From NCBI GenBank assembly GCA_015222055.1, contig JADFUR010000097.1, positions 1-64,000 on the forward strand: a stretch of 64,000 nucleotides of DNA. Direction: 5' to 3'. The notes beneath the pieces were generated by a model, which was not told the DNA's origin, did not search any database, and was given only the letters and a program-made list of their open reading frames with translations. The position numbers and the translations under genes were made by a program. Below are positions 1 through 64,000 of the stretch, piece by piece. This DNA comes from Bacteroidota bacterium. GTDB taxonomy: Bacteria; Bacteroidota; Bacteroidia; Bacteroidales; B39-G9. Every line of letters begins with the position of its first letter. The first letter of the stretch is position 1.

Positions 1-36
1 ATGGTACTGCATTGCGGGAGAGTAGGTTGTCGCCCT
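1..36 (+). rRNA. rrf: 5S ribosomal RNA, 3' end only
   Basis: The first bases match the conserved 3' part of bacterial 5S rRNA: GGTACTGC, then GCGGGAGAGTAGGT, then GTCGCC. The gene body lies to the left of the window. A strong intrinsic terminator follows within ten bases, as expected at the end of an rRNA operon. The exact 3' end is estimated, because the 5' strand that pairs with it is not visible. Confidence 0.85.
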
Positions 37-44
37 AACTTATT

Positions 45-84
45 AAAAAGCTTTAACTTTTATTAGTTGAAGCTTTTTTTTTTT
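45..84 (+). terminator. Intrinsic terminator of the rRNA operon
   Basis: A 13-bp stem (45-57 with 66-78, one G-U pair) encloses an 8-base loop. The T-rich tract starts in the descending arm and continues to about 84. It lies just after the 5S rRNA end and before the porin gene at 100. Confidence 0.85.
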
Positions 85-85
85 A

Positions 86-93
86 TATATTTG
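86..93 (+). promoter_or_regulatory. Candidate -7 element for the porin gene
   Basis: TATATTTG matches the Bacteroidota -7 consensus TAnnTTTG. It ends only six bases before the ATG at 100, so a transcript from here would have almost no leader. No -33 TTTG is seen at normal spacing, since that position is occupied by the terminator stem. AT-rich sequence makes a chance match possible. Confidence 0.35.
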
Positions 94-99
94 TAGTGA

Positions 100-2163
100 A
101 TGAGAAAGATATTCTTAATATTATTAATATTATTTGGTTTTGCATGTTTTAACTTATATGCATTAGATAATGAATGTTTAAAAAACGGATTTTTTTTTTT
201 AAATATTGATACGATTGTTACTGATACAAATAGTTTAGTAAAGGATAATATAATTATTTCTAATACAGATTCTGTAAATGTTGATACTCTTATATCTTCT
301 TTAGATAAAAATATATGCGAAACAGACACAAGTTTTTCATTATTCAAATATATTAATTCCGATTTTAAAATCGACACTTCTGTTTTATACTCTTGGTTAT
401 TTGGTAATGAAAATTATTTGTTAAAGAGAGTTAGTGTTGATACATCATTAAATTTTTTTCATATTACAAATCCTGTTTATCAAAAGAGTATTTCAAATTC
501 TTTTTTAGGGAATGTTGGACTAGCAAATATTTCGAATATATTTTTTGAGAGAGTTGATGATGATTTTATTTTTTTAAATTCTTATTCGTACTATCTTTTT
601 AAACCTCAAAATATTCTTTATTATAATACAAAAAGACCTTTTACAAATGTAAGTTATAAAAGTGGCTCAGAAAAAGAACAAATATTGCAATTAGCTCATA
701 GTCAGAATATTAACAAGTATTTTAATATTGGACTAAACTATAATTTAATTTCAGCAGAGGGGCACTATCTAAGGCAAGAAGTTAAAAATCATTCCTTAGC
801 ACTTTCTACTTCGTTTATTAGGGAAAGATATTCATTACATGCTAATTTTATAGTTAATAAAATTGATGTTATGGACAATGGAGGGATTATTAATGATTAT
901 TATTTGACTGATACTGTATTAAATGCTAAAGAAATTAATGTAAAACTTTCCGATGCAAGAACTAATATTCAGGAGAAGAATTTTTCTCTTATTCAACAAT
1001 ATAATTTTGGCAATAATTCAAGAAACAATTTTATATCGAGGTTGAAAGGCTGTTTAGTTTATAAGTTAAATTACAGCTCTGATTATAAATTTTATGTAGA
1101 GGAAAAATTACCTACAGATACTAATTATTATCAAAATACTTTTAATAATTCATTAACATATGATTCCGTTTACTATAATAAATTTAGTAATACTGTTGGG
1201 TTTAAATTTGGTGAAAAAAATAATTTAGCTTTAAATGTTTTTTATACATATTTAAAGAGCAATTATTATTATTTTAATATTGATACTTTATTTAACAATT
1301 CTAAATCATATAATATTGATAATGAGTTTTTTACTATAAGCCTTTATAGAAATGAGTTGAAAAGTTTAAGCTTTCGAATTACAGGGAATTATTATTATGA
1401 TGGTTATAATAAAGATAATTATTTAATAAAATATGAGGTAAAGAAATTAATTGGCAATAGAGAGAGACCAACAGAACTTATTTTATCAGGTGCATTTAAA
1501 AACATGCGTAATGATTATTTTTTAGATAATTTTAGGTCCAATCATTTCAAATGGAATAATAAATTTAAGAATAAGGAAGAGAATAGAATTCGATTGCTAT
1601 ATAGCAATACTAGTGCTAAATTAAGAATTGGATTGAATCTGTCCCAAATAAACAATTTTGTATATTTTAATAAAGAAGCTATTCCTAAACAAAATGATGC
1701 AAATATTAATATTTATTCTGCTTTTGTTGATAAAAAGATTACCTTAAATAAATTCAATTTGTTAAATAAAATTGTATATCAATATTCTGATAATGATAAA
1801 GTTATGTCATTGCCAATGATTTCAATATACGAATCAATTTATTATGAAAATTTATTAAAATTCAATAGAACACATGGTAAGATGTTAGCCCAAATAGGTT
1901 TTGATGTTTACTATAATACTAAATTTTATGCACCAGCATATATGCCTTCTTTAGCTCAATTTTATTTGCAGGATGAGAAGCAAATAGGTGATTACCCTTA
2001 TGTTGATTTTTTCATAAACATAAAGATAAAAAGAGCGAGAATATTTTTTAAAGTACAGCATCTTAATTCTGATTTAATTAAAAGAGAATATTTCACAGTT
2101 TTACATTATCCAATGAATGAAAGAAGCATTAAGTTTGGAGTGTCGTGGAGTTTTTATAATTAA
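100..2163 (+). CDS. Putative outer-membrane porin (Porin_10-type)
   Basis: The 687-residue protein begins with a signal peptide (hydrophobic residues 4-20, likely cleavage after Ala21). The rest alternates short aromatic strands and polar turns, as in an outer-membrane beta-barrel, and ends in WSFYN with an aromatic near the C-terminus. It resembles the Bacteroidota putative porin family (Porin_10): the stretch FLGNVGLANISNIFFER followed by a repeated strand pattern is characteristic. The substrate is unknown. The ATG at 100 is the only start that keeps the signal peptide. It follows an rRNA operon terminator and its stop overlaps that of the convergent dehydratase gene by four bases. The family call is from memory of the pattern; the barrel call is safer than the porin call. 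Confidence 0.75.
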   Translation: MRKIFLILLILFGFACFNLYALDNECLKNGFFFLNIDTIVTDTNSLVKDNIIISNTDSVNVDTLISSLDKNICETDTSFSLFKYINSDFKIDTSVLYSWLFGNENYLLKRVSVDTSLNFFHITNPVYQKSISNSFLGNVGLANISNIFFERVDDDFIFLNSYSYYLFKPQNILYYNTKRPFTNVSYKSGSEKEQILQLAHSQNINKYFNIGLNYNLISAEGHYLRQEVKNHSLALSTSFIRERYSLHANFIVNKIDVMDNGGIINDYYLTDTVLNAKEINVKLSDARTNIQEKNFSLIQQYNFGNNSRNNFISRLKGCLVYKLNYSSDYKFYVEEKLPTDTNYYQNTFNNSLTYDSVYYNKFSNTVGFKFGEKNNLALNVFYTYLKSNYYYFNIDTLFNNSKSYNIDNEFFTISLYRNELKSLSFRITGNYYYDGYNKDNYLIKYEVKKLIGNRERPTELILSGAFKNMRNDYFLDNFRSNHFKWNNKFKNKEENRIRLLYSNTSAKLRIGLNLSQINNFVYFNKEAIPKQNDANINIYSAFVDKKITLNKFNLLNKIVYQYSDNDKVMSLPMISIYESIYYENLLKFNRTHGKMLAQIGFDVYYNTKFYAPAYMPSLAQFYLQDEKQIGDYPYVDFFINIKIKRARIFFKVQHLNSDLIKREYFTVLHYPMNERSIKFGVSWSFYN

Positions 2164-3125
2164 GATTTTACAAAATAATGCAAATTTGATAAGTCAACAT
2201 TTCCTCCAGAAAGTATTATTCCAATTTTTTTATTTCTAAACATCTCTTCATTTTCTATTATGGCAGCAAGGGGAACTGCTGATGAGGGTTCAATAATAAT
2301 TTTCATTCGTTCCCAAACTAGTTTCATAGCTTTTATTATTGATTCTTCATGAACAGTAAGAATTTTATCAACATTTTCACAAATAATTTTAAAAGTCATA
2401 TTTCCGAGAGAAGTAAGTAAGCCATCTGCGATTGTTATTGGATTGTCTGAAGGAATTAATTTTTTTTGCGTAAATGATTGATATGCATCGTCGGCATTTT
2501 TGGGTTCGGCACCAAATATTTTAATTTTTTTATTTAAAGCTTTTGTAGCTATTGACGTTCCGCTTAGCAGTCCGCCACCACCTACTGGAGCCATAATAAT
2601 ATCAATGTCGGGGATTTTATTAATAAACTCATAGGCAACAGTGCCTTGTCCACTAATAACATTAAAGTTGTTGTAGGGATGAATAAATGTAGCACCTGTT
2701 TTTTTTACAATTTTATTTAAAGTTGTTTCTCTTGCTTCAAGAGTTGGCTCACAATATGTAATAATTGCCCCATAAGATTTTACGGCTTGTTTTTTTATTT
2801 CTGGTGCGTTTTTTGGCATAACAATATAAGCTTTTGTATTAACAATTTTAGCAGATAAAGCCAAAGCAGCAGCATGATTGCCTGATGAGTGAGTTGCTAC
2901 ACCTTTTTGTAATTCTTTTTTTGATAATGATAGTATTGAATTTATTGCACCTCTAAATTTAAAAGCACCAACTTTTTGAAAATTTTCACATTTGAATAAT
3001 ATATTAGTATTTAATATATTATTAATGTTTTTTGAAGTTAATATAGGTGTATTATGCGAATATTTGTTAATTTTATCATAGGAATTAATAATATTTTGAA
3101 AAGTTGGTGTAATGATATTTGACAT
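2160..3125 (-). CDS. Threonine/serine dehydratase, PLP-dependent
   Basis: This 321-residue protein is a fold-type II PLP enzyme that should deaminate L-threonine or L-serine to the 2-oxo acid and ammonia in the cytoplasm. Lys56 in AFKFRGA is the expected Schiff-base lysine, SGNHAAALA near residue 81 contacts the cofactor, and VGGGGLLSG (181-189) is the phosphate-binding glycine loop. No C-terminal ACT regulatory domain is present, so it fits the short catabolic or serine-racemase-like branch rather than isoleucine-feedback IlvA. Serine racemase or threo-3-hydroxyaspartate ammonia-lyase cannot be excluded. A -7-like element lies about 50 bases upstream. It is transcribed towards the porin gene, with overlapping stops. 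Confidence 0.9.
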   Translation of the reverse strand: MSNIITPTFQNIINSYDKINKYSHNTPILTSKNINNILNTNILFKCENFQKVGAFKFRGAINSILSLSKKELQKGVATHSSGNHAAALALSAKIVNTKAYIVMPKNAPEIKKQAVKSYGAIITYCEPTLEARETTLNKIVKKTGATFIHPYNNFNVISGQGTVAYEFINKIPDIDIIMAPVGGGGLLSGTSIATKALNKKIKIFGAEPKNADDAYQSFTQKKLIPSDNPITIADGLLTSLGNMTFKIICENVDKILTVHEESIIKAMKLVWERMKIIIEPSSAVPLAAIIENEEMFRNKKIGIILSGGNVDLSNLHYFVKS

Positions 3126-3176
3126 TTCTTAAGTATTAATTAGGTGTATTTTTTATAAAATTATAAAATTCTATTA

Positions 3177-3184
3177 CAAATTTA
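3177..3184 (-). promoter_or_regulatory. Candidate -7 element for the dehydratase gene
   Basis: The plus-strand CAAATTTA reads TAAATTTG on the minus strand, matching TAnnTTTG. It would give a leader of about 45 bases before the start at 3125. No clear -33 element is seen. Confidence 0.4.
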
Positions 3185-3264
3185 AATAAAAGATAATAAA
3201 TTCGTATTAAAAAAAATAATTTGCGTTATTTGTAAGTTCTATTTAAAAATATAATAAAAATCAT

Positions 3265-3987
3265 ATGCAGCTAAGGACTGAAAATTTAGTAAAGAAATAT
3301 CGTTCACGGACAGTTGTTAAAGATGTTTCAATTAAAGTTAATCAAGGTGAGATTGTTGGATTGCTAGGACCTAATGGTGCAGGTAAAACTACCTCGTTTT
3401 ATATGATAGTAGGCTTAATTCAGCCTTATTCTGGGAATATATTTTTAGATAATAATAATATTACAAAGGAACCTGTTTATAAGAGAGCAAAATACGGGAT
3501 AAGTTATTTGGCACAAGAGGCTTCAGTTTTTCGTAAATTGAGTGTTGAAGATAATATTAAAGCAGTTCTTGAAATGTCTAAATTTTCAAAAGAGGACCAA
3601 AAAGAAAAGCTAGAATCTTTATTGAGGGAGTTTGGGCTAGGAAGAATTAGAAATAGTCTTGGCATTCAGTTATCTGGAGGAGAAAGACGAAGAACAGAAA
3701 TCGCAAGAGCTTTAGCATTAGAACCTAAATTTATTTTACTTGATGAGCCTTTTGCAGGAGTTGACCCCATTGCCGTAGAAGATATTCAGGCTATTGTAAG
3801 GAAGTTAAAAGATAAAAATATTGGAATATTAATTACAGATCATAATGTACATGAAACATTATCGATAACCGATAGAGCTTATTTGTTATTCGAGGGCAGT
3901 ATATTAAAATCAGGAACGGCTAAAGAATTATCTGAAGATGAGAAAGTTAGGAGTGTCTATTTAGGTAAAAATTTTGAACTGAGGTAA
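3265..3987 (+). CDS. lptB: LPS export ABC transporter ATP-binding protein LptB
   Basis: LptB powers LptFG to pull lipopolysaccharide from the inner membrane onto the Lpt bridge. The 240-residue protein is a single nucleotide-binding domain: Walker A GPNGAGKT at 35-42, signature LSGGE at 136-140, Walker B FILLDE at 156-161, and switch histidine 193 in TDHNVHE. The sequences around [18 protein letters not shown] and [15 protein letters not shown] are typical of LptB and separate it from branched-amino-acid LivG/LivF ATPases. Length matches the family. lptF, lptG, lptA and lptC are not adjacent. The next gene on the strand starts 66 bases downstream. Confidence 0.95.
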
Positions 3988-4053
3988 TTTTTTTTAAGCA
4001 GAACTATTACTAACACCTTTATTTAGTCCTTTAACTAATTTTATAATACCGGA

Positions 4054-6531
4054 ATGAGAATTTTAAGATATAAGAGTATTTTTATATTTATTTTTTTTGT
4101 AATTTTTGCTTTCCAAAATGTTGAAGCACAATTGACAAAGATAAGAGGAAGAGTAGTAGATTCTGAAACTAAAGAAGCCATACCTTTTGTAAATATTTCT
4201 TTTAAAGGTACAACAATTGGAACTATCACCGATTTTAAAGGTAATTATTTTATAGAGACGCGAAATCCTTCAGATATTCTGGATGTTTCGTATATGGGTT
4301 ATAAACCGAAGAGTTTTAAAGTAAATAAAAATGTTTTTCAAACAATAAATGTTAAACTTGAAACAGAAAATATTAATTTACAAGAAGTCGTAGTAAAGCC
4401 AGGAGAAAATCCGGCACATCGAGTACTTAGAAAAATTATTGCAAATAAAACCGAAAATAATCCAGGAAAAATAGAAACGTATCAATATGAAGTTTATAAT
4501 AAGATGGAAATTGATATTAACAATATTGACGATGAATTTAAAAAGCAAAAAGTGTTTAAACATTTTCAATTTGTTTTCGATTATGTTGACACTTCTGTAG
4601 TAACCGGAAAATCATATCTTCCTGCTTTTATAACAGAAACATTGTCAGATTATTATTATCAAAAAAGTCCGAAAAAAGAAAAGGAAATTATCAAGGCAAA
4701 CAAGATTTCGGGTGTTGAAAATGAAAGTATATCAAAGTATACAGGACAAATGTATTTAGATGTTAATATCTATGACAATTATATAAATATTTTTGGAAAA
4801 GGTTTTATAAGCCCATTAGCAAAGTTTGGCTTAATGTATTATAAATATTATTTAATTGACAGTTTGTATATTGATAATCAAAGGTGTTATCAAATATCAT
4901 TTAAACCACGGAGGAAACAAGAACCAACATTTACAGGAGATTTTTGGGTTCATGATACAACTTTTGCAATAAAAAAGATAAAAATTAGATTAGCAGAAGA
5001 TGCTAACATAAATTTTGTTAATGATTTTGTTGCAGATCTTGAATACACAAGGGTAAATAATAAAGTCTGGTTTTTAACAAAACAAAAATTATTTGTAGAT
5101 TTTAATATTTCCGATCAAGAAACTGGATTTTTTGGTAGAAAAACAACAACATATAAAAATATTGTTGTGGGGGAAGAAAAAAAGGATAGCTTTTTTAGCA
5201 ATAATGCGAATCAAGAAACAATTACTTTAGATGGTGCATTAGAACTAGATTCTGAATATTGGCAAAAAATCAGACATGAAAAACTTTCCGGAAAAGAAGA
5301 ATCAATATATTGTATGGTTGATTCTATAAAAGAAGTCCCGGTATTTAAGACTTTCGTTGATGTTGTTACGACTTTCGTAACAGGATATTATGTAAAAGAT
5401 TATTTTGAATATGGTCCATATTATACATTTTATAGCTTTAATCCAATTGAGGGTAACAGATTTAAGTTAGGAGGAAGGACAAGCAATCAGTTTAGCACAG
5501 ATTTAATGTTAAATGGTCATCTTGCTTATGGTATTAAAGACGAAAGGGTGAAATATGGATTGGGATTTATGTATATATTTTCAAAAAATCCGCGTGTCTC
5601 AATTGGAGGCTCATACAATCATGATATTGAGCAGTTGGGAAAAAGCCAAAATGCTTTTCTTCAAGATAATATTTTATCATCTGTTCTTGCTCGTGAATAC
5701 AATAAAAAGTTAACAATGGTTAATGAATTTCAAGGTTTTTTTGAGAAAGAGTGGTTTCAAGGTTTTTCGAATAAATTAATTATTAATCATAGAACAATAT
5801 TCGCAACAGAATATGTTCCCTTTATGCATATAAATAATTCAATAGATACAATTAATTATAAAACTTTAGTCTCTTCAGAAATAACTCTAAATTCACGATT
5901 TGCTTATAATGAAAAATTCGTTTCAGGTGAATTTTTACGTACTAGTTTAGGTACTAATTACCCAATTTTTAACCTTGATTTAACTGTAGGTTTAAAAAAT
6001 GTATTAAATAGTGATTATGAATATTATAAGGTTCATTTAAGTGTAGAACATGAATTCCCAATAAATCCTTTTGGGAGGTTTATGTATTTGATTAATGCAG
6101 GAAAATATTTTGGAAGAACTCCATATCCATTTCTTCAATTACACGAAGGGAATGAAACATATGCTTTTGATGATTTTGCATTTAACATGATGAATTATTA
6201 TGAATTTGTGAGTGATAAGTATGTAAGTTTATATGCTGAACACCATTTTGACGGGTTCTTTTTTAATCATTTCCCTTTATTGCGAAAATTAAAATGGAGA
6301 GAAGTTGTTGAAGGAAAGGCATTGATTGGAAGCTTGGATGAACGAAACAGAGATGTTATTGTATTTCCCGAAATTTTAAATGGATTGTCAAAACCTTATT
6401 TTGAGGCAGGTGTTGGCGTTGAGAATATTTTTAAAATTATTAGAATTGATGCAATGTGGAGATTGTCTTATCTTGACAATCCAGATATTCCTAAGTTTGG
6501 TTTAAGAGCAAAATTACAAGTAAGATTTTAA
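4054..6531 (+). CDS. DUF5686 / carboxypeptidase-regulatory-like outer-membrane protein
   Basis: The 825-residue protein has a signal peptide (residues 1-25, ending VEAQ). A carboxypeptidase-regulatory-like beta-sandwich follows at about 28-110: GRVVDSETKEAIPFVNISF, then a GxYFIE turn and a YMGYK segment, the pattern seen at the N-terminus of many TonB-dependent proteins. The long remainder matches the DUF5686 family of Bacteroidota and ends in a strand-rich, barrel-like region closing with LRAKLQVRF. No TonB box or plug domain is visible, so it is not called a TonB receptor. Function is unknown; an outer-membrane location is inferred. It follows lptB and is convergent with the next gene 20 bases downstream. 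Confidence 0.8.
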   Translation: MRILRYKSIFIFIFFVIFAFQNVEAQLTKIRGRVVDSETKEAIPFVNISFKGTTIGTITDFKGNYFIETRNPSDILDVSYMGYKPKSFKVNKNVFQTINVKLETENINLQEVVVKPGENPAHRVLRKIIANKTENNPGKIETYQYEVYNKMEIDINNIDDEFKKQKVFKHFQFVFDYVDTSVVTGKSYLPAFITETLSDYYYQKSPKKEKEIIKANKISGVENESISKYTGQMYLDVNIYDNYINIFGKGFISPLAKFGLMYYKYYLIDSLYIDNQRCYQISFKPRRKQEPTFTGDFWVHDTTFAIKKIKIRLAEDANINFVNDFVADLEYTRVNNKVWFLTKQKLFVDFNISDQETGFFGRKTTTYKNIVVGEEKKDSFFSNNANQETITLDGALELDSEYWQKIRHEKLSGKEESIYCMVDSIKEVPVFKTFVDVVTTFVTGYYVKDYFEYGPYYTFYSFNPIEGNRFKLGGRTSNQFSTDLMLNGHLAYGIKDERVKYGLGFMYIFSKNPRVSIGGSYNHDIEQLGKSQNAFLQDNILSSVLAREYNKKLTMVNEFQGFFEKEWFQGFSNKLIINHRTIFATEYVPFMHINNSIDTINYKTLVSSEITLNSRFAYNEKFVSGEFLRTSLGTNYPIFNLDLTVGLKNVLNSDYEYYKVHLSVEHEFPINPFGRFMYLINAGKYFGRTPYPFLQLHEGNETYAFDDFAFNMMNYYEFVSDKYVSLYAEHHFDGFFFNHFPLLRKLKWREVVEGKALIGSLDERNRDVIVFPEILNGLSKPYFEAGVGVENIFKIIRIDAMWRLSYLDNPDIPKFGLRAKLQVRF

Positions 6532-6551
6532 TAATTTTACTCAGAAAAAGA

Positions 6552-7076
6552 TTACCAAGCATCTTCTTCTGGGACTTCATTTTTGTATTTGTTTTTAAGA
6601 TTGTGAAGATATCGTCCTAATCTTTTGTTTTCTTTATTGCTAATTAGATTTTTGAGTCTGTAAATAGCATTTGTTACCTTTCCTTCAAGAACAATCCTAA
6701 CAAAAGTACCTTTTTCTGTTTTTTTGATATTAACAATTCTTGTACCTTCAAAATTATTATCATTGACATAGGAACGTGCAATTAAAACGTTAGGAATATT
6801 CGTAGTAGTTTCTAAAATTATAGAATCTCCATTATTGTATGTTTCTTTCCAAACAGCATTGCCGTCAATATCTTCAAGCTGAATTATCGTGTCAATATCT
6901 TGTCTCCAGTTTGGTTCTTCATAAGGATTTGTTAAATCAGACCACACAATAAAAAAAGGCTTCTCAATTAATATTTGTCGTTTTATTAAGATGTTTTTTG
7001 GTAAAAAAATTCCCACTAAATAAATTAATAAGAGTATTGCTATTATTATTCCAAAAAATTTAACAATTATTTTCAT
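6552..7076 (-). CDS. SRPBCC-like domain protein with N-terminal membrane anchor
   Basis: The 174-residue protein starts with one hydrophobic helix (about 4-24). An alpha/beta domain follows that looks like the START/SRPBCC ligand-binding fold: an IKRQILIEKPFFIVWSDLTN start, a WRQDID segment, and a long C-terminal helix. The pattern is KRxIxIxxPxxxVWxxLTN, common in small polyketide-cyclase-like proteins. The ligand is unknown. The gene lies about 50 bases downstream of the CoA-transferase gene on the same strand and may be cotranscribed. Fold assignment rests on general pattern, not on catalytic residues. Confidence 0.6.
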   Translation of the reverse strand: MKIIVKFFGIIIAILLLIYLVGIFLPKNILIKRQILIEKPFFIVWSDLTNPYEEPNWRQDIDTIIQLEDIDGNAVWKETYNNGDSIILETTTNIPNVLIARSYVNDNNFEGTRIVNIKKTEKGTFVRIVLEGKVTNAIYRLKNLISNKENKRLGRYLHNLKNKYKNEVPEEDAW

Positions 7077-7127
7077 TTTTATACTTTTGCTGTAAAGTTA
7101 GAGAAAATATTATCTAAAATAGAATTT

Positions 7128-8426
7128 TTAAAACGAATAGATTCGATTCCACCCAAATCGTTCTCGAGCTTCTTTAAAAAGATTTTCTCTATGATTTGGA
7201 TGAGAAATGTTTATTAAAGCGTTGGCTCTTTGCTGCAACGATTTTCCATAAAGGTCTGCAATCCCATATTCAGTGATAATATAATGTGCACTTGGCCTTG
7301 TGGTTACTACTCCTGAACCAACTTTGAGTGTTGATACAATTTTGCTTATTCCATTTTTTGTTACTGACGATAAAGCAATTATTGGTTTACCTCCTTCAGA
7401 AAAAGAAGCCCCACGATTAAAATCAATCTGACCACCAACACCAGAATAATGTTTTGTACCTATTGAATCAGAACAAATTTGACCTGTAATATCAATTTCA
7501 ATAGCACTGTTAATTGCCGTTACCTTAGGATTTTGTCTAATAATGGCTATATCGTTTGTGTAAGCAACGTCCATCATAGCAACTCCCGGATTATCATCAA
7601 TAAAATTGTATAAATTTTGAGAACCCATTAAAAAGGAGGCAATTATTACACCTTTGTTTAGTTTTTTTTCTTCACAAGTTACAATTCCTTTTTCAACTAA
7701 GGGAATTAGTCCGTCGGCAAACATTTCTGTATGAATGCCAAGTTTTTTATGATTACCTAATTGTGAGAGAACAGCATTTGGAATAGCACCAATACCAAGC
7801 TGAAGTGTGGCACCATCTTCTACTAAGGAAGCTACATTTTTTCCAATTTGAATTTCAGTATTTGATGGTTCTGTACACGGAGATGTGTATAGAGGAGAGT
7901 CGTGCTCAACAAAAATATCAAAATTTTTAATAGGTATTTGAGCATCACCAAAAGCACGAGGCATTTTTGAATTGACTTGAGCGATAACAATTTTTGCGTT
8001 TTCTATTGCTGCTAAAGTACAATCTACAGAAGTCCCTATTGAACAATATCCATGCTTGTCGGGAGGAGATATTTGTACTAAAGCAATATCAAGAGGTAAA
8101 ATATTTTGTCTAATAAGTTTGGGCGTTTCGCTTAGGAAAACAGGGATGTAATCTGCTCTGCCATCTTGAGTTGCATTTCTTACATTGGAGCCTACAAAAA
8201 AAGAATTCAATTTAAAAATTCCATCATATTCAGCTTTTGTATATGGAGCATCTCCTTCGGTATGGATATGTATTATTTCAATGTTTTTTAACTCAGGAGC
8301 TCTTTCAACCATTGCATTGATTAGAATTTTTGGTGCACAAGCTACACTATGTATAAAAATTCTATCTCCTGACTTAATAATACGAACTGCTTCTTTTGCT
8401 GAAACAGGATTGAACTGTTTTTGCAT
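7128..8426 (-). CDS. Acetyl-CoA hydrolase/transferase family (4-hydroxybutyrate CoA-transferase-like)
   Basis: The 432-residue protein belongs to family I-like CoA-transferases that pass CoA between acetyl-CoA and a carboxylic acid through a glutamyl-CoA intermediate. Glu234 in GIHTEMFADG is the expected catalytic glutamate. Other landmarks are SPPDKHGYCSIG near 120-131, LQLGIGAIPNAVL near 208-220 and GVGGQIDFNRGA in the C-terminal half. These fit the 4-hydroxybutyrate/acetate CoA-transferase group; succinyl-CoA:acetate transferase is an alternative. The true acid partner cannot be read from sequence. No other fermentation genes are adjacent. Confidence 0.88.
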   Translation of the reverse strand: MQKQFNPVSAKEAVRIIKSGDRIFIHSVACAPKILINAMVERAPELKNIEIIHIHTEGDAPYTKAEYDGIFKLNSFFVGSNVRNATQDGRADYIPVFLSETPKLIRQNILPLDIALVQISPPDKHGYCSIGTSVDCTLAAIENAKIVIAQVNSKMPRAFGDAQIPIKNFDIFVEHDSPLYTSPCTEPSNTEIQIGKNVASLVEDGATLQLGIGAIPNAVLSQLGNHKKLGIHTEMFADGLIPLVEKGIVTCEEKKLNKGVIIASFLMGSQNLYNFIDDNPGVAMMDVAYTNDIAIIRQNPKVTAINSAIEIDITGQICSDSIGTKHYSGVGGQIDFNRGASFSEGGKPIIALSSVTKNGISKIVSTLKVGSGVVTTRPSAHYIITEYGIADLYGKSLQQRANALINISHPNHRENLFKEARERFGWNRIYSF

Positions 8427-8599
8427 CTGTTAGTCTTTAAAAAGTTAACTATATAAAGTTAATGTTTTAAATTTATATTTGAAAATAGGGTTGAATTTTT
8501 TTTTTATTGACAGGATATTATTTTATAAAAAATTGTAATCTGGTTATTAATAGTTTATGAAAAAAAAGGTAAAAAGTCCTATATTTTAATACATTTAAA

Positions 8600-10015
8600 T
8601 TATAACCCTTTACCTTCTAAAACAGTTTTTATTGTATATATCATTATTTTAAGGTCAACATAAAGCGACATGTTTTCGATGTAGATTATGTCATATTTTA
8701 AACGTTCAATCATTTGTTCAACATTTTCGGCATAGCCATAACGTACTTGACCCCATGATGTTATTCCGGGTCTAACTCTTAGTAAATGTTTGTAATGAGG
8801 TGCATTTTGAACTATTTGGTTAATATAAAATTCTCTTTCTGGTCGAGGACCAACAATTGACATGTCTCCTTTTACCACATTGTAAAATTGAGGCAACTCA
8901 TCTAATCGCATTTTTCTAAGAAAATGACCAAAAGTGGTAATTCGTTTATCGTTTTTACTTGAGAGAGCCGGTCCATTTTTTTCAGCATCTACATTCATGG
9001 TTCGAAATTTAAATATTTTAAATGGCTTGCCATAGCGACCTATTCTTTGGTGATTGTAGAAAATTGGACCTTTTGATGTTAGCTTAATTACAATTGTGAT
9101 AAAAATAAATATTGGTATTAATACTATTAAAGCAATTATTGACCCCACAACATCAATAATTCGTTTTAAACTGATTTGCCAAGCAGGCATTAAATCGTGA
9201 GAAATTTGAACCAATGGAGCTCCAAATATTGAAGATATTTTTACTGAACCGGTTATGATATCATAAATATCTGGTATGGCTTCAATTACCACATTAAAGC
9301 CTTCAAGCTTATCAATAATGTTTTTAATTTTACTACGTTCGCTTCGCTCAATAGCAATTATGGTTTCTTCAACTTTGTAATCTTTAATTATTTTAGAAAG
9401 GTCGTCAATACTACCTAAATGTTTTAGATGTTTTTTTATTTGATAATTTGTGTTCCCATTAATATTTACAAATCCAATAAAAGCATTACCTGCTGACTTT
9501 GATTTTGACATTAGGTCTTGATATAGATCAAAAGCTTTTTCGTCACCTCCAATAAGTAAAGTATTAAAGTTGACAATTCCATTCTGAATTTTATGTATTG
9601 TTATTGTTGTTATTATTAATCGTGGAATGTAAGTGAGAAAAAATTGTAATAAATAGAGTACTGTAAAGGAAGAATAATAATTTTTATACGTTGATATAGT
9701 GTCATCAAGAATGAGCACAAAGAAGATAATAATAACACCAATTGTTGTAATAAGGATTGTCGTTCCAAATTCTTTCAATCTTGATTTTCTATAAACATCT
9801 CTGTAATATCCTAATATATAATAGAATAAAATCCACAGACAAGGGATTATAATAAGTCCGAAAAAAAATTTTTCATCTAAAAGAACAGGAACTTTGTGCC
9901 CAAATTTTACAGATTCTATAAATATTTTTCTGTAAATATTAAAAAGGCTCCATGCAGATGCAGCAGCCATGAAATCAAATATTAAATAAATAAATACCTG
10001 CCGCTTGTTATTCAT
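8600..10015 (-). CDS. Exopolysaccharide biosynthesis polyprenyl-phosphate sugar-1-phosphate transferase
   Basis: The 471-residue inner-membrane protein should start exopolysaccharide or O-unit assembly by moving a sugar-1-phosphate from a UDP-sugar to undecaprenyl phosphate. The N-terminal half has about four membrane helices and a CoA-binding-like domain (LLIGGDEKAFDLYQDL and onward), as in WcaJ/PssY proteins. The C-terminal catalytic domain begins with a membrane-reentrant helix (KRIIDVVGSIIALIVLIPIF) and contains FKIFKFRTM, LRKMRLDELPQ and GPRPE, with the catalytic Asp-Glu pair in DELPQ. Its start overlaps the upstream lipoprotein gene by eight bases, so the two are probably translated together. 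Sugar specificity is unknown. Confidence 0.92.
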   Translation of the reverse strand: MNNKRQVFIYLIFDFMAAASAWSLFNIYRKIFIESVKFGHKVPVLLDEKFFFGLIIIPCLWILFYYILGYYRDVYRKSRLKEFGTTILITTIGVIIIFFVLILDDTISTYKNYYSSFTVLYLLQFFLTYIPRLIITTITIHKIQNGIVNFNTLLIGGDEKAFDLYQDLMSKSKSAGNAFIGFVNINGNTNYQIKKHLKHLGSIDDLSKIIKDYKVEETIIAIERSERSKIKNIIDKLEGFNVVIEAIPDIYDIITGSVKISSIFGAPLVQISHDLMPAWQISLKRIIDVVGSIIALIVLIPIFIFITIVIKLTSKGPIFYNHQRIGRYGKPFKIFKFRTMNVDAEKNGPALSSKNDKRITTFGHFLRKMRLDELPQFYNVVKGDMSIVGPRPEREFYINQIVQNAPHYKHLLRVRPGITSWGQVRYGYAENVEQMIERLKYDIIYIENMSLYVDLKIMIYTIKTVLEGKGL

Positions 10016-10865
10016 TCTTGTAAGTTAAAAGTTTAAGATTATCTAAATACAATTCTGTATTTTGTTTATTATTATTTATAGCTCCAATAAATAATCGAAA
10101 TTTATAAGCCTCGGGATAATCATTGACTGTGTTTGCTAAATCAATAAAAATTTTATTCCAATTTTCCGATTCATTTATAATAATAATTGGATTATGAATA
10201 ATTTTTGATTGAGTATAAATAAGGAGCCCAACATAAAATTTATTATTGTTTTTATAGTTCATTTCAAAGAAAATAGGAGATCGGTCATTTGGCAGTCTAA
10301 ATGCGTCAATAGTCTGACATTCAAAAAGGGTGTCGTCTTCATTTAAAAAAATACCTGCGGAAAAATTTCCATCAAAAACATTAGAATTAACAAAGGAAAT
10401 AGTAGCATCGCTTTTTTCTATTGTTTCAAGAGAAGATCCATTCCCTTCAAAATTTTCTGACAATATAAAATTAACATTATCATGGTATTGAAGAATGGGA
10501 TTTAAATTAATAGTTTTTTCAGCTTGAATAATTGTGTCAATTTGATAAGAATTGAAAAAAGGGTAAAACGATCGACTTGCTGCAATTCCATTTACCTTTA
10601 TTCCGGCTCTTACCATTATATTATGTCTCCCATGTGAGAGAACTGGAAATTTTGCAGGCAATTCGTAAATGCCAAGTAAGTTCCCGTCAATGTTTATCCA
10701 GGCATCGGTTAAATTTAATGATTTTGAATCGTTGCTGACAGAAATTTTATCAATTTGAATATATCCCGGAATATCTTCGTCAGGGTTTATGCTTTCACAT
10801 GAATAGAAAGATAGACTTACGAATAATGAGAGAAATAAGACGTTTTTTTTTGTAAAAAATATCAT
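10008..10865 (-). CDS. Hypothetical lipoprotein
   Basis: The 285-residue protein has a lipoprotein signal ending in LSFYSC, with the lipid-bearing Cys at 23, followed by an acidic segment (ESINPDEDIPG). Acidic residues after the cysteine often accompany surface export in Bacteroidota. The rest is beta-rich: a PEGA-like first part with GNLLGIYELPAKFPVLSHGRHNIMVR, then a jelly-roll-like segment ending in a YLDNLKL motif as in carbohydrate-binding or adhesin-type domains. I do not recognise a named family. Its 3' end overlaps the sugar transferase start, suggesting a role linked to the polysaccharide, but this is inference. Confidence 0.6.
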   Translation of the reverse strand: MIFFTKKNVLFLSLFVSLSFYSCESINPDEDIPGYIQIDKISVSNDSKSLNLTDAWINIDGNLLGIYELPAKFPVLSHGRHNIMVRAGIKVNGIAASRSFYPFFNSYQIDTIIQAEKTINLNPILQYHDNVNFILSENFEGNGSSLETIEKSDATISFVNSNVFDGNFSAGIFLNEDDTLFECQTIDAFRLPNDRSPIFFEMNYKNNNKFYVGLLIYTQSKIIHNPIIIINESENWNKIFIDLANTVNDYPEAYKFRLFIGAINNNKQNTELYLDNLKLLTYKNE

Positions 10866-10920
10866 ATAGGCTTTTGTTTTTTTTTTATAACGTGATTAAT
10901 TAAATAATATTGTAATGTGG

Positions 10921-11844
10921 TTAAATCTGGTTTGATGTAAGTCTTATTTTATTTAAAATTTTTTCAAAGATATCTAAAATTTTTAATTCATTTTCAATAT
11001 TTATTGTTGGTTGTAAATTTTTTTCAATAGAATTATAAAAATTTGATAATTGATGAAAAATTTGATTGCTATCGGTTAATTCAAGCTTTTCAAATAATAC
11101 TCGTTTTGTACCTTTTTTAGATATTTGAGTTTGAGAATTATTAAAATCGATTTTAATTATTGTGTCACGTTGAAAAAATTTACATATATGCGTATTTTTA
11201 TTTGATATGCGACCAGCTGTAAGATTTATTACAGAGCCATTATCGAAGGTAATACGAGCATTAATAATATCGGAGGAATCGTTTATTATTGACAAACTAG
11301 TTGCATTAATTGTTTTTGCATTTGATCTTATTACACTTAATGAAAGGTTTAAATCTGTATAAATTAAATCAACAACGTTTGGTAATTTTTTTTCGTTTTT
11401 TTCGTAATTTATGAAATATTGGGCTTCAACATACATTGGGTTGTCAAAATATTTTTTTGCCGAAATAAAAGATGGAGAAAACTGTTCATTATTATATATC
11501 TGTATCTGAACATTTGCTTCATTTGCTAATTTAATTAAGCTTTCAACTTCATCTTTTGTGTAGTTTTTTATATTTTTTAGAAGTAAATGCTTTGAATTTT
11601 TTAAAGCACTTACAGCATCGTTGTAATAATTTTTTTTTGATGATGCTAAATCAATTACATCTATTGATTTAAGAAACGAATCGTAAGAGTTAAAAGGTTT
11701 AATATTAAATTCTTGAGCAGCTTTATTTGCTTCGGCTAAGTCGTGGCTATATATTCCAATTAAATTAAACTTCGAATTTTTTTTTAGTTGTTCTATATGT
11801 TGTTTCGCAAATTTATTAGTTCCTATAATCCCTATTTTGACCAT
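10921..11844 (-). CDS. Gfo/Idh/MocA-family oxidoreductase, atypical
   Basis: The product of about 307 residues opens with a Rossmann nucleotide-binding motif, MVKIGIIGTNKFAKQHIEQL, where GIIGTNKFA replaces the usual GxGxxG. The C-terminal half has the beta-sheet pattern of Gfo/Idh/MocA dehydrogenases. I place the start at the ATG at 11844; the six codons upstream from a TTG add nothing conserved. The usual EKP motif that carries the active-site lysine is replaced by LKNIKN, and the catalytic histidine region is not clear. It may therefore bind a dinucleotide without normal dehydrogenase activity, or act on an unusual substrate. It precedes the lipoprotein and sugar transferase genes on the same strand, so a role in nucleotide-sugar metabolism is possible. 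Confidence 0.7.
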   Translation of the reverse strand: MVKIGIIGTNKFAKQHIEQLKKNSKFNLIGIYSHDLAEANKAAQEFNIKPFNSYDSFLKSIDVIDLASSKKNYYNDAVSALKNSKHLLLKNIKNYTKDEVESLIKLANEANVQIQIYNNEQFSPSFISAKKYFDNPMYVEAQYFINYEKNEKKLPNVVDLIYTDLNLSLSVIRSNAKTINATSLSIINDSSDIINARITFDNGSVINLTAGRISNKNTHICKFFQRDTIIKIDFNNSQTQISKKGTKRVLFEKLELTDSNQIFHQLSNFYNSIEKNLQPTINIENELKILDIFEKILNKIRLTSNQI

Positions 11845-12151
11845 TTTAGAAGTTTTATACAAAGTAAATAATTTTTATTTTAAAACTCTTTTTAATATCT
11901 TTAATTTATTAACTTTCTTTTGTTCATAAGTGATTGTTGATGCTTTTTTTTATTTGTGGTTTTAATTCTTTTTGTTTCAGAAAAGGAATAAAAATTTTAT
12001 TCTAAATTAAAATTTAACTGTTTGATTAGCTAATATTCTTTTATTTAGGATTAATTTTCAATCAAAAATATTATATTATAATTTTTAATATTAATTTTGT
12101 GCGCTCTGACAATTTTTTTTATTGCAGGGTTTATATTCAAAACATTTACTG
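11845..12151. other. Divergent intergenic region before prfC
   Basis: This region of about 300 bases separates the minus-strand oxidoreductase gene from prfC. It holds one good match to the -7 consensus facing prfC (12092-12099). No reading frame, hairpin or repeat of note was seen. Confidence 0.5.
12092..12099 (+). promoter_or_regulatory. Candidate -7 element for prfC
   Basis: TAATTTTG matches TAnnTTTG, about 50 bases upstream of the chosen ATG at 12152. No clear -33 TTTG at 19-21 bases spacing. Confidence 0.4.
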
Positions 12152-13732
12152 ATGAAATTTATTGACGAGATAAAACGACGACGTACTTTCGCTATTGTTA
12201 GCCACCCAGATGCTGGTAAAACAACTTTAACCGAGAAATTACTTCTTTTTGGTGGTGCTATTCATGTAGCAGGTGCAGTTAAATCGAATAAAATTAAACG
12301 TACGGCAACTTCCGATTTTATGGAAATTGAACGCCAGCGTGGTATATCCGTTGCAACTTCAGTAATGGGATTTGAATATAATAATATTAAAATAAATATT
12401 TTAGATACTCCCGGGCACAAAGATTTTGCCGAAGATACTTACCGTACTCTTACTGCAGTAGATAGTGTTATCGTTGTTATTGATGCTGCTAAAGGTGTTG
12501 AAAGTCAAACTGAAAAACTAATGAATGTTTGTCGAATGCGTAATACTCCGGTTATTGTTTTTATAAATAAACTCGACCGTGAAGGTAAAGACCCATTTGA
12601 TTTGCTCGATGAAATTGAAGAGAAATTAAAGATTAAAGTTCGTCCATTATCGTGGCCAATTGGAATAGGGAAAAGCTTTAAAGGAGTATATAATCTATAC
12701 GAGCATAAGTTAAATATTTTTACACAAGCAGATAAGCAGATTGCAGAAAAACCAATCGAGCTTTTAGATTTAGATAGTAAAGATTTAGATTATTATGTTA
12801 CAGAAAATTCTGCCGATTTGCTACGTGAAGAATTGAATTTAATTAATGGCGTTTATTCTGATTTTATATTAGATGATTATCTTGAAGCTAAAATATCTCC
12901 TGTTTTTTTTGGAAGTGCTTTATATAATTTTGGAGTTAAAGAGTTGCTCGATTGTTTTATAAATATAGCTCCCTCGCCAACGCAAAGTAAAACTGTTGAA
13001 CGATTTGTTTCTCCCGAAGAGGAAAAATTTTCTGGTTTTGTATTTAAGATTCATGCAAATATGGATCCTAATCATCGAGATAGATTAGCTTTTGTGAAAA
13101 TTTGTTCGGGAACATTTAAGAGGAACACGAATTATTTACATATTCGTTTGGGTAAGAAATTAAAATTCTCCAGTCCTACTGCTTTTATGGCTTCTAAAAA
13201 GTCCGTTATTGAAGAAGCCTTCCCAGGCGATATTGTCGGTTTGCACGATACAGGAAGTTTTAAAATCGGCGATACATTTACCGAGGGTGAGCAATTGCAT
13301 TTTACTGGAATCCCAAATTTTGCTCCAGAGTTGTTCCGTTATATTGATAATGCCGACCCCATGAAATCGAAACAATTAAATAAAGGAATTATTCAGTTAA
13401 TGGACGAAGGCGTTGCTCAATTATTTATTAGTACTCTCAACGGAAGAAAAATTATTGGAACAGTTGGTGCTTTGCAGTTTGAAGTTATTCAGTATCGTTT
13501 GTTACACGAATATGGTGCTCAATGCAGATATGAGCCAATTTCATTATATAAAGCATGTTGGTTTGAAAGTGATAATGAAGAAAAATTATCCGATTTTAAA
13601 AGTCGTAAATATAAATTTATTGCAAAAGATAAATTCCAACGTCATGTTTTTCTTGCCGATTCTGCTTATTCTTTACAAATGGCTCAAGAAAAATTCCCTG
13701 AGATAAAGTTTTATTTCACTTCAGAGGTTTAA
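12152..13732 (+). CDS. prfC: Peptide chain release factor 3 (RF3)
   Basis: RF3 is a translational GTPase that recycles RF1 and RF2 from the ribosome after termination. From the ATG at 12152 the protein has 526 residues, close to the E. coli protein; a TTG ten codons upstream is open but adds no conserved residues. GTPase motifs are SHPDAGKTT (17-25), DTPGH (85-89) and NKLD (139-142). The RF3-specific segments [16 protein letters not shown] and [16 protein letters not shown] separate it from EF-G and from LepA. The following domains II and III are complete. Its 3' end overlaps the convergent phosphatase gene by 12 bases. Confidence 0.95.
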
Positions 13733-14284
13733 TTTTTTCGCAACAAACAGATAGTTTTTATAAAAAAATATTGCAATAATTATTCCGAGCAATGCCCCGC
13801 AAAGAACATCTCCAGGGTAGTGCACACCAAGATATATGCGACTGAATGAAACTATTGTAGCCCATAAAAAAAACGAATAGCTTACATATTTATTTTTATA
13901 TAAGCACGATATAAATGTTGCAAGGGCAAAAGTGTTTGCTGCATGTGATGATACAAAACCATATTTACCGCCACAATGGTTATTTACAATATGAACGATA
14001 TTCGAAATTTGTGAATTATGGCAAGGTCTTAATCTTTGAAATAAATCTTTAAACAAATGTACAGATATTTGGTCGCTAAAAATTATTGCAAGTATTAGTG
14101 AAGCTATTATTACTACTGATTTTTTTTTGAATTTTTTTATAATGAAGAATATTATTAAAGCATAAAGTGGAACCCATTGTATTTTCCCACTTATAAACCA
14201 CATTATTGAATCCAAAAAATCAGAATGAAGACTGTTTAAAAATAAAAACAGTTCTGTGTCGATTTGCAATAATTTATCAATCAT
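13721..14284 (-). CDS. PAP2-family membrane phosphatase
   Basis: The 187-residue inner-membrane protein has about five helices and the three-part phosphatidic acid phosphatase type 2 signature: KDLFQRLRP, then SSHAANT, then [12 protein letters not shown]. The conserved His in SSHA and the His-Asp pair in HYPGD form the active site, placed on the periplasmic side in this family. Likely substrates are undecaprenyl pyrophosphate or other lipid phosphates; sequence does not decide. The second motif has Ser instead of the usual Pro before SH, which is common. The start overlaps the 3' end of obg by eight bases, so it is probably cotranscribed with obg. Confidence 0.9.
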
Positions 14285-15266
14285 TTAATTCTTTCCAAAT
14301 AATATCTTTTAATTCAGTAATTCCTTCATTTACTATTGATGAAATAAAAACATAAGGGATGTCAGGTAAATCAGGTCTTATTTCTTTTTTTAGTTCATCG
14401 TCTAAAAAATCTGATTTTGAGATTGCTAAAACTCTTTTTTTGTCAAGCAATTCTGGGTTATACTGATTTAATTCGTTTACTAGAATTTTATATTCTTTAG
14501 TTATATCATCGCAATCAGAAGGAACTATGAAAAGAAGCATTGAATTTCGTTCTATATGTCGTAAAAATCTAATTCCTAAACCCTTACCTTCGTGAGCACC
14601 TTCGATAATTCCAGGAATATCTGCCATAATAAACGAACGATGGTCGCGATAAGATACAATTCCTAAATTGGGAACTAAAGTTGTAAAAGCATAATCGGCA
14701 ATTTTTGGTTTAGCAGCTGAAACAACAGATAAGAGAGTTGATTTTCCAGCATTTGGGAATCCTACCAATCCAACATCGGCTAATATTTTCAGTTCTAAAA
14801 TAAACCAATCTTCAATACCTTCTTCGCCGGGTTGTGAAAAACGGGGAGTTCGGTTAGTAGGCGATTTAAAATGAAAATTACCTTGTCCACCCCTTCCTCC
14901 TTGGGCAATGATTCTTGTTTCACCCTCTTTTGTTATTTCAAACAAAATTTCTCCGGTTTCTGCATTTTTTGCAATAGTTCCTAGAGGAACATCAACAATT
15001 ATGTCTTTTCCGTCGGCACCTGAACTTCTGTCTTTTGAGCCAAAAAGACCATTTTCAGCATGAATATGTTTTTTGTATTTTAGGGGCAATAATGTCCAGA
15101 GTTGTTTGTTTCCTCTTAAAATAATATGAGCTCCGCGTCCGCCATCGCCTCCGTCAGGTCCGCCTTTTTTTGTAAGTTTGTCTCTATGAAGATGAGCAGA
15201 TCCACCACCACCATTACCCGAACGACAAAATATTTTTACGTAATCGACAAAGTTTTTACTTGCCAT
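14277..15266 (-). CDS. obg: GTPase Obg
   Basis: Obg is a ribosome-associated GTPase needed for late 50S assembly and stress control. The 329-residue protein has the glycine-rich Obg fold at 1-160 ([14 protein letters not shown] and [12 protein letters not shown]) and a G domain with Walker A GFPNAGKS at 169-176, switch region [13 protein letters not shown] and [16 protein letters not shown]. The guanine-specificity motif appears as SKSD. There is no C-terminal OCT domain, as usual for Bacteroidota Obg. It sits with adk and hpt upstream on the same strand, a frequent arrangement in the phylum, and overlaps the PAP2 gene. Confidence 0.95.
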
Positions 15267-15308
15267 ATTTGTTATATTGATTTATTTATGAATCGAATTT
15301 AGAAAGGA

Positions 15309-15316
15309 CAAAAGTA
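15309..15316 (-). promoter_or_regulatory. Candidate -7 element for obg
   Basis: The plus-strand CAAAAGTA reads TACTTTTG on the minus strand, matching TAnnTTTG. It would give a leader of about 35-40 bases before the ATG at 15266. Confidence 0.45.
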
Positions 15317-15410
15317 CGAAGAAAAAAACATTTTTATGCCCTTACGACTTTTAAAGTTTTTTAAACAAAAATCGTTACTTGTTTAGATTCAAAAAAAATA
15401 TAATACTGAT

Positions 15411-15439
15411 GCTCTTTCGGTTTCTAAATCCGAAAGAGC
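15411..15439 (-). repeat. Inverted repeat GCTCTTTCGG ... CCGAAAGAGC, possible adk terminator
   Basis: A perfect 10-bp stem (15411-15420 and 15430-15439) encloses a 9-base loop just downstream of the adk stop at 15453. On the minus strand a T-rich run follows after about 15 bases, so it may act as a weak terminator. The same CTTTCGG/CCGAAAG core recurs at 21977-22031 and 28310-28332, which marks it as a member of a small dispersed repeat family rather than a gene-specific terminator. Confidence 0.6.
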
Positions 15440-15452
15440 TATGAGTAAAGTC

Positions 15453-16028
15453 TTATTTATATTTATTAATGATTTTACAAATACGTTCAACAATTTCATC
15501 AACCGTTCCTGTACCGTCAACAGGTTGATATTTGTTTTCTTTTTTGTAAAACTCAATTATTGGAGCAGTTTGTTTATTATAAATATTAATTCTGTTTTCA
15601 ATAATAGAAACTTTTTTGTCGTCTGAGCGATCAGTTTCTTTACTTCTATTTATTAAGCGTTTTACTAACTCGTCATGATTAACCTCAAGAGTTACCATAA
15701 CATTAATTTTTGTATTTCTTTCTTTAAGAAGATTTTTAAGAAATTCTGCTTGGTTTTGAGTCCTTGGGAAACCGTCAAAAATAAAGCCGTTCTGATCGTT
15801 ATTTTCATCCAGATTATTAATTACCATCTGAATAACATCTTTATCGGGCACTAATTCTCCTTTGTCCATATATCTTTTCGCCAAAATTCCAAGAGGAGTC
15901 TTTTTTGCAATAGCATTACGTAAAATATCACCTGTAGATAGATGTATCAGATTGTATTTTTTTATAATATTTTTTGATTGTGTGCCTTTTCCCGATCCGG
16001 GAGGGCCAAAAATTACAATGTTTAGCAT
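15453..16028 (-). CDS. adk: Adenylate kinase
   Basis: Adenylate kinase interconverts ATP, AMP and ADP in the cytoplasm. The 191-residue protein has the P-loop GPPGSGKGT at 8-16, the AMP-site segment HLSTGDILR, and the DGFPRTQNQAEFL motif. The LID is the short form (RSKETDRSDD) with no zinc-binding cysteines, as in other short bacterial enzymes. Length is normal. It lies between hpt and obg on the same strand, with an inverted repeat just after its stop. Confidence 0.96.
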   Translation of the reverse strand: MLNIVIFGPPGSGKGTQSKNIIKKYNLIHLSTGDILRNAIAKKTPLGILAKRYMDKGELVPDKDVIQMVINNLDENNDQNGFIFDGFPRTQNQAEFLKNLLKERNTKINVMVTLEVNHDELVKRLINRSKETDRSDDKKVSIIENRINIYNKQTAPIIEFYKKENKYQPVDGTGTVDEIVERICKIINKYK

Positions 16029-16142
16029 TTGATTTTAGAGTTTAAAGTTCGTAATTTTAAAAATAGAATATTTTTTTTGTATCGATTTTCAATTCTCTAG
16101 TATTCAATTTAAAATATGAGTAATTATGAGTGAACACAATAT

Positions 16143-16682
16143 TTATTCGTCAATTGTGTATATATGTTTCAGATTTCTTGCATATCCATTATAGTCTAAT
16201 CCATAACCCAAAATAAAATCATTTGGTATTTCAAAACCAATATAATCAATGTGAATGGTTTTTTGATAAGCAGTTGGCTTAAATAGTAATGTGGAAATTT
16301 TTATTTCGTCAGGTTCATAACCTTTTAATTGCATAATAATGTTTTCGATTGTAATCCCAGTGTCAATAATATCTTCAATAATAACAACCGTTTTACCTCT
16401 TAAATTTTCATTTAAACCTATTAATCTTTTAATTTTACCTGTTGTTGAGGTTCCTTGATATGAAGCTAATTTAAGAAATGAAATTTGGCAATCTATTTTT
16501 ATATTTTTAAATAAATCGGCGGCAAACATAAAAGAGCCATTCAATATTCCAAGAAAAAGAACATCCTTGCCTTTTAAATCATTGTCAATATTTTTTGCTA
16601 ACACTTCAATTCTTTCTTGTATCTTGTTATAAGGAATTGATATTTTGAATTTTTTATCTAAAACTTTTATTTTATCTGACAT
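16143..16682 (-). CDS. hpt: Hypoxanthine phosphoribosyltransferase
   Basis: The enzyme salvages hypoxanthine (and often guanine) to IMP or GMP using PRPP. The 179-residue protein carries the PRPP-binding loop EDIIDTGIT at 103-111 preceded by hydrophobic VVII, a LGILNGSFMFAADL segment near 44-57, and the purine-binding FEIPNDFILGYGLDYN near the C-terminus. Length is typical. It lies upstream of adk and obg on the same strand, giving a nucleotide-related group, and is divergent from purE. Confidence 0.94.
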   Translation of the reverse strand: MSDKIKVLDKKFKISIPYNKIQERIEVLAKNIDNDLKGKDVLFLGILNGSFMFAADLFKNIKIDCQISFLKLASYQGTSTTGKIKRLIGLNENLRGKTVVIIEDIIDTGITIENIIMQLKGYEPDEIKISTLLFKPTAYQKTIHIDYIGFEIPNDFILGYGLDYNGYARNLKHIYTIDE

Positions 16683-16714
16683 TTTTTTGATTTTTTTAAC
16701 GTACTAAATTATTA

Positions 16715-16722
16715 TAATTTTG
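16715..16722 (+). promoter_or_regulatory. Candidate -7 element for purE
   Basis: TAATTTTG on the plus strand matches TAnnTTTG. It lies about 88 bases upstream of the purE start, giving a rather long leader. Confidence 0.35.
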
Positions 16723-16810
16723 ATTAATTATTTTTTATTATCTTGTGCGAAAATATAAAATAAAAGTAAGATAATCAATATAAAATAGTTTAATAATTTA
16801 ATAATATTTT

Positions 16811-17323
16811 ATGATCGCAAAAGTAAGTATAATAATGGGTAGCACATCAGATTTACCAATAATGGAGAATGCTGCTAAAATATTAGATGAATTTGAAATT
16901 CCGTTTGAAATTAATGCGCTTTCTGCACATAGAACACCACAGCAAGCCATAGATTTTTCAAAAAATGCTCATGATAGAGGAATTCGTGTTATTATAGCAG
17001 GAGCAGGTGGTGCTGCACATTTACCAGGGATTGTTGCTGCATTAACTCCGGTTCCGGTTATTGGTGTGCCAATAAAATCGTCAAACTCACTTGATGGTTG
17101 GGATTCTATTCTTTCAATTTTGCAAATGCCTTCAGGTATTCCTGTTGCTACCGTAGCAATTGATGGAGCGAAAAATGCAGGTATTCTTGCTGCTGAGATT
17201 CTTGCTGTTGCAGATGAAGAGATTCTTGAAAAAGTAAAAACCTTTAAAGCTAAACTCGAAGATAAAATTGTTAAAGCTAACAACGATTTATCGAAAATTA
17301 AATACAAAAACAAAGTTAATTAA
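16811..17323 (+). CDS. purE: N5-carboxyaminoimidazole ribonucleotide mutase
   Basis: PurE converts N5-CAIR to CAIR in de novo purine synthesis. The 170-residue protein has the class I signature: MGSTSDLP near 9-16, SAHRTP at 38-43 with catalytic His40, and GAGGAAHLPG at 64-73. KSSNSLDGWDSILSILQMP matches the active-site loop of class I enzymes. No purK is adjacent. Its stop codon shares a base with the start of the next gene (TAATG), so the membrane protein downstream is likely translated by coupling. Confidence 0.96.
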   Translation: MIAKVSIIMGSTSDLPIMENAAKILDEFEIPFEINALSAHRTPQQAIDFSKNAHDRGIRVIIAGAGGAAHLPGIVAALTPVPVIGVPIKSSNSLDGWDSILSILQMPSGIPVATVAIDGAKNAGILAAEILAVADEEILEKVKTFKAKLEDKIVKANNDLSKIKYKNKVN

Positions 17324-18150
17324 TGAGAAGACTTTTTCAAATTATAAGCTTAATAATTTTTTTTGTAATTATACAAAATAAAAGTTTTGCCGGTAGTGAA
17401 AATTATCCTGTTGGTGCACGATCTGCGGGTATGGCAAATTCTACAGTTATGACTTATGATGTATGGTCTGTTTTCCATAATCAAGCCGGCTTGGCTTTTA
17501 TCAAAAATATTTACGCTGGCTCTTATTTCGAAAATCGATTTAATATCTCTGAGTTAGGTGTTAAATCTTTTGCTTTTGTTTTGCCTACTAAGACAGGCAA
17601 TTTTGGTGCTAGTGTTACTCATTTTGGGTATTCAAAATACAATGAGAGTAAATTTGGTTTGGCTTATGCCAGAATGCTTGGTGAAAAATTTTCAGTAGGT
17701 CTTCAATTTGATTACTTAAATACCTTTGTGGGTGAGGAATATGGCAATAAAGGAACCGTCGTTTTTGAGTTGGGATTAATGGCAGAACCGATAAAAAATT
17801 TAATTATTGGAGCTCATGTCTATAATCCAACCCGTTCAAAATTTGCTGCTTATCAGGATGAACGAATACCAACAATATTTCGCCTTGGTCTTGGATATAA
17901 GTTTTCCGACAAAGTGCTGTTAACAATTGAAACAGATAAAGAATTAGATTATAAACCTACATATAAAACAGGTGTTGAATATCATTTTTTGAAAAACTTT
18001 TATCTTAGAACAGGAATTTCTGCAAATCCCAATCAGAATTTTTTTGGTATGGGTTATGTCTTTAAGCGATTTTCTTTTGATATTGCTTTTTCAACTCATG
18101 AAGTATTACCTATGACTTCTCATTTTTCAATTAATTATAAATTTAATTAG
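17323..18150 (+). CDS. Outer-membrane beta-barrel protein, PorV/PorQ-like
   Basis: The 275-residue protein has a signal peptide (about 1-23, ending SFAG). The mature N-terminus contains GARSAGMANSTVMTYDVWSVFHNQAGLAF, the pattern GxRxxGMxxxxxxxxxxxxxxxxNxAGLA that begins PorV/PorQ and FadL-like barrels. Alternating strands follow to a C-terminal HFSINYKFN. PorV and PorQ belong to the type IX secretion system, but no other such genes are in this window, so that role is only possible. Translation is coupled to purE by a one-base stop-start overlap. The next gene follows after 14 bases. Confidence 0.65.
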   Translation: MRRLFQIISLIIFFVIIQNKSFAGSENYPVGARSAGMANSTVMTYDVWSVFHNQAGLAFIKNIYAGSYFENRFNISELGVKSFAFVLPTKTGNFGASVTHFGYSKYNESKFGLAYARMLGEKFSVGLQFDYLNTFVGEEYGNKGTVVFELGLMAEPIKNLIIGAHVYNPTRSKFAAYQDERIPTIFRLGLGYKFSDKVLLTIETDKELDYKPTYKTGVEYHFLKNFYLRTGISANPNQNFFGMGYVFKRFSFDIAFSTHEVLPMTSHFSINYKFN

Positions 18151-18164
18151 AAATTGAGCTAGAT

Positions 18165-20267
18165 ATGAATAAATTGACTGCACATAAAATTCTGTTTTTC
18201 ATTTCTTTCCTTCTTTTTACAAAATTTTTATTTTCGCAAGAATTTGTCGATAGTCAACAATTAATTGAAGATTTAATTGAGAATATTGCGGAAAGTTCTG
18301 ATGAGGAATTAGATTATTCTTCATTGTTTGAAGACTTCAATTATTTTATTAATAATCCTTTAAACTTAAATATTGCAACTGAAGAAGAGCTAGAGAAATT
18401 ACATATATTAAATGATTTTCAGGTTAGTAGCATATTGCATTATATAAAAGAAAATGGGCAAATGCTCAGTATTTATGAGTTACAGTTGATTTATGGTTTT
18501 ACTCCTGAACTTATTCAAAAAGTATTGCCTTTTGTTACTGTTTCTGATAAGAAAGAAACTCAAAAATTTTCATTAAAAAGAGCCGTGAAATATGGTAGTA
18601 ATCAATATTTTTTGCGATTAAAAACAGTTGTTGAAGATCAAGAAGGTTTTACACCAATCTCCGATAGTGCTTTAGAAAGTGTGCCAAATTCAAGATATTT
18701 GGGAAGCCGATTAAAAATTTATTCTCGTTATAAATATCAGTATAAAAATAAAATTGCTGCAGGATTTACTAGTGAGAAAGATCCGGGTGAGGAATTTTTT
18801 AAAGGCTCACAAAAAAATGGCTTTGATTATTATTCTGCTCATTTACAGTTAAGTAATTTTGGACATCTTAAAACACTTGTTGTTGGTGATTATAAACTAA
18901 GGTTTGGACAAGGACTTAACCTCTGGTCGGGAATGGCAACAGGTAAATCTTCTTACGTGTTAGACGTTAAGCGTAAAGCACAGGGAATTAGTAAGTATTC
19001 ATCAACCGATGAAAATAAATTTATGAGAGGTGCTGGTGCTACTGTTTCTTTTAAGGATTTTAATTTTTCAACTTTTATATCAAAAAAGAAAATTGATGCA
19101 AATTTATCTGAGAAAGATACGCTTGATGATGAAGTAAGATCTATTTCTTCGTTTTTAGCCTCAGGAATTCATGCAACACCATCTCAATTATATGACAGAC
19201 ATGCTATTGAAGAAAATTTATTTGGTGGTAATTTAAGTCTTAATAAAAAAGATTTTAAGATTGGACTTACTTATGTGAAATATAAGTATGGTGCCGATTT
19301 AGAAAAAACAATAACCGCTTATAATCAGTTTGAGTTTACAGGTTCTGAAAATTCAAACCTGAGCCTTGATTATCAATTTGGAATAAGAAATATTTATTTT
19401 TTTGGTGAGGCTGCAAGAAGTTGTAATGGTGCTATTGCATATATTAATGGAGCAGTTGCTAGCATTGCACCACAAATGTCGATTTCAATAGTTCACCGAG
19501 ATTATGCTAGAGATTATCAGGCTTTGTACGGTAATGCCTTTGGCGAAAGCTCTAAAAATATTAATGAAAAAGGTATTTATGTTGGAACAGAGATACATCC
19601 TATAAAAAATTGGAAAGTATCGGCTTATTACGACACTTATAAATTCCCATGGATAAAATCAGGTGCTTCTGCACTTTCTAAAGGTGTTGACTATCTTACT
19701 CAAGTAGATTTTCGTTTATCACGAAAAGTGCAGATGTATTGGAGGGTGAAAAATGAAACTAAATCGCTAAATGTTGATGAGGAAGAATTGCTAAACCCCA
19801 GTGACGCAAAATATTTGGTTGATGTTAGCAATTTGCATTTACGCTATAATATTTCATACAGAGTATTGGATGAGTTGCAATTAAAAAATCGTATTGAGTT
19901 GGTTCGCTTTACAAAAGGTGATGCCAATAGCGAAAATGGTTATCTAATTTATCAGGATATTATTTATCATCCAAAAGCATTGCCGTTAAACGTATCTTTC
20001 AGATATGGTATTTTTGATACAGATTCGTATAATGCCAGAATTTATGCTTACGAAACAGATGTTTTATATGCATATTCTATTCCTGCCTATTCAACTAAAG
20101 GAATTAGAACCTATCTCACTCTAAAGTATTCATTAAATAAAATTGATTTCTGGTTAAGATATGCCCAAACATATTATTCAAATAAAAGTGTAATTGGCTC
20201 AGGACTTAACGAAATTGCTGGCAAAACTAAATCCGAATTAACATTTCAATTACGATATAAATTCTAA
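18165..20267 (+). CDS. Secreted helix-hairpin-helix protein with C-terminal barrel-like region
   Basis: The 700-residue protein has a signal peptide (about 1-25). An acidic segment follows, then two helix-hairpin-helix units: NPLNLNIATEEELEKLHIL near 59-77 and a second around 94-125 (MLSIYELQLIYGFTPELIQKVLPFV), similar to ComEA. The remaining 550 residues are strand-rich with aromatic alternation and end in ELTFQLRYKF, as in an outer-membrane barrel. Helix-hairpin-helix modules in exported proteins commonly bind DNA, so a surface DNA-binding or uptake role is a guess. The gene is tightly linked to the PorV-like gene upstream, forming a likely purE operon. Confidence 0.7.
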   Translation: MNKLTAHKILFFISFLLFTKFLFSQEFVDSQQLIEDLIENIAESSDEELDYSSLFEDFNYFINNPLNLNIATEEELEKLHILNDFQVSSILHYIKENGQMLSIYELQLIYGFTPELIQKVLPFVTVSDKKETQKFSLKRAVKYGSNQYFLRLKTVVEDQEGFTPISDSALESVPNSRYLGSRLKIYSRYKYQYKNKIAAGFTSEKDPGEEFFKGSQKNGFDYYSAHLQLSNFGHLKTLVVGDYKLRFGQGLNLWSGMATGKSSYVLDVKRKAQGISKYSSTDENKFMRGAGATVSFKDFNFSTFISKKKIDANLSEKDTLDDEVRSISSFLASGIHATPSQLYDRHAIEENLFGGNLSLNKKDFKIGLTYVKYKYGADLEKTITAYNQFEFTGSENSNLSLDYQFGIRNIYFFGEAARSCNGAIAYINGAVASIAPQMSISIVHRDYARDYQALYGNAFGESSKNINEKGIYVGTEIHPIKNWKVSAYYDTYKFPWIKSGASALSKGVDYLTQVDFRLSRKVQMYWRVKNETKSLNVDEEELLNPSDAKYLVDVSNLHLRYNISYRVLDELQLKNRIELVRFTKGDANSENGYLIYQDIIYHPKALPLNVSFRYGIFDTDSYNARIYAYETDVLYAYSIPAYSTKGIRTYLTLKYSLNKIDFWLRYAQTYYSNKSVIGSGLNEIAGKTKSELTFQLRYKF

Positions 20268-20385
20268 TTTATTAGAATTTTTCTGTAACTTATAATTAGT
20301 TTGATACGTCATAATTATTGTAAAATAAAATATTTTTATTCTCGTTATATTATAAATTAAATTTTATTCGGAATAAATTATTAAA

Positions 20386-20393
20386 TACATTTG
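20386..20393 (+). promoter_or_regulatory. Candidate -7 element for the tolC-like gene
   Basis: TACATTTG matches TAnnTTTG and lies 41 bases upstream of the ATG at 20435. No exact -33 TTTG at usual spacing. Confidence 0.45.
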
Positions 20394-20434
20394 TCTAAAT
20401 GTAAAACGATTTTTTTATAAATACTGAAAGTTTA

Positions 20435-21805
20435 ATGTCAACCAAATACAAAAATCACATGAAAAATGTAAAATTAACATCCTTTTTATTTGTACTATTT
20501 TTTGCCTTTTCATCTAATGGATATTCTCAAGAAAACTGGGGCTTGCAAAAATGTATTAATTATGCTTTAGATAATAATATTCAAATAAAGAAACAGAAAT
20601 TAAATTCAGAGATTTCGAAAAATAATTTAAAGCAATCAAAATATGACCTTCTACCATCTTTAAGCGGCTCTGCGTCGCACAGCTTTAGTTTTGGTAAAAC
20701 TGCCGATATAAGTTCATATCAATATGTTGATCAAAAATTTCAGAGTGGGAATATGGGGCTTCAGGGACAGGTAAATTTATTTAATGGTTTAAAAGATTAT
20801 AACACAGTTAAGCAAAACGAATTTAATTTACTTGCAAGTTTACAAGATGTTGAAAAGGCTCAAAATGACATTTCTTTAAATATTGTTTCTGCTTATCTTC
20901 AAATTTTATTTAATAAAGAGGCTCTAAGTAATTCTGAAAATGAACTGGAAATTACAAAGCAACAGGTTGAAAGAACAAAAAAACTGGTTGATGCAGGAAA
21001 TCTGGCTAAAGGCAGCTTGCTTGAAATAATTTCACAACAGGCAACAGAGAAAGTAAATGCTATTAATAATAAGAATCAACTTAACATGTCTTATTTATCA
21101 TTGACTCAAATGTTAGATTTAGATTCTATTGGAAATTTTGAAATTGAAGTACCTGAATTGAGTATCTCAAATATTGAAGAGATACCGGTTATTGACACAA
21201 TATATGATCAAGCAGAAAATAATTTTCCTCAAATAAGAAGTGCAAAGTATAGAATGAAGAGCAGTGAGAAAAATTTATTAATTTCTAAAGGACAAAGATA
21301 TCCTCAGTTGTCGCTTAGAGGCAGTTACTACTCTCGATATTCTGAGTTGGCTAAAGATCCTTTAGATCAATCAGCTGATTATTCATTCAAAGATCAATTG
21401 GGTGATTATGCCGGCTCACAAATATCTTTTAGTCTTTCAATACCAATTTTTAATAAGTTTGCAGTAAAAACAAGTGTAGATAATGCCAAAATATCATTAC
21501 AGTCTTCTAAATACGATTATGAATTAACAAGGCAGATGGTTTATAAAGATATTCAACAGGCAATTTCTGATGCAGATGCAGCTCTTGAAAGTTATCAGGC
21601 TAGAAAAGAAGCTCTTTTATCAATGGAAGAATCGTTTAAATATACTCAACAAAAGTTCAACCTTGGTTTAGTTAATTCGCTTGACTTTAACACATCGAAA
21701 AATAATTTGAATAAAGCAAAGTCAGATTTATTACAAGCTAAATATCAATATATTTTTAAATTAAAAATTCTTGATTTCTATCAAGGAAAGCAAATTCAGT
21801 TATAA
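20435..21805 (+). CDS. TolC-family outer-membrane efflux protein
   Basis: The 456-residue protein forms the outer-membrane channel of a tripartite exporter. A signal peptide ends near NGYSQ. Two outer-membrane-efflux repeats follow, with long coiled-coil helices (for example EALSNSENELEITKQQVERTKKLVDAGN and YKDIQQAISDADAALESYQARKEALLSMEE regions) and strand pairs such as SLRGSYYSRYS. The start could be the ATG at 20435 or the in-frame ATG at 20459, which begins the signal peptide directly; the upstream one has a clear promoter at proper distance. A strong terminator follows at 21874, so the two permeases downstream probably use another promoter. Confidence 0.9.
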   Translation: MSTKYKNHMKNVKLTSFLFVLFFAFSSNGYSQENWGLQKCINYALDNNIQIKKQKLNSEISKNNLKQSKYDLLPSLSGSASHSFSFGKTADISSYQYVDQKFQSGNMGLQGQVNLFNGLKDYNTVKQNEFNLLASLQDVEKAQNDISLNIVSAYLQILFNKEALSNSENELEITKQQVERTKKLVDAGNLAKGSLLEIISQQATEKVNAINNKNQLNMSYLSLTQMLDLDSIGNFEIEVPELSISNIEEIPVIDTIYDQAENNFPQIRSAKYRMKSSEKNLLISKGQRYPQLSLRGSYYSRYSELAKDPLDQSADYSFKDQLGDYAGSQISFSLSIPIFNKFAVKTSVDNAKISLQSSKYDYELTRQMVYKDIQQAISDADAALESYQARKEALLSMEESFKYTQQKFNLGLVNSLDFNTSKNNLNKAKSDLLQAKYQYIFKLKILDFYQGKQIQL

Positions 21806-21873
21806 TAAATTTGATTAACCGTAATAATTTTTTTATACAGAGTATTCATTGCAATTAGTTGCATGAAAAGGAT

Positions 21874-21915
21874 AAATGTCGAACTATTAATTAGTTCGGC
21901 ATTTGTTTTTTTTTA
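21874..21915 (+). terminator. Intrinsic terminator after the tolC-like gene
   Basis: A 13-bp stem (21874-21886 with 21892-21904, one G-U pair) has a 5-base loop and is followed by a T-run. It lies 69 bases after the stop at 21805. Confidence 0.88.
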
Positions 21916-21976
21916 GGAGATGTGAGGAGAATATGATTATTAATTAGGGATAAAAGATTAAATCAACTTGTATTTT

Positions 21977-22031
21977 GAATTTATAATCCGAAAGCTATAA
22001 GGAATTGTCGTATTATAAATTCGAAAGAGCT
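21977..22031 (+). repeat. Dispersed repeat with CCGAAAG cores, before the first ABC-2 permease
   Basis: The stretch contains two related blocks, GAATTTATAATCCGAAAGCT and TATAAATTCGAAAGAGCT. Both share the core of the palindromes at 15411 and 28310 but here they are degenerate and in direct orientation. An open TTG-started extension of the permease runs through this block and is judged not to be coding. Confidence 0.45.
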
Positions 22032-22073
22032 ACAGAAAATTGTAACTTTACAAAAAGTTCAATTAAAATATTA

Positions 22074-23180
22074 ATGAAACGATTTTTAGGATTTATAAGG
22101 AAAGAATTTTTCCATATTTTTAGAGATAAAAGAACAATGGTGATTTTGTTTGGAATGCCTATTGCTCAAATTTTAATTTTTGGTTATGTTATAACAAATG
22201 AGATTAATAATGCCAAAATTGCCATACTTGACAAGTCAAAAGATGAGGTAACAAAAAAAATCACAAGCAAAATTTTATCGTCGAGCTATTTCCAGTTATA
22301 CGATAATCTCAAAAGCACTAGCGATATTGAAAAAGTATTAAAAAAAGGCGAGGTTAAAGAAGTAATTATTTTTGAGCCTGATTTTGCACAAAAAATGGAG
22401 AAACAAGGCAATGCAAAAATTCAAATCATAGTTGATGCATCAGATCCTAATACTGCCAATATATTGGTAAATTTTACCAAAGGGATTATTAATAAATTTA
22501 TTCAAAACGAAAATTCTCAAATACAATATCCATTACAAATAGTTCCTGAAGTTCGTATGATGTATAATGAGAGTTTAAAAGGCGTTTATATGTTTGTGCC
22601 GGGCACAATGGCTCTTATTCTGATGTTAGTCTCAGCAATGATGACATCAATATCTTTAGCCCGAGAAAAAGAAATCGGCACAATGGAAATTCTTCTTGCT
22701 TCGCCATTAAAACCAATACAGATTATTCTTGGTAAAGTTGTGCCATATTTAGTCTTGTCGTTTATAAATGCAGTTGTAATTATTATGCTGGGCAATTTTG
22801 TTTTTGGTGTTCCTGTTAAAGGTAGTTTGTTGTTGTTAATGCTCGAATGCATTTTGTTTATATTACTAGCTCTCTCAATTGGAATATTCATTTCAACAAA
22901 GGCTTCTAATCAGCAAATTGCAATGATAATTTCAATGTTTGGACTTCTGCTGCCAACAATTCTTTTGTCAGGATTTATTTTCCCAATTCATAATATGCCA
23001 AAAGTTTTGCAAGTAATTAGCTTACTTATGCCACCTCGTTGGTTTATTATTATTATCAAAAATATTATGATTAAAGGAACCGGGTTTTTATACGTGTGGA
23101 AAGAAACTCTTATTTTATGTGTTATGATTGTTGCTTTTATCGGCTTAAGTGTTAAAAATTTTAAAGTCAGACTGGAATGA
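22074..23180 (+). CDS. ABC-2 type transporter permease (first of two)
   Basis: This 368-residue inner-membrane protein has the YhhJ/YbhS plan: one N-terminal helix after RKEFFHIFRDKRTMVILFGMP, a periplasmic domain of about 150 residues, then five C-terminal helices. The conserved cytoplasmic segment LAREKEIGTMEILLASPLKP is diagnostic of ABC-2 permeases. I chose the ATG at 22074, since the open frame further upstream starts at TTG and runs through a dispersed repeat. It pairs with the similar permease at 23478, but no ATP-binding subunit or HlyD-type adaptor lies beside them. The substrate is unknown. Confidence 0.9.
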   Translation: MKRFLGFIRKEFFHIFRDKRTMVILFGMPIAQILIFGYVITNEINNAKIAILDKSKDEVTKKITSKILSSSYFQLYDNLKSTSDIEKVLKKGEVKEVIIFEPDFAQKMEKQGNAKIQIIVDASDPNTANILVNFTKGIINKFIQNENSQIQYPLQIVPEVRMMYNESLKGVYMFVPGTMALILMLVSAMMTSISLAREKEIGTMEILLASPLKPIQIILGKVVPYLVLSFINAVVIIMLGNFVFGVPVKGSLLLLMLECILFILLALSIGIFISTKASNQQIAMIISMFGLLLPTILLSGFIFPIHNMPKVLQVISLLMPPRWFIIIIKNIMIKGTGFLYVWKETLILCVMIVAFIGLSVKNFKVRLE

Positions 23181-23188
23181 TTCTCTAA

Positions 23189-23456
23189 TTACGAATTATG
23201 AATTACTAAAACCTGGCAGGTTTCATTGATTAATTGACAAGAAGATGAAGAAATTTAATAATAGTTATAAAAACAAACCTGCCAGGTTTCTCTAAAATAT
23301 GGAACGGGAAGGAATTACGGATTAATAATTACTAAAACCTGGCAGGTTTTTCTGATTAACTGATGTGAAGATGAAAAGTTTTCCGGATAGTATTAAACCA
23401 AACCTGCCAGGTTTCTATAAAATAATGAACAGGAAGGAATTAAAAATTACGAATTT
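23189..23456 (+). repeat. Tandemly duplicated unit built on AAACCTGGCAGGTTT and its complement
   Basis: The unit starts near TTACGRATTA and repeats after 126 bases (23189 and 23315), with a partial third start at 23447. Each unit contains AAACCTGGCAGGTTT (23209-23223, 23335-23349) and its exact reverse complement AAACCTGCCAGGTTT (23275-23289, 23400-23414). Each 15-mer is itself an odd palindrome around its central base, so several hairpins are possible. It fills the gap between the two permease genes. It looks like a small dispersed or MITE-like element that has been copied in tandem. Confidence 0.85.
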
Positions 23457-23477
23457 ATTATAAACTTTACGAACTCT

Positions 23478-24599
23478 ATGAACTCTCTATTATTTATATT
23501 AGAAAAGGAATTTATTCAGATCTTTAGAGATAAGCGAATGTTAGCTGTGATTTTTGTATTGCCAATATTGCAATTACTCATATTAATTTTTGCAGCCACA
23601 AATGAGATGAAGCAGATTAATATGTATGTTGTTGATAATGATATGTCAACTTTATCAAGAAGGTTGATTAATAAGTTAGAAGGTTCTTCGTTTTTTTATG
23701 TTCAAAACAGTTCTTTTTCAATTGAAAAAGCCAAAAAAGAATTACTAAAAGATAAGGCAGATTTAATTATTGATATCCCACAAGGGTTTGAACGTGATTT
23801 AGTTAGAGAGAATAAGTCGAAAGTTCAATTGCTTATAAATGCAGTTAATGGTTCGGCAGCCCAGCTTACTTATGTTTATTCTATGTCGGTAATTACTGGT
23901 TTTAATAAAAATATTATTGCAGAAAGGGTTAATATGCCGGCAAAATTGATGAGCAATAAAAGCATTTCAGTAGTTTCTTCATTTTGGTACAATCCTGGGT
24001 TGAATTATAAGTATTATATGCTCCCCGGAATATTAGTAATTTTAGTTTCAATAATCGGTATGTTTCTATCATCGTTAAATATTGTAAAAGAAAAAGAGGT
24101 GGGAACAATTGAACAAATTAATGTAACACCAATAAAAAAATATCAGTTTGTATTAGGTAAGCTCATCCCATTTTTATTAATCGGCTTATTTGATTTGGGG
24201 TTTGGACTTGTTCTCGGGAAATTAATTTTTGATATTCCAATTGTAGGTAGCTTGTTCACATTATTTAGTTTTGCTGTTGTCTATCTCATATTAGTTTTAA
24301 GCATGGGCTTTTTTGTTTCAACAGTTACCGAAACACAGCAGCAGGCAATGTTTATATCGTTTTTTTTCATGATCGTTTTTCTTCTAATGAGTGGTTTATT
24401 CACACCATTTGAGAGTATGCCTATTTGGGCACAAAATATTAACGCTATAAATCCTCTTGCATATTTTATGCGTGTTATTCGTATGGTGTTACTAAAAGGC
24501 TCGGGATTTGCCGACATAGCAAAAGATTTTTTTATTATTATGTTCCTCTCAGTAATTGTTTTTTCTCTATCGGTATGGAAATACCGTAAAGTGGCATAG
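23478..24599 (+). CDS. ABC-2 type transporter permease (second of two)
   Basis: The 373-residue protein has the same plan as its neighbour: an N-terminal helix after EKEFIQIFRDKRMLAVIFVLP, a periplasmic domain, and a C-terminal bundle of five helices with NIVKEKEVGTIEQINVTPIKK. The two permeases would form a heterodimer as in YbhS/YbhR systems. The expected ATPase and periplasmic adaptor are missing from both sides; the nearest HlyD gene is at 29.4 kb inside another locus. The ATG at 23478 lies just beyond the repeat block, so any promoter must sit within or before that repeat. Confidence 0.9.
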   Translation: MNSLLFILEKEFIQIFRDKRMLAVIFVLPILQLLILIFAATNEMKQINMYVVDNDMSTLSRRLINKLEGSSFFYVQNSSFSIEKAKKELLKDKADLIIDIPQGFERDLVRENKSKVQLLINAVNGSAAQLTYVYSMSVITGFNKNIIAERVNMPAKLMSNKSISVVSSFWYNPGLNYKYYMLPGILVILVSIIGMFLSSLNIVKEKEVGTIEQINVTPIKKYQFVLGKLIPFLLIGLFDLGFGLVLGKLIFDIPIVGSLFTLFSFAVVYLILVLSMGFFVSTVTETQQQAMFISFFFMIVFLLMSGLFTPFESMPIWAQNINAINPLAYFMRVIRMVLLKGSGFADIAKDFFIIMFLSVIVFSLSVWKYRKVA

Positions 24600-24759
24600 A
24601 TTTTATTGATTTATTTTTTTTCAATTGGGGAATTATTAATAATTTTACATTAATATTAAAAGAAGTTTCAAATTTTTTTGATATTTGATTTTATCTGCGA
24701 TTTTTAAATTAATCTGTGACATTTGTGTTCTGTTTATGAAACGTAACAATAAACTTTTG

Positions 24760-24767
24760 TATTTTTG
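24760..24767 (+). promoter_or_regulatory. Candidate -7 element for the DUF4384-type gene
   Basis: TATTTTTG matches TAnnTTTG, 42 bases upstream of the ATG at 24810. The sequence just before (24690-24735) resembles low-complexity spacer text of the TCTGCGA...ATCTGTGACATTTGTG kind and has no -33 element. Confidence 0.45.
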
Positions 24768-24809
24768 CAACTTCTGGTTTTTGTTTACTGATTAATAATT
24801 TATTGTTAT

Positions 24810-25622
24810 ATGAAATTTTTTAAACACACAAAATCTGTTTTACTCTTAGTTCTTGGATTAGCACTTATTTTTTCTGCCTATACAGGTAAAGATTATAAAG
24901 AAATTAAGTTAAAAAATATTCAAGGAGTAGCAGTAGGAGGTGAGAGCGAAACACTCGAACATGTTAAAATTAAAGCTATTAACAATGCTAAAATTGAAGC
25001 TTTAAGAAAAGCCGGTATTGAAGAAAATATTAATTCATATTCAAACTTATTTAAAAGTGAAGACAGCGATAATTATGAAGAATTATTTTCATCCAATGTA
25101 TTTTCAAACATTAGGGGAAGTGTTAAAGATATTGAAATAAGAGATCTGAAAAAGGAATTTACTCCCGAAGGACAAATGAAAGTTACTGTTGTTATTAATT
25201 GCGTTGTAATTAAATATAAAACAATTTCCGATTTAACATTCGACGCCTGGGTTGATGGTTTTAAATTGTTTTATAATAACGAAGAGGCAATGGAGTTTAC
25301 TGTAAAACCATCGCAAGATGCTTATCTTAGAGCTTTTTTGATTACAACCGATGATGCTTATGTGTTGTTTCCTAATGATTATGAAAAATCGTTTATTTTG
25401 GAAAAAGATACAGAATATCCATTTCCTTCTCAACAAATAGAATATATTTTAACTTCTGAAAAAAAATCAAAAGTTCACAGAGTTATTGTGGTTTTGTTAA
25501 AAAAAGACATCCCGTATACCGAAGAAGTGACATATAAAAATATTACTAAGTGGATTTTTAATATACCACCCGACGAACGAGTAGTAAAATCGTTTGGGTT
25601 TTCTGTAGTAGAAAATAATTAA
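24810..25622 (+). CDS. Secreted DUF4384-type protein
   Basis: The 270-residue protein has a signal peptide (about 1-24). The first part (30-140) resembles an LPP20/FlgT-like module: GVAVGGESETLEHVKIKAINNAKIEALRKAG followed by a strand-rich segment. The second part (160-265) fits DUF4384, with DAYLRAFLITTDDAYVLFPND and VLLKKDIPY. DUF4384 domains occur in exported or kinase-associated proteins with no established role. It stands alone with its own promoter and is followed by gpsA, which has its own as well. Confidence 0.65.
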   Translation: MKFFKHTKSVLLLVLGLALIFSAYTGKDYKEIKLKNIQGVAVGGESETLEHVKIKAINNAKIEALRKAGIEENINSYSNLFKSEDSDNYEELFSSNVFSNIRGSVKDIEIRDLKKEFTPEGQMKVTVVINCVVIKYKTISDLTFDAWVDGFKLFYNNEEAMEFTVKPSQDAYLRAFLITTDDAYVLFPNDYEKSFILEKDTEYPFPSQQIEYILTSEKKSKVHRVIVVLLKKDIPYTEEVTYKNITKWIFNIPPDERVVKSFGFSVVENN

Positions 25623-25643
25623 AAAAAAAGCTCTAAAAAATAA

Positions 25644-25676
25644 TTTGAATTAAAGATTGGTAATTTTATAATTTTG
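25644..25676 (+). promoter_or_regulatory. Bacteroidota-type promoter for gpsA
   Basis: A -33 TTTG (25644-25647) and a -7 TAATTTTG (25669-25676) are separated by 21 bases, matching the phylum consensus TTTG-N19-21-TAnnTTTG. The -7 element lies 76 bases upstream of the gpsA ATG. This is the most complete promoter match in the window. Confidence 0.65.
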
Positions 25677-25752
25677 ACACATTGCCATATTTTATAAATC
25701 TGTAAAAAATCATAAAAAAATATTTTTTTGATAATTTAAAAATTTTTATATA

Positions 25753-26748
25753 ATGAATAATGAAAAAAGAATAGGTGTTGTTGGTGGTGGAAGTTGGGCA
25801 ACAGCAATTGTTAAAATTTTAACCGAAAATGTCACTTCTTTAAATTGGTTCATGCGAAATGATGATACAATTAATTATATTAAAGAACATCATCATAATC
25901 CAAGATATATTACTGCTGCCAGTATTGAAGTTGACAGAATAAACTTTTTTAATGATATAAATAAGTTAGTTGAGAATTCTGATATAGTTATTTTTGTAAT
26001 CCCCACAATTTATTTAAAAGCAGCTCTTTCGAAACTTAATGTAAGTCTTAAAGAGAAGTTTGTGGTTTCTGCAATAAAAGGAATTATTCCTGACGATAAC
26101 ATGATTGTAGGTAATTATTTTCATGTAAAATATAAAGTGCCAATTAATTCAATTGGTGTGATATCAGGCCCTTGTCATGCAGAGGAAGTTGCTCTAGAGC
26201 GATTATCATATATAACTGTTTCTTCTATAGATGTTGAAAAAGCAAAGTATCTTGCCGATAAAATTGAATGTAGATTTATTAAAACGGCTATTTCTGATGA
26301 TATTTACGGAACGGAATATTCTGCAGTATTGAAAAATATTTTTGCTCTTGCAGCAGGTATTTGTCATGGTTTAGGTTATGGGGATAATTTTCAGGCTGTT
26401 TTAATCTCAAATGCTATTCAAGAAATAAAACGTTTTGTCGATACTGTTCATCCAATATCCCGAGACATTAAAAATCATGTTTATTTAGGCGATTTGTTGG
26501 TTACTGCATATTCACAATTTAGTAGAAACCGTACCTTTGGAAATATGATTGGTAAAGGTTATTCGGTGAAATCAGCTCAATTAGAAATGCACATGATTGC
26601 CGAAGGTTATTTTGCTACTAAATGTATTAAAGAAATTAATAAAGAATTTGAGGTAGATATGCCAATAACCGATGCTGTTTATAATATTTTGTATGAAAAA
26701 ATATCACCGGCTATGGAAATAAAACTACTTACCGAGAGCTTGAGATAA
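25753..26748 (+). CDS. gpsA: NAD(P)H-dependent glycerol-3-phosphate dehydrogenase
   Basis: GpsA reduces dihydroxyacetone phosphate to sn-glycerol-3-phosphate for phospholipid synthesis. The 331-residue protein has the nucleotide-binding GGGSWA at 11-16, SAIKGI near 106-111, GPCHAEEV at 139-146, and Lys194 in AVLKNIFAL as the likely catalytic residue, with the substrate-site GLGYGDNFQAVLISNAI following. Length is normal. It has its own full promoter. pgi follows 121 bases later but is separated by a dispersed repeat. Confidence 0.95.
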   Translation: MNNEKRIGVVGGGSWATAIVKILTENVTSLNWFMRNDDTINYIKEHHHNPRYITAASIEVDRINFFNDINKLVENSDIVIFVIPTIYLKAALSKLNVSLKEKFVVSAIKGIIPDDNMIVGNYFHVKYKVPINSIGVISGPCHAEEVALERLSYITVSSIDVEKAKYLADKIECRFIKTAISDDIYGTEYSAVLKNIFALAAGICHGLGYGDNFQAVLISNAIQEIKRFVDTVHPISRDIKNHVYLGDLLVTAYSQFSRNRTFGNMIGKGYSVKSAQLEMHMIAEGYFATKCIKEINKEFEVDMPITDAVYNILYEKISPAMEIKLLTESLR

Positions 26749-26783
26749 AAAAGAGAAAGTTTAAAGTTTGAAGTTCAAATTTT

Positions 26784-26813
26784 CGTCATTGCGAGCGATA
26801 GCGAAGCAATCTC
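26784..26813 (+). repeat. Dispersed palindromic element CGTCATTGCGAGCG..GCGAAGCAAT
   Basis: The 30-base block reads CGTCATTGCGAGCGATAGCG followed by AAGCAATCTC. Ends ATTGC and GCAAT are inverted, and GCGAGCG/AGCGAAGC give an interior symmetry. The same motif is widely known as a scattered intergenic repeat in many bacterial genomes. Here it lies in the pgi leader and creates an open frame upstream of the real pgi start that should not be annotated as protein. Confidence 0.75.
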
Positions 26814-26869
26814 TTGCATTAGCCCTCGCTTTTTGCTTTTTCGGATTTTTAATTCGTAATAAAAATAAA

Positions 26870-28219
26870 ATGAAAAATATAAATTTAAGTATTGAGAATG
26901 TATACAAATTTGTTTCAAAAGAGACAATTTTGGAATATAAAGATGATGTAGAAAAAAAGATTAAATCATTATATAACAAATCTGGCAAGGGAAATGATTT
27001 CCTTGGTTGGTTGAATCTTCCTTCATCTATCACACAAAATGAGATTGATGATATCCAAAGTACTGTTGATAAATTAAAGAATAAGCTTGATGTTGTAGTA
27101 GTAATCGGTATTGGTGGCTCATACCTTGGGGCAAGAGCTGTTATTGATGTGCTTTCAGATAGTTTTAGTTCTTTTAAGAAAAAAAGTAATAATCCGCAAA
27201 TTGTATTTGCAGGGCAAAATATTAGTGAAGATTATTTGTATGAGCTTCGTAATATGCTTAGTGATAAATCGTTCGCAGTGGTTATAATATCTAAATCGGG
27301 AACAACAACCGAGCCGGCTATTAGCTTTCGTTTATTAAAAGCTGATTTAGAAAAACGTTATGGCAAGCAAGAAGCAAAAAACAGAATTATTGCAATTACC
27401 GATAAAGAAAGAGGTGCGTTAAAGAATTTATCTGATAAAGAAGGATACAAAACTTTTGTTATTCCCGATGATGTAGGAGGGAGGTATTCTGTTTTAACTC
27501 CTGTTGGATTAGTGCCAATTGCTTTTGCAGGATTTGATATTAAACAACTTATTGAAGGTGCAAAAGTTATTGAGAAAATAAGTTCAGTTGAAATACCATT
27601 TGAGCAAAATATTACTGCCGTTTATGCAGCCACGCGAAATGCTTTATATTCAAACGAAAAGAATATTGAGATTATGGTGAATTATAATCCTAAACTGCAT
27701 TATTTTGCCGAGTGGTGGAAACAATTATATGGCGAGAGTGAAGGAAAAGAAAATAAAGGTATTTTTCCTGCAAGTGTTGATTTCACTTCCGATCTGCATT
27801 CAATGGGGCAATATATTCAGCAAGGCAGACGAAATATTTTCGAGACAGTTCTTTCAATTGAAAAAGCAAATCATAATATTATTATACCGCACGATGATGC
27901 TAACCTTGATAAGTTAAATTACCTCGCAGGAAAACATTTAGATGAGGTTAATAAAATGGCAGAATTGGGCACTGTTTTAGCTCATGTTGACGGTGGTGTG
28001 CCTAATATTCGTATTGAAATTCCACAGTTAAATGAGTTTTATATTGGTCAATTAATTTATTTCTTTGAAAAAGCTTGTGCCATAAGTGGTTATGTTCTTG
28101 ATGTTAATCCATTTGACCAGCCCGGAGTTGAGGCATATAAAAAGAATATGTTTGCCTTACTTGAAAAACCTGGCTTTGAAAAAGAAACATTGGAGATTAA
28201 AGAAAAAATAAAAAAATAA
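26870..28219 (+). CDS. pgi: Glucose-6-phosphate isomerase
   Basis: Pgi interconverts glucose-6-phosphate and fructose-6-phosphate. From the ATG at 26870 the protein has 449 residues, matching the short Bacillus-type enzymes. It carries [10 protein letters not shown] at 80-89, the phosphate-binding SKSGTT at 141-146, [14 protein letters not shown], and the C-terminal [17 protein letters not shown] with the catalytic lysine. An open frame 34 codons longer runs through a dispersed repeat and is rejected. The last 40 bases and the terminator are repeated in diverged form at 39156-39265, about 11 kb away. Confidence 0.95.
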
Positions 28220-28256
28220 TATTTGTCGTCATTTAGATGATTTAAAATATTAAACG

Positions 28257-28294
28257 AAATATGACATATTTTTAAGATATGTCATATTTTTTTT
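28257..28294 (+). terminator. Intrinsic terminator of pgi
   Basis: Arms ATATGACATAT (28259-28269) and ATATGTCATAT (28277-28287) form an 11-bp stem with a 7-base loop, followed by a T-run. It begins about 40 bases after the pgi stop. Confidence 0.88.
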
Positions 28295-28309
28295 GTTGTA
28301 AAACTCGCC

Positions 28310-28332
28310 CTTTCGGATTTGTAATCCGAAAG
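28310..28332 (+). repeat. Palindrome CTTTCGGATT-TGT-AATCCGAAAG in a degenerate repeat region
   Basis: A perfect 10-bp inverted repeat with a 3-base spacer. It shares its core with the hairpins at 15411 and 21977. The following 200 bases (28340-28530) contain GGGATTGCAAACCACGAACAG and GACAATCGCAGCGAGCAG-like text typical of scattered repeats. An open frame across it encodes no recognisable protein, so this whole leader from 28295 to 28600 is best read as repeat debris. Confidence 0.55.
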
Positions 28333-28609
28333 CATTAGTATATTGCTTGTTAGTTTGGGATTGCAAACCACGAACAGCAATGTATTTGTAATTAAAAAGA
28401 CAATCGCAGCGAGCAGTCTTTTGATTGAATTAAAAAATATTTATTCCCCTGCGGAATTACGAATTTTTTTTAAAGAATCGAAATTAAATTCTCCCAAGTT
28501 TAAGGTTTTTATTCTGCTTTTGTAAAGATATACAAAAATAGAAAATTTAGATTTTTTTACTCTTCCTTGTTTTTTTCATCATTTAAAACAACAATAAATC
28601 AAAACAAAG

Positions 28610-28640
28610 TTACCTTTTTTGGTAATTTTTCATATCTTTG
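28610..28640 (+). promoter_or_regulatory. Promoter and candidate operator of the higBA pair
   Basis: A palindrome TTACC-N6-GGTAA (28610-28625) lies just upstream of a -7 match TATCTTTG (28633-28640). The ATG of higB follows eight bases later, so the mRNA would be leaderless or nearly so. HigA-type antitoxins bind palindromes over their own promoter, which makes this the natural candidate operator. Confidence 0.5.
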
Positions 28641-28648
28641 TATTGTCT

Positions 28649-28960
28649 ATGAGAATAATAAAGGAAAGCACATTAAAAGAGTTTTGTGAAAATAGTAAAT
28701 ACAGGCAAGCATCAGAAGCTTTAAGATCATGGATTTATGAAGTGAAATACTCAGAATGGAATAATGCACAGGAGCTAAAAGCGAAATACAGAAATGCAAG
28801 TATAATAACATCAAAAAGAGTAGTTTTTAACATAAAAGGTAATGATTACCGATTAATAGTTGATATAGAATTTAAATTAAAGATAATATTTGTAGTGTGG
28901 TTTGGTACACACAAAGAATACGATAAAATAGACATTAAAACAGTAAGTTATGAAAACTAA
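28649..28960 (+). CDS. higB: HigB-type toxin (RelE superfamily mRNA interferase)
   Basis: The 103-residue protein from the ATG at 28649 fits HigB: MRIIKESTLKEF start, AEALRSW-like helix (ASEALRSWIYEVKYSEW), a central strand KRVVFNIKGNDYRLIVDIEF, and the C-terminal VVWFGTHKEYDKID. HigB toxins cleave mRNA on translating ribosomes. Ten further codons from a TTG are open but would cover the promoter. The gene overlaps higA by 11 bases, with toxin first, which is the usual order for this type. Confidence 0.9.
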   Translation: MRIIKESTLKEFCENSKYRQASEALRSWIYEVKYSEWNNAQELKAKYRNASIITSKRVVFNIKGNDYRLIVDIEFKLKIIFVVWFGTHKEYDKIDIKTVSYEN

Positions 28961-29417
28961 AATATTAAAAACCGAACAAGAATATAATGAAGCTGTAGAG
29001 AGAATTTATGAACTTATTCATAGCTCTGAGAATGCTATTAAACCTAATACCGCTAAAGGAGAAGAAATAGAACTTTTATCATTGTTGGTTGAATTATATG
29101 AAAAAGAACATTATCAAATAGAAGCACCAAACCCTATTGAAGCAATTAAATTTAGAATGGAGCAAATGAATTTAAAACAAATTGATGTAGCTCCTCTATT
29201 TGGTGGAAAAACAAGAGTCTCAGAAGTCTTACACGGAAAGCGTCCATTAAGCTTAAAAATGATAACCTTACTTCACCGATACTTAGGTATCCCTTTAGAA
29301 TCATTAGTTTCCGGAGATAAAAGAATAAAGTTAGAGCCAGAAAAAAGAAAAAAACTTTTAGAAGTCCCATCAATTAGTGATTATTTAAGGAAAAATGATG
29401 AAATAGCATTAGCATAA
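28950..29417 (+). CDS. higA: HigA-type antitoxin
   Basis: The 155-residue antitoxin has an N-terminal toxin-binding helical part (1-75) and a C-terminal XRE-like helix-turn-helix, IEAIKFRMEQMNLKQIDVAPLFGGKTRVSEVLHGKRPLSLKM region at about 83-125. It should neutralise HigB and repress the operon through the palindrome upstream of higB. Its stop directly abuts the stop of the convergent HlyD gene. The start overlaps the toxin gene. Confidence 0.9.
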   Translation: MKTKILKTEQEYNEAVERIYELIHSSENAIKPNTAKGEEIELLSLLVELYEKEHYQIEAPNPIEAIKFRMEQMNLKQIDVAPLFGGKTRVSEVLHGKRPLSLKMITLLHRYLGIPLESLVSGDKRIKLEPEKRKKLLEVPSISDYLRKNDEIALA

Positions 29418-30494
29418 TTAATCCTGTACCTTAATTTTATCATTTTTATTTAAGCCTTCAGTTATTTCAATTCTTAAGCCGTCTGACAATCCGGTTTTTA
29501 CTCTCTTTTTTTCAAACAGATTACTTTTTTTTAAGACTTGTACAAAAGTTGTATCTCCTTTAAAGATAAGGTTTTTTTCATCAATTGTTAAAACGCTGTC
29601 TCTTTTTTCTGTAATTATATCGGCAATAGCAGTATAGCCTGAACGAATTTTTATAGTATCACCGGGGATATTTATTTTTGCTTCAATATCAAATTTTATT
29701 ACTCCGTTTTGTTCAATCCCTTTTGGTGAAATTTTATTAAGAATTGCAGTTGTTTTTAAATTGTTAAGAGCTGTAATTGATATTGAAAAGTTTTTACCTT
29801 TATTTAAATAGACAATATCATTTTCATTTATTTTACCTTTAAATATTAATGATTTTAAATCTGCAATAACAGCTATTGTAGAGCCTTCGTTAAAGTTATT
29901 ACGTTCTATTACCGAGCTGCCTTCTTTTAGAGGCAATTCTAAAACAGTTCCCGATATTGTAGCTCTAACAATATTTGCTACTACCGATTGTTTTTTCGAA
30001 TAACCTTCTTTAATTATTTGTAACTGATTTTTATTTGAATTTAATACCTCAAGAGCTAACTTATATTTTTGATAAGATTGTTCAAATTCAGCTTCAGCTA
30101 TTGTTCCATTTTCAAATAATTGTTTGTTTCTTAAGTAGCTCTTTTTTTCTGTATCAAAATTTATTTGTGAAGTTGTTAGAGCTTTTGTTGCAAGCTCAAC
30201 AGATTTTGGGTCTGCAATTAATTTTATTTTTGCAATTTTATCGCCAACTTTAACTTGTTGTCCTGTTTCGACATACAATTTATCTAAAATGCCTGAAATT
30301 TGAGACTTAAGAGATATTTCTTTTGCAGGTAACAGCAAACCGGATATAAGCCTGTTTTTAATTATATTTTCTATTTTTGCTTGCTCTGTTTTAAAATTAT
30401 TTAATTTTTCTTTACCTTTTATTTTAATCAAAACAACAACCATTATTATGATGATTGTAAAAAGTATTAATATTATTTTTGTTGTTTTACTCAT
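29418..30494 (-). CDS. HlyD-family periplasmic adaptor (MacA-like)
   Basis: The 358-residue protein has an N-terminal membrane anchor (about 5-24), a first lipoyl half (KEISLKSQISGILDKLYVETGQQVKVGDKIAKI), a coiled-coil hairpin (about 85-150), the second lipoyl half, and beta-barrel domains to the C-terminus. Such adaptors connect an inner-membrane pump to a TolC channel. On its strand it follows a toxin-antitoxin pair and, further upstream, an FtsX-type permease, suggesting a MacAB-like or peptide-export complex. The toxin-antitoxin genes between them look like a later insertion. Confidence 0.9.
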   Translation of the reverse strand: MSKTTKIILILFTIIIIMVVVLIKIKGKEKLNNFKTEQAKIENIIKNRLISGLLLPAKEISLKSQISGILDKLYVETGQQVKVGDKIAKIKLIADPKSVELATKALTTSQINFDTEKKSYLRNKQLFENGTIAEAEFEQSYQKYKLALEVLNSNKNQLQIIKEGYSKKQSVVANIVRATISGTVLELPLKEGSSVIERNNFNEGSTIAVIADLKSLIFKGKINENDIVYLNKGKNFSISITALNNLKTTAILNKISPKGIEQNGVIKFDIEAKINIPGDTIKIRSGYTAIADIITEKRDSVLTIDEKNLIFKGDTTFVQVLKKSNLFEKKRVKTGLSDGLRIEITEGLNKNDKIKVQD

Positions 30495-30637
30495 TATGTT
30501 TGGTTTATGAAAAAGTTCTATTTCGAAGTATATTCTTTTAAGTTATAAGAAAATTGAAACGGGCTGTCTTGAAAAGTTTAAAAATTTATTGCTGTTTCGC
30601 CTTTTTTTTTATTTATATTAATTGGGCTTTGTGCCTC

Positions 30638-30955
30638 TTAGTCATCATTTATATCTGAAAAATTATATGAATTTTCTAATAGCATAGCACAATTATGTAC
30701 AGTAAGAATATCTATTCTATTTTCATTAATTATTTGATAAACAATTCTATAATTGCCTCTAATTAATTCTCGTATAGATATATTGTTAAATTCCGGAATT
30801 ATTTTTCCTGAAAAAGGATATGATTCAAGGATATTAACAGAATCGAATAAGCGTTTTACAGTTATTTGAGCATATTTTTCAGAATTCTTGGATATATAAT
30901 CACCTAAATCATTTAAATCTTGAATGGCAGAATCTGTCCAAGTTACTCTATCCAT
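30638..30955 (-). CDS. ParE/RelE-family toxin
   Basis: The 105-residue protein begins RVTWTDSAIQDLNDLGDYISKNSEKYA and continues with ILESYPFSGKIIPEFNNISIRELIRGNYRIVYQI and ILTVHNCAMLL. These are the strand-helix-strand landmarks of ParE/RelE plasmid-stabilisation toxins (Pfam ParE_toxin type). ParE members poison gyrase and RelE members cut mRNA; the sequence does not decide. It overlaps the upstream antitoxin-like gene by 13 bases. Confidence 0.88.
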   Translation of the reverse strand: MDRVTWTDSAIQDLNDLGDYISKNSEKYAQITVKRLFDSVNILESYPFSGKIIPEFNNISIRELIRGNYRIVYQIINENRIDILTVHNCAMLLENSYNFSDINDD

Positions 30956-31125
30956 TTTTTTAATTTTTTCTTAGCCTCTTCTTTTGAATTAATTTTTCCA
31001 TTTTTCGAATCGTCAATTCCTTTCTGAACTTTTTCAATAAAAATAAGATGATCAATTAATTCATCTATTGAAACATTTTCAGGCAAACTATCAAGAGAAT
31101 TTTTTATTTGTGTTTTTGTTATCAT
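30943..31125 (-). CDS. Antitoxin partner of the ParE/RelE toxin
   Basis: The 60-residue protein is acidic in the middle and basic at its end. The sequence DSLPENVSIDELIDHLIFIEKVQKGIDDSKNGK has the helix pattern of small antitoxins found beside ParE-type toxins in Bacteroidota. No clear ribbon-helix-helix or helix-turn-helix DNA-binding motif stands out. Position, size and overlap with the toxin support the call. A -7 match lies 18-25 bases upstream. Confidence 0.75.
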   Translation of the reverse strand: MITKTQIKNSLDSLPENVSIDELIDHLIFIEKVQKGIDDSKNGKINSKEEAKKKLKKWIE

Positions 31126-31142
31126 AATTCTTGATTTTAATC

Positions 31143-31150
31143 CAAAGATA
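31143..31150 (-). promoter_or_regulatory. Candidate -7 element of the second toxin-antitoxin pair
   Basis: The plus-strand CAAAGATA reads TATCTTTG on the minus strand, identical to the element before higB. The leader to the ATG at 31125 would be about 10-12 bases. Confidence 0.5.
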
Positions 31151-31205
31151 ATGAATTTTAAGCGATATTTAATAACTTGTTTTGTTTTCTATTAAGCAAA
31201 TCTGA

Positions 31206-32462
31206 CTAATCGCTATTATAATTTAATGCACTTATAGGTTTTATGTCTGCTGCTCGTTTTGCCGGAACAAAACCTGCAATAACACCCGAAATTATTACTA
31301 AAACAAGAGAGCCTATTGCAATCGGCATATTCATATTCAGGCTGTTAATAAAAAAATCACTTTCATCCATAAAAAATTTTATTAATACATTAATTACTGA
31401 AATAAAAGCAAAACCGGAAATTAATCCAATTATACCGGAAATAAATGTGATGATTATTGATTCGGATAATACCATAAACAAAATTGAATTGGGTTCTGCA
31501 CCAACAGCCTTTCTAATACCGATTTCTTTTGTCCGTTCTTTTACCACTACAAGCATTATATTGCTTATGCTGACTATTCCGCTTAAGAGTAACGCCATAC
31601 CAACTAACCAAAGAAAAACTTTAACTCCGGTAAAAAATTGACCAAAGCCTTTCATTTGCTCTTTATAATTAAATATTGAAAGAGCTTTTCTGTCAGATTT
31701 ATCAAAACCGAGGCGATTTGATAAAAATGTTTTTACTTTTTTTTGAAATTTTAAAGGGTCGGTATTCTGATTTAGTGTTAAACCTACAATATTAAATTCT
31801 TCTCCCTGATTATAAGTTTCTTTCATGGCATTGTACGGGATGTATATTAAAGATTGCTCGCTTTGATTTAAAATTGTGCCTGTTTTTAATAATCCAATCA
31901 CTTTAAACCATGTGCCGGCAATATTTATAAATTTCCCTATTGCTTTTTCATCATTAAAAATAACTGATTTTACTTTACTGCCTATAATTGCTACTTTTCT
32001 TTTTTCTTCATTATCAAATTTGTCAAATAATCTTCCTTTCTTAACATTTATTGTTTTTATCGAAAAATAATCTTGATTAACTCCTTTTATTGAATAATTG
32101 CCAAATTTATCTTGAAAACTAACAATTGAATTTCCCCGATAATTTATTTCAGGCGATATTTTTTCAATCTCTTTAAATCGTTTTTTTAATAATTCAATAT
32201 CAGCTTGATGAAAAAGGATATATTTTCCTTCTGTTTTACCTATAGCAACTTTAGAGCTTTGTCCACCGTAAAGCCATATACTGTTTTGTGCAAACCCTTT
32301 AAAAAACTGCATAATTCCTTCTTGAAACCCTTCGCCTGCACTTAGTATTGTAACAAGAATAAATATACCCCATGCAACGCCAAAACCTGTAAGTATATTT
32401 CTGCGTTTATGTTGTTTAATAGAATTTAGAGCTTCTTCAAAAGCATTGAAATTAAGCATCAT
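31206..32462 (-). CDS. MacB/FtsX-type ABC transporter permease without ATPase domain
   Basis: The 418-residue protein has the MacB permease plan: TM1 at about 22-42 after LNSIKQHKRRNILTGFGVAWG, a large periplasmic domain, and three C-terminal helices with SNIMLVVVKERTKEIGIRKAVGA, the classic FtsX signature. The periplasmic part includes SPEINYRGNSIVSF and FKVIGLLKTGT. The N-terminal ATPase of MacB is absent and no separate LolD/MacB-type ATPase is next to it, so the partner is unknown. It lies upstream of the HlyD adaptor on the same strand, separated by a toxin-antitoxin pair. Confidence 0.9.
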   Translation of the reverse strand: MMLNFNAFEEALNSIKQHKRRNILTGFGVAWGIFILVTILSAGEGFQEGIMQFFKGFAQNSIWLYGGQSSKVAIGKTEGKYILFHQADIELLKKRFKEIEKISPEINYRGNSIVSFQDKFGNYSIKGVNQDYFSIKTINVKKGRLFDKFDNEEKRKVAIIGSKVKSVIFNDEKAIGKFINIAGTWFKVIGLLKTGTILNQSEQSLIYIPYNAMKETYNQGEEFNIVGLTLNQNTDPLKFQKKVKTFLSNRLGFDKSDRKALSIFNYKEQMKGFGQFFTGVKVFLWLVGMALLLSGIVSISNIMLVVVKERTKEIGIRKAVGAEPNSILFMVLSESIIITFISGIIGLISGFAFISVINVLIKFFMDESDFFINSLNMNMPIAIGSLVLVIISGVIAGFVPAKRAADIKPISALNYNSD

Positions 32463-32494
32463 CTGATTTTCTTATTGACTATTATTTATTGATT

Positions 32495-32530
32495 ACTGTC
32501 TACTGTCTACTATCCACTGTCCACTGTCTT
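32495..32530. repeat. Short degenerate tandem repeat of ACTGTC(T/C) units
   Basis: Units ACTGTCT, ACTGTCT, ACTATCC, ACTGTCC, ACTGTCT follow each other between the FtsX permease and the C39 transporter genes. This is simple-sequence spacer; spacing is far too short and regular for CRISPR. Confidence 0.6.
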
Positions 32531-32539
32531 GCCTACTGA

Positions 32540-32547
32540 CAAAGTTA
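32540..32547 (-). promoter_or_regulatory. Candidate -7 element for the FtsX-type permease
   Basis: Plus-strand CAAAGTTA reads TAACTTTG on the minus strand, matching TAnnTTTG. It sits in the gap after the C39 transporter gene, so the permease may be transcribed separately from the transporter operon. Confidence 0.4.
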
Positions 32548-32552
32548 AATAT

Positions 32553-34715
32553 TTAAGCCAATTTTTTCCAATATAAACTATATAAATTTTCTGTTTGTAA
32601 TAATTCTTTATGAGTGCCTGCACCAGTAATCTTTCCATTTTCAAGAATATAAATACGGTCGCTGATATTTTTCAGAACATGTATCCTGTGAGAGATATAA
32701 AAAACAGCTATTTCTTGTTTTAATTTACTAAGTATATGAGTTGTGAATTTTTCTGTCTCTCTATCCATTGCAGCAGTAGCTTCGTCAAGAATTAGAAATT
32801 GAGGTTTTTTATACAAAGCCCTGGCAAGTGCAATAATTTGTTTCTGTCCGCCTGATAGATTTATTCCTTCTTCGCCTAATAATGTTAAAACCCCTTGTGG
32901 CAAAGCATCAATATATTTTGCAAAGCCGTATTCCTTAAGAAATGTTAAAACGTTATTTGCTTCTTTTTGTGAATTATCTAAACAAATATTATCTATAACA
33001 TTACCATTAAAAATATGAATATCTTGAGGAACAACACTAATAATATCTCTCCATGAGTTGGTATTGATATCCTGTATATCGGTATTTTTATTAAAAATAA
33101 CATTACCTGTTTCAGGCGTATAAAATTTTTGTAATAGATAAGCGAGTGTGCTTTTTCCGCTTCCACTTTCACCAACAATAGAAATTAACTCACCTTTTTT
33201 TATTGTTAGATTAATATTCTCTAAAATTTTTTTTCTTCCCGGAAATCTAAATGCAAGATTCTGTATTTCTAATTTATCAAAAATTATTTTATCTTCTTTA
33301 TCTGTGATTTTTGTTTCAGAGCGTATGCTTGTAAATTCAAACATACGATTAAAAGCAACTTTTGCTTCATTTATTGGAATTGTAATAAGAGCCAGATTAC
33401 TCACTGACGGCAATAATGATGATGCAATGCCAATCACTGCCATAAGTTCGCCGATTAACATATTACCGTGAAAAACCTGTAACGAAGAATAAATTAGAAT
33501 AGCTGTTAAAAATATAGTGCCGGCAAAACCAGAAATAAAACCAAGACGAATATTAATTTTTCCTAAATCAAATATTTTATCCTGAAAATTACCATATATA
33601 AGTTTGTTGATTTTTGAGAAAAATGTTTGTTTGTTAAAATTTTTAATAACAGATATTCCGTTCATTGAGCTTACATAGTTGCTCTCGTTGTATGCATAAG
33701 TTATCATTACTGATTTCTGGGCATCAATAATCTTTTTGTTAAAACTGTAAATTAAAAAAAAGTAAAATGGCAGACTTATAAGTGCAATAATTCCTGTTTG
33801 CCATGAGTAAAAAAACAAAAAGCCAATTGATGTAATCGAGACAAGTAAATCAATAATAAAATTACCTGCAATTTGTGTAATAACTCCTTGAATACGCCTT
33901 GTGTCGTTTAAACGAGCCACAAGCTCTCCTATTTTTCTTGTGTCGAAAAATGATTTTGGCAGAAAAAGAAGTGAACTGTAAAAAAAATTAATAATTCTGT
34001 TGTTGAAATTTTTGCTTTGTGTTACTAGCATAAATTGTCTTATAGCAGCAAGACCTACTCTCACAATTAATAAAAAAGCTACTAATACAATGCTTAGCAC
34101 TAATTTTTGTAAATCTTTTGAAGGAAGTATATTATCAATTAATTTTTGTGAAAATACAGCTACAACCATGCCGAGAATTGAAATTGCAACACCAAGCACA
34201 ATGCTTATGCCAAGCAGATTGTAATCTTCTTTAATAAGATTAATCAACCATTTCTTTTTCTCATTTTTTATTGCCTCTGTCTTTTGAAATTTATCATTAG
34301 GTATTAATGTAAGGCATTTTTTTGACACCCATATTTTATCTAATTCCTCTTTAGTATAATATACAATTCCTTTTCCGGGATCTCCAATAATAAAATGTTT
34401 GTTTTCGTAACCGTAACACACCAAATAATGCTGTAACCTATAATCGATTAACACATGGAGTATTAAAGGCTTGCCATGGTCAATAATTGCTTGTATATCT
34501 GCTTCATTACCTTCGGCATTAAATCCTGTTTTGTTTGCAGCTTGATATAGCCCGAGCAAAGTAGTTCCTTGCTTGCTTGTGCCGCTTATTTCTCGCAATT
34601 TCTCTAACGAAATATCTCCCGAGTAATATCTTATTAACGACAGTAAACAAGCAACTCCACAATCTGACTGGTCGTGTTGTAGAACAAATGTTTTTTTTAA
34701 TTTTTTAATTTCCAT
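32553..34715 (-). CDS. C39-peptidase-containing ABC transporter (bacteriocin exporter)
   Basis: The 720-residue protein cleaves double-glycine leaders and exports the peptide core. The N-terminal C39 peptidase has Cys19 in HDQSDCGVACL, His96 in LQHYLVCYG and Asp112 in GDPGKG, so its triad is complete. The middle holds about six membrane helices. The C-terminal ATPase has GESGSGKST, LSGGQKQ and FLILDEATAAMD. The organisation is that of LagD/SunT-type peptidase-containing transporters and the length is typical. A matching double-glycine peptide gene lies upstream on the same strand at 38331-38540. The start overlaps the redoxin gene by 11 bases. Confidence 0.95.
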   Translation of the reverse strand: MEIKKLKKTFVLQHDQSDCGVACLLSLIRYYSGDISLEKLREISGTSKQGTTLLGLYQAANKTGFNAEGNEADIQAIIDHGKPLILHVLIDYRLQHYLVCYGYENKHFIIGDPGKGIVYYTKEELDKIWVSKKCLTLIPNDKFQKTEAIKNEKKKWLINLIKEDYNLLGISIVLGVAISILGMVVAVFSQKLIDNILPSKDLQKLVLSIVLVAFLLIVRVGLAAIRQFMLVTQSKNFNNRIINFFYSSLLFLPKSFFDTRKIGELVARLNDTRRIQGVITQIAGNFIIDLLVSITSIGFLFFYSWQTGIIALISLPFYFFLIYSFNKKIIDAQKSVMITYAYNESNYVSSMNGISVIKNFNKQTFFSKINKLIYGNFQDKIFDLGKINIRLGFISGFAGTIFLTAILIYSSLQVFHGNMLIGELMAVIGIASSLLPSVSNLALITIPINEAKVAFNRMFEFTSIRSETKITDKEDKIIFDKLEIQNLAFRFPGRKKILENINLTIKKGELISIVGESGSGKSTLAYLLQKFYTPETGNVIFNKNTDIQDINTNSWRDIISVVPQDIHIFNGNVIDNICLDNSQKEANNVLTFLKEYGFAKYIDALPQGVLTLLGEEGINLSGGQKQIIALARALYKKPQFLILDEATAAMDRETEKFTTHILSKLKQEIAVFYISHRIHVLKNISDRIYILENGKITGAGTHKELLQTENLYSLYWKKLA

Positions 34716-35244
34716 TTTGTTGAGATAGATATTTTAAAAGAGCTTCAGTTTTAACTTCTCCTTTAAATTTTTTAACTAATTTTCCGTTTTTGTTGTATAT
34801 AAATGATGATGGTAACGGAGATTTGCCGAAAATACTGTCAAATTTTATTTCTTTATCTTCCAGTAAATAAATATTAGCAAGTTTATTTAAATGGTATTTT
34901 GTAGCAAACATTTTTAAAGTGTCAGCATCTTCAAATGATACCATTACTATCTGAAAATTTTGAAATTTTTCATTTTGTTTACTTATTTGTTTAATTTCAT
35001 ATTCACAATGTTCACATTCTGTATTGAAATAAATTATTAATGTAGCTTTGTTTTTTTCTAAATTTTTGTTTGTAAACAATTTGTTATTATAAACATTAGT
35101 AAATGAGAAATTTGGTATGGTTTGTATTTGTTTTTCAATAGTTTGTTTGTGTTTAATCATACAAACAATTTTAAAAACCATAAAAGTCAAAAAAAATACC
35201 AAAATAATTGGTATTATAATTTTTAATATTTTTCTCATGTTCAT
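34705..35244 (-). CDS. Membrane-anchored thioredoxin-like redoxin with CEHC motif
   Basis: From the ATG at 35244 the protein has 179 residues: an N-terminal anchor (about 5-27) and a TlpA/AhpC-like thioredoxin fold with IIYFNTECEHCEYEIKQ, the CXXC pair being Cys77 and Cys80. LPSSFIYNKNGKLVKKFKG supplies the cis-Pro region. It should face the periplasm and exchange disulfides. I chose this start because it shares one base with the upstream stop (TAATG), indicating coupling; a longer frame is open but covers the neighbour. Its place between the peptide exporter and a membrane protein suggests work on the two-cysteine peptide, which is inference. Similar redoxins are common in such Bacteroidota loci. 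Confidence 0.85.
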   Translation of the reverse strand: MNMRKILKIIIPIILVFFLTFMVFKIVCMIKHKQTIEKQIQTIPNFSFTNVYNNKLFTNKNLEKNKATLIIYFNTECEHCEYEIKQISKQNEKFQNFQIVMVSFEDADTLKMFATKYHLNKLANIYLLEDKEIKFDSIFGKSPLPSSFIYNKNGKLVKKFKGEVKTEALLKYLSQQNGN

Positions 35245-35897
35245 TAACTGAAAGTAAGGATTAAAAAAATTACACACACCACCCAAATAAAAAGACCTAC
35301 ACCATAAGTACTGAGTATAAACTCAAAAGATTTCCAAAAAGGTTTTTTAATTATATCTTTTAACAGATAAGCAATTATAAACCAGTAGCTTATTTCAAAT
35401 AAGTTTATTGTTTGAAAAGGATAAATTAACCATTTTGGCACTTCATTAACTAAAAATAAATTTGTTAACGATAAGGGATAAAAAAATTGAAGATACTCAA
35501 GCGTTAAATTATGTGAATTAAAATAAATCCATAATAATTTGCTTAATGAAGATAAAATAAATATAGGTTCTGCTAATAATACAATACCAAAAAGCTTTTT
35601 AAACCCAACTTTAAAATTACATAATATTGCACCAATATTAAGCACCAATGCTACTAACGAAAATTTTATTGCAAAAGCAAAAGGTGTTATTATATAATTA
35701 AGCCACATCCATTTTTCAGAAATAGATAAAATATGTTTTATTTTTTCTGTACTAAGTTGCTCCCCAAGATTTTTATAGTAAATATCTTTAATTGGAATAA
35801 TTTGTTGGCTTGCATATATAATAAAAATACTGAAAAGGCATAGTATTATATATACTAATTTTTTGTTAATGTTTAGGTATTTGTTTGTTACACTCAT
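35244..35897 (-). CDS. Hypothetical multi-pass membrane protein of the peptide locus
   Basis: The 217-residue protein has about five hydrophobic helices: near 14-31, 68-90, 100-120, 165-185 and 198-216. Between the first two is a polar loop with ISEKWMWLNY. No catalytic motif or named family is recognised. It is embedded in the operon, two bases after the ATPase gene and coupled to the redoxin gene by stop-start overlap. A role in immunity or in membrane insertion of the peptide would suit its place but is unproven. Confidence 0.7.
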   Translation of the reverse strand: MSVTNKYLNINKKLVYIILCLFSIFIIYASQQIIPIKDIYYKNLGEQLSTEKIKHILSISEKWMWLNYIITPFAFAIKFSLVALVLNIGAILCNFKVGFKKLFGIVLLAEPIFILSSLSKLLWIYFNSHNLTLEYLQFFYPLSLTNLFLVNEVPKWLIYPFQTINLFEISYWFIIAYLLKDIIKKPFWKSFEFILSTYGVGLFIWVVCVIFLILTFS

Positions 35898-35898
35898 A

Positions 35899-36603
35899 TT
35901 ACTCTTGATAAAAATATTTTTTTAATTCATTAAGTGTATATTTATTATTTGAGAGATCTTTAATTATTTCCCCTTTTTCTAATATTATAATTCTATGGCA
36001 AATTTCGGAAATATTGTTTAAATTATGACTTGAAATTAAAATTGTTGCTTTGTTAATTTCATTATATTCTTTTAGCATATCTACCAAGAGCATTTGTGAA
36101 GTAGGATCAAGATTATTAAAAGGCTCGTCTAAAATTATAATTTTAGGTTCTATTAGAAATGTTGATATGATTCCTATTTTTTGTTTATTACCTTGTGAAT
36201 ATTCCCTTATATATTTACCTTTTTGTGCAAGAATTTCGTTATTGAAGAATTTCGAATACTGTTTTAATTTAATGTTAATCTCATTTTTTGTAAACCCATA
36301 TATATTTCCAACAAAATAAAAGTATTCTTCTGCTGTTAAAAAATTTATAAGAAAATCTTCGTCAAGATATGAACCTGTATAATTTTTCCATTTTTCTGAT
36401 TTAGTTACGTCAATATCTCCAATTAAAATTTCACCCGAATCTGATTTTATTAAATCAAGTAATAATCGAAAAAAAGTTGTTTTGCCTGCACCATTATTCC
36501 CTACTAAACCGAATATTTCACCAGATCTTATTTTTAGTTTATCAATATTTAGTACTTTTTTTTTATTATATTCCTTTGTTAAGTTTTTAATATTAATTTC
36601 CAT
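35899..36603 (-). CDS. ABC transporter ATP-binding protein
   Basis: The 234-residue protein starts at the ATG at 36603 (MEINIKNLTKEY), 13 bases after the stop of the permease gene; a longer open frame overlaps that gene and is rejected. Walker A GNNGAGKT is at 35-42, Walker B IIILDEPFNNLDP follows, and the switch is SSHNLNN. The signature motif is degenerate, YSQGNKQK in place of LSGGQ, but still plausible. It should energise the adjacent DUF5687-like permease. In Bacteroidota such pairs often sit with peptide genes; export, immunity or unrelated transport are all open. Confidence 0.9.
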   Translation of the reverse strand: MEINIKNLTKEYNKKKVLNIDKLKIRSGEIFGLVGNNGAGKTTFFRLLLDLIKSDSGEILIGDIDVTKSEKWKNYTGSYLDEDFLINFLTAEEYFYFVGNIYGFTKNEINIKLKQYSKFFNNEILAQKGKYIREYSQGNKQKIGIISTFLIEPKIIILDEPFNNLDPTSQMLLVDMLKEYNEINKATILISSHNLNNISEICHRIIILEKGEIIKDLSNNKYTLNELKKYFYQE

Positions 36604-36616
36604 ATTTTTAATGTTG

Positions 36617-38098
36617 TTATATGCCTTTATACCCTGATAATATTTTATATTTTTTGTTTTTAAAACTCTTAGCAATAAGATTAATCCAAAATTTATTTGA
36701 GCATATAAAAACAATTCCTAATGAGCTAATTATAAGTTTTGCTGTCAATTCATCAAATGTAATAATTAATATTTTGTATATTATTACAGGTAATAATATC
36801 TCAAAAACAAATAGTAGATATTGCCAAACGCCATACCCTTCATAGTTAAAGAATAAGTTTTTATTTAAAGTTGCTCTATCATTATTAAATGTAGCAAAAT
36901 AAATAACAATTAGTGATGTTACACCAATATTAAATAATGAAAAGGATACAAATATGATTATATCAAAATTGGCTAAAAAAAGAAATAATATTGCAATTAG
37001 AGACAAAATAACTGAGCTGTATAAAAATAAATGATATTTTGATAACAGATAAGTTCTGATATTAATTTTTTTTGTAATTAAACCATCGAAATAAGTGCTC
37101 TCCCATGTTAGTAAATATATACCATGTCCAAACATAAAAATTGCACTTAAAAAACTATATCCGCAAAAGAAAAAAAATGTATTATTAGATTTTTGGGGTG
37201 TTATAGAAAAAATAAGTAAAGCGAATATATAACACAAAATGATTTGGAATAAATTATTTTTAGATTTTTTATTTCGTAGTATCATTTTTATTTCAAGAAT
37301 AATAAATTGCCATGTGTTTTTAAAATAAAACGAATGAGGAACTTTAAATGTATTTATTGTTTTATTCTTATTTTTTGTTTTACCTATGTATAAATTTTTT
37401 AATAATATTATTTCATTTATCTTAAATAGTGTAACAAGAATAGTTGTTAGGAATATAAAAATAATAAAATTGTCATTTATTAGTGAGTAAGAAAAAGTAT
37501 TGGATAGTTGTCTGATAGAAAGAATGTTGTGATTTTCTAAAATTAGCATGCTGATAATAAATAATGGAGGAATTAGTTTGTAAAAATATTTTTTTTGTGA
37601 TAATAATTTCCACAGAACGCTTATGTAATTATTAATAAACAAGGTTAATAAAATCCCAATAATAAACGACAATGAATTTACTATTCCATAAGTATATGTT
37701 ATTGTTTTTATTGAATAGGGTAAAAACAAGGTAATACCAAATAAATTATAAATGTTAAATTGAGATTTAATTAATAAATATTTTATGATTTTGCTTTTTT
37801 TAATTTTTAATGTTAAGTAGGGGAAGATATTAATATATGGAACGTTATAAGAGAAAAAGCGCAATAGGAAATCTATTCCAAAGTAGTATAAAATTATTGA
37901 GTTAATTATGTAAATTGGTTCTTTTTCGGGAATAATCTTAATTAAAATTTTATCTGCAAAAAAACTAAATGCAACTAAATTAATTAATAACAAAACAATT
38001 CCTATCCAAATTGAGATGCTTTCGATTAGTTTTTTTCCGAAAAAAGGATTTCTTTTTATGAATTTTAATTGATGAGATAAAAGCTGTTTATAAATCAT
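36617..38098 (-). CDS. DUF5687-like ABC transporter permease
   Basis: The 493-residue protein has about twelve membrane helices and starts MIYKQLLSHQLKFIKRNPFFGKKL. The pattern of an N-terminal cytosolic anchor, then helices with LILENHNILSIRQLS and a second repeat beginning WQFIILEIKMILRNKKSK, fits DUF5687, a Bacteroidota permease family usually paired with an ABC ATPase as here. It is first in the operon of five genes running to the C39 transporter. It is extremely rich in Ile, Phe, Asn and Lys. Family assignment is by pattern and partner gene. Confidence 0.75.
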   Translation of the reverse strand: MIYKQLLSHQLKFIKRNPFFGKKLIESISIWIGIVLLLINLVAFSFFADKILIKIIPEKEPIYIINSIILYYFGIDFLLRFFSYNVPYINIFPYLTLKIKKSKIIKYLLIKSQFNIYNLFGITLFLPYSIKTITYTYGIVNSLSFIIGILLTLFINNYISVLWKLLSQKKYFYKLIPPLFIISMLILENHNILSIRQLSNTFSYSLINDNFIIFIFLTTILVTLFKINEIILLKNLYIGKTKNKNKTINTFKVPHSFYFKNTWQFIILEIKMILRNKKSKNNLFQIILCYIFALLIFSITPQKSNNTFFFFCGYSFLSAIFMFGHGIYLLTWESTYFDGLITKKINIRTYLLSKYHLFLYSSVILSLIAILFLFLANFDIIIFVSFSLFNIGVTSLIVIYFATFNNDRATLNKNLFFNYEGYGVWQYLLFVFEILLPVIIYKILIITFDELTAKLIISSLGIVFICSNKFWINLIAKSFKNKKYKILSGYKGI

Positions 38099-38266
38099 AA
38101 TTAGGGCAAAATTGCATCCTCTCCGATAGAGAGATAAAATAATTATATTGAAATATTTTTACTTTAGCTTGTTAATTTATTTATTTCACAAGAACCCAAT
38201 TATAAACATATAAATTTGAGCTATAAATTATTATTTTTCTGAGAGCATTTTTAAAAAAATAATAAT

Positions 38267-38310
38267 AAAGACTCAATAGTAAATTTAATCCTTGTTTCCA
38301 TTGAGTCTTT
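38267..38310 (-). terminator. Intrinsic terminator of the double-glycine peptide gene
   Basis: Arms AAAGACTCAAT (38267-38277) and ATTGAGTCTTT (38300-38310) form an 11-bp stem with a 22-base loop. On the minus strand an AT tract rich in T follows. It lies 20 bases after the peptide stop, so the peptide is probably made at a higher level than the transporter operon downstream. Confidence 0.7.
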
Positions 38311-38330
38311 TCGTTGATGATCAATAATCA

Positions 38331-38540
38331 TTAATGGCAAACGTAGCCGACAAGCAAACCACCACCCAAAGCAACACCAAAAGCAGCAACACCAAAAGTT
38401 GCAGCACTTAATGCAGCTCCCCATATACCTACGACAATACCAAGTGATATATCACATGCATTTATTTTAGAAACTGAAGTATTACTTGCTGCAACTCCAC
38501 CCTCAACATTTTCCATTTGATTTAATTCTAATTTTTTCAT
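38331..38540 (-). CDS. Double-glycine-leader peptide, bacteriocin-like
   Basis: The 69-residue product has a leader MKKLELNQMENVEGG (1-15) with the LxxxxMxxVEGG pattern cut by C39 peptidases after Gly15. The 54-residue core is small, Gly/Ala-rich and hydrophobic with GxxxG-like spacing (GIVVGIWGAALSAATFGVAA), as in class II pore-forming bacteriocins. It contains just two cysteines, Cys29 and Cys68, near both ends of the hydrophobic stretch, so one disulfide could close a large loop. The gene is separate from the operon by a terminator, and a divergent XRE gene lies upstream. The matching C39 transporter is on the same strand. Antibacterial action is inferred. Confidence 0.85.
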   Translation of the reverse strand: MKKLELNQMENVEGGVAASNTSVSKINACDISLGIVVGIWGAALSAATFGVAAFGVALGGGLLVGYVCH

Positions 38541-38681
38541 TGTATTAAATTTTTAGTTTATAAATAGTAATTATAAATGTAAAATTAATTTATAAACCAT
38601 TAGCTTATTATTCCTATATGTAATAATTTATTACTACAGCGAATAATTTATAACTAAAATAAATAATTAGCAAATTTTTTA

Positions 38682-38689
38682 TATATTTG
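38682..38689 (+). promoter_or_regulatory. Candidate -7 element for the XRE regulator
   Basis: TATATTTG matches TAnnTTTG, 30 bases upstream of the ATG at 38720. The very AT-rich 38541-38681 region between the divergent genes must also hold the promoter and any operator of the peptide gene. No clear -7 match was found for the peptide gene. Confidence 0.5.
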
Positions 38690-38719
38690 TTTTATAATCA
38701 ACACATAAAAATCACAAGT

Positions 38720-39151
38720 ATGCAAGTATCAACAAAAATAAGAAAAATTAGAGAATTTAAAGGTTTTTCTCAAGAATTTATGGCAGCACAATTAAGTATG
38801 TCGCAAGCAACTTACAGCAAATTAGAGAAAAATGATAAGAGTGTAAATTTTGATAATATTAAAGATATTGCAAAAGTTTTAAGTGTTGACCCAATGCAAT
38901 TGTTAACTTTTGACGAACAACAAGTTTTTAATAACGACAACCAAAAAGGCGGGAATGCCGGAAATTTAATAATTCAGGCATATTCCGAAAAAGAACGCCA
39001 TCTATATGAAGAAAAAATAAAAGCCAAAGAGCAAATAATAGAAGAAAAAATAACATACATACAAGATTTAAAAGAAGCAATAAAACATTTACGAGCAGAT
39101 AAATCAGAATTAAGAAAAGCTTTGCAAGAGAGCAAATTTTTAAATAAGTAG
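38720..39151 (+). CDS. XRE-family transcriptional regulator with C-terminal coiled coil
   Basis: From the ATG at 38720 the protein has 143 residues. Residues 3-60 form an XRE helix-turn-helix (TKIRKIREFKGFSQEFMAAQ, then MSQATYSKLEKNDKSVNFDNI). After a short linker with GGNAGN, residues 85-140 form a charged coiled coil (EEKIKAKEQIIEEKITYIQDLKE-like heptads). Upstream codons from a TTG overlap the promoter and are rejected. Divergent from the peptide gene, it is the natural candidate regulator of the locus. Its transcript would end in the pgi-derived terminator. Confidence 0.88.
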   Translation: MQVSTKIRKIREFKGFSQEFMAAQLSMSQATYSKLEKNDKSVNFDNIKDIAKVLSVDPMQLLTFDEQQVFNNDNQKGGNAGNLIIQAYSEKERHLYEEKIKAKEQIIEEKITYIQDLKEAIKHLRADKSELRKALQESKFLNK

Positions 39152-39155
39152 TAGG

Positions 39156-39265
39156 AAAGAAACATTGGAGATTAAAAAAATAATATTTGTTGTCATCCTA
39201 TGTTTGTAAAATAAATACTAAACGAAAAATGACATATCTTCAAGATATGTCATTTTTTTTTGATG
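39156..39265 (+). repeat. Diverged copy of the pgi 3' end
   Basis: The first 20 bases (39156-39175) are identical to pgi at 28181-28200. After a gap of about nine bases the match continues through AAAATAATATTTGTYGTCAT, TAAACGAAA and the terminator arms to about 39265. The copy lacks the reading frame end of pgi and makes no protein. It marks the right boundary of the peptide island. Confidence 0.85.
39226..39258 (+). terminator. Intrinsic terminator in the pgi-like copy
   Basis: AAAATGACATATC and GATATGTCATTTT pair around TTCAA, followed by a T-run. It is 75 bases downstream of the XRE stop and probably ends that transcript. Confidence 0.85.
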
Positions 39266-39765
39266 TAAAAGCAATAAGTTATGAAAACCATTAGTAATGT
39301 TTATGGCTCACTTTAAAATTTGGGGGGATTATAATAAAATATTTGTCAAAAAAATAAACCTTCCCCTCCGACCTCAAAGAAATTTTGTAGTTTTCAAATG
39401 CAACTAAGTGTAAAAAAACAAAAGCTGTTTGAACGACCGTAGGGAGTGAGTTATTTTATTTTAACGGAGTTCAAGCCAAAAGTAAATGAAAAGAAGCTTA
39501 ACAAAACTCTATAATACAAACCCTTTCGGCTAAGGCCATCTCACTGTTGTATATATTAACCGAAAAAGTACAGTAGTATTAATCGAAAAGTATCCAGTTA
39601 ATGGAATAAAAATACAACTAATTTCAGAAAGTAGTTGTTAATATTTTGTTTAAATTTCGGCTATTTATTAAGAAAGTAAAGCTTATTAATATGAATATTT
39701 GTGCTTTTTTTATAATTTGTGCAAAAATTAAAAATCTTTAGTTTTTTTTATAAAAACATTTTTTT
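39266..39765. other. 500-base region without a gene, right of the island
   Basis: No reading frame is supported. The region contains TAAGTTATGAAAAC (39275-39288), identical to the higB-higA junction at 28944-28957, then a run of six G (near 39323), CCTTCCCCTCCGACC, and GCTGTTTGAACGACCGTAGG with GAGTTCAAGCCAAAAGTAAA, which look like parts of a decayed element. A later part has repeated AACCGAAAAAGTA and AATCGAAAAGTA blocks. It is probably debris of an insertion. Confidence 0.45.
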
Positions 39766-40626
39766 ATGATAAATAAGATTGGTAAATATTTTTCATTAGT
39801 AAAATTTAGTCATACGATTTTTGCAATGCCATTTGCCTTTATTGGGTTTTTTCTGGCATATAAAATGTCGGGTTCATCAATCAACATTGTTTTATTTTTG
39901 TTGGTTATATTGTGTATGGTTTTTGCCCGAAATGCAGCAATGGCATTTAATCGTTATCTCGATAGAGATATTGACAAGGAAAATAAAAGAACCCAATTCA
40001 GAGAAATTCCTCAGGGGATAATTAAGCCTAAATCAGCTTTGATTTTTGTTATTGTAAATGCTGTTTTATTTATTGCAACAACATATTTTATCAACAGTTT
40101 GTGCTTTTATCTTTCCCCTGTTGCCTTAATTGTTATTTTAGGATATAGTTATTTTAAAAGATGCACGGCTTTATGCCATTTTATTTTGGGATTAGGATTG
40201 TCATTAGCTCCAATTGGTGCTTATTTATCAGTTACAGGCAAATTTGATTTATTGCCAGTTATGTTTTCTTTAATAGTATTGTTTTGGGTAAGTGGTTTCG
40301 ATATTATTTATTCTTTGCAAGATATAGATTTTGACAAGTCACAAAAATTGAATTCAATACCTGCATTGCTTGGCAAACGAAACGCATTAATTTTGTCAGC
40401 AATATTACATGCTTTTTCTTCGTTAATAGTTTTATATATTGGCTATTATGCTAATTTTGGTATTTTTTATTGGATAGGAGCACTCGCATTTATAGGTCTT
40501 TTGTGGTATCAGCATTTAATAGTTAAACCCGATGATTTAAGCAAAGTAAATATTGCATTTTTTACAACTAACGGTATCGCAAGCATAATTTTTGCCTGTT
40601 TTACTATTTTGAGTTTGTTTTTTTGA
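39766..40626 (+). CDS. UbiA-family prenyltransferase (4-hydroxybenzoate polyprenyltransferase-like)
   Basis: The 286-residue inner-membrane protein has eight or nine helices and both UbiA motifs: NRYLDRDID at 62-70 (Asn62, Asp66, Asp70) and the second DxxxD in YSLQDIDFDKSQK. These bind prenyl diphosphate through magnesium. In Bacteroidota, which make menaquinone, this subfamily is usually the MqnP-like enzyme of the futalosine route or a MenA homologue. No other quinone genes are close. The start is the ATG at 39766. Confidence 0.9.
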   Translation: MINKIGKYFSLVKFSHTIFAMPFAFIGFFLAYKMSGSSINIVLFLLVILCMVFARNAAMAFNRYLDRDIDKENKRTQFREIPQGIIKPKSALIFVIVNAVLFIATTYFINSLCFYLSPVALIVILGYSYFKRCTALCHFILGLGLSLAPIGAYLSVTGKFDLLPVMFSLIVLFWVSGFDIIYSLQDIDFDKSQKLNSIPALLGKRNALILSAILHAFSSLIVLYIGYYANFGIFYWIGALAFIGLLWYQHLIVKPDDLSKVNIAFFTTNGIASIIFACFTILSLFF

Positions 40627-40650
40627 GTTTAAAAAAATAAAAAGATTTTT

Positions 40651-41214
40651 TTATTTTTTGGATTTGTTAAATGATATTAGTTCAAAAATTCGCGATAATC
40701 TTGACTGTTGTTTTTGCCATTTCTTTCTACTTATTATTAATTCAATATTTTCCCCTTTATTTGATATTACATAAAAAGAAGTAATCTCTTTCTCATTGCT
40801 AAACATTTTTTTAAAATCTTTATATAAAAATGTAGTTGTGCATTGGTAGTGATATAAGTTTCTTTTTCTATTGTCAATAAAAAGATTTTTAGTTGAGTTC
40901 TCAATATTTTTTATGCTGTTTTGGATTCTTAGATTTAATATTTTTATTTTTTTTGGGGAAATAAAGAAAAAGTTTATTACTATCGAATCCTTAGACGTGT
41001 CGTATTTAATATCATATTCAAAAGTTGATTTTAATTCTTTATTCACCCATTTTTGTTTTGTATTTATTGAATAAAGAGTGCTATTTTTATTTACATGAGT
41101 AACGTAATATTTTGATATTTTTTGTCCAAAGCAAGGATTAACTAGAATTGAACTAATAAAAAGCACAGATACTAAAATTAGTTTTTGAACTTTAACGCAA
41201 CTATTATTTTTCAT
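40651..41214 (-). CDS. Hypothetical secreted protein
   Basis: The 187-residue protein has a signal peptide (about 1-30, ending CFGQ). The mature part is strand-rich and ends with a basic tail (KWQKQQSRLSRIFELISFNKSKK). I recognise no family or motif. It is convergent with the UbiA gene, with an A/T-only hairpin spanning 40633-40662, and lies downstream of the KpsF-like gene on the same strand. Confidence 0.55.
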   Translation of the reverse strand: MKNNSCVKVQKLILVSVLFISSILVNPCFGQKISKYYVTHVNKNSTLYSINTKQKWVNKELKSTFEYDIKYDTSKDSIVINFFFISPKKIKILNLRIQNSIKNIENSTKNLFIDNRKRNLYHYQCTTTFLYKDFKKMFSNEKEITSFYVISNKGENIELIISRKKWQKQQSRLSRIFELISFNKSKK

Positions 41215-41269
41215 AAATATAAACTTTATGCACTCTAAATTTTAGCACACTTTAAAGTACTGATTTATT

Positions 41270-42235
41270 TTAAACAATACCTTCTTTTAAAATATCATGT
41301 AAATGAACCATACCAACATATTTGTTGTTATCGGTAACAATTATTTGAGTAATATTATTTTCTTCCATAATATTAAAAGCTTTAATTGCAAGCTCATTTT
41401 TGTCAATAGTCTTAGGCGAAGGGCTCATAATCTCTTTAGCAGTAAGATTTCTAATATCTTTATTTTCAATCAACATTCTACGCAAGTCACCATCAGTAAC
41501 AATTCCTGTTAATTCATTTTTATTATTAAGCACTGCTGAAGCACCCAAAAATTTTGACGATATTTCTATTATTATTTTATCTATTTTATCGGTTTCAAAA
41601 ACTTTAGGTACTTCATTGTTGATATATAAATCGTTTAGTCTCATATATAATTTTTTTCCTAAAGCACCACCGGGGTGATATTTTGCAAAATCAGTTGAGG
41701 AAAATCCTCTATATTCTAATAAACAAACCGATAAAGCATCACCAATAACAAGTTGAGCAGTTGTGCTTGATGTAGGAGCTAAATTATTTGGACAAGCTTC
41801 TTTTTCAATTGTTGATTTTAAAACATAATCAGCTTGTTTTGCCAAAAAAGAATCTTGATTTGAGACAATTGCAATTACTTTGTTACCAAAATTTTTAATG
41901 AGAGGAACTAAAACTTTTATCTCTGGAGTATTGCCACTTTTTGATATACAAATAACAACATCATTTTTTTGGATAATTCCTAAGTCTCCGTGAATTGCGT
42001 CGGCTGCATGCATAAATATTGCAGGAGTACCGGTTGAGTTAAGAGTTGCAACAATTTTTGAGGCAATATTTGCACTTTTTCCTATTCCTGTTACAATAAC
42101 TCGTCCTTTACTTTCGTAGATTAATTCAACACTTTTTGCAAAATCATCGTCAATAAACTTTGTTAAGTTACCAATAGATTTAGCTTCATGGTTAATAGTG
42201 TTTATTGCAACTTCTTTTATTTCAGTTAAATTCAT
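41270..42235 (-). CDS. KpsF/GutQ-family sugar isomerase (arabinose-5-phosphate isomerase)
   Basis: The 321-residue protein has an N-terminal SIS domain (about 30-175: VIVTGIGKSANIASKI, then HAADAIHGDLG and ISKSGNTPE) and two C-terminal CBS domains (about 205-320). This is the architecture of arabinose-5-phosphate isomerase, which makes the precursor of KDO for LPS. The conserved HPGGALGK link between domains is present as YHPGGALGKKL. Length matches KdsD. It stands alone here, divergent from recQ. Confidence 0.93.
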   Translation of the reverse strand: MNLTEIKEVAINTINHEAKSIGNLTKFIDDDFAKSVELIYESKGRVIVTGIGKSANIASKIVATLNSTGTPAIFMHAADAIHGDLGIIQKNDVVICISKSGNTPEIKVLVPLIKNFGNKVIAIVSNQDSFLAKQADYVLKSTIEKEACPNNLAPTSSTTAQLVIGDALSVCLLEYRGFSSTDFAKYHPGGALGKKLYMRLNDLYINNEVPKVFETDKIDKIIIEISSKFLGASAVLNNKNELTGIVTDGDLRRMLIENKDIRNLTAKEIMSPSPKTIDKNELAIKAFNIMEENNITQIIVTDNNKYVGMVHLHDILKEGIV

Positions 42236-42384
42236 TAAAATTTATTTTTTTACAAAGTAATATATTTTTTTTTAAAAAAACATTGTAATAAAGTTAATAT
42301 TTTTTTAACTTAGTTAGTCAAAAAACGAAACAATAATTGAGTAGTTTCGTATTTTAATACAAGAATTGAAGAAATAGAGAATAA

Positions 42385-44571
42385 ATGGAAATTGATGAGA
42401 AGACAATCCTGAAATATTTAAAAGATTATTTTGGGTTTAATAGTTTTAAAGGGGATCAGGGAAACGTAATAAAAAGTGTTTTAGCAAATAATGATACATT
42501 TGTTTTAATGCCAACAGGTGGTGGTAAATCCCTATGTTACCAACTACCGGCAATAATGAAAGAAGGAACAGCTATTATTATTTCTCCTTTAATTGCATTA
42601 ATGAAGAATCAGGTAGATGCCATGAGGAGCCATTCGAAAAATGATAGTATAGCACATTTTTTAAATTCCTCATTAAATAAGACGGAAATTCAAAGAGTTA
42701 AAGACGATGTGCTTAGAGGTCAAACAAAATTACTATATGTTGCACCAGAATCACTCACCAAAGAAGATAATGTTACTTTTTTGAAAAAAATACATATCTC
42801 ATTTTATGCAATTGACGAAGCTCATTGTATATCTGAATGGGGGCATGATTTTCGTCCTGAATACAGAAGAATTAGACCTATAATTAATCAAATAGGGAAA
42901 GCTTCAGTTATTGCATTAACAGCAACAGCAACTCCTAAAGTGCAACATGACATCCAAAAAAATTTAGATATTCTTGATGGTAATACTTTTAAGTCGTCTT
43001 TTAATAGAGCAAATTTATATTATGAAATAAGACCAAAGAAAAATGCTTCAAAGGAGATTATTAAATTTATAAAAGAGAATCAAGGTAAATCTGGTATTAT
43101 TTATTGTTTAAGCAGAAAAAAAGTTGAAGAATTAGCTGAGCTATTACAAATTAATGGAATAAAAGCATTAGCTTACCATGCAGGAATGGATTCTGCAACA
43201 CGTTCAAAAACACAAGACCAGTTCTTAATGGAGGATATTGATGTTATTGTAGCAACAATTGCATTTGGTATGGGTATTGACAAGCCGGATGTTCGTTTTG
43301 TTATTCATTACGACATACCGAAAAGTCTTGAAGGTTATTATCAGGAAACAGGTCGTGCCGGAAGAGATGGTGGTGAAGGAAAATGTATTACCTTTTATAG
43401 CTATAAAGATATTCAAAAACTTGAGAAATTTATGCAAGGAAAACCAATCGCAGAACAAGAGATTGGTCGACAATTGCTTTTTGAAACCGTTTCTTATGCG
43501 GAATCTTCTCTTTGCAGAAGAAAACAATTGTTGCACTATTTTGGTGAAGATTATAATGCTGAAGATTGCAAGAATTGCGATAATTGTCTTCATCCTAAAG
43601 AGCAATTTGAAGGTAAAGACTATATTGTGTTAGTTTTAAAAACAATTCTTTCTTTAACCGGGAATTTTAAGGCAGACCATATTTCAAATATTATTGCAGG
43701 AAAACTAACATCTTCAATAAAATTATATAAACATAACAAAAGCGAAGTTTTTGGAATAGGAAAAGAAAATGACGAGAGATTTTGGAACACCGTTATAAGA
43801 CAAGCGTTAGTGACAAATCTAATAAATAAAGATATAGAGACTTATGGATTATTATCTGTAAATGAAAAGGGCAAAGAATATATAAAAAATCCTTTTTCGT
43901 TTATGTTGTCAAAAGACCATGATTATGAAAGTGGTGAAGAAGATATGCAACAGTCCCATGGAGGAACAAGTGCTGTTGACCCAGCATTGTTCTCAATGCT
44001 TAAAGATTTAAGAAAGTCAATATCAAAAAGAATTGATCTTCCTCCTTTTGTTATTTTTCAAGATCCTTCGCTTGAAGATATGGCAATTCAATATCCAATT
44101 ACTATTGATGAAATGCAACATATTAATGGTGTTGGTTTGGGTAAAGCAACTCGTTACGGTAAAGAATTTGTCGAATTAATTAAAAAACATGTTGAGGAGA
44201 ACGATATTGAGCGAGCTCAAGATATGATTGTTAAATCTGCTGTAAATAAATCTGGTTTAAAAGTTTTTATTATTCAAAATATTGACAGAAAAATGTCGCT
44301 TGAAGATATTGCTGGTGCCAAAAGACTTGATATGTCTGACCTTCTTCAGGAAATTGAGGCAATTGTTAATTCAGGAACTAAAATAAATATTGGCTATTAT
44401 ATTAATGAAGTTCTTGACGAAGAACATCAAGACGAAGTCTTTGATTATTTTAAAGAAGATGCTAAGTCAGAATCCGTTCAAGAAGCATTAGATGTTCTTG
44501 GAGAAGACGAATATTCTGAAGAAGAAATTAGACTTATGAGAATTAAGTTCCTCTCAGAATTAGGAAATTAA
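42385..44571 (+). CDS. recQ: ATP-dependent DNA helicase RecQ
   Basis: RecQ unwinds DNA 3' to 5' in recombination and repair. The 728-residue protein has the helicase Q motif, Walker A GGGKS at 45-49, DEAH at 144-147, TATATP, and motif VI YYQETGRAGRDGG. A four-cysteine zinc site follows (SLCRRKQLLHYFGEDYNAEDCKNCDNC), then the RQC winged helix and an HRDC domain (about 535-610). About 100 further residues extend beyond HRDC, acidic at the end, as in other Bacteroidota RecQ proteins. It is convergent with the OppC-type gene. Confidence 0.96.
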   Translation: MEIDEKTILKYLKDYFGFNSFKGDQGNVIKSVLANNDTFVLMPTGGGKSLCYQLPAIMKEGTAIIISPLIALMKNQVDAMRSHSKNDSIAHFLNSSLNKTEIQRVKDDVLRGQTKLLYVAPESLTKEDNVTFLKKIHISFYAIDEAHCISEWGHDFRPEYRRIRPIINQIGKASVIALTATATPKVQHDIQKNLDILDGNTFKSSFNRANLYYEIRPKKNASKEIIKFIKENQGKSGIIYCLSRKKVEELAELLQINGIKALAYHAGMDSATRSKTQDQFLMEDIDVIVATIAFGMGIDKPDVRFVIHYDIPKSLEGYYQETGRAGRDGGEGKCITFYSYKDIQKLEKFMQGKPIAEQEIGRQLLFETVSYAESSLCRRKQLLHYFGEDYNAEDCKNCDNCLHPKEQFEGKDYIVLVLKTILSLTGNFKADHISNIIAGKLTSSIKLYKHNKSEVFGIGKENDERFWNTVIRQALVTNLINKDIETYGLLSVNEKGKEYIKNPFSFMLSKDHDYESGEEDMQQSHGGTSAVDPALFSMLKDLRKSISKRIDLPPFVIFQDPSLEDMAIQYPITIDEMQHINGVGLGKATRYGKEFVELIKKHVEENDIERAQDMIVKSAVNKSGLKVFIIQNIDRKMSLEDIAGAKRLDMSDLLQEIEAIVNSGTKINIGYYINEVLDEEHQDEVFDYFKEDAKSESVQEALDVLGEDEYSEEEIRLMRIKFLSELGN

Positions 44572-44633
44572 TATTGAATAATAAATAAATTGAACTGTAA
44601 ATTTTAACACGAAACTTTAAACTTTATATTTGA

Positions 44634-45851
44634 TTAGTTTTGTCTTGCGTCAAGAGCGTCTCGTAAGCTGTTTCCTAGTATTGTAAATGCCAGAACCAGC
44701 AACATTATTGCAAGTCCGGGTATTATTGCCAAATAAGCTAAATCTACAATAATATATCCATAATGTTCTTTTATCATAGTGCCCCAAGATGGCACTGGTG
44801 GTTGAACACCTATTCCAAGAAAACTCAAGCCTGCTTCTATTAATATTGCAGAAGCAAAATTTGCAGCAGAAATAACAATTACAGGACTTAAAACATTTGG
44901 GACAATATGTTTTATTATAATTCTTAAATTGCTATAACCTAAAGCTTTACCTGCTTCAATAAATTCCTTTTCTTTGAGGCTCATAACTTGTCCTCGTACA
45001 ACTCTTGCTACTTCAACCCACATTGTTAAACCTACTGCTATAAATATCTGCCAAAAGCCTTTGCCCAAGGCCATAGTTATTGCTATAACAAGTAATAAGG
45101 TCGGAATGGACCATATTATATTAATAAACCACATTATTATATCGTCAACAAATCCTCTGTAATATCCCGCAATGGCACCAAGAGTAATGCCAATTATTAA
45201 CGAAATTAAAATGGAAATAAAACCTACCGAAATTGAAACTCTTGTGCCTAAAAGTAGTCTGCTTAATAAGTCTCTTCCAAATCGGTCGGTTCCTAAAATA
45301 AACCTACTTTCTTTTATATTATTCAAAAGTATTTTATTCTTAAGCTTTTCTATTGTCTCAACATGTTTAACATTGTCTATATCATAAAAAGATATTTCAT
45401 TATTATTAAACGATACCGGTTTTGTTAATGACAATGAATACAATACATCAGCCAGATTGATATTTTTTATAATTTTAACATCTCCTTTTACATCGTTATA
45501 TTCTTCAATAGATATGTTGTTGTTATCAAAATCAAAATTATTGATAGGGATTTGATAATATTGATTTTGTTCACCCCAAAACATTTTTGCCAGCAGATTG
45601 GTTTTTTTTACTTTCTCATTTTTTTTAACAAGAAGCATTTTTACTTTAAATCCCGGTTTTTTTGTTGTTAGTTCTAAAAATTGTTCATTACAGAAAGGCG
45701 TTTTGTCAGGAGTAATTAAATAACCAAGTATTGCAGTTAGTATAGCAATAACTATTATAGCAAAACTTATTAATGCAAGTTTGTTTTTTATTAATTTTTT
45801 AAGGATAATTAATTCAATTGAACTGCTTTTATTTATTTTGTTTTTTTTCAT
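44634..45851 (-). CDS. Peptide ABC transporter permease (OppC/DppC-type)
   Basis: The 405-residue protein has one N-terminal helix (about 28-48), a large extracytoplasmic insert to about 190, and then the permease core. The core opens with SRFILGTDRFGRDLLSRLLLGTRVSISVG, the OppC signature, and contains the EAA loop EAGKALGYSNLRIIIKHIVPN and SFLGIGVQPPVPSWG. It should form a channel with an OppB-type partner and OppD/F ATPases, none of which is adjacent. The long insert is characteristic of Bacteroidota and related OppC proteins. The GT gene upstream ends in a terminator, so this gene is transcribed separately. Confidence 0.93.
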   Translation of the reverse strand: MKKNKINKSSSIELIILKKLIKNKLALISFAIIVIAILTAILGYLITPDKTPFCNEQFLELTTKKPGFKVKMLLVKKNEKVKKTNLLAKMFWGEQNQYYQIPINNFDFDNNNISIEEYNDVKGDVKIIKNINLADVLYSLSLTKPVSFNNNEISFYDIDNVKHVETIEKLKNKILLNNIKESRFILGTDRFGRDLLSRLLLGTRVSISVGFISILISLIIGITLGAIAGYYRGFVDDIIMWFINIIWSIPTLLLVIAITMALGKGFWQIFIAVGLTMWVEVARVVRGQVMSLKEKEFIEAGKALGYSNLRIIIKHIVPNVLSPVIVISAANFASAILIEAGLSFLGIGVQPPVPSWGTMIKEHYGYIIVDLAYLAIIPGLAIMLLVLAFTILGNSLRDALDARQN

Positions 45852-45865
45852 TAATTATAAGAATC

Positions 45866-45909
45866 AAAAACCACTGTAATTTTCAAGTTTTAGTCGCTTA
45901 GTGGTTTTT
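45866..45909 (-). terminator. Intrinsic terminator after the glycosyltransferase gene
   Basis: AAAAACCACT (45866-45875) and AGTGGTTTTT (45900-45909) form a 10-bp stem with a 24-base loop and T-runs on both strands. It lies between the glycosyltransferase stop (46013) and the start of the OppC-type gene. Confidence 0.65.
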
Positions 45910-46012
45910 TATTAAGCTAACGTACAGACTTATATCTTTCGTTTTTTTTGTAAGCAAACCGCTTAGCGGCTTTTCGAACTCAAGATTTGGAAAATTTATC
46001 CATACTTGAAAG

Positions 46013-47128
46013 TTATTTTGTTAACATTCTTTCTTTCCATTCAAATTTTGAGATGTTACCAATTACTGACACAAAACTAATATAAAAAAAATATAACACT
46101 TGTAAAGGGATGAAAAAAATCATTAGTTTAGTTTTATTAAAAAATTTTGTAATGTTTAATAAAAATATAAAATCAATAATTGATTTTACTATAAAAATAA
46201 AAATGAAATAATAAAAATATTGAGAATTAAAAAAGCTTGCCACAAGCGTAAACAGCAATGATAAATTAGTTAAAAAAACAATGATTGCGGTAAATAAAAT
46301 ATCAAAGTCATAACAAGCCCGACTTTTTGATGTCCATCGTTTACGTTGATTAATAAAGCTTTTGAAATTTGGTAAAGCTTTTGTATATACTGTAGCATCA
46401 ATCGATTTTAGGAAGAGAATTTTTTTGTTGTATTTCCTTTTTGTTTTAAGCATTAGAAAAATATCATCGCCTGACGAGAAATTATTTTTTAAGGTATCGT
46501 TAAATTCTAGAAAAATATTTTTTTCAAATGCAAGGTTTGCTCCATTACACATTATGGCGTGATTAATATTTATAGATCCTGCACCCGAACCAATTAAACT
46601 TAAAAATTCTAAAGATTGCATTTTTTCAAAAATATTTTTTTCATTTTTAATAATCACAGGCGATACAATCATTTTTGGATGATGCTGATTGTAAAATGAA
46701 AGAATTGTTTCCAACCAGTTTTTATTCATTCTGCAATCGGCATCAGTTGTTATTATTAATTTGCCTTGCGAATTTTTTATAGCATTTATTAATGCGTTTT
46801 TTTTGCCGGAGATATTTTTAGTGAGCTGTAATAATTTAATTTTTGAATTTTTTTTACTTCGGCTTTCAATAATTTTAACAGTAGAATCTGTAGAATGGTC
46901 ATCTACAATAATTAGTTCGAAATTGTTATATGTTTGGGCAGTAATATCATCAATAACACTTATAATGTTATCTTCTTCATTTCTGGCCGCTATTATAATA
47001 GAGATAAAAATTTGATTTTGGTTTTGAATTTTATCACTAAAAAAAATCTTGTTTTTTATCCACCCGATATAGAACAACATAATTAAGATAAAATAAATAA
47101 AAACTAAAATGTAAAATCCCACTTGCAT
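46013..47128 (-). CDS. Family 2 glycosyltransferase, membrane-bound
   Basis: The 371-residue protein has an N-terminal helix (about 5-24), a GT-A domain with ISIIIAARNEEDNI, DDH at 76-78, DAD at 129-131, a GANLAFEK acceptor segment, and NQRKRWTSKS, the (Q/R)xxRW motif of processive enzymes. Three or more helices close the C-terminus. It likely transfers sugar to a lipid or polysaccharide on the cytoplasmic side of the inner membrane. Donor and acceptor are unknown and no polysaccharide cluster surrounds it. Confidence 0.92.
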   Translation of the reverse strand: MQVGFYILVFIYFILIMLFYIGWIKNKIFFSDKIQNQNQIFISIIIAARNEEDNIISVIDDITAQTYNNFELIIVDDHSTDSTVKIIESRSKKNSKIKLLQLTKNISGKKNALINAIKNSQGKLIITTDADCRMNKNWLETILSFYNQHHPKMIVSPVIIKNEKNIFEKMQSLEFLSLIGSGAGSININHAIMCNGANLAFEKNIFLEFNDTLKNNFSSGDDIFLMLKTKRKYNKKILFLKSIDATVYTKALPNFKSFINQRKRWTSKSRACYDFDILFTAIIVFLTNLSLLFTLVASFFNSQYFYYFIFIFIVKSIIDFIFLLNITKFFNKTKLMIFFIPLQVLYFFYISFVSVIGNISKFEWKERMLTK

Positions 47129-47266
47129 AAAGTCTGTTTTTTATCAATACAATATAATACTTTTGATTTTTATTGAGTTATTTAATTAAGTATTTTTTTA
47201 TTAATTAATTCTAATTAATTTTATGGCATAAGTTTTGTTATTATATACTTATTTGATTAAAAAAAT

Positions 47267-49246
47267 ATGCACAGATTAAAATTTACAATAATTTTATTTT
47301 TATTTATTCCGGTATTATGTTTTTCACAACTTGATATAGCTCATTATATTGGTGTTGGACGTTATGAGTTGTTTCATGAGAATTATACAAAAGCAATTAA
47401 ACGGTTTAATGCAGTAATTAAAATAAAACCAGATTTATTTGTTGCGTATTTTTATAGAGGAATAGCTAAATATAATCTTGGTGATTTTGTTGGTGCTGAT
47501 TATGATTTTAATAAATCGATTAAAATTAATCCTTATTTTTCTGATGCTTACCATTTTAGAGGTGTTACCCAAGACAGATTACATAATTTTGATTTAGCTC
47601 TTCAGAATTACGAGAAAGCATTAAATTTAGATCCAACGAACCCAAATGTTTACATTAGTCGCGGAGTTACCAAAATGATTTTAAAAAAGTATAAAGATGC
47701 AATTATTGATTTTGATAATTCAATAAAATTGAAAGCGACTATTCCTGGAGCATTTATTAACAGAGGAATTGTAAAACACTATCTTAAAGATTATAAAGGA
47801 GCTATTGTTGATTACACAGAGGCTATTAGCTTGAATCATTTTTCATCAGAAGCTTATGGTAGGCGTGCTTTTGCAAAAAGCGAATTGAAAGAATACAATG
47901 CTGCTATTTTTGATTATGATTATGCTATTAAATTAGATGCTCACAATTCTTTGTTATATTTTAATAGGGGGATTGTTTACTATAAAATGAAAAATTTTAA
48001 TAAAGCTATTGATGACTATAACAAAGTTATTGAGATAGATCCTGATAATGCTATTACATTTTATAACCGTGCAATTGTTGAAACGGAAATAGGTGATTAT
48101 AATAAAGCTATTGCTGATTATGATAGAGTAGGAGAGTTAAAGCCTGAAAACATACTCTCGTATTATAATAAAGCAGGAGTAAAATTTGAAATGAAAGATT
48201 ACGAAGGGGCAATTCGTGATTACTCTGAGGCTATTAAAATTTTTCCCGATTTTGCTGTAGCTTATCTCAATAGGGCATCGGTAAAAAATAAGATTAACGA
48301 TTTTGCTGGAGCTATTGAAGACCATAATATTGCCATGAAAAAAATTAATGAGTATAAAAAAAGCAAGAAAAATTCTTTATTTGAAAGTTATATTGACACA
48401 AGTTCAAAATATAGCAAAATTGTTGAGTTCGACGACGATTTTAATAGCTTTAGTGGCAAAGAAGTTGTTGATGGAAAAATTCAGAATAAAAAGATTGTTA
48501 TTGATTTAGAACCAATTTTTTCTATAATGTATAATGATTCTTTAAAAGAAAAAAACAAATACTTTAATTATCAAATACAAGAATTAAACAAAAATGATTT
48601 TTTAACAAGTTTTTTTATTTCTAACAAGAAAAAAGAAGTAACTGTTTCATCAGTACATTCAAAATTGGATAGCATTATGAGGAATGAAAAAACATATACT
48701 ACCAGTGAAATTCTATATATATACCAAGGGATTTTAAATGGAGAGATACAAAATTTTAATCTATCTATTAACATGTATGATAAAGCAATAAACATAAATA
48801 GAAAATTTTTATTTGCTTATTTTAATCGTGCAAATATCCGAACTGAAATGATTGAGTATATAAACACAATTGATGATTATAACAAAGTAATTAGAATTAA
48901 TGGTAATGTTACCAGTATAAATACTAAAGAGAAAATAGAAAAGAAGATTTATAATTACCAAGATGTATTGGAAGATTATAATAAAGTTATTGATTTAGAC
49001 CCTGAGTTTTATTATGCGTATTTTAACAGAGCGAATATTTTATGTAAATCAAAAGATTTTTTTGGAGCTGTTGACGATTATACAAAAGCTATTGAACTCG
49101 AAGATGATTTTAAAGAAGCATATTTTAACCGAGGATTAACTTTAATCTATTTAAAAGATACAAAAAAAGGTTGTGTCGATATGAGTAAAGCAGGAGAGCT
49201 AGGAGTTGAAAATGCCTATAATGTTATTAAAAGATATTGTAATTAA
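47267..49246 (+). CDS. Secreted tetratricopeptide-repeat protein
   Basis: The 659-residue protein has a signal peptide (about 1-20, LCFSQ) and about nine TPR units in residues 28-360, each with the spacing YxxRGxxxxxxxxxxxAxxDYxxAIxLxP. A non-repeat linker (370-490) follows, with many Ser and Asp residues, and then about three more TPRs (495-640). A final unit ends in CVDMSKAGELG. TPR arrays serve as protein-binding scaffolds in the periplasm or at the outer membrane. The partner is unknown. The start is the ATG at 47267. Confidence 0.92.
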   Translation: MHRLKFTIILFLFIPVLCFSQLDIAHYIGVGRYELFHENYTKAIKRFNAVIKIKPDLFVAYFYRGIAKYNLGDFVGADYDFNKSIKINPYFSDAYHFRGVTQDRLHNFDLALQNYEKALNLDPTNPNVYISRGVTKMILKKYKDAIIDFDNSIKLKATIPGAFINRGIVKHYLKDYKGAIVDYTEAISLNHFSSEAYGRRAFAKSELKEYNAAIFDYDYAIKLDAHNSLLYFNRGIVYYKMKNFNKAIDDYNKVIEIDPDNAITFYNRAIVETEIGDYNKAIADYDRVGELKPENILSYYNKAGVKFEMKDYEGAIRDYSEAIKIFPDFAVAYLNRASVKNKINDFAGAIEDHNIAMKKINEYKKSKKNSLFESYIDTSSKYSKIVEFDDDFNSFSGKEVVDGKIQNKKIVIDLEPIFSIMYNDSLKEKNKYFNYQIQELNKNDFLTSFFISNKKKEVTVSSVHSKLDSIMRNEKTYTTSEILYIYQGILNGEIQNFNLSINMYDKAININRKFLFAYFNRANIRTEMIEYINTIDDYNKVIRINGNVTSINTKEKIEKKIYNYQDVLEDYNKVIDLDPEFYYAYFNRANILCKSKDFFGAVDDYTKAIELEDDFKEAYFNRGLTLIYLKDTKKGCVDMSKAGELGVENAYNVIKRYCN

Positions 49247-49331
49247 TATTTGAATAGTTTTAAATGTTTAATTCAACAATATTTATTTTTCATTTGCTAA
49301 TTAAGGCACGGGTTTTCTGAAAACAACTACT

Positions 49332-49402
49332 GGTGCAAGCGTCTCACTTGTACCTTAATTTTAATTCTTTTTTGTTGTAAAAACACAAGCGAGACGTTTG
49401 CA
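49332..49402. repeat. Inverted repeat GTGCAAGCGTCTCACTTGTA / CACAAGCGAGACGTTTGCAC
   Basis: Arms at 49332-49351 and 49383-49402 are complementary with a few mismatches. They surround a T-rich loop in the 285-base gap between the TPR gene and tsaB. The TGCAAGCGTCTCGCTTG core is typical of scattered intergenic palindromes. The rest of the gap holds no reading frame. Confidence 0.7.
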
Positions 49403-49531
49403 CTATTGGATAATTTTGTTAGTTCGGCTTTAATTTTTATAAAAAAGTAATTTTCTCAACTATAATTAAAATTCAAATAAAGAAAATCGTATTTTAGCAG
49501 ATTAATATTGTTTAGATAATTTTTTGGAATA

Positions 49532-50248
49532 ATGGCAAAAATTTTAAATATAGAAACATCAACAAATGTATGTTCGGTTGCACTTTCGGAAAACGGCAAA
49601 TTAATCGACTACAAAGAAAGCCAAGTAGACAAATCGCATTCAACTATTTTGACGGTTTTCATTGATGAGATGTTAAAGCAAAATAATATTCAGGCCTCGC
49701 AACTCGATGCAGTTGCAGTGAGTAAAGGTCCTGGCTCATACACAGGTTTGCGAATAGGTGTTTCGGTAACTAAAGGTATTTGTTATGCAGTGGAGAAACC
49801 CGCAATTGGGGTTAGCACTTTGCAGTTAATGGCTTTGGGGGTGGTAAACAGCAATAAATTCAACTCGTTAAATATTGATGATATTAAGAAAGCTTGGTTT
49901 TGTCCGATGATTGATGCAAGACGAATGGAGGTCTATTCTGCTTTTTTTGATTTTGAAAATAATCAACAAATTAAAGTCTCAGCCGATATTATTGATGAGA
50001 ATTCGTATAAAGATTTATTAGATAAAAGAAAAATTGTTTTTTTTGGCGATGGTGCTAATAAATGTAAAGATATTATTAATGACAAAAATGCTTTTTTTAT
50101 TGATGATATTTACCCTTCGGCAAAAAATATGATAGCACTTTCATATCAAGCATTTTTAGATAAAGAATTTGAAGATACAGCATATTTTGAACCTTTTTAT
50201 TTAAAAGATTTTGTTGCTACTGTTTCTAAAAAAAATATTTTTAAGTAA
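49532..50248 (+). CDS. tsaB: tRNA threonylcarbamoyladenosine biosynthesis protein TsaB
   Basis: TsaB partners TsaD and TsaE in making t6A at position 37 of ANN-decoding tRNAs. The 238-residue protein opens with ILNIETSTNVCSVALSENG and has VAVSKGPGSYTGLRIGVSVTKGI, the TsaB signature, with ISTLQLMALG-like and CPMIDARRMEVYSA motifs following. It lacks the metal-binding His pair of TsaD, as expected. It lies alone ahead of a methyltransferase gene 41 bases downstream. Confidence 0.93.
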   Translation: MAKILNIETSTNVCSVALSENGKLIDYKESQVDKSHSTILTVFIDEMLKQNNIQASQLDAVAVSKGPGSYTGLRIGVSVTKGICYAVEKPAIGVSTLQLMALGVVNSNKFNSLNIDDIKKAWFCPMIDARRMEVYSAFFDFENNQQIKVSADIIDENSYKDLLDKRKIVFFGDGANKCKDIINDKNAFFIDDIYPSAKNMIALSYQAFLDKEFEDTAYFEPFYLKDFVATVSKKNIFK

Positions 50249-50289
50249 TTACCTTTATTGTTCAAAAATAATTAAATAAAATTTTATAA

Positions 50290-51219
50290 ATGAGTGTTTG
50301 GATTGTTAAGGCTATTGTTCAAAAAATTATTTCATTTTTGCCACAAAGTCAAAAAATAAATTATTTTTTTCAGAAGCATATTACAAAAGGAGTTGTATTA
50401 ACTGATGAGTATTTTATTGACAGATTGTTGCATGCACAAAATCATGTTGATTATTTCTGTATGTATTCGTTAATTGCAAATAATTTTAATGCACTTGAAT
50501 TAGGCACAGGCTGGTATCCTGTTATACCAATATATATGTTTTTAAGTGGAGCCGATAAAATTTACAGTGTAGACATAAATAATTTGGTAAGCGAAGAGAA
50601 TTTGAAACAAACAATTGTAAAATATTGTCAATTTTATAACAGCGGTGAACTTAATAAATATATTAAAGAAATTGATAATGAACGACTTAAACTTTTATTT
50701 GACTGCTATAATAGACAAAATGAATTAAACAGAGAGCAATTATTAAACCGATTAAATATTAATTTTATTGTTGGCGATGCACGACAACTGCCTTTAGAAT
50801 CATCATCATTAGATTTAATTACATCAAACAATACATTTGAACATATTTACCCTAAGATTTTAACCGAGATTATAAAAGAGTTTTGCAGGGTTTTAAAAAT
50901 GGGAGCAGTAATGAGCCATTTTATCGATATGTCTGACCATTTTGCTCATCTTGATAAAAAAATTAATATTTATAATTTTTTAAAATTTTCAGATAAGAGA
51001 TGGTCTTTAATTGATAATTCTGTGCAACCGCAAAATAGATTGAGAATAATACAATATCAAAAAATTTATCATAAACTTGGAATAATAATTGTTAAAAAAA
51101 TTGATAGGGAAGGAAATATTGCAAAGCTTAGAGAAATAAATATAGATAAAAAATTTCAAAATATTCCCGATGAGGAATTAGCCGTGAGTCACAGTCTATT
51201 AATTTCGGTAAAAAATTGA
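50290..51219 (+). CDS. Class I SAM-dependent methyltransferase
   Basis: The 309-residue protein has a Rossmann SAM site, ALELGTGWYPVIPIYMFLSG (about 72-91), an acidic post-motif YSVDINN, and the motif II region LDLITSNNTFEHIYPKIL. The region GDARQLPLESSSLDLI is the classic small-molecule methyltransferase pattern. Substrate unknown; FkbM-like or sugar methyltransferases are possible. Placed between tsaB and the DUF3108 gene, with no clue from neighbours. Confidence 0.82.
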   Translation: MSVWIVKAIVQKIISFLPQSQKINYFFQKHITKGVVLTDEYFIDRLLHAQNHVDYFCMYSLIANNFNALELGTGWYPVIPIYMFLSGADKIYSVDINNLVSEENLKQTIVKYCQFYNSGELNKYIKEIDNERLKLLFDCYNRQNELNREQLLNRLNINFIVGDARQLPLESSSLDLITSNNTFEHIYPKILTEIIKEFCRVLKMGAVMSHFIDMSDHFAHLDKKINIYNFLKFSDKRWSLIDNSVQPQNRLRIIQYQKIYHKLGIIIVKKIDREGNIAKLREINIDKKFQNIPDEELAVSHSLLISVKN

Positions 51220-51314
51220 ATTATTAATTCATAATTTATTTGTTTCAGCTAAGTAAATATTCTATTTTTATATCTTTTTGTTGGTTATTCCGTTAAAGTA
51301 TTATCTACAAGTTA

Positions 51315-52079
51315 ATGAATAAAATATTTTTTTTAATATTACTTTTTTTTGCAATATTTCAATGCAAAGCACAAAGCAATTATGATTCAGTTCCTTATAA
51401 AGGAGGTGAGACTTTGAAATATGTTCTTTATTACGGATGGATTGACGGAGGAGAGGCTGTTTTGAAAATTACAGATACCGTTTATAACAATAAAAAAGTT
51501 GTTCATTCTGTTGCGAGTGCTAGAACAATAAAATTGGTGGAGAAATTTTATAATGTAAAGGATGTTTATGAGAGTTATTTTGACGCAAGCACAAACCTTC
51601 CTGTAAAATCAGTTAGAGACATAAACGAAGATAGTTATAGTTATTATAACGAAGTAAGCTACGACAGAGAGAACGATTCTGTAATTAGTTTAAAAAGTGG
51701 CAAACATGCGGTGCCTAAAAATATTCAAGATGTATTGTCGGCATTTTATTATTTAAGAAATCAGTCAATGAAAAGAATGACTGTAGGCGAAGAAATAAAA
51801 GTCGACACATATTTTTCAGATGAGGTGTTTCCTTTAATCATTTGTTATAGAGGAGACGAGACAATTAAAACAAAAATAGGGAAGTTTCTATGTATGAAGT
51901 TTGTCCCTGTTGTTGAAGTAGGACGGGTTTTTAAAACGAAAGATGATTTAAAAATTTGGATAACAAAAGATGAGAATTTAATACCATTAAGAGTTCAGTT
52001 TGATTTAGCATTTGGAGCATTAAAGTGTGATTTAATTGAATATTCGGGCATAAAAACAAAATTGCGTTATTTAGAATGA
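51315..52079 (+). CDS. DUF3108 secreted protein
   Basis: The 254-residue protein has a signal peptide (about 1-20, FQCKAQ) and a DUF3108 domain, starting GETLKYVLYYGWIDGGEAVLKI and running through VKSVRDINEDSYSYYNEVSYD to IPLRVQFDLAFGALKCDLIEY. DUF3108 proteins are periplasmic lipocalin-like or outer-membrane-linked proteins of unknown role. efp follows 85 bases downstream with its own promoter. Confidence 0.82.
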   Translation: MNKIFFLILLFFAIFQCKAQSNYDSVPYKGGETLKYVLYYGWIDGGEAVLKITDTVYNNKKVVHSVASARTIKLVEKFYNVKDVYESYFDASTNLPVKSVRDINEDSYSYYNEVSYDRENDSVISLKSGKHAVPKNIQDVLSAFYYLRNQSMKRMTVGEEIKVDTYFSDEVFPLIICYRGDETIKTKIGKFLCMKFVPVVEVGRVFKTKDDLKIWITKDENLIPLRVQFDLAFGALKCDLIEYSGIKTKLRYLE

Positions 52080-52121
52080 ATTTAATTCTAAATAACATTT
52101 ATTTATTTTGTTCTTTTACAT

Positions 52122-52129
52122 TATTTTTG
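52122..52129 (+). promoter_or_regulatory. Candidate -7 element for efp
   Basis: TATTTTTG matches TAnnTTTG, 35 bases upstream of the ATG at 52165. TTTG motifs occur upstream at 52107 but at too short a spacing. Confidence 0.45.
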
Positions 52130-52164
52130 TACTTTATTAATAATTAAAAAAATAGGATTTTATT

Positions 52165-52734
52165 ATGGCATCAACATCAGATTTTAAAAATGGATTATGT
52201 ATTGAATTTAACGGTAATCTATTTGTAATAGTACAGTTTCAACATGTGAAACCAGGTAAAGGACCTGCTTTTGTAAGAACAAAATTAAAAAATTTAAATA
52301 CAGGTAAAGTTCTTGACCATACTTTTAATTCAGGAGTAAAGGTAAATATAGCTAGAATTGAACGACGACCATACCAATATTTATATAGAGATGATATGGG
52401 ATATAATTTTATGCATTCAGAGACTTTTGAACAAATATCAATATCTGAAACGATTATTAATGCACCCCAATTTTTAAAAGAAGGACAAACTGTTGAGGTC
52501 GTTTTTCATGCAGATACCGAAACACCAATGACTTGTGAACTACCTCCTTTTGTAGAATTACAAATTAAATATTCAGAGCCCGGCGAAAGAGGTAATACAT
52601 CATCTACTTCATCTTTAAAACCGGCAACTCTTGAAACAGGAGCAGAAGTTAATGTCCCATTATTTATTAACACGGGCGATATCATTAAATTAGACACTCG
52701 AACTAGTTCTTATTCTGAAAGAGTTAAGGGATAA
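52165..52734 (+). CDS. efp: Elongation factor P
   Basis: EF-P relieves ribosomes stalled at polyproline. The 189-residue protein has the three-domain plan, with the modification-site loop [10 protein letters not shown] and Lys32 at its tip. [12 protein letters not shown] and the C-terminal [22 protein letters not shown] match the family. Lys at the tip suggests lysylation or no modification rather than arginine rhamnosylation; no epmA/epmB is adjacent. Length is normal. Confidence 0.97.
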
Positions 52735-52796
52735 GTAATGATTGCCTAAAATTCAAAAGGCAACTAAGATTAGTTAAAAATCTAAAATGAAAGATT

Positions 52797-54026
52797 ATGG
52801 CAACAAAGGCATCATTAAAAAGACTACAATTTTGCAATTTTAAGCTTAATTTGTTGCTTAACATAACACAAGCAATTAACGATAATTTATCAACAAAAGA
52901 GCTTCTCGATTTTTTCGAAAAAATTTTACGTGAAGAGTTGAATATTGGCAAAGTGCTAATTTACAGTTATAACGAGAAGTGGGATTGCATATTAGCCTCG
53001 GGATTTGATCGTAATAAAATTCGTAACCTCTCTGTTGAAAACGATTTGTTATATTACAATCAGATAACAAATTTAACAACTACTCTTAATCCAGCTCTCA
53101 GCTATTTTGATGTAATTATTCCGGTTTATCATCACGATATGCCAATTGCTTTTATTATTATTGGAGATATTGATGAAGAACGTGATGGAATTAGTCCAAC
53201 AATAAAACATCTTCATTTTATTCAAACTCTTACAAATGTTATTATTGTTGCGATAGAAAACAAACGATTTTTTAAGAAGAGTCTTCAACAAGAAAAAATA
53301 AATAGAGAGTTGGAATTAGCATCGAAGATGCAAACAATGTTAATTCCTAATAGTGAAGAATTACCGCATAATGAAAAACTTTTTGTATCTGCATATTATT
53401 TGCCTCATTTTGAAGTAGGTGGTGATTATTACGATTTCATAAAATTAAACAGGTATGAATATGGCTTTTGTATTGCCGATGTATCTGGTAAAGGAATTTC
53501 TGCAGCACTTTTAATGTCAAATTTTCAAGCAAATGTAAGAGCTTTGTTTACATCAAAAAGATCGCTGGCAAGTATAATCGAAAAGTTGAATGAAACAGTA
53601 ATGAAAAGTGCCAATTGTGAAAAATTTGTAACCTTTTTTATTGCAAAATATCACACTAAAACAAGAGAATTGCAGTATGTAAATGCAGGCCATAACCCAC
53701 CAGTTTTATATAATGGAGCAAAAAATGAAACCAAATTATTGACCAGTGGCTGTGTCGGCTTAGGTATGTTTGACGATATTCCTGAGTTAAATGAGGGCTA
53801 TTTGGTACTTACACCAAACTCAAAAATTATTTCTTATACTGATGGTTTAGTTGAAATGGAAAATGATAAAAAAGAACAATTCGGCACAAAACCTGTTGAA
53901 GACCTTATCTCATCAAAAATGCAAATGGATGAAATAATTGATTTAATTATTAAAGAATTGAATATTTATAAAGGGAAAAATAATTTTTTTGATGATATTT
54001 CAATATTAGGAGTTGACTTTAAATAA
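52797..54026 (+). CDS. SpoIIE-type serine phosphatase with N-terminal GAF-like region
   Basis: The 409-residue protein has a GAF-like N-terminal region (about 15-160), a short helical linker, and a PP2C/SpoIIE phosphatase domain (about 195-408) with the metal-binding VGGDYYDF and FCIADVSGKGISAALLMSN, then YVNAGHNPP and a late DDISILGV. It is RsbU-like and probably dephosphorylates an anti-sigma-factor antagonist in a stress or partner-switching path. No partner kinase is adjacent. It overlaps the convergent ligase gene by 21 bases. Confidence 0.92.
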   Translation: MATKASLKRLQFCNFKLNLLLNITQAINDNLSTKELLDFFEKILREELNIGKVLIYSYNEKWDCILASGFDRNKIRNLSVENDLLYYNQITNLTTTLNPALSYFDVIIPVYHHDMPIAFIIIGDIDEERDGISPTIKHLHFIQTLTNVIIVAIENKRFFKKSLQQEKINRELELASKMQTMLIPNSEELPHNEKLFVSAYYLPHFEVGGDYYDFIKLNRYEYGFCIADVSGKGISAALLMSNFQANVRALFTSKRSLASIIEKLNETVMKSANCEKFVTFFIAKYHTKTRELQYVNAGHNPPVLYNGAKNETKLLTSGCVGLGMFDDIPELNEGYLVLTPNSKIISYTDGLVEMENDKKEQFGTKPVEDLISSKMQMDEIIDLIIKELNIYKGKNNFFDDISILGVDFK

Positions 54027-55472
54027 TTTTTCATCACCATCATCACTTTCTTTTGTGTTTTTATAATACACATCTAAAGCAACAATAATGGCTGTAAATC
54101 CCCAAAAAGGAACAGTCGCTTTATCCATATCTAAAAAATTATTTAAGAATCCATGTATATAGTATGTCGTTAAACCCAGCAATGCTATAAGCGACAACAT
54201 TTTGACTTTTTTGTTTTGAGATTTTGAATAAACATTTACAGCAGTATAAATAGTAGTAATAATTATCAAAAGTATTGAAATTAGTCCAAAAATACCTGAT
54301 TCTGCTAGTGGCCCAAGATATTCGCTATGTGCATTACCTTTGTTTCCTTCGTTTGTACTAATAATAGTTTTTTCATATGATAGTTGAAAAGGAGCATATT
54401 TAAACATATAAGTTCCCGGTCCCCAACCAAAAAAAGGTTTCTTTTTAAACATTCTGATTGCACAATTCCATCTATTTATTCTTTCAAGATTTGAGGCATC
54501 AGAAGATACATTTGTAATTGATTTAATGTGATTTTCTACATTAACTGAGGAATCTTGTTTGTTTCTTTGGAGTTGTATTAAAATTTGTGATTCAAACGCA
54601 AAACCCAACAATAAAATTATGCCAGCAAATAATGCAACTCTTCGAAATTTAATTTTCAATTTTATAATAATCCATACTCCAAATGCACCAATAACTCCAA
54701 CCCAAGCTGCACGTGAATATGATAGTAGGAGTGCTATTGTGAAAATTATGAGAAGTATCCAACTTAATAATTTTTTTCGTGAAGTGTTGCTTTTATTTGT
54801 CGTAAACCCAACAATAACAGGAATAAACATTGCTAAAATTGCTCCATACGAAGTGTGATCTTTGTAAAATGGATTTGCTGCCCAATGAGCAATTTTTTTA
54901 TCAAGCAAGCCATATTGTGCGTGACGTGTAACGGCATATATTATCACAAATAGTAAAGGAATAATATAGAGCCATAAATATCGATAAAAATTTTTTTTAT
55001 TTTTAAATAATTGAGTCGATAGAAAAAATAATGGTATTATAAAACAAAGACGGGAAATCAAAAGTTTAAAAGATACAATTGGCATTGTGCTTGTAACTGA
55101 TGTAACAAATAGACATAATATATAAAGGTAAATAGCAATAGAAACAGGATGATAAAGAATTTTTTTGTCAAATGATTTGTCGAGTAATAATTTAAAGATG
55201 AAAATAATTGTCAAACCCATAAGTAATGGTTCTGTAGGTAAGTTCATATCAAAATCTAAATTCTCATACAATTCGTGCAGAGGAATAGAAAGTGGTGTGA
55301 GGAAAACTATTAATAGTAATAATTTATCGTAATAAAAAAAAGCGAGTATAATTATTAATAAAACTACAGGTGCAATACAAAATAAATACATTTCTTTTGA
55401 AATAAAAAAAGCATTTATTGCAACAAAAAGTAAAGAAATGATATAAACCCATTTGTTAGCTTTGTCTTTCAT
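54006..55472 (-). CDS. O-antigen ligase / polymerase-family membrane protein
   Basis: The 488-residue protein has about eleven membrane helices and a long periplasmic loop (about 280-375) with RINRWNCAIRMFKKKPFFGWGPGTYMF and NAHSEYLGPLAESGIFG. The pair of Arg-rich and His/Glu motifs is the hallmark of Wzy_C proteins: WaaL ligases and Wzy polymerases. It joins or polymerises O-units or exopolysaccharide at the periplasmic face. Ligase versus polymerase cannot be decided. The Wzz-like gene lies upstream on the same strand. Confidence 0.88.
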   Translation of the reverse strand: MKDKANKWVYIISLLFVAINAFFISKEMYLFCIAPVVLLIIILAFFYYDKLLLLIVFLTPLSIPLHELYENLDFDMNLPTEPLLMGLTIIFIFKLLLDKSFDKKILYHPVSIAIYLYILCLFVTSVTSTMPIVSFKLLISRLCFIIPLFFLSTQLFKNKKNFYRYLWLYIIPLLFVIIYAVTRHAQYGLLDKKIAHWAANPFYKDHTSYGAILAMFIPVIVGFTTNKSNTSRKKLLSWILLIIFTIALLLSYSRAAWVGVIGAFGVWIIIKLKIKFRRVALFAGIILLLGFAFESQILIQLQRNKQDSSVNVENHIKSITNVSSDASNLERINRWNCAIRMFKKKPFFGWGPGTYMFKYAPFQLSYEKTIISTNEGNKGNAHSEYLGPLAESGIFGLISILLIIITTIYTAVNVYSKSQNKKVKMLSLIALLGLTTYYIHGFLNNFLDMDKATVPFWGFTAIIVALDVYYKNTKESDDGDEKLFKVNS

Positions 55473-55566
55473 TTATTAGTGTTTGTGTATTTTGAAATTA
55501 AATCACCAACTATTTTTTTAATAGCATGAATATAATTATTGTAAAAAAAATATAAATAAATTTGAG

Positions 55567-56586
55567 TTAAAAATTTTTAAAGATTTCGGTTTTTTTTAAA
55601 TTATCAACAATAAGAAGCAATAGCAACGCTAAAATAAAAGTTGATATTGTTGATAGAGTAACAATTAACCATCTAACCGGATATGATTTTTTTTCGGCAA
55701 TTTGTGCATTGTTAACAATAAATTTATGAGACAAATCCTGATAAGCATCTACTTGAGCTTCTGCATACTTTTCTTTTAAAGAACTTAATTGTTTTTTTTC
55801 AAATTCCAGATAATTTGTTATTGATACAAAAGGGCCTCCGTATTTTGCAAGAATATCAAGTTGCTTTTTTAATTTATTGGACGCTTCTGTGTTTCCTGCA
55901 ATTATTGCTTGAGCATAACCGTCGCTAATTACTTCCGATTGTGTATCATAGTCAAGAATCCCTAAGCGTCGCATTCCCTGAAGAGAATCTTCAAGAACTT
56001 GAATTTGATTCGTTAAAGAAAAATATTGCTGTTCAACAATTTTTAATGCTTTAAAGGCTCTTTTTTTTTGCATTTTATTCATTGTAGTATCAATAAATGA
56101 AGATACATCGTTAGCCATACCTGCAGCTAGTTTTGGATCTGTGTCAAGAACTTTTATTTCTATCGACATGAATTTTGTAGGGGAAAAAGAAAAATTTTTA
56201 TCAAATTCTCTGTTAAGTTTTGTTAATGGATAAGCCGATGATGTATCAATATTATAGTGTTCAATTAAGTTGTATTTTTTAATAATCATGTTTCTTATAT
56301 CATCAGAATGCAATATTTGCAAGAGTTGCTCTACTTCCTCCTCTTCACCAAATTTCAAAATGTCTTTTGATGATACATTGTCTCTTAATAAATCTTGAGA
56401 GATTGAGCTTGATGATGTAGGAAACAAAATTACTGATGATTCGTATCTGGGTTTTATTGTGTATGAAACAATAATTGAAACAATAATTGCAATAAAAGTT
56501 AATATTAGTAAAGGTTTCCTTTTTTTATATGCAAAAACAATAATATTGCTTGAGTTGAAATTTATTTGATTCTCAGAACTATTCAT
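55567..56586 (-). CDS. Wzz-family polysaccharide chain-length protein
   Basis: The 339-residue protein has a short N-terminal cytosolic segment, TM1 at about 30-48, a periplasmic coiled-coil-rich domain, and TM2 near 305-327. The region after TM1, YTIKPRYESSVILFPTSSSS, is the Wzz start. It lacks the cytosolic tyrosine-kinase domain of Wzc. It should set the modal length of the polymer made with the Wzy-like protein, 94 bases downstream on the same strand. A -7 match lies about 30 bases upstream of its start. Confidence 0.9.
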   Translation of the reverse strand: MNSSENQINFNSSNIIVFAYKKRKPLLILTFIAIIVSIIVSYTIKPRYESSVILFPTSSSSISQDLLRDNVSSKDILKFGEEEEVEQLLQILHSDDIRNMIIKKYNLIEHYNIDTSSAYPLTKLNREFDKNFSFSPTKFMSIEIKVLDTDPKLAAGMANDVSSFIDTTMNKMQKKRAFKALKIVEQQYFSLTNQIQVLEDSLQGMRRLGILDYDTQSEVISDGYAQAIIAGNTEASNKLKKQLDILAKYGGPFVSITNYLEFEKKQLSSLKEKYAEAQVDAYQDLSHKFIVNNAQIAEKKSYPVRWLIVTLSTISTFILALLLLLIVDNLKKTEIFKNF

Positions 56587-56949
56587 AGTTAATAGGTATA
56601 AAATTTAATTTTGACAAAAGTAAAAAATAAAAAACATCATCTAAATAAAAAATTGGAAAAGTTTAATGTTTAACGTTTAGTGTTATAACGAAATGGATGC
56701 TTTATTGCATCAATCTTTTAATTTATTATTAATTCTATTTAATGTTAAAACTTTAAATATTAGTGCTTTATTGTGCGTCACAATAGCCTTTATTAGTGGT
56801 ACGTTATTCTTAATTTCCATATACTTATCTTTCAAATTTTTTTCAATTTTTATTTTTTTCTTTAGTTGGTAAGATATACTCTTTTCCGATTTTTTTCGTT
56901 ATGTGTATGACTTTAATATTTGCGTTTTGCGAGTTTTGAATCATAATTT
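56587..56949. other. Intergenic region between the Wzz-like gene and hsdR
   Basis: About 360 bases with no supported gene. It holds the promoter element at 56615-56622 and a small palindrome GATGC-TTTATT-GCATC near 56696-56711. As the left edge of the restriction-modification operon it may hold its insertion junction, but no direct repeat was recognised. Confidence 0.4.
56615..56622 (-). promoter_or_regulatory. Candidate -7 element for the Wzz-like gene
   Basis: Plus-strand CAAAAGTA reads TACTTTTG on the minus strand, same as before obg. Distance to the ATG at 56586 is 28 bases. Confidence 0.45.
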
Positions 56950-59900
56950 TTACGGATTAATTTTTTCATGTTTGTTCGTTTCAACTAATGTATCAAAAAT
57001 AAATTCTTTATATCTCCTTTGAAAGTCTTTGTCTTGTGTGAACTTTTTAAATATTTCTGTTTGACTGAATAAATACTGTTGTATCATTTCTTCTAATTTT
57101 TTATCAGAAGTGATTTTCGCATTCTGTTTGTCAGAATATTTAACGGCATCCATTATTTCTTTATTTGCTTTCATCTCAGCAGGTAGTTGCTCTCTTAAAA
57201 TTTTTTGTGCTTTATCTTTGTCTGTCCATTCTATATCACCAAATTTTTGATTAAAAACGCTCAATATGTTTTCAAGGGTGTCTAATTCTGGTTCAGTTTC
57301 ACCGCCACAAACTCCAACCGGAATTGGGTTTACTTCGCCAGAATTATCTTTTAAAGTAATATCTTCTGTTTTTATTTTAGAAGGTCGATAACTATCCATA
57401 TTTATTGCCTCCAAAATACCTTCTGAAAGGTCGTCGGATTGCTCTATAAATAATTTTGGAACTAAGAATTTTAAATACCACCATAGCATTTCCCACTCTT
57501 GATTATTAAAGTCTAAGATTTTGCTTAAATAACTATAAACTCTTAAAAATGATTTTGCTTTTACCTTAAAGTCAATTTGTTTATCTTTATCTAAATCGTG
57601 CTTAAAAATATGAGCAGAATTGTCAATTATTGGATCAAGTTTTGTGCGGTCTTCACCGTTTACATATTTTTTAAAGAAGTCAGAAATTTGATATTCATTG
57701 TAAACATCAAACGTTTCAAGAGAATCAACCAAATCATTGAGTTTATTTGGATTAGTTTCTTCGCTAAGGATTGTTGAAGTATAGTAAGGTTCAAATGCTT
57801 CTTTTATTTCTTCTGCTTCATTAAAAAAGTCTAAAACAAATGTGTTTTTTTTGTAAGGTCTTTTTGCTCGATTAAGTCTTGAAAGTGTTTGAACTGCCTG
57901 AACTCCTGCTAATTTTTTATCAACATACATGGTATGTAACAGAGGCTGGTCAAATCCTGTTTGATATTTATTTGCCACAATTAAAAAACGATACTCACTC
58001 TTTTTAAAATTTTTTGGAACATCATTTTTATAACTTTTAAAGTTATTCATTCCTGTTTCGGTGTAATCAATTCCTTTGTAGTTTTTTGTTCCGGAAAATG
58101 CTACTATTGCTTTATATGGTGATTTTATTTTTTTTAAATACTTATCAAAAGCTTGTTTATATTTTATTGCGGAAACAATACCTTTAGTTACAAGCATTGC
58201 TTTTGCTTCGCCTTTTATTAAATGCTTAACATTTTTATGAAAATGGTCAATCATTATTTTTGCTTTTTCGGAAATGGCAAATTCATTGCCTTCTACATAA
58301 GCCCTTAATTTTTTTTGAGCCTGTTTTGTGTCAAATTCAGGATTGTCTTCAACGGCTTTTATTAATTTGTAATATGAATTGTAAGTTGTGTAATTTTTTA
58401 GTACATCTAAAATAAATTCTTCTTCAATGGCTTGTTTCATCGAGTAATTGTGAAAAGCATAAAATTTTGTTTTTTCTTCTCCATTTTCATCGGTATAAGT
58501 ATCTTTTGATTTAAGCCCAAATGTTTCTAATGTTTTATTTTTAGGTGTGGCAGTAAAAGCGAAATAAGAACCATTGGTAATCATTTTTCGGCTTTCAATC
58601 ATTTCATTAATTTTGTCTTCGTATGATGGTTCTTCCTCGTCTTCTTTATTATCATTATTTTTATTGGCAAGAGCAGCGTTCATTTTTGCCGATGTTTGTC
58701 CGCTTTGGCTACTGTGTGCTTCATCAATTACAATGGCAAAAGTAGAAGCAGGCATTTCTCCCATTTCTTCTAATAAAAAAGGGAAGGTTTGAATAGTACA
58801 AATAATTACTTTCTTGCGATTGGCAAAGGCTTCTTTTAATTGATTGGTTTTACTACCGCCAACTCCCGTTATGGCTTCAACAATTCCTCGTTTGGGTGCA
58901 AATTGTTTTATCTCATCACGCAATTGTTTGTCGAGAATTGTACGGTCGGTTACTACAATAACCGAGTTGAAAAGATGATTCTCGCCAGATGCATCGAACA
59001 GTCCGTGTAATTGGTGGCTTAACCAAGCAATAGACTTTGATTTGCCGGAACCTGCCGAATGCTGAATTAAATATCGCTTGCCAATACCATTTTCTTTTGC
59101 ATGAGCCAAAATAGCCCTTACTGCTGTAATTTGATGATACCTCGGAAAAATCATCTTCCTTTTTGTTTTTCCGGTATCTTCATCTTTTTCTTCAATTACC
59201 TGTGCAAATTTGAAGATGATGTTTGAAAGTGAATTTTTGCTTAATATTTCTTCCCATAAATAATGAGTTTTTAGTCCGTCTGGATTTACCGGATTTCCGG
59301 CACCAAACTCGCCGGTTGATTTGCCATTATTCAAACCCTTATTGAAAGGCATAAAGAAAGACTGCTTGCCTCTTAATTCGGTGGTCATATAAACCAATTC
59401 GGTATCGGCTGCAAAATGTACCATACAACGGGCAAACGAAAATATTTTTTCTTTCGGGTCTCTGTCGTTTTGGTATTGACGAATTCCGTTGTGAACAGTT
59501 TGTCCGCTCAAAGGATTTTTCAATTCTGTTGTAATTATCGGTATTCCATTTATGAATATGGTAAGGTCTAAACGGTTTGCATTGTCTTTACTGTAAACCA
59601 GTTCTTGGGTAACCGAAAAAATATTGGCTTTGTATTTATCTATGTCTTTTGAATTATAAACAGATGCTGGCTGACGATAAAAAAGGTCAATGGTTTTGTC
59701 GAAATGTTTAACACCTTTACGTAAAACTTCAATTACGCCCAGCGTGCTAATTTTTTTATCTAAGCGAACCAAAAATGCACGCTCGCCTTTGCGTTGTATC
59801 ATTTCGTATTTTTCGGGCTGAGTTTGCTCAATAAACGAAAACAGTTGTTTTGCGTTGATGCAAAATTCTTTATCAAAATCACTCGAAACACTTTCTACAT

Positions 59901-59973
59901 AACCGCCTTTTGTGGTAAGTTCGTTTACAATGAATTTTTGAAAACCTTTTTCTGATGTATCAGTAAATTTCAT
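56950..59973 (-). CDS. hsdR: Type I restriction endonuclease subunit R
   Basis: HsdR cuts unmodified DNA after ATP-driven translocation. The 1007-residue protein has the PD-(D/E)xK nuclease core with Asp136, Glu150 and Lys152 in LDLTIFINGIPIITTELK. The helicase follows: Walker A GSGKS at 308-312, DEAH at 417-420, and the motif-VI-like QTGFDQPLLHTMYVDKKLAG with LSRLNRA. Length and motifs are complete, so it looks active. It is last in the operon, four bases after the RhuM-like gene. Confidence 0.95.
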   Translation of the reverse strand: MKFTDTSEKGFQKFIVNELTTKGGYVESVSSDFDKEFCINAKQLFSFIEQTQPEKYEMIQRKGERAFLVRLDKKISTLGVIEVLRKGVKHFDKTIDLFYRQPASVYNSKDIDKYKANIFSVTQELVYSKDNANRLDLTIFINGIPIITTELKNPLSGQTVHNGIRQYQNDRDPKEKIFSFARCMVHFAADTELVYMTTELRGKQSFFMPFNKGLNNGKSTGEFGAGNPVNPDGLKTHYLWEEILSKNSLSNIIFKFAQVIEEKDEDTGKTKRKMIFPRYHQITAVRAILAHAKENGIGKRYLIQHSAGSGKSKSIAWLSHQLHGLFDASGENHLFNSVIVVTDRTILDKQLRDEIKQFAPKRGIVEAITGVGGSKTNQLKEAFANRKKVIICTIQTFPFLLEEMGEMPASTFAIVIDEAHSSQSGQTSAKMNAALANKNNDNKEDEEEPSYEDKINEMIESRKMITNGSYFAFTATPKNKTLETFGLKSKDTYTDENGEEKTKFYAFHNYSMKQAIEEEFILDVLKNYTTYNSYYKLIKAVEDNPEFDTKQAQKKLRAYVEGNEFAISEKAKIMIDHFHKNVKHLIKGEAKAMLVTKGIVSAIKYKQAFDKYLKKIKSPYKAIVAFSGTKNYKGIDYTETGMNNFKSYKNDVPKNFKKSEYRFLIVANKYQTGFDQPLLHTMYVDKKLAGVQAVQTLSRLNRAKRPYKKNTFVLDFFNEAEEIKEAFEPYYTSTILSEETNPNKLNDLVDSLETFDVYNEYQISDFFKKYVNGEDRTKLDPIIDNSAHIFKHDLDKDKQIDFKVKAKSFLRVYSYLSKILDFNNQEWEMLWWYLKFLVPKLFIEQSDDLSEGILEAINMDSYRPSKIKTEDITLKDNSGEVNPIPVGVCGGETEPELDTLENILSVFNQKFGDIEWTDKDKAQKILREQLPAEMKANKEIMDAVKYSDKQNAKITSDKKLEEMIQQYLFSQTEIFKKFTQDKDFQRRYKEFIFDTLVETNKHEKINP

Positions 59974-59977
59974 AGGC

Positions 59978-61000
59978 TTATTCTTCTAATTTTTTCATTT
60001 CTCTATCAAAATCCGAAATGTGTAATTTCTCTTGATTGGGACGATATTTTTCAAATTCGTTTTCGGCAAAAGTTTTTGCAACAGCCGCTGTTACTTTGCC
60101 CGTATTTTTTAAAATGTCTTCTTGATTAAATTCCAGAAAAGCATCTAATTTTACCGCCCATTCTTTCATAGTTGTAGGTATGTTTTTTTCTGCCTGATGC
60201 TCGGCATAATCAAGATACATGGTAACAATTCGATTGAGTGGTTTTAACTCTTTTTCGGTAAGATAGTTCTTGGCAATGGCAACATCACTTTTTCTAATTT
60301 TTCCTTTGGGTGAATTTTTCCATGAAGTTAATCCCATTTTTTCTTTTGTGTGATTGGCTCTGCTAATGATTATTTCGGCAGCTGTTTGTTTTGTTATTGC
60401 CCAGTGTAGTTTATTTTGCACGGTGGCAAAAAATATTTTTGTGGTCTCACTGTTCACATTATAGTCAATACTGCATTCTGAATAAATATCTGTAATTTTT
60501 TGATATACACGCCTTTCGCTACTGCGTATGTCTCGTATCTTTTCTAACTGCTCATCGAAATAATCTTTGCCAAATATGGGGGTGGGATTTTTTAAGCGTT
60601 CCACATCCATAGTGTAGCCTTTAATAATAAATTCTTTGAGAACCTGGGTAGCCCAAATTCTAAACTGTGTGGCACGGTGAGAGTTTACCCTGTAACCCAC
60701 AGCAATAATAGCATCAAGATTAAAAAAATCGACTTTCCTTTTAACCTGTCTGCCACTTTCGTTTTGAACTGTTTCCATAATGGAAACAGTTGCCTCACGA
60801 TTCAGTTCCCCGCTTTCAAAAATATTGTTTAAATGTTTTGATATTGCCGGAACATTAACATCAAAAAGTTGTGCCATTTTTTTTTGTGGCAGCCATATTG
60901 TTTCGTTCCGCAGCAATACATCTACTTTAATATCACCGTTTGGCGATTTATAAAGCAAAAACTCGGTGAGCTTGTCGTTATTTTTTATTTCTTTACTCAT
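59978..61000 (-). CDS. RhuM-family protein within the restriction operon
   Basis: The 340-residue protein matches the RhuM/virulence-protein family: LLYKSPNGDIKVDVLLRNETIWLPQKKMAQLFDV, then ISKHLNNIFESGEL, YNLDAIIAVGYRVNSHRATQFRIWA (here FFNLDAIIAVGYRV), and LHWAITKQTAAEII. The N-terminal part resembles a DNA-binding Bro/KilA-like region. Its function is unknown, but it is often found inside type I restriction operons. Its start overlaps the hsdS stop by four bases (ATGA). Confidence 0.92.
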   Translation of the reverse strand: MSKEIKNNDKLTEFLLYKSPNGDIKVDVLLRNETIWLPQKKMAQLFDVNVPAISKHLNNIFESGELNREATVSIMETVQNESGRQVKRKVDFFNLDAIIAVGYRVNSHRATQFRIWATQVLKEFIIKGYTMDVERLKNPTPIFGKDYFDEQLEKIRDIRSSERRVYQKITDIYSECSIDYNVNSETTKIFFATVQNKLHWAITKQTAAEIIISRANHTKEKMGLTSWKNSPKGKIRKSDVAIAKNYLTEKELKPLNRIVTMYLDYAEHQAEKNIPTTMKEWAVKLDAFLEFNQEDILKNTGKVTAAVAKTFAENEFEKYRPNQEKLHISDFDREMKKLEE

Positions 61001-62202
61001 AATTCACCATTCATATTTAAATCGGGTTTACCTGCCCTTTCGGCAGGCACTTTTAAGTCGCCGGTTACCACTTGTGTAATTAAACTCTCTTGGTATTCTT
61101 TGATTTTTTTGATTTCTGTTTGGGCTTTGGTAATTGCATTGTTAATCGTTGATAATTTAACCTCTATATTATTAACTATTTTTTTTTGTTGATTTCTATC
61201 GCTTGTAAAATTTGTGTATTTGTTTTTAACCAAAGTGCCTGTTATTAATGGTTGAGCGTTGGCAAATGAAAGTTTATTTAAGTCGACTGCTTTAAGTACA
61301 TAGTAAACATATTTATAAAAGTTATTTGTATTGGCAAACATTGCATTATCGTTTACCCATATTTTATTTACTGAATAATGGACATTCCCACATAGAGCTC
61401 CAACTCTTCCAATAACCAGTGTTTCTTTGTCGTTATTGTATGAATTGTAGTAGCCTAATACTCCATTACCACCATATACCTGAAAGTCTCCTTCTGATGT
61501 AATTAAATCAGAAGGAATTCCATCACCATTTTGAATTCTTAATACATATTTAAGTTTGATTTTATTTGAAATCTTATTTATTTCAGTTATTATTTCTGAT
61601 TTTCTTCTTTCCTCCAACAACTCAATCAGTCGTTCTTTTTTGCTGATAAACTCTTGTGTTTTTTTTGTTTTTCGGTCGAGATATTCAACAATTGTGTTTT
61701 GGGTTTCTAATGGGGGTACTATGCTGTACATTCGTTTGAAATCTTTGTATCTCAAACTTAATTGGTCGTCAACTATTCCATAAGAAATTCGTTTGCTATA
61801 ATTTGTATAAAATCCTGTACGAAACATAAAATGAAAATATTTTGAATTGATTTTCATTTTTGGATTAAGTATTACATAAGCGGGGCTTGATATTCCATTG
61901 TATTGAGAGTAACCTAACGCACCTTGCCACATTCTCATTTTGTTGTAAGCAATATCTCCAACTTTTATGAGTTTATACTTACTTTTATCTTCGTTGCTAC
62001 TGTCTTTTTTTATGTCAACATCGGCTTGTTTTATTACGCCTTTTCTAATTGTAACCGACAATAATTCTTCATCAACAAAGTCTCTTTCAATTCTTTCCTG
62101 AAAGATGGCAATATTGGGTAGAAGTTGCCAATCAACAGGCAATTCATTTACGTAATCGTAATCAACAGGTTTATATTTTTTATATGCTTTTAATTTATTC
62201 AT
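60997..62202 (-). CDS. hsdS: Type I restriction specificity subunit S
   Basis: HsdS sets the recognition sequence. The 401-residue protein has two target-recognition domains, each followed by a helical spacer: TRD1 in about 20-180 and spacer TQEFISKKERLIELLEERR, then TRD2 in about 215-355 and spacer ending LITQVVTGDLKV. The normal end of such proteins is near GDLKV at 385; here 16 further residues, PAERAGKPDLNMNGEL, are added. They are encoded by a short inverted repeat at 61031-61047 and run into the RhuM start. The recognition sequence cannot be read from the protein. Confidence 0.92.
   Translation of the reverse strand: MNKLKAYKKYKPVDYDYVNELPVDWQLLPNIAIFQERIERDFVDEELLSVTIRKGVIKQADVDIKKDSSNEDKSKYKLIKVGDIAYNKMRMWQGALGYSQYNGISSPAYVILNPKMKINSKYFHFMFRTGFYTNYSKRISYGIVDDQLSLRYKDFKRMYSIVPPLETQNTIVEYLDRKTKKTQEFISKKERLIELLEERRKSEIITEINKISNKIKLKYVLRIQNGDGIPSDLITSEGDFQVYGGNGVLGYYNSYNNDKETLVIGRVGALCGNVHYSVNKIWVNDNAMFANTNNFYKYVYYVLKAVDLNKLSFANAQPLITGTLVKNKYTNFTSDRNQQKKIVNNIEVKLSTINNAITKAQTEIKKIKEYQESLITQVVTGDLKVPAERAGKPDLNMNGEL
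61031..61047 (-). repeat. Inverted repeat CCTGCC-CTTTC-GGCAGG translated in hsdS
   Basis: A 6-bp GC-rich stem with a 5-base loop in an otherwise AT-rich gene. It encodes the PAERAG part of the HsdS tail. Such GC-rich palindromes recur in Bacteroidota genomes as scattered elements. Confidence 0.55.
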
Positions 62203-62219
62203 TGTCAGAATTAGGATTA

Positions 62220-62639
62220 TTAGGATTTGATGATTTTAGGATTATTTTTAATGTATTCTTTATTTTCCGGATGATTAACATTGTACACTCTTTTGAATTG
62301 AAGACTTTTAGAACCGAAATTAATTAATAATCCAATTGGTAAATTATATGCCTGACAATAATTCATTGCTTGAGCAAGGTGCACTTCTTCCAACTTTATG
62401 AGTGCTTTTATTTCTACCATAATATTATTTTCAACAAAAAAGTCAACCCTTCTGGTTCCAATATCAAAATCATCATAATAAATTTTCATCTCCATTTCTC
62501 TTTGATAACTTAAACCTTGTTTTTTCATCTCAATGGATAAAGCTCTTTGGTAAATTACTTCCTGAAACCCATTACCCAGTGTACTATGAACTTTCATTGC
62601 ACAACCAATAATTTTATGTGTTAATTCTTCATGTTTCAT
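62220..62639 (-). CDS. GxxExxY protein within the restriction operon
   Basis: The 139-residue protein has the GxxExxY motif in LGNGFQEVIYQRAL and a later RRVDFFVEN...MVEIKAL, which resembles the PD-(D/E)xK nuclease core (Asp, then Glu-x-Lys). YCQAYNLPIGLLINFGSKSLQFKRV is the conserved C-terminal part. Function is unproven; a nuclease-like role in defence or repair has been suggested from the fold. It lies between hsdM and hsdS. Confidence 0.92.
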   Translation of the reverse strand: MKHEELTHKIIGCAMKVHSTLGNGFQEVIYQRALSIEMKKQGLSYQREMEMKIYYDDFDIGTRRVDFFVENNIMVEIKALIKLEEVHLAQAMNYCQAYNLPIGLLINFGSKSLQFKRVYNVNHPENKEYIKNNPKIIKS

Positions 62640-62681
62640 TATCTTAAAATCCTTTAATTTATGAATTCTAATTCAGACACT

Positions 62682-64000
62682 TTATTCGTTTACAATTTCG
62701 TTTAAAATGCCTTCTGTTTCTTTTGTCAATTGCATTATTTCGGCAGTTATTTTTTCAATACTTCTAGGAGGCACATAGTTGTAAAAATATCGAGTAAAAG
62801 AAATTTCGTAACCTTTTACGGTTTTGCTGTGGTCAATCCAAGCATCTGGTATATGTTGCAATACTTCTCGTTCAAAATAAGTTTGGATATCTTCATCTAA
62901 AGGCACATTTTCAGTGTCTCTTAAATCAGCATCATATTCATAAACAATTGTTTTGTTCTTTCGACTTTGCTCAGGACATGCTTTTTCAGTCTTTTTTATT
63001 ACCCTTTCGGCATCTTCGTTTTTCCAACTTACGGCATTTAAAATTGATTTTTGATTTTTTGCATCCAGTTTAAGCTTTAAATCATTTATGGTTTTTGTTA
63101 CCAGAGTTTTAAACACATTAAAATCGTTAAATTGTGTTGTGCCAATTTTTTCTTGTAACTTTTTTGCATCATTTAACAGTTGTAATCGCCCTTTCCAGAA
63201 CACCAAACTATATAGTTTTTTCTTGTTTTTGTTAGTGAGTTTTATTTCGTTTTTATCAAGATAGTTTTCTATTTGCGGTTTAAACTCTTTTATTTTGCTA
63301 TAAACTTCATTGCCAAATTTTTCATAAGTCCATTTCATTTCTTCGCTAATTCCATTATCAAAACGCAAAGTTTCGATTAATTCATCAGTAAATTGAGCCG
63401 ATAAACGTAAAGGTCTTTCAACTGTAATTTTGTTGTAGCCAAAATATTCGTTCGGGAAAATTTTAGAAATATCCGTTTCTTTAAAATCAGTATAAAGTTT
63501 AGTAATTTTTTCAATGTGGCCTTCTGTTAGTTGGCAATTTTTATCGCCAAGATTTTTACGAAGTTTCACATACAAATCGACTGCGTTTATTAGTTGCACT
63601 TTACCTTTTCTATGTTCAGCTTTTCTGTTGCTTACAATCCACACGTAAGTTGGTATGCCTGTATTGTAAAATATATTTTTTGGTAAGGCAATAATACATT
63701 CAAGCCAATCATTTTCAATAATATGTTTTCTTATTTCACTTTCACCACCGCCTGCATCACCGGTAAACAAAGCAGAGCCATTATGCACGGTTGCTATTCT
63801 GCTTCCCAGTTTGGTGTTGTGTTTCATCTTGCTCACCATGTTCATTAAGAACAATAATTGTCCATCAGAAATAGTTGGTAAACCTATTTCAAATCTAGTG
63901 TCTTTGATTCGTTCTTTTCCTTTTTTTCCTCTGTCATCAACAATGGCATCTTCATCAATTTTCCATGTTTTTCCATAAGGTGGATTAGAAAGCATAAAAT
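62682..64000 (-). CDS. hsdM: Type I restriction-modification methyltransferase subunit M, partial
   Basis: The gene runs off the right edge, so the N-terminus with the SAM-binding motif I is missing. The visible part opens with the catalytic motif FMLSNPPYGK (NPPY for adenine N6-methylation) and goes on through ALPKNIFYNTGIPTYVWIV, the downstream half of the catalytic domain, and a helical C-terminus. An in-frame ACPEQSR at 62961-62981 marks a short dispersed repeat inserted in the helical tail. It is the first visible gene of the operon; the GxxExxY gene follows 42 bases downstream. Confidence 0.93.
   Translation of the reverse strand, partial: FMLSNPPYGKTWKIDEDAIVDDRGKKGKERIKDTRFEIGLPTISDGQLLFLMNMVSKMKHNTKLGSRIATVHNGSALFTGDAGGGESEIRKHIIENDWLECIIALPKNIFYNTGIPTYVWIVSNRKAEHRKGKVQLINAVDLYVKLRKNLGDKNCQLTEGHIEKITKLYTDFKETDISKIFPNEYFGYNKITVERPLRLSAQFTDELIETLRFDNGISEEMKWTYEKFGNEVYSKIKEFKPQIENYLDKNEIKLTNKNKKKLYSLVFWKGRLQLLNDAKKLQEKIGTTQFNDFNVFKTLVTKTINDLKLKLDAKNQKSILNAVSWKNEDAERVIKKTEKACPEQSRKNKTIVYEYDADLRDTENVPLDEDIQTYFEREVLQHIPDAWIDHSKTVKGYEISFTRYFYNYVPPRSIEKITAEIMQLTKETEGILNEIVNE
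62961..62981 (-). repeat. Translated dispersed repeat (ACPEQSR) in hsdM
   Basis: On the minus strand the DNA encodes ACPEQSR between two lysine-rich stretches. The TGTCCTGAGCAAAGTCGAA-type DNA word behind ACPEQSR is seen again and again in translated repeats of Bacteroidota genomes. It falls in a linker where it probably does little harm. Confidence 0.6.

What the first reader, a model, noticed from the sequence alone, without database searches (positions are those of the whole stretch)
32553..39151. Bacteriocin-type peptide locus with C39 exporter, redoxin, ABC pair and XRE regulator
A 69-residue double-glycine peptide gene, a divergent XRE regulator, and a five-gene operon (DUF5687-like permease, ABC ATPase, small membrane protein, CXXC redoxin, C39-peptidase ABC transporter) form one compact unit. 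Peptide and exporter fit by leader pattern and complete C39 triad. Bacteroidota bacteriocins of this kind are little described, and the pairing with a DUF5687 transporter and an orphan membrane protein has no role known to me.
Basis: partly seen in the sequence, partly recalled or inferred. Interest (0 to 1): 0.72.

Follow-up and report, generated by a model that had tools for sequence, protein, structure and literature searches.

The report
Bacteroidetocin-type peptide toxin gene cluster
This stretch encodes a small disulfide-type antibacterial peptide with its cutter-exporter, folding helper and a membrane partner, the set already known from "bacteroidetocin" clusters of gut Bacteroides, but with an added transporter that may be the self-protection the known clusters lack.

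Summary
In detail: all seven genes are intact at the stated places. The core (217-residue five-helix membrane protein, CxxC redoxin, C39 exporter, 15-residue double-glycine leader) has the parts described for bacteroidetocin regions (Coyne 2019, PMC6671954), where the membrane protein and thiol oxidoreductase are needed for toxin activity and neither gives immunity. In 80 Bacteroidota loci found through the exporter, redoxin is adjacent in 77 and the membrane protein in 68 (gaps mostly contig ends). Of 74 linked peptides, 71 have a 15-residue leader and 68 have 2 or 4 core cysteines (3.3 expected). New relative to the published clusters: an ABC transporter (ATPase plus DUF5687) between peptide and membrane protein, where 9 of 50 loci carry an ABC ATPase; one homologue fuses DUF5687 to the ATPase. 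It is my best candidate for self-protection. The locus extends to a MacB/HlyD pair (29418-32462) that may carry the folded peptide across the outer membrane. A divergent XRE gene recurs in 18 of 46 loci. Killing and immunity are untested.

The parts
38331..38540 (-). precursor peptide, 69 aa: 15-aa double-glycine leader (38496-38540) and 54-aa glycine/alanine-rich core with two Cys
   Evidence: leader matches the family consensus of 71 linked peptides; core Cys at 14 and 53
38267..38310 (-). 13-bp hairpin followed by a U-rich run, between peptide gene and DUF5687: probable partial terminator
   Evidence: z -2.3 against shuffles; function inferred
36617..38098 (-). DUF5687 permease of an ABC transporter
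   Evidence: PF18940 311.4 bits; homologue fused to an ABC ATPase in L149
35899..36603 (-). ABC ATPase, partner of DUF5687; candidate self-protection transporter
   Evidence: PF00005 83.5 bits; nearest NCBIfam models DrrA, GldA, lantibiotic protection, all below cut-off; position enriched in related loci
35244..35897 (-). 217-aa five-helix membrane protein (TM217), counterpart of the bacteroidetocin TM protein
   Evidence: homologues in the same place in 68 of 80 loci; AlphaFold model pLDDT 95.6, five long helices
34705..35244 (-). membrane-anchored periplasmic redoxin (CEHC), thiol oxidoreductase
   Evidence: AhpC-TSA 48.9 bits; CxxC and Pro145 invariant in 14 homologues; ResA-like solved relatives
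32553..34715 (-). C39 peptidase-containing ABC exporter
   Evidence: full-length match to solved bacteriocin transporter 4ry2, E 2e-117
31206..32462 (-). MacB-like permease (no ATPase domain)
   Evidence: MacB_PCD 97 bits, FtsX 69.5; closest relatives stand directly downstream of C39 in L095 and L090
29418..30494 (-). HlyD/MacA-like periplasmic adaptor
   Evidence: TIGR01730 110.2 bits, above cut-off 94.9; 55% identical to the copy in L095
38720..39151 (+). XRE-type regulator, divergent from the peptide gene
   Evidence: HTH_3 42.6 bits; divergent XRE gene within 800 bp of the peptide in 18 of 46 loci

Best explanation
A bacteroidetocin-type (unmodified, disulfide-carrying) bacteriocin locus. 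The 69-aa precursor is recognised by its 15-aa leader, cut after GG by the C39 domain and moved into the periplasm by the same protein. The anchored redoxin forms the disulfide between the two core cysteines; TM217 is needed for production of active toxin, at a step not known. The DUF5687/ABC ATPase pair expels the toxin from the producer's own membrane (self-protection). MacB and HlyD, with an outer-membrane channel and an ATPase encoded elsewhere, carry the folded peptide out. The divergent XRE protein controls the shared promoter region. Shown here: gene content, conserved order, invariant active sites, paired cysteines, the DUF5687-ATPase fusion. [quoted passage not shown] Inferred: toxicity of this peptide, the disulfide itself, self-protection, outer-membrane step, regulation. 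My step confidences: cassette identity 0.9, antibacterial 0.75, DUF5687-ABC self-protection 0.55, MacB/HlyD export 0.45. The overall figure is for the locus being a bacteroidetocin-type bacteriocin locus, not for every step.
For: Same parts as in published bacteroidetocin regions, where TM protein and thiol oxidoreductase deletions attenuate toxin activity and neither gives immunity; L132 and L133 show the published TM-peptide-redoxin-C39 order with homologous TM genes. Redoxin in 77 and TM217 in 68 of 80 C39 loci. Search by TM217 alone: 13 loci in 9 other genomes of the order; redoxin adjacent or in the same module in 12, C39 in the cluster of all 9 genomes. 68 of 74 cores have 2 or 4 Cys, 3.3 expected. 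C39 catalytic residues and redoxin CxxC invariant. ABC ATPase 0-2.5 kb upstream of TM217 in 9 of 50 loci, 1 and 0 in the next two intervals, 1 downstream of C39. DUF5687-ATPase fusion in L149. L141 repeats the whole row XRE< peptide DUF5687 ABC TM217 redoxin C39 ... MacB HlyD. MacB/HlyD closest to copies behind C39 in distant taxa (49%/55%); MacB only 40% identical to own-family copies. MacAB-TolC exports a disulfide-bonded peptide from the periplasm (PMC5985334).
Against: No activity data. The published bacteroidetocin sequences were not held, so homology to those proteins is by architecture, not direct comparison. The core (54 aa) is longer than the published range (35-50). Bacteroidetocin A and B producers are not immune, so self-protection is not obligatory. 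About half of the phylum-wide TM217-profile hits have no redoxin or C39 within 1.5 kb, so the membrane protein is not exclusive to such loci. MacB/HlyD stand behind C39 in only 3 of 80 loci, and a ParE toxin gene separates them here. The 80 loci were found through C39, so peptide-C39 linkage in that set is partly by construction.
Confidence: 0.82

Rival explanations
1. The peptide is a signal (pheromone) exported by the cassette, with the XRE protein as its regulator, not a toxin.
For: GG peptides exported by PCATs can be signals (PMC7018657, abstract); an XRE gene lies divergently in 18 of 46 loci.
Against: Cores are long, hydrophobic, G/A-rich and hypervariable with paired Cys; several different peptides often share one exporter (15 loci with two, 3 with three; four peptide genes in L027/L028); an architectural relative kills.
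Confidence: 0.12
2. The DUF5687/ABC pair helps maturation or export of the peptide and is not for self-protection.
For: It is in the same operon, and some loci lack any such transporter.
Against: The C39 exporter already crosses the inner membrane; the slot between peptide and TM217 holds unrelated kinds of protein from locus to locus (ABC with DUF5687, ABC with two other membrane proteins, proteins of about 130 aa, CarboxypepD_reg proteins), the pattern expected of toxin-specific immunity.
Confidence: 0.3
3. MacB and HlyD are ordinary efflux neighbours without a role in the system.
For: MacB/HlyD are common in these genomes; only 3 of 80 loci have them behind C39; here a ParE toxin gene separates them.
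Against: Their closest relatives among the sequences compared are the copies directly downstream of C39 in Marinifilum and a Flavobacteriales bin, not those of the same family.
Confidence: 0.4
4. A modified peptide (lanthipeptide or other RiPP) rather than an unmodified bacteriocin.
For: The genome has a separate class I lanthipeptide cluster with its own C39 exporter.
Against: No modifying enzyme was found among the genes of this locus; the leader differs from the one in the lanthipeptide cluster.
Confidence: 0.05

Closest known systems
Bacteroidetocins (proposed class IIf; Coyne et al. 2019, PMC6671954)
   Same: 15-aa GG leader, paired Cys, five-TM protein, thiol oxidoreductase, C39 ABC exporter, Bacteroidota
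   Different: 54-aa G/A-rich two-Cys core instead of 42 aa with four Cys; peptide first in the row instead of between TM and oxidoreductase genes; added DUF5687/ABC, MacB/HlyD and XRE
PCAT1-type bacteriocin exporter (PDB 4ry2)
   Same: full-length C39-TMD-NBD architecture, conserved Q/C/H/D
   Different: serves a Gram-negative with a second membrane to cross
Tripartite C39 exporters of Bacteroidota with HlyD and TolC (e.g. plasmid of Phocaeicola salanitronis, L150)
   Same: GG peptide and C39 exporter
   Different: C39 about 32% identical; HlyD and TolC next to C39, no annotated redoxin or TM217 counterpart there
YknWXYZ of Bacillus (PMC4887032)
   Same: toxin-linked set of MacB-like permease, adaptor, ATPase and a small membrane protein; its substrate SDP is a 42-aa peptide with one disulfide
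   Different: known as protection against the toxin; YknW is a Yip1 protein, and the window protein does not reach the Yip1 model

Membership tests
Bacteroidetocins (class IIf) | leader of 15-16 aa ending in GG | tested here: met
Bacteroidetocins (class IIf) | at least two Cys in the mature peptide | tested here: met
   core Cys 14 and 53
Bacteroidetocins (class IIf) | mature size 35-50 aa | tested here: not met
   54 aa by the predicted GG cut; cores of homologous cassettes range 31-74. For this reason it is called bacteroidetocin-type, not a bacteroidetocin in the strict sense
Bacteroidetocins (class IIf) | adjacent five-TM protein, thiol oxidoreductase and C39 ABC exporter | tested here: met
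Bacteroidetocins (class IIf) | sequence relation to bacteroidetocin A/B and their TM protein | not testable with these tools
   published sequences not held; only loci with the same TM-peptide-redoxin-C39 order could be compared (L132, L133)
Bacteroidetocins (class IIf) | kills Bacteroidota | not testable with these tools
   needs a peptide assay
Peptidase-containing ABC transporters (PCAT) | C39 domain with Q/C/H/D, ABC_membrane and ABC_tran on one chain | tested here: met
DUF5687 as ABC permease | functional tie to an ABC ATPase | tested here: met
   adjacent ATPase in window, L141, L142, L026/L071; fusion in L149
DUF5687 as ABC permease | ABC-2 type fold | tested here: inconclusive
   model pLDDT 49.6, unusable
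Yip1 family | Pfam PF04893 above gathering score | tested here: not met
   no hit for the window protein; one distant relative in L035 passes (31.4 against 28.6); direct profile comparison with a Yip1 protein of the own genome fails
MacAB pump | MacB permease fused to or accompanied by its ATPase, plus adaptor | tested here: inconclusive
   permease and adaptor present; no MacB-type ATPase next to them, unlike L090 and L141
Class IIa (pediocin-like) bacteriocins | YGNGVxC motif | tested here: not met
   absent from the core

The most novel reading that the evidence does not exclude
The locus is a two-stage trans-envelope bacteriocin machine: C39 export and redoxin folding in the periplasm, then MacB/HlyD ejection through an outer-membrane channel, with the five-helix protein acting as an assembly factor as YknW does in Bacillus, and with DUF5687/ABC as the first dedicated self-protection for a bacteroidetocin-type toxin.
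Probability: 0.2. Interest if true: 0.7.

Novelty: new variant of a known kind. Interest (0 to 1): 0.45.

Why it matters
Bacteroidetocin A and B producers are sensitive to their own toxins and no immunity protein is known (PMC6671954, PMC8546649). A related locus with an ABC transporter in the variable slot between peptide and export cassette makes self-protection directly testable, gives DUF5687 (PF18940; no paper in the library mentions it) a concrete role as an ABC permease, and shows that this type of peptide locus is spread through marine and environmental Bacteroidota such as Flavobacterium and Tenacibaculum, not only the human gut.

Tried and rejected
Foldseek and VIA-align of the confident TM217 model against the PDB gave no convincing match (best Foldseek E 2.4, best Z 4.1), and no solved chain matches by sequence; this does not show that the fold is new. 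DUF5687 fold prediction failed (pLDDT 49.6). A genome-contig scan with TM217 alone found nothing; the C39 alignment was used instead. A plasmid search for a published bacteroidetocin locus gave two Bacteroidota loci that were looked at, both of the HlyD/TolC type. The empty site in the same genus could not be read because the contigs with both flanks end there. XRE operator: the intergenic region is so A+T-rich that inverted repeats are uninformative. A Yip1 assignment of TM217 was considered and not adopted. The lanthipeptide reading was rejected for want of modifying enzymes.
Full report
Observation. The peptide reads MKKLELNQMENVEGG / VAASNTSVSKINACDISLGIVVGIWGAALSAATFGVAAFGVALGGGLLVGYVCH. 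The core has two cysteines at positions 14 and 53 and 35% Gly+Ala. Redoxin and C39 genes overlap; TM217 and redoxin touch. A 13-bp hairpin with a U-rich tail lies between the peptide gene and DUF5687; such a hairpin would give more peptide message than downstream message (inference).

Conserved cassette. A search by the 217-aa membrane protein alone in 295 genomes of the order gave 13 confident loci in 9 other genomes. Their neighbourhoods hold the redoxin directly behind it in 11 loci, in the same module in one more, and a C39 exporter in the cluster of all nine genomes. In G167 four peptide genes, three of them in modules with their own TM217 and redoxin, share one C39 exporter. A scan of named genomes with the C39 alignment returned 80 loci: redoxin in 77, TM217 in 68, nearly always in the order TM217-redoxin-C39. 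They come from Bacteroidales, Flavobacterium, Tenacibaculum, Polaribacter, Kordia, Capnocytophaga, Dyadobacter, Chitinophagaceae and others. Because this set was found through C39, the first search is the less biased one. In a phylum-wide profile search TM217 relatives occur in 31 of 395 genomes, but only about half of those loci have redoxin within 1.5 kb; some are a chromosomal subfamily without C39 nearby. TM217 relatives are therefore not exclusive to bacteriocin loci.

Peptides. In the 80 loci, 74 small genes carry a short leader of the same pattern; 71 leaders are exactly 15 residues, close to MKKLELNQMENLEGG. Sixty-three cores have two Cys and five have four, 68 in all against 3.3 expected from composition; the same pattern on the opposite strand was found once. 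Mean pairwise identity is 55% for leaders and 10% for cores. Conserved leader, hypervariable core with paired cysteines, and a neighbouring oxidoreductase fit disulfide-bonded bacteriocins.

What is known. Coyne et al. (PMC6671954) describe bacteroidetocin regions as a five-TM protein, a GG peptide, a thiol oxidoreductase and a C39 ABC exporter. Deleting the TM protein or oxidoreductase attenuates toxin activity, neither protects, and producers inhibit themselves. Bacteroidetocin A acts on BamA (PMC8546649). The window cassette has the same parts. The AlphaFold model of TM217 (pLDDT 95.6) has five long helices. Loci L132 and L133 show the published TM-peptide-oxidoreductase-C39 order with homologous TM genes. 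The published sequences themselves were not available, so this identification rests on architecture.

The extra transporter. Between peptide and TM217 the window has DUF5687 and an ABC ATPase. The interval 0-2.5 kb upstream of TM217 holds an ABC ATPase in 9 of 50 loci, against 1, 0 and 1 in three control intervals. The permease partner differs: DUF5687 in L141 and L142, two shorter proteins in L071 and L119, of which the three tested match no Pfam family (L071 both, L119 first). In L149 half of a DUF5687 is fused to the ATPase in one 447-aa protein at the same place, strong evidence that DUF5687 works as an ABC permease. Other loci have proteins of about 130 aa or CarboxypepD_reg proteins there. 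A slot with exchangeable proteins is what toxin-specific immunity genes look like; that is an inference, not a demonstration.

Beyond the stated coordinates. MacB (31206-32462) and HlyD (29418-30494) follow C39 on the same strand. Among all sequences compared, their nearest relatives stand directly behind C39 in L095 (Marinifilum, 49% and 55%) and L090 (47% and 42%); MacB of the own family reaches 40%. L141 repeats the whole row from XRE to HlyD, with one extra 194-aa gene. MacAB-TolC takes a disulfide-bonded peptide from the periplasm and ejects it (PMC5985334), and in Bacillus a MacB-like set with the Yip1 protein YknW protects against the disulfide-bonded toxin SDP (PMC4887032). In L035 a TM217 relative that passes the Yip1 cut-off is contiguous with ATPase, HlyD and MacB beside three GG peptides. 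This suggests, but does not show, that TM217 works with such pumps; direct comparison of the TM217 profile with a genuine Yip1 protein failed.

Regulator. A divergent XRE-type gene lies within 800 bp of the first peptide in 18 of 46 loci; seven further hits lie elsewhere in those loci.

Verdict. Real, largely explained, and a variant of a known kind. The valuable part is a testable self-protection candidate for bacteroidetocin-type toxins and a role for DUF5687.

Noticed in passing
own genome G000 contig C38 (L036: 418-9975): A separate class I lanthipeptide cluster: split LanB (Lant_dehydr_N and _C), LanC, its own C39 exporter and an 84-aa GG precursor.
   Followed up: partly
window 30638-31125 (-): A ParE toxin gene and a 60-aa upstream partner sit between MacB and HlyD, as if inserted into that operon.
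   Followed up: partly
L070 840-2135, L027 9483-11232, L028 951-1865, L032 7358-8248, L162 3600-4484, L236 7066-8007: Proteins of about 290-430 aa with a CarboxypepD_reg-like domain recur in related loci; role unknown, possibly immunity.
   Followed up: no
L034 8144-18214: Five DUF5687-like genes in one related locus with several GG peptides and two TM217-redoxin pairs.
   Followed up: no
L228-L234: A chromosomal subfamily of TM217-like proteins without redoxin or C39 nearby, in L228 beside a TPR protein and an Lrp/AsnC regulator; function unknown.
   Followed up: partly
L081, L085, L086, L092, L100 and others: Fifteen loci encode two GG peptides with different cores, often one with an FWxGFC-type start, which would fit two-peptide bacteriocins.
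   Followed up: no
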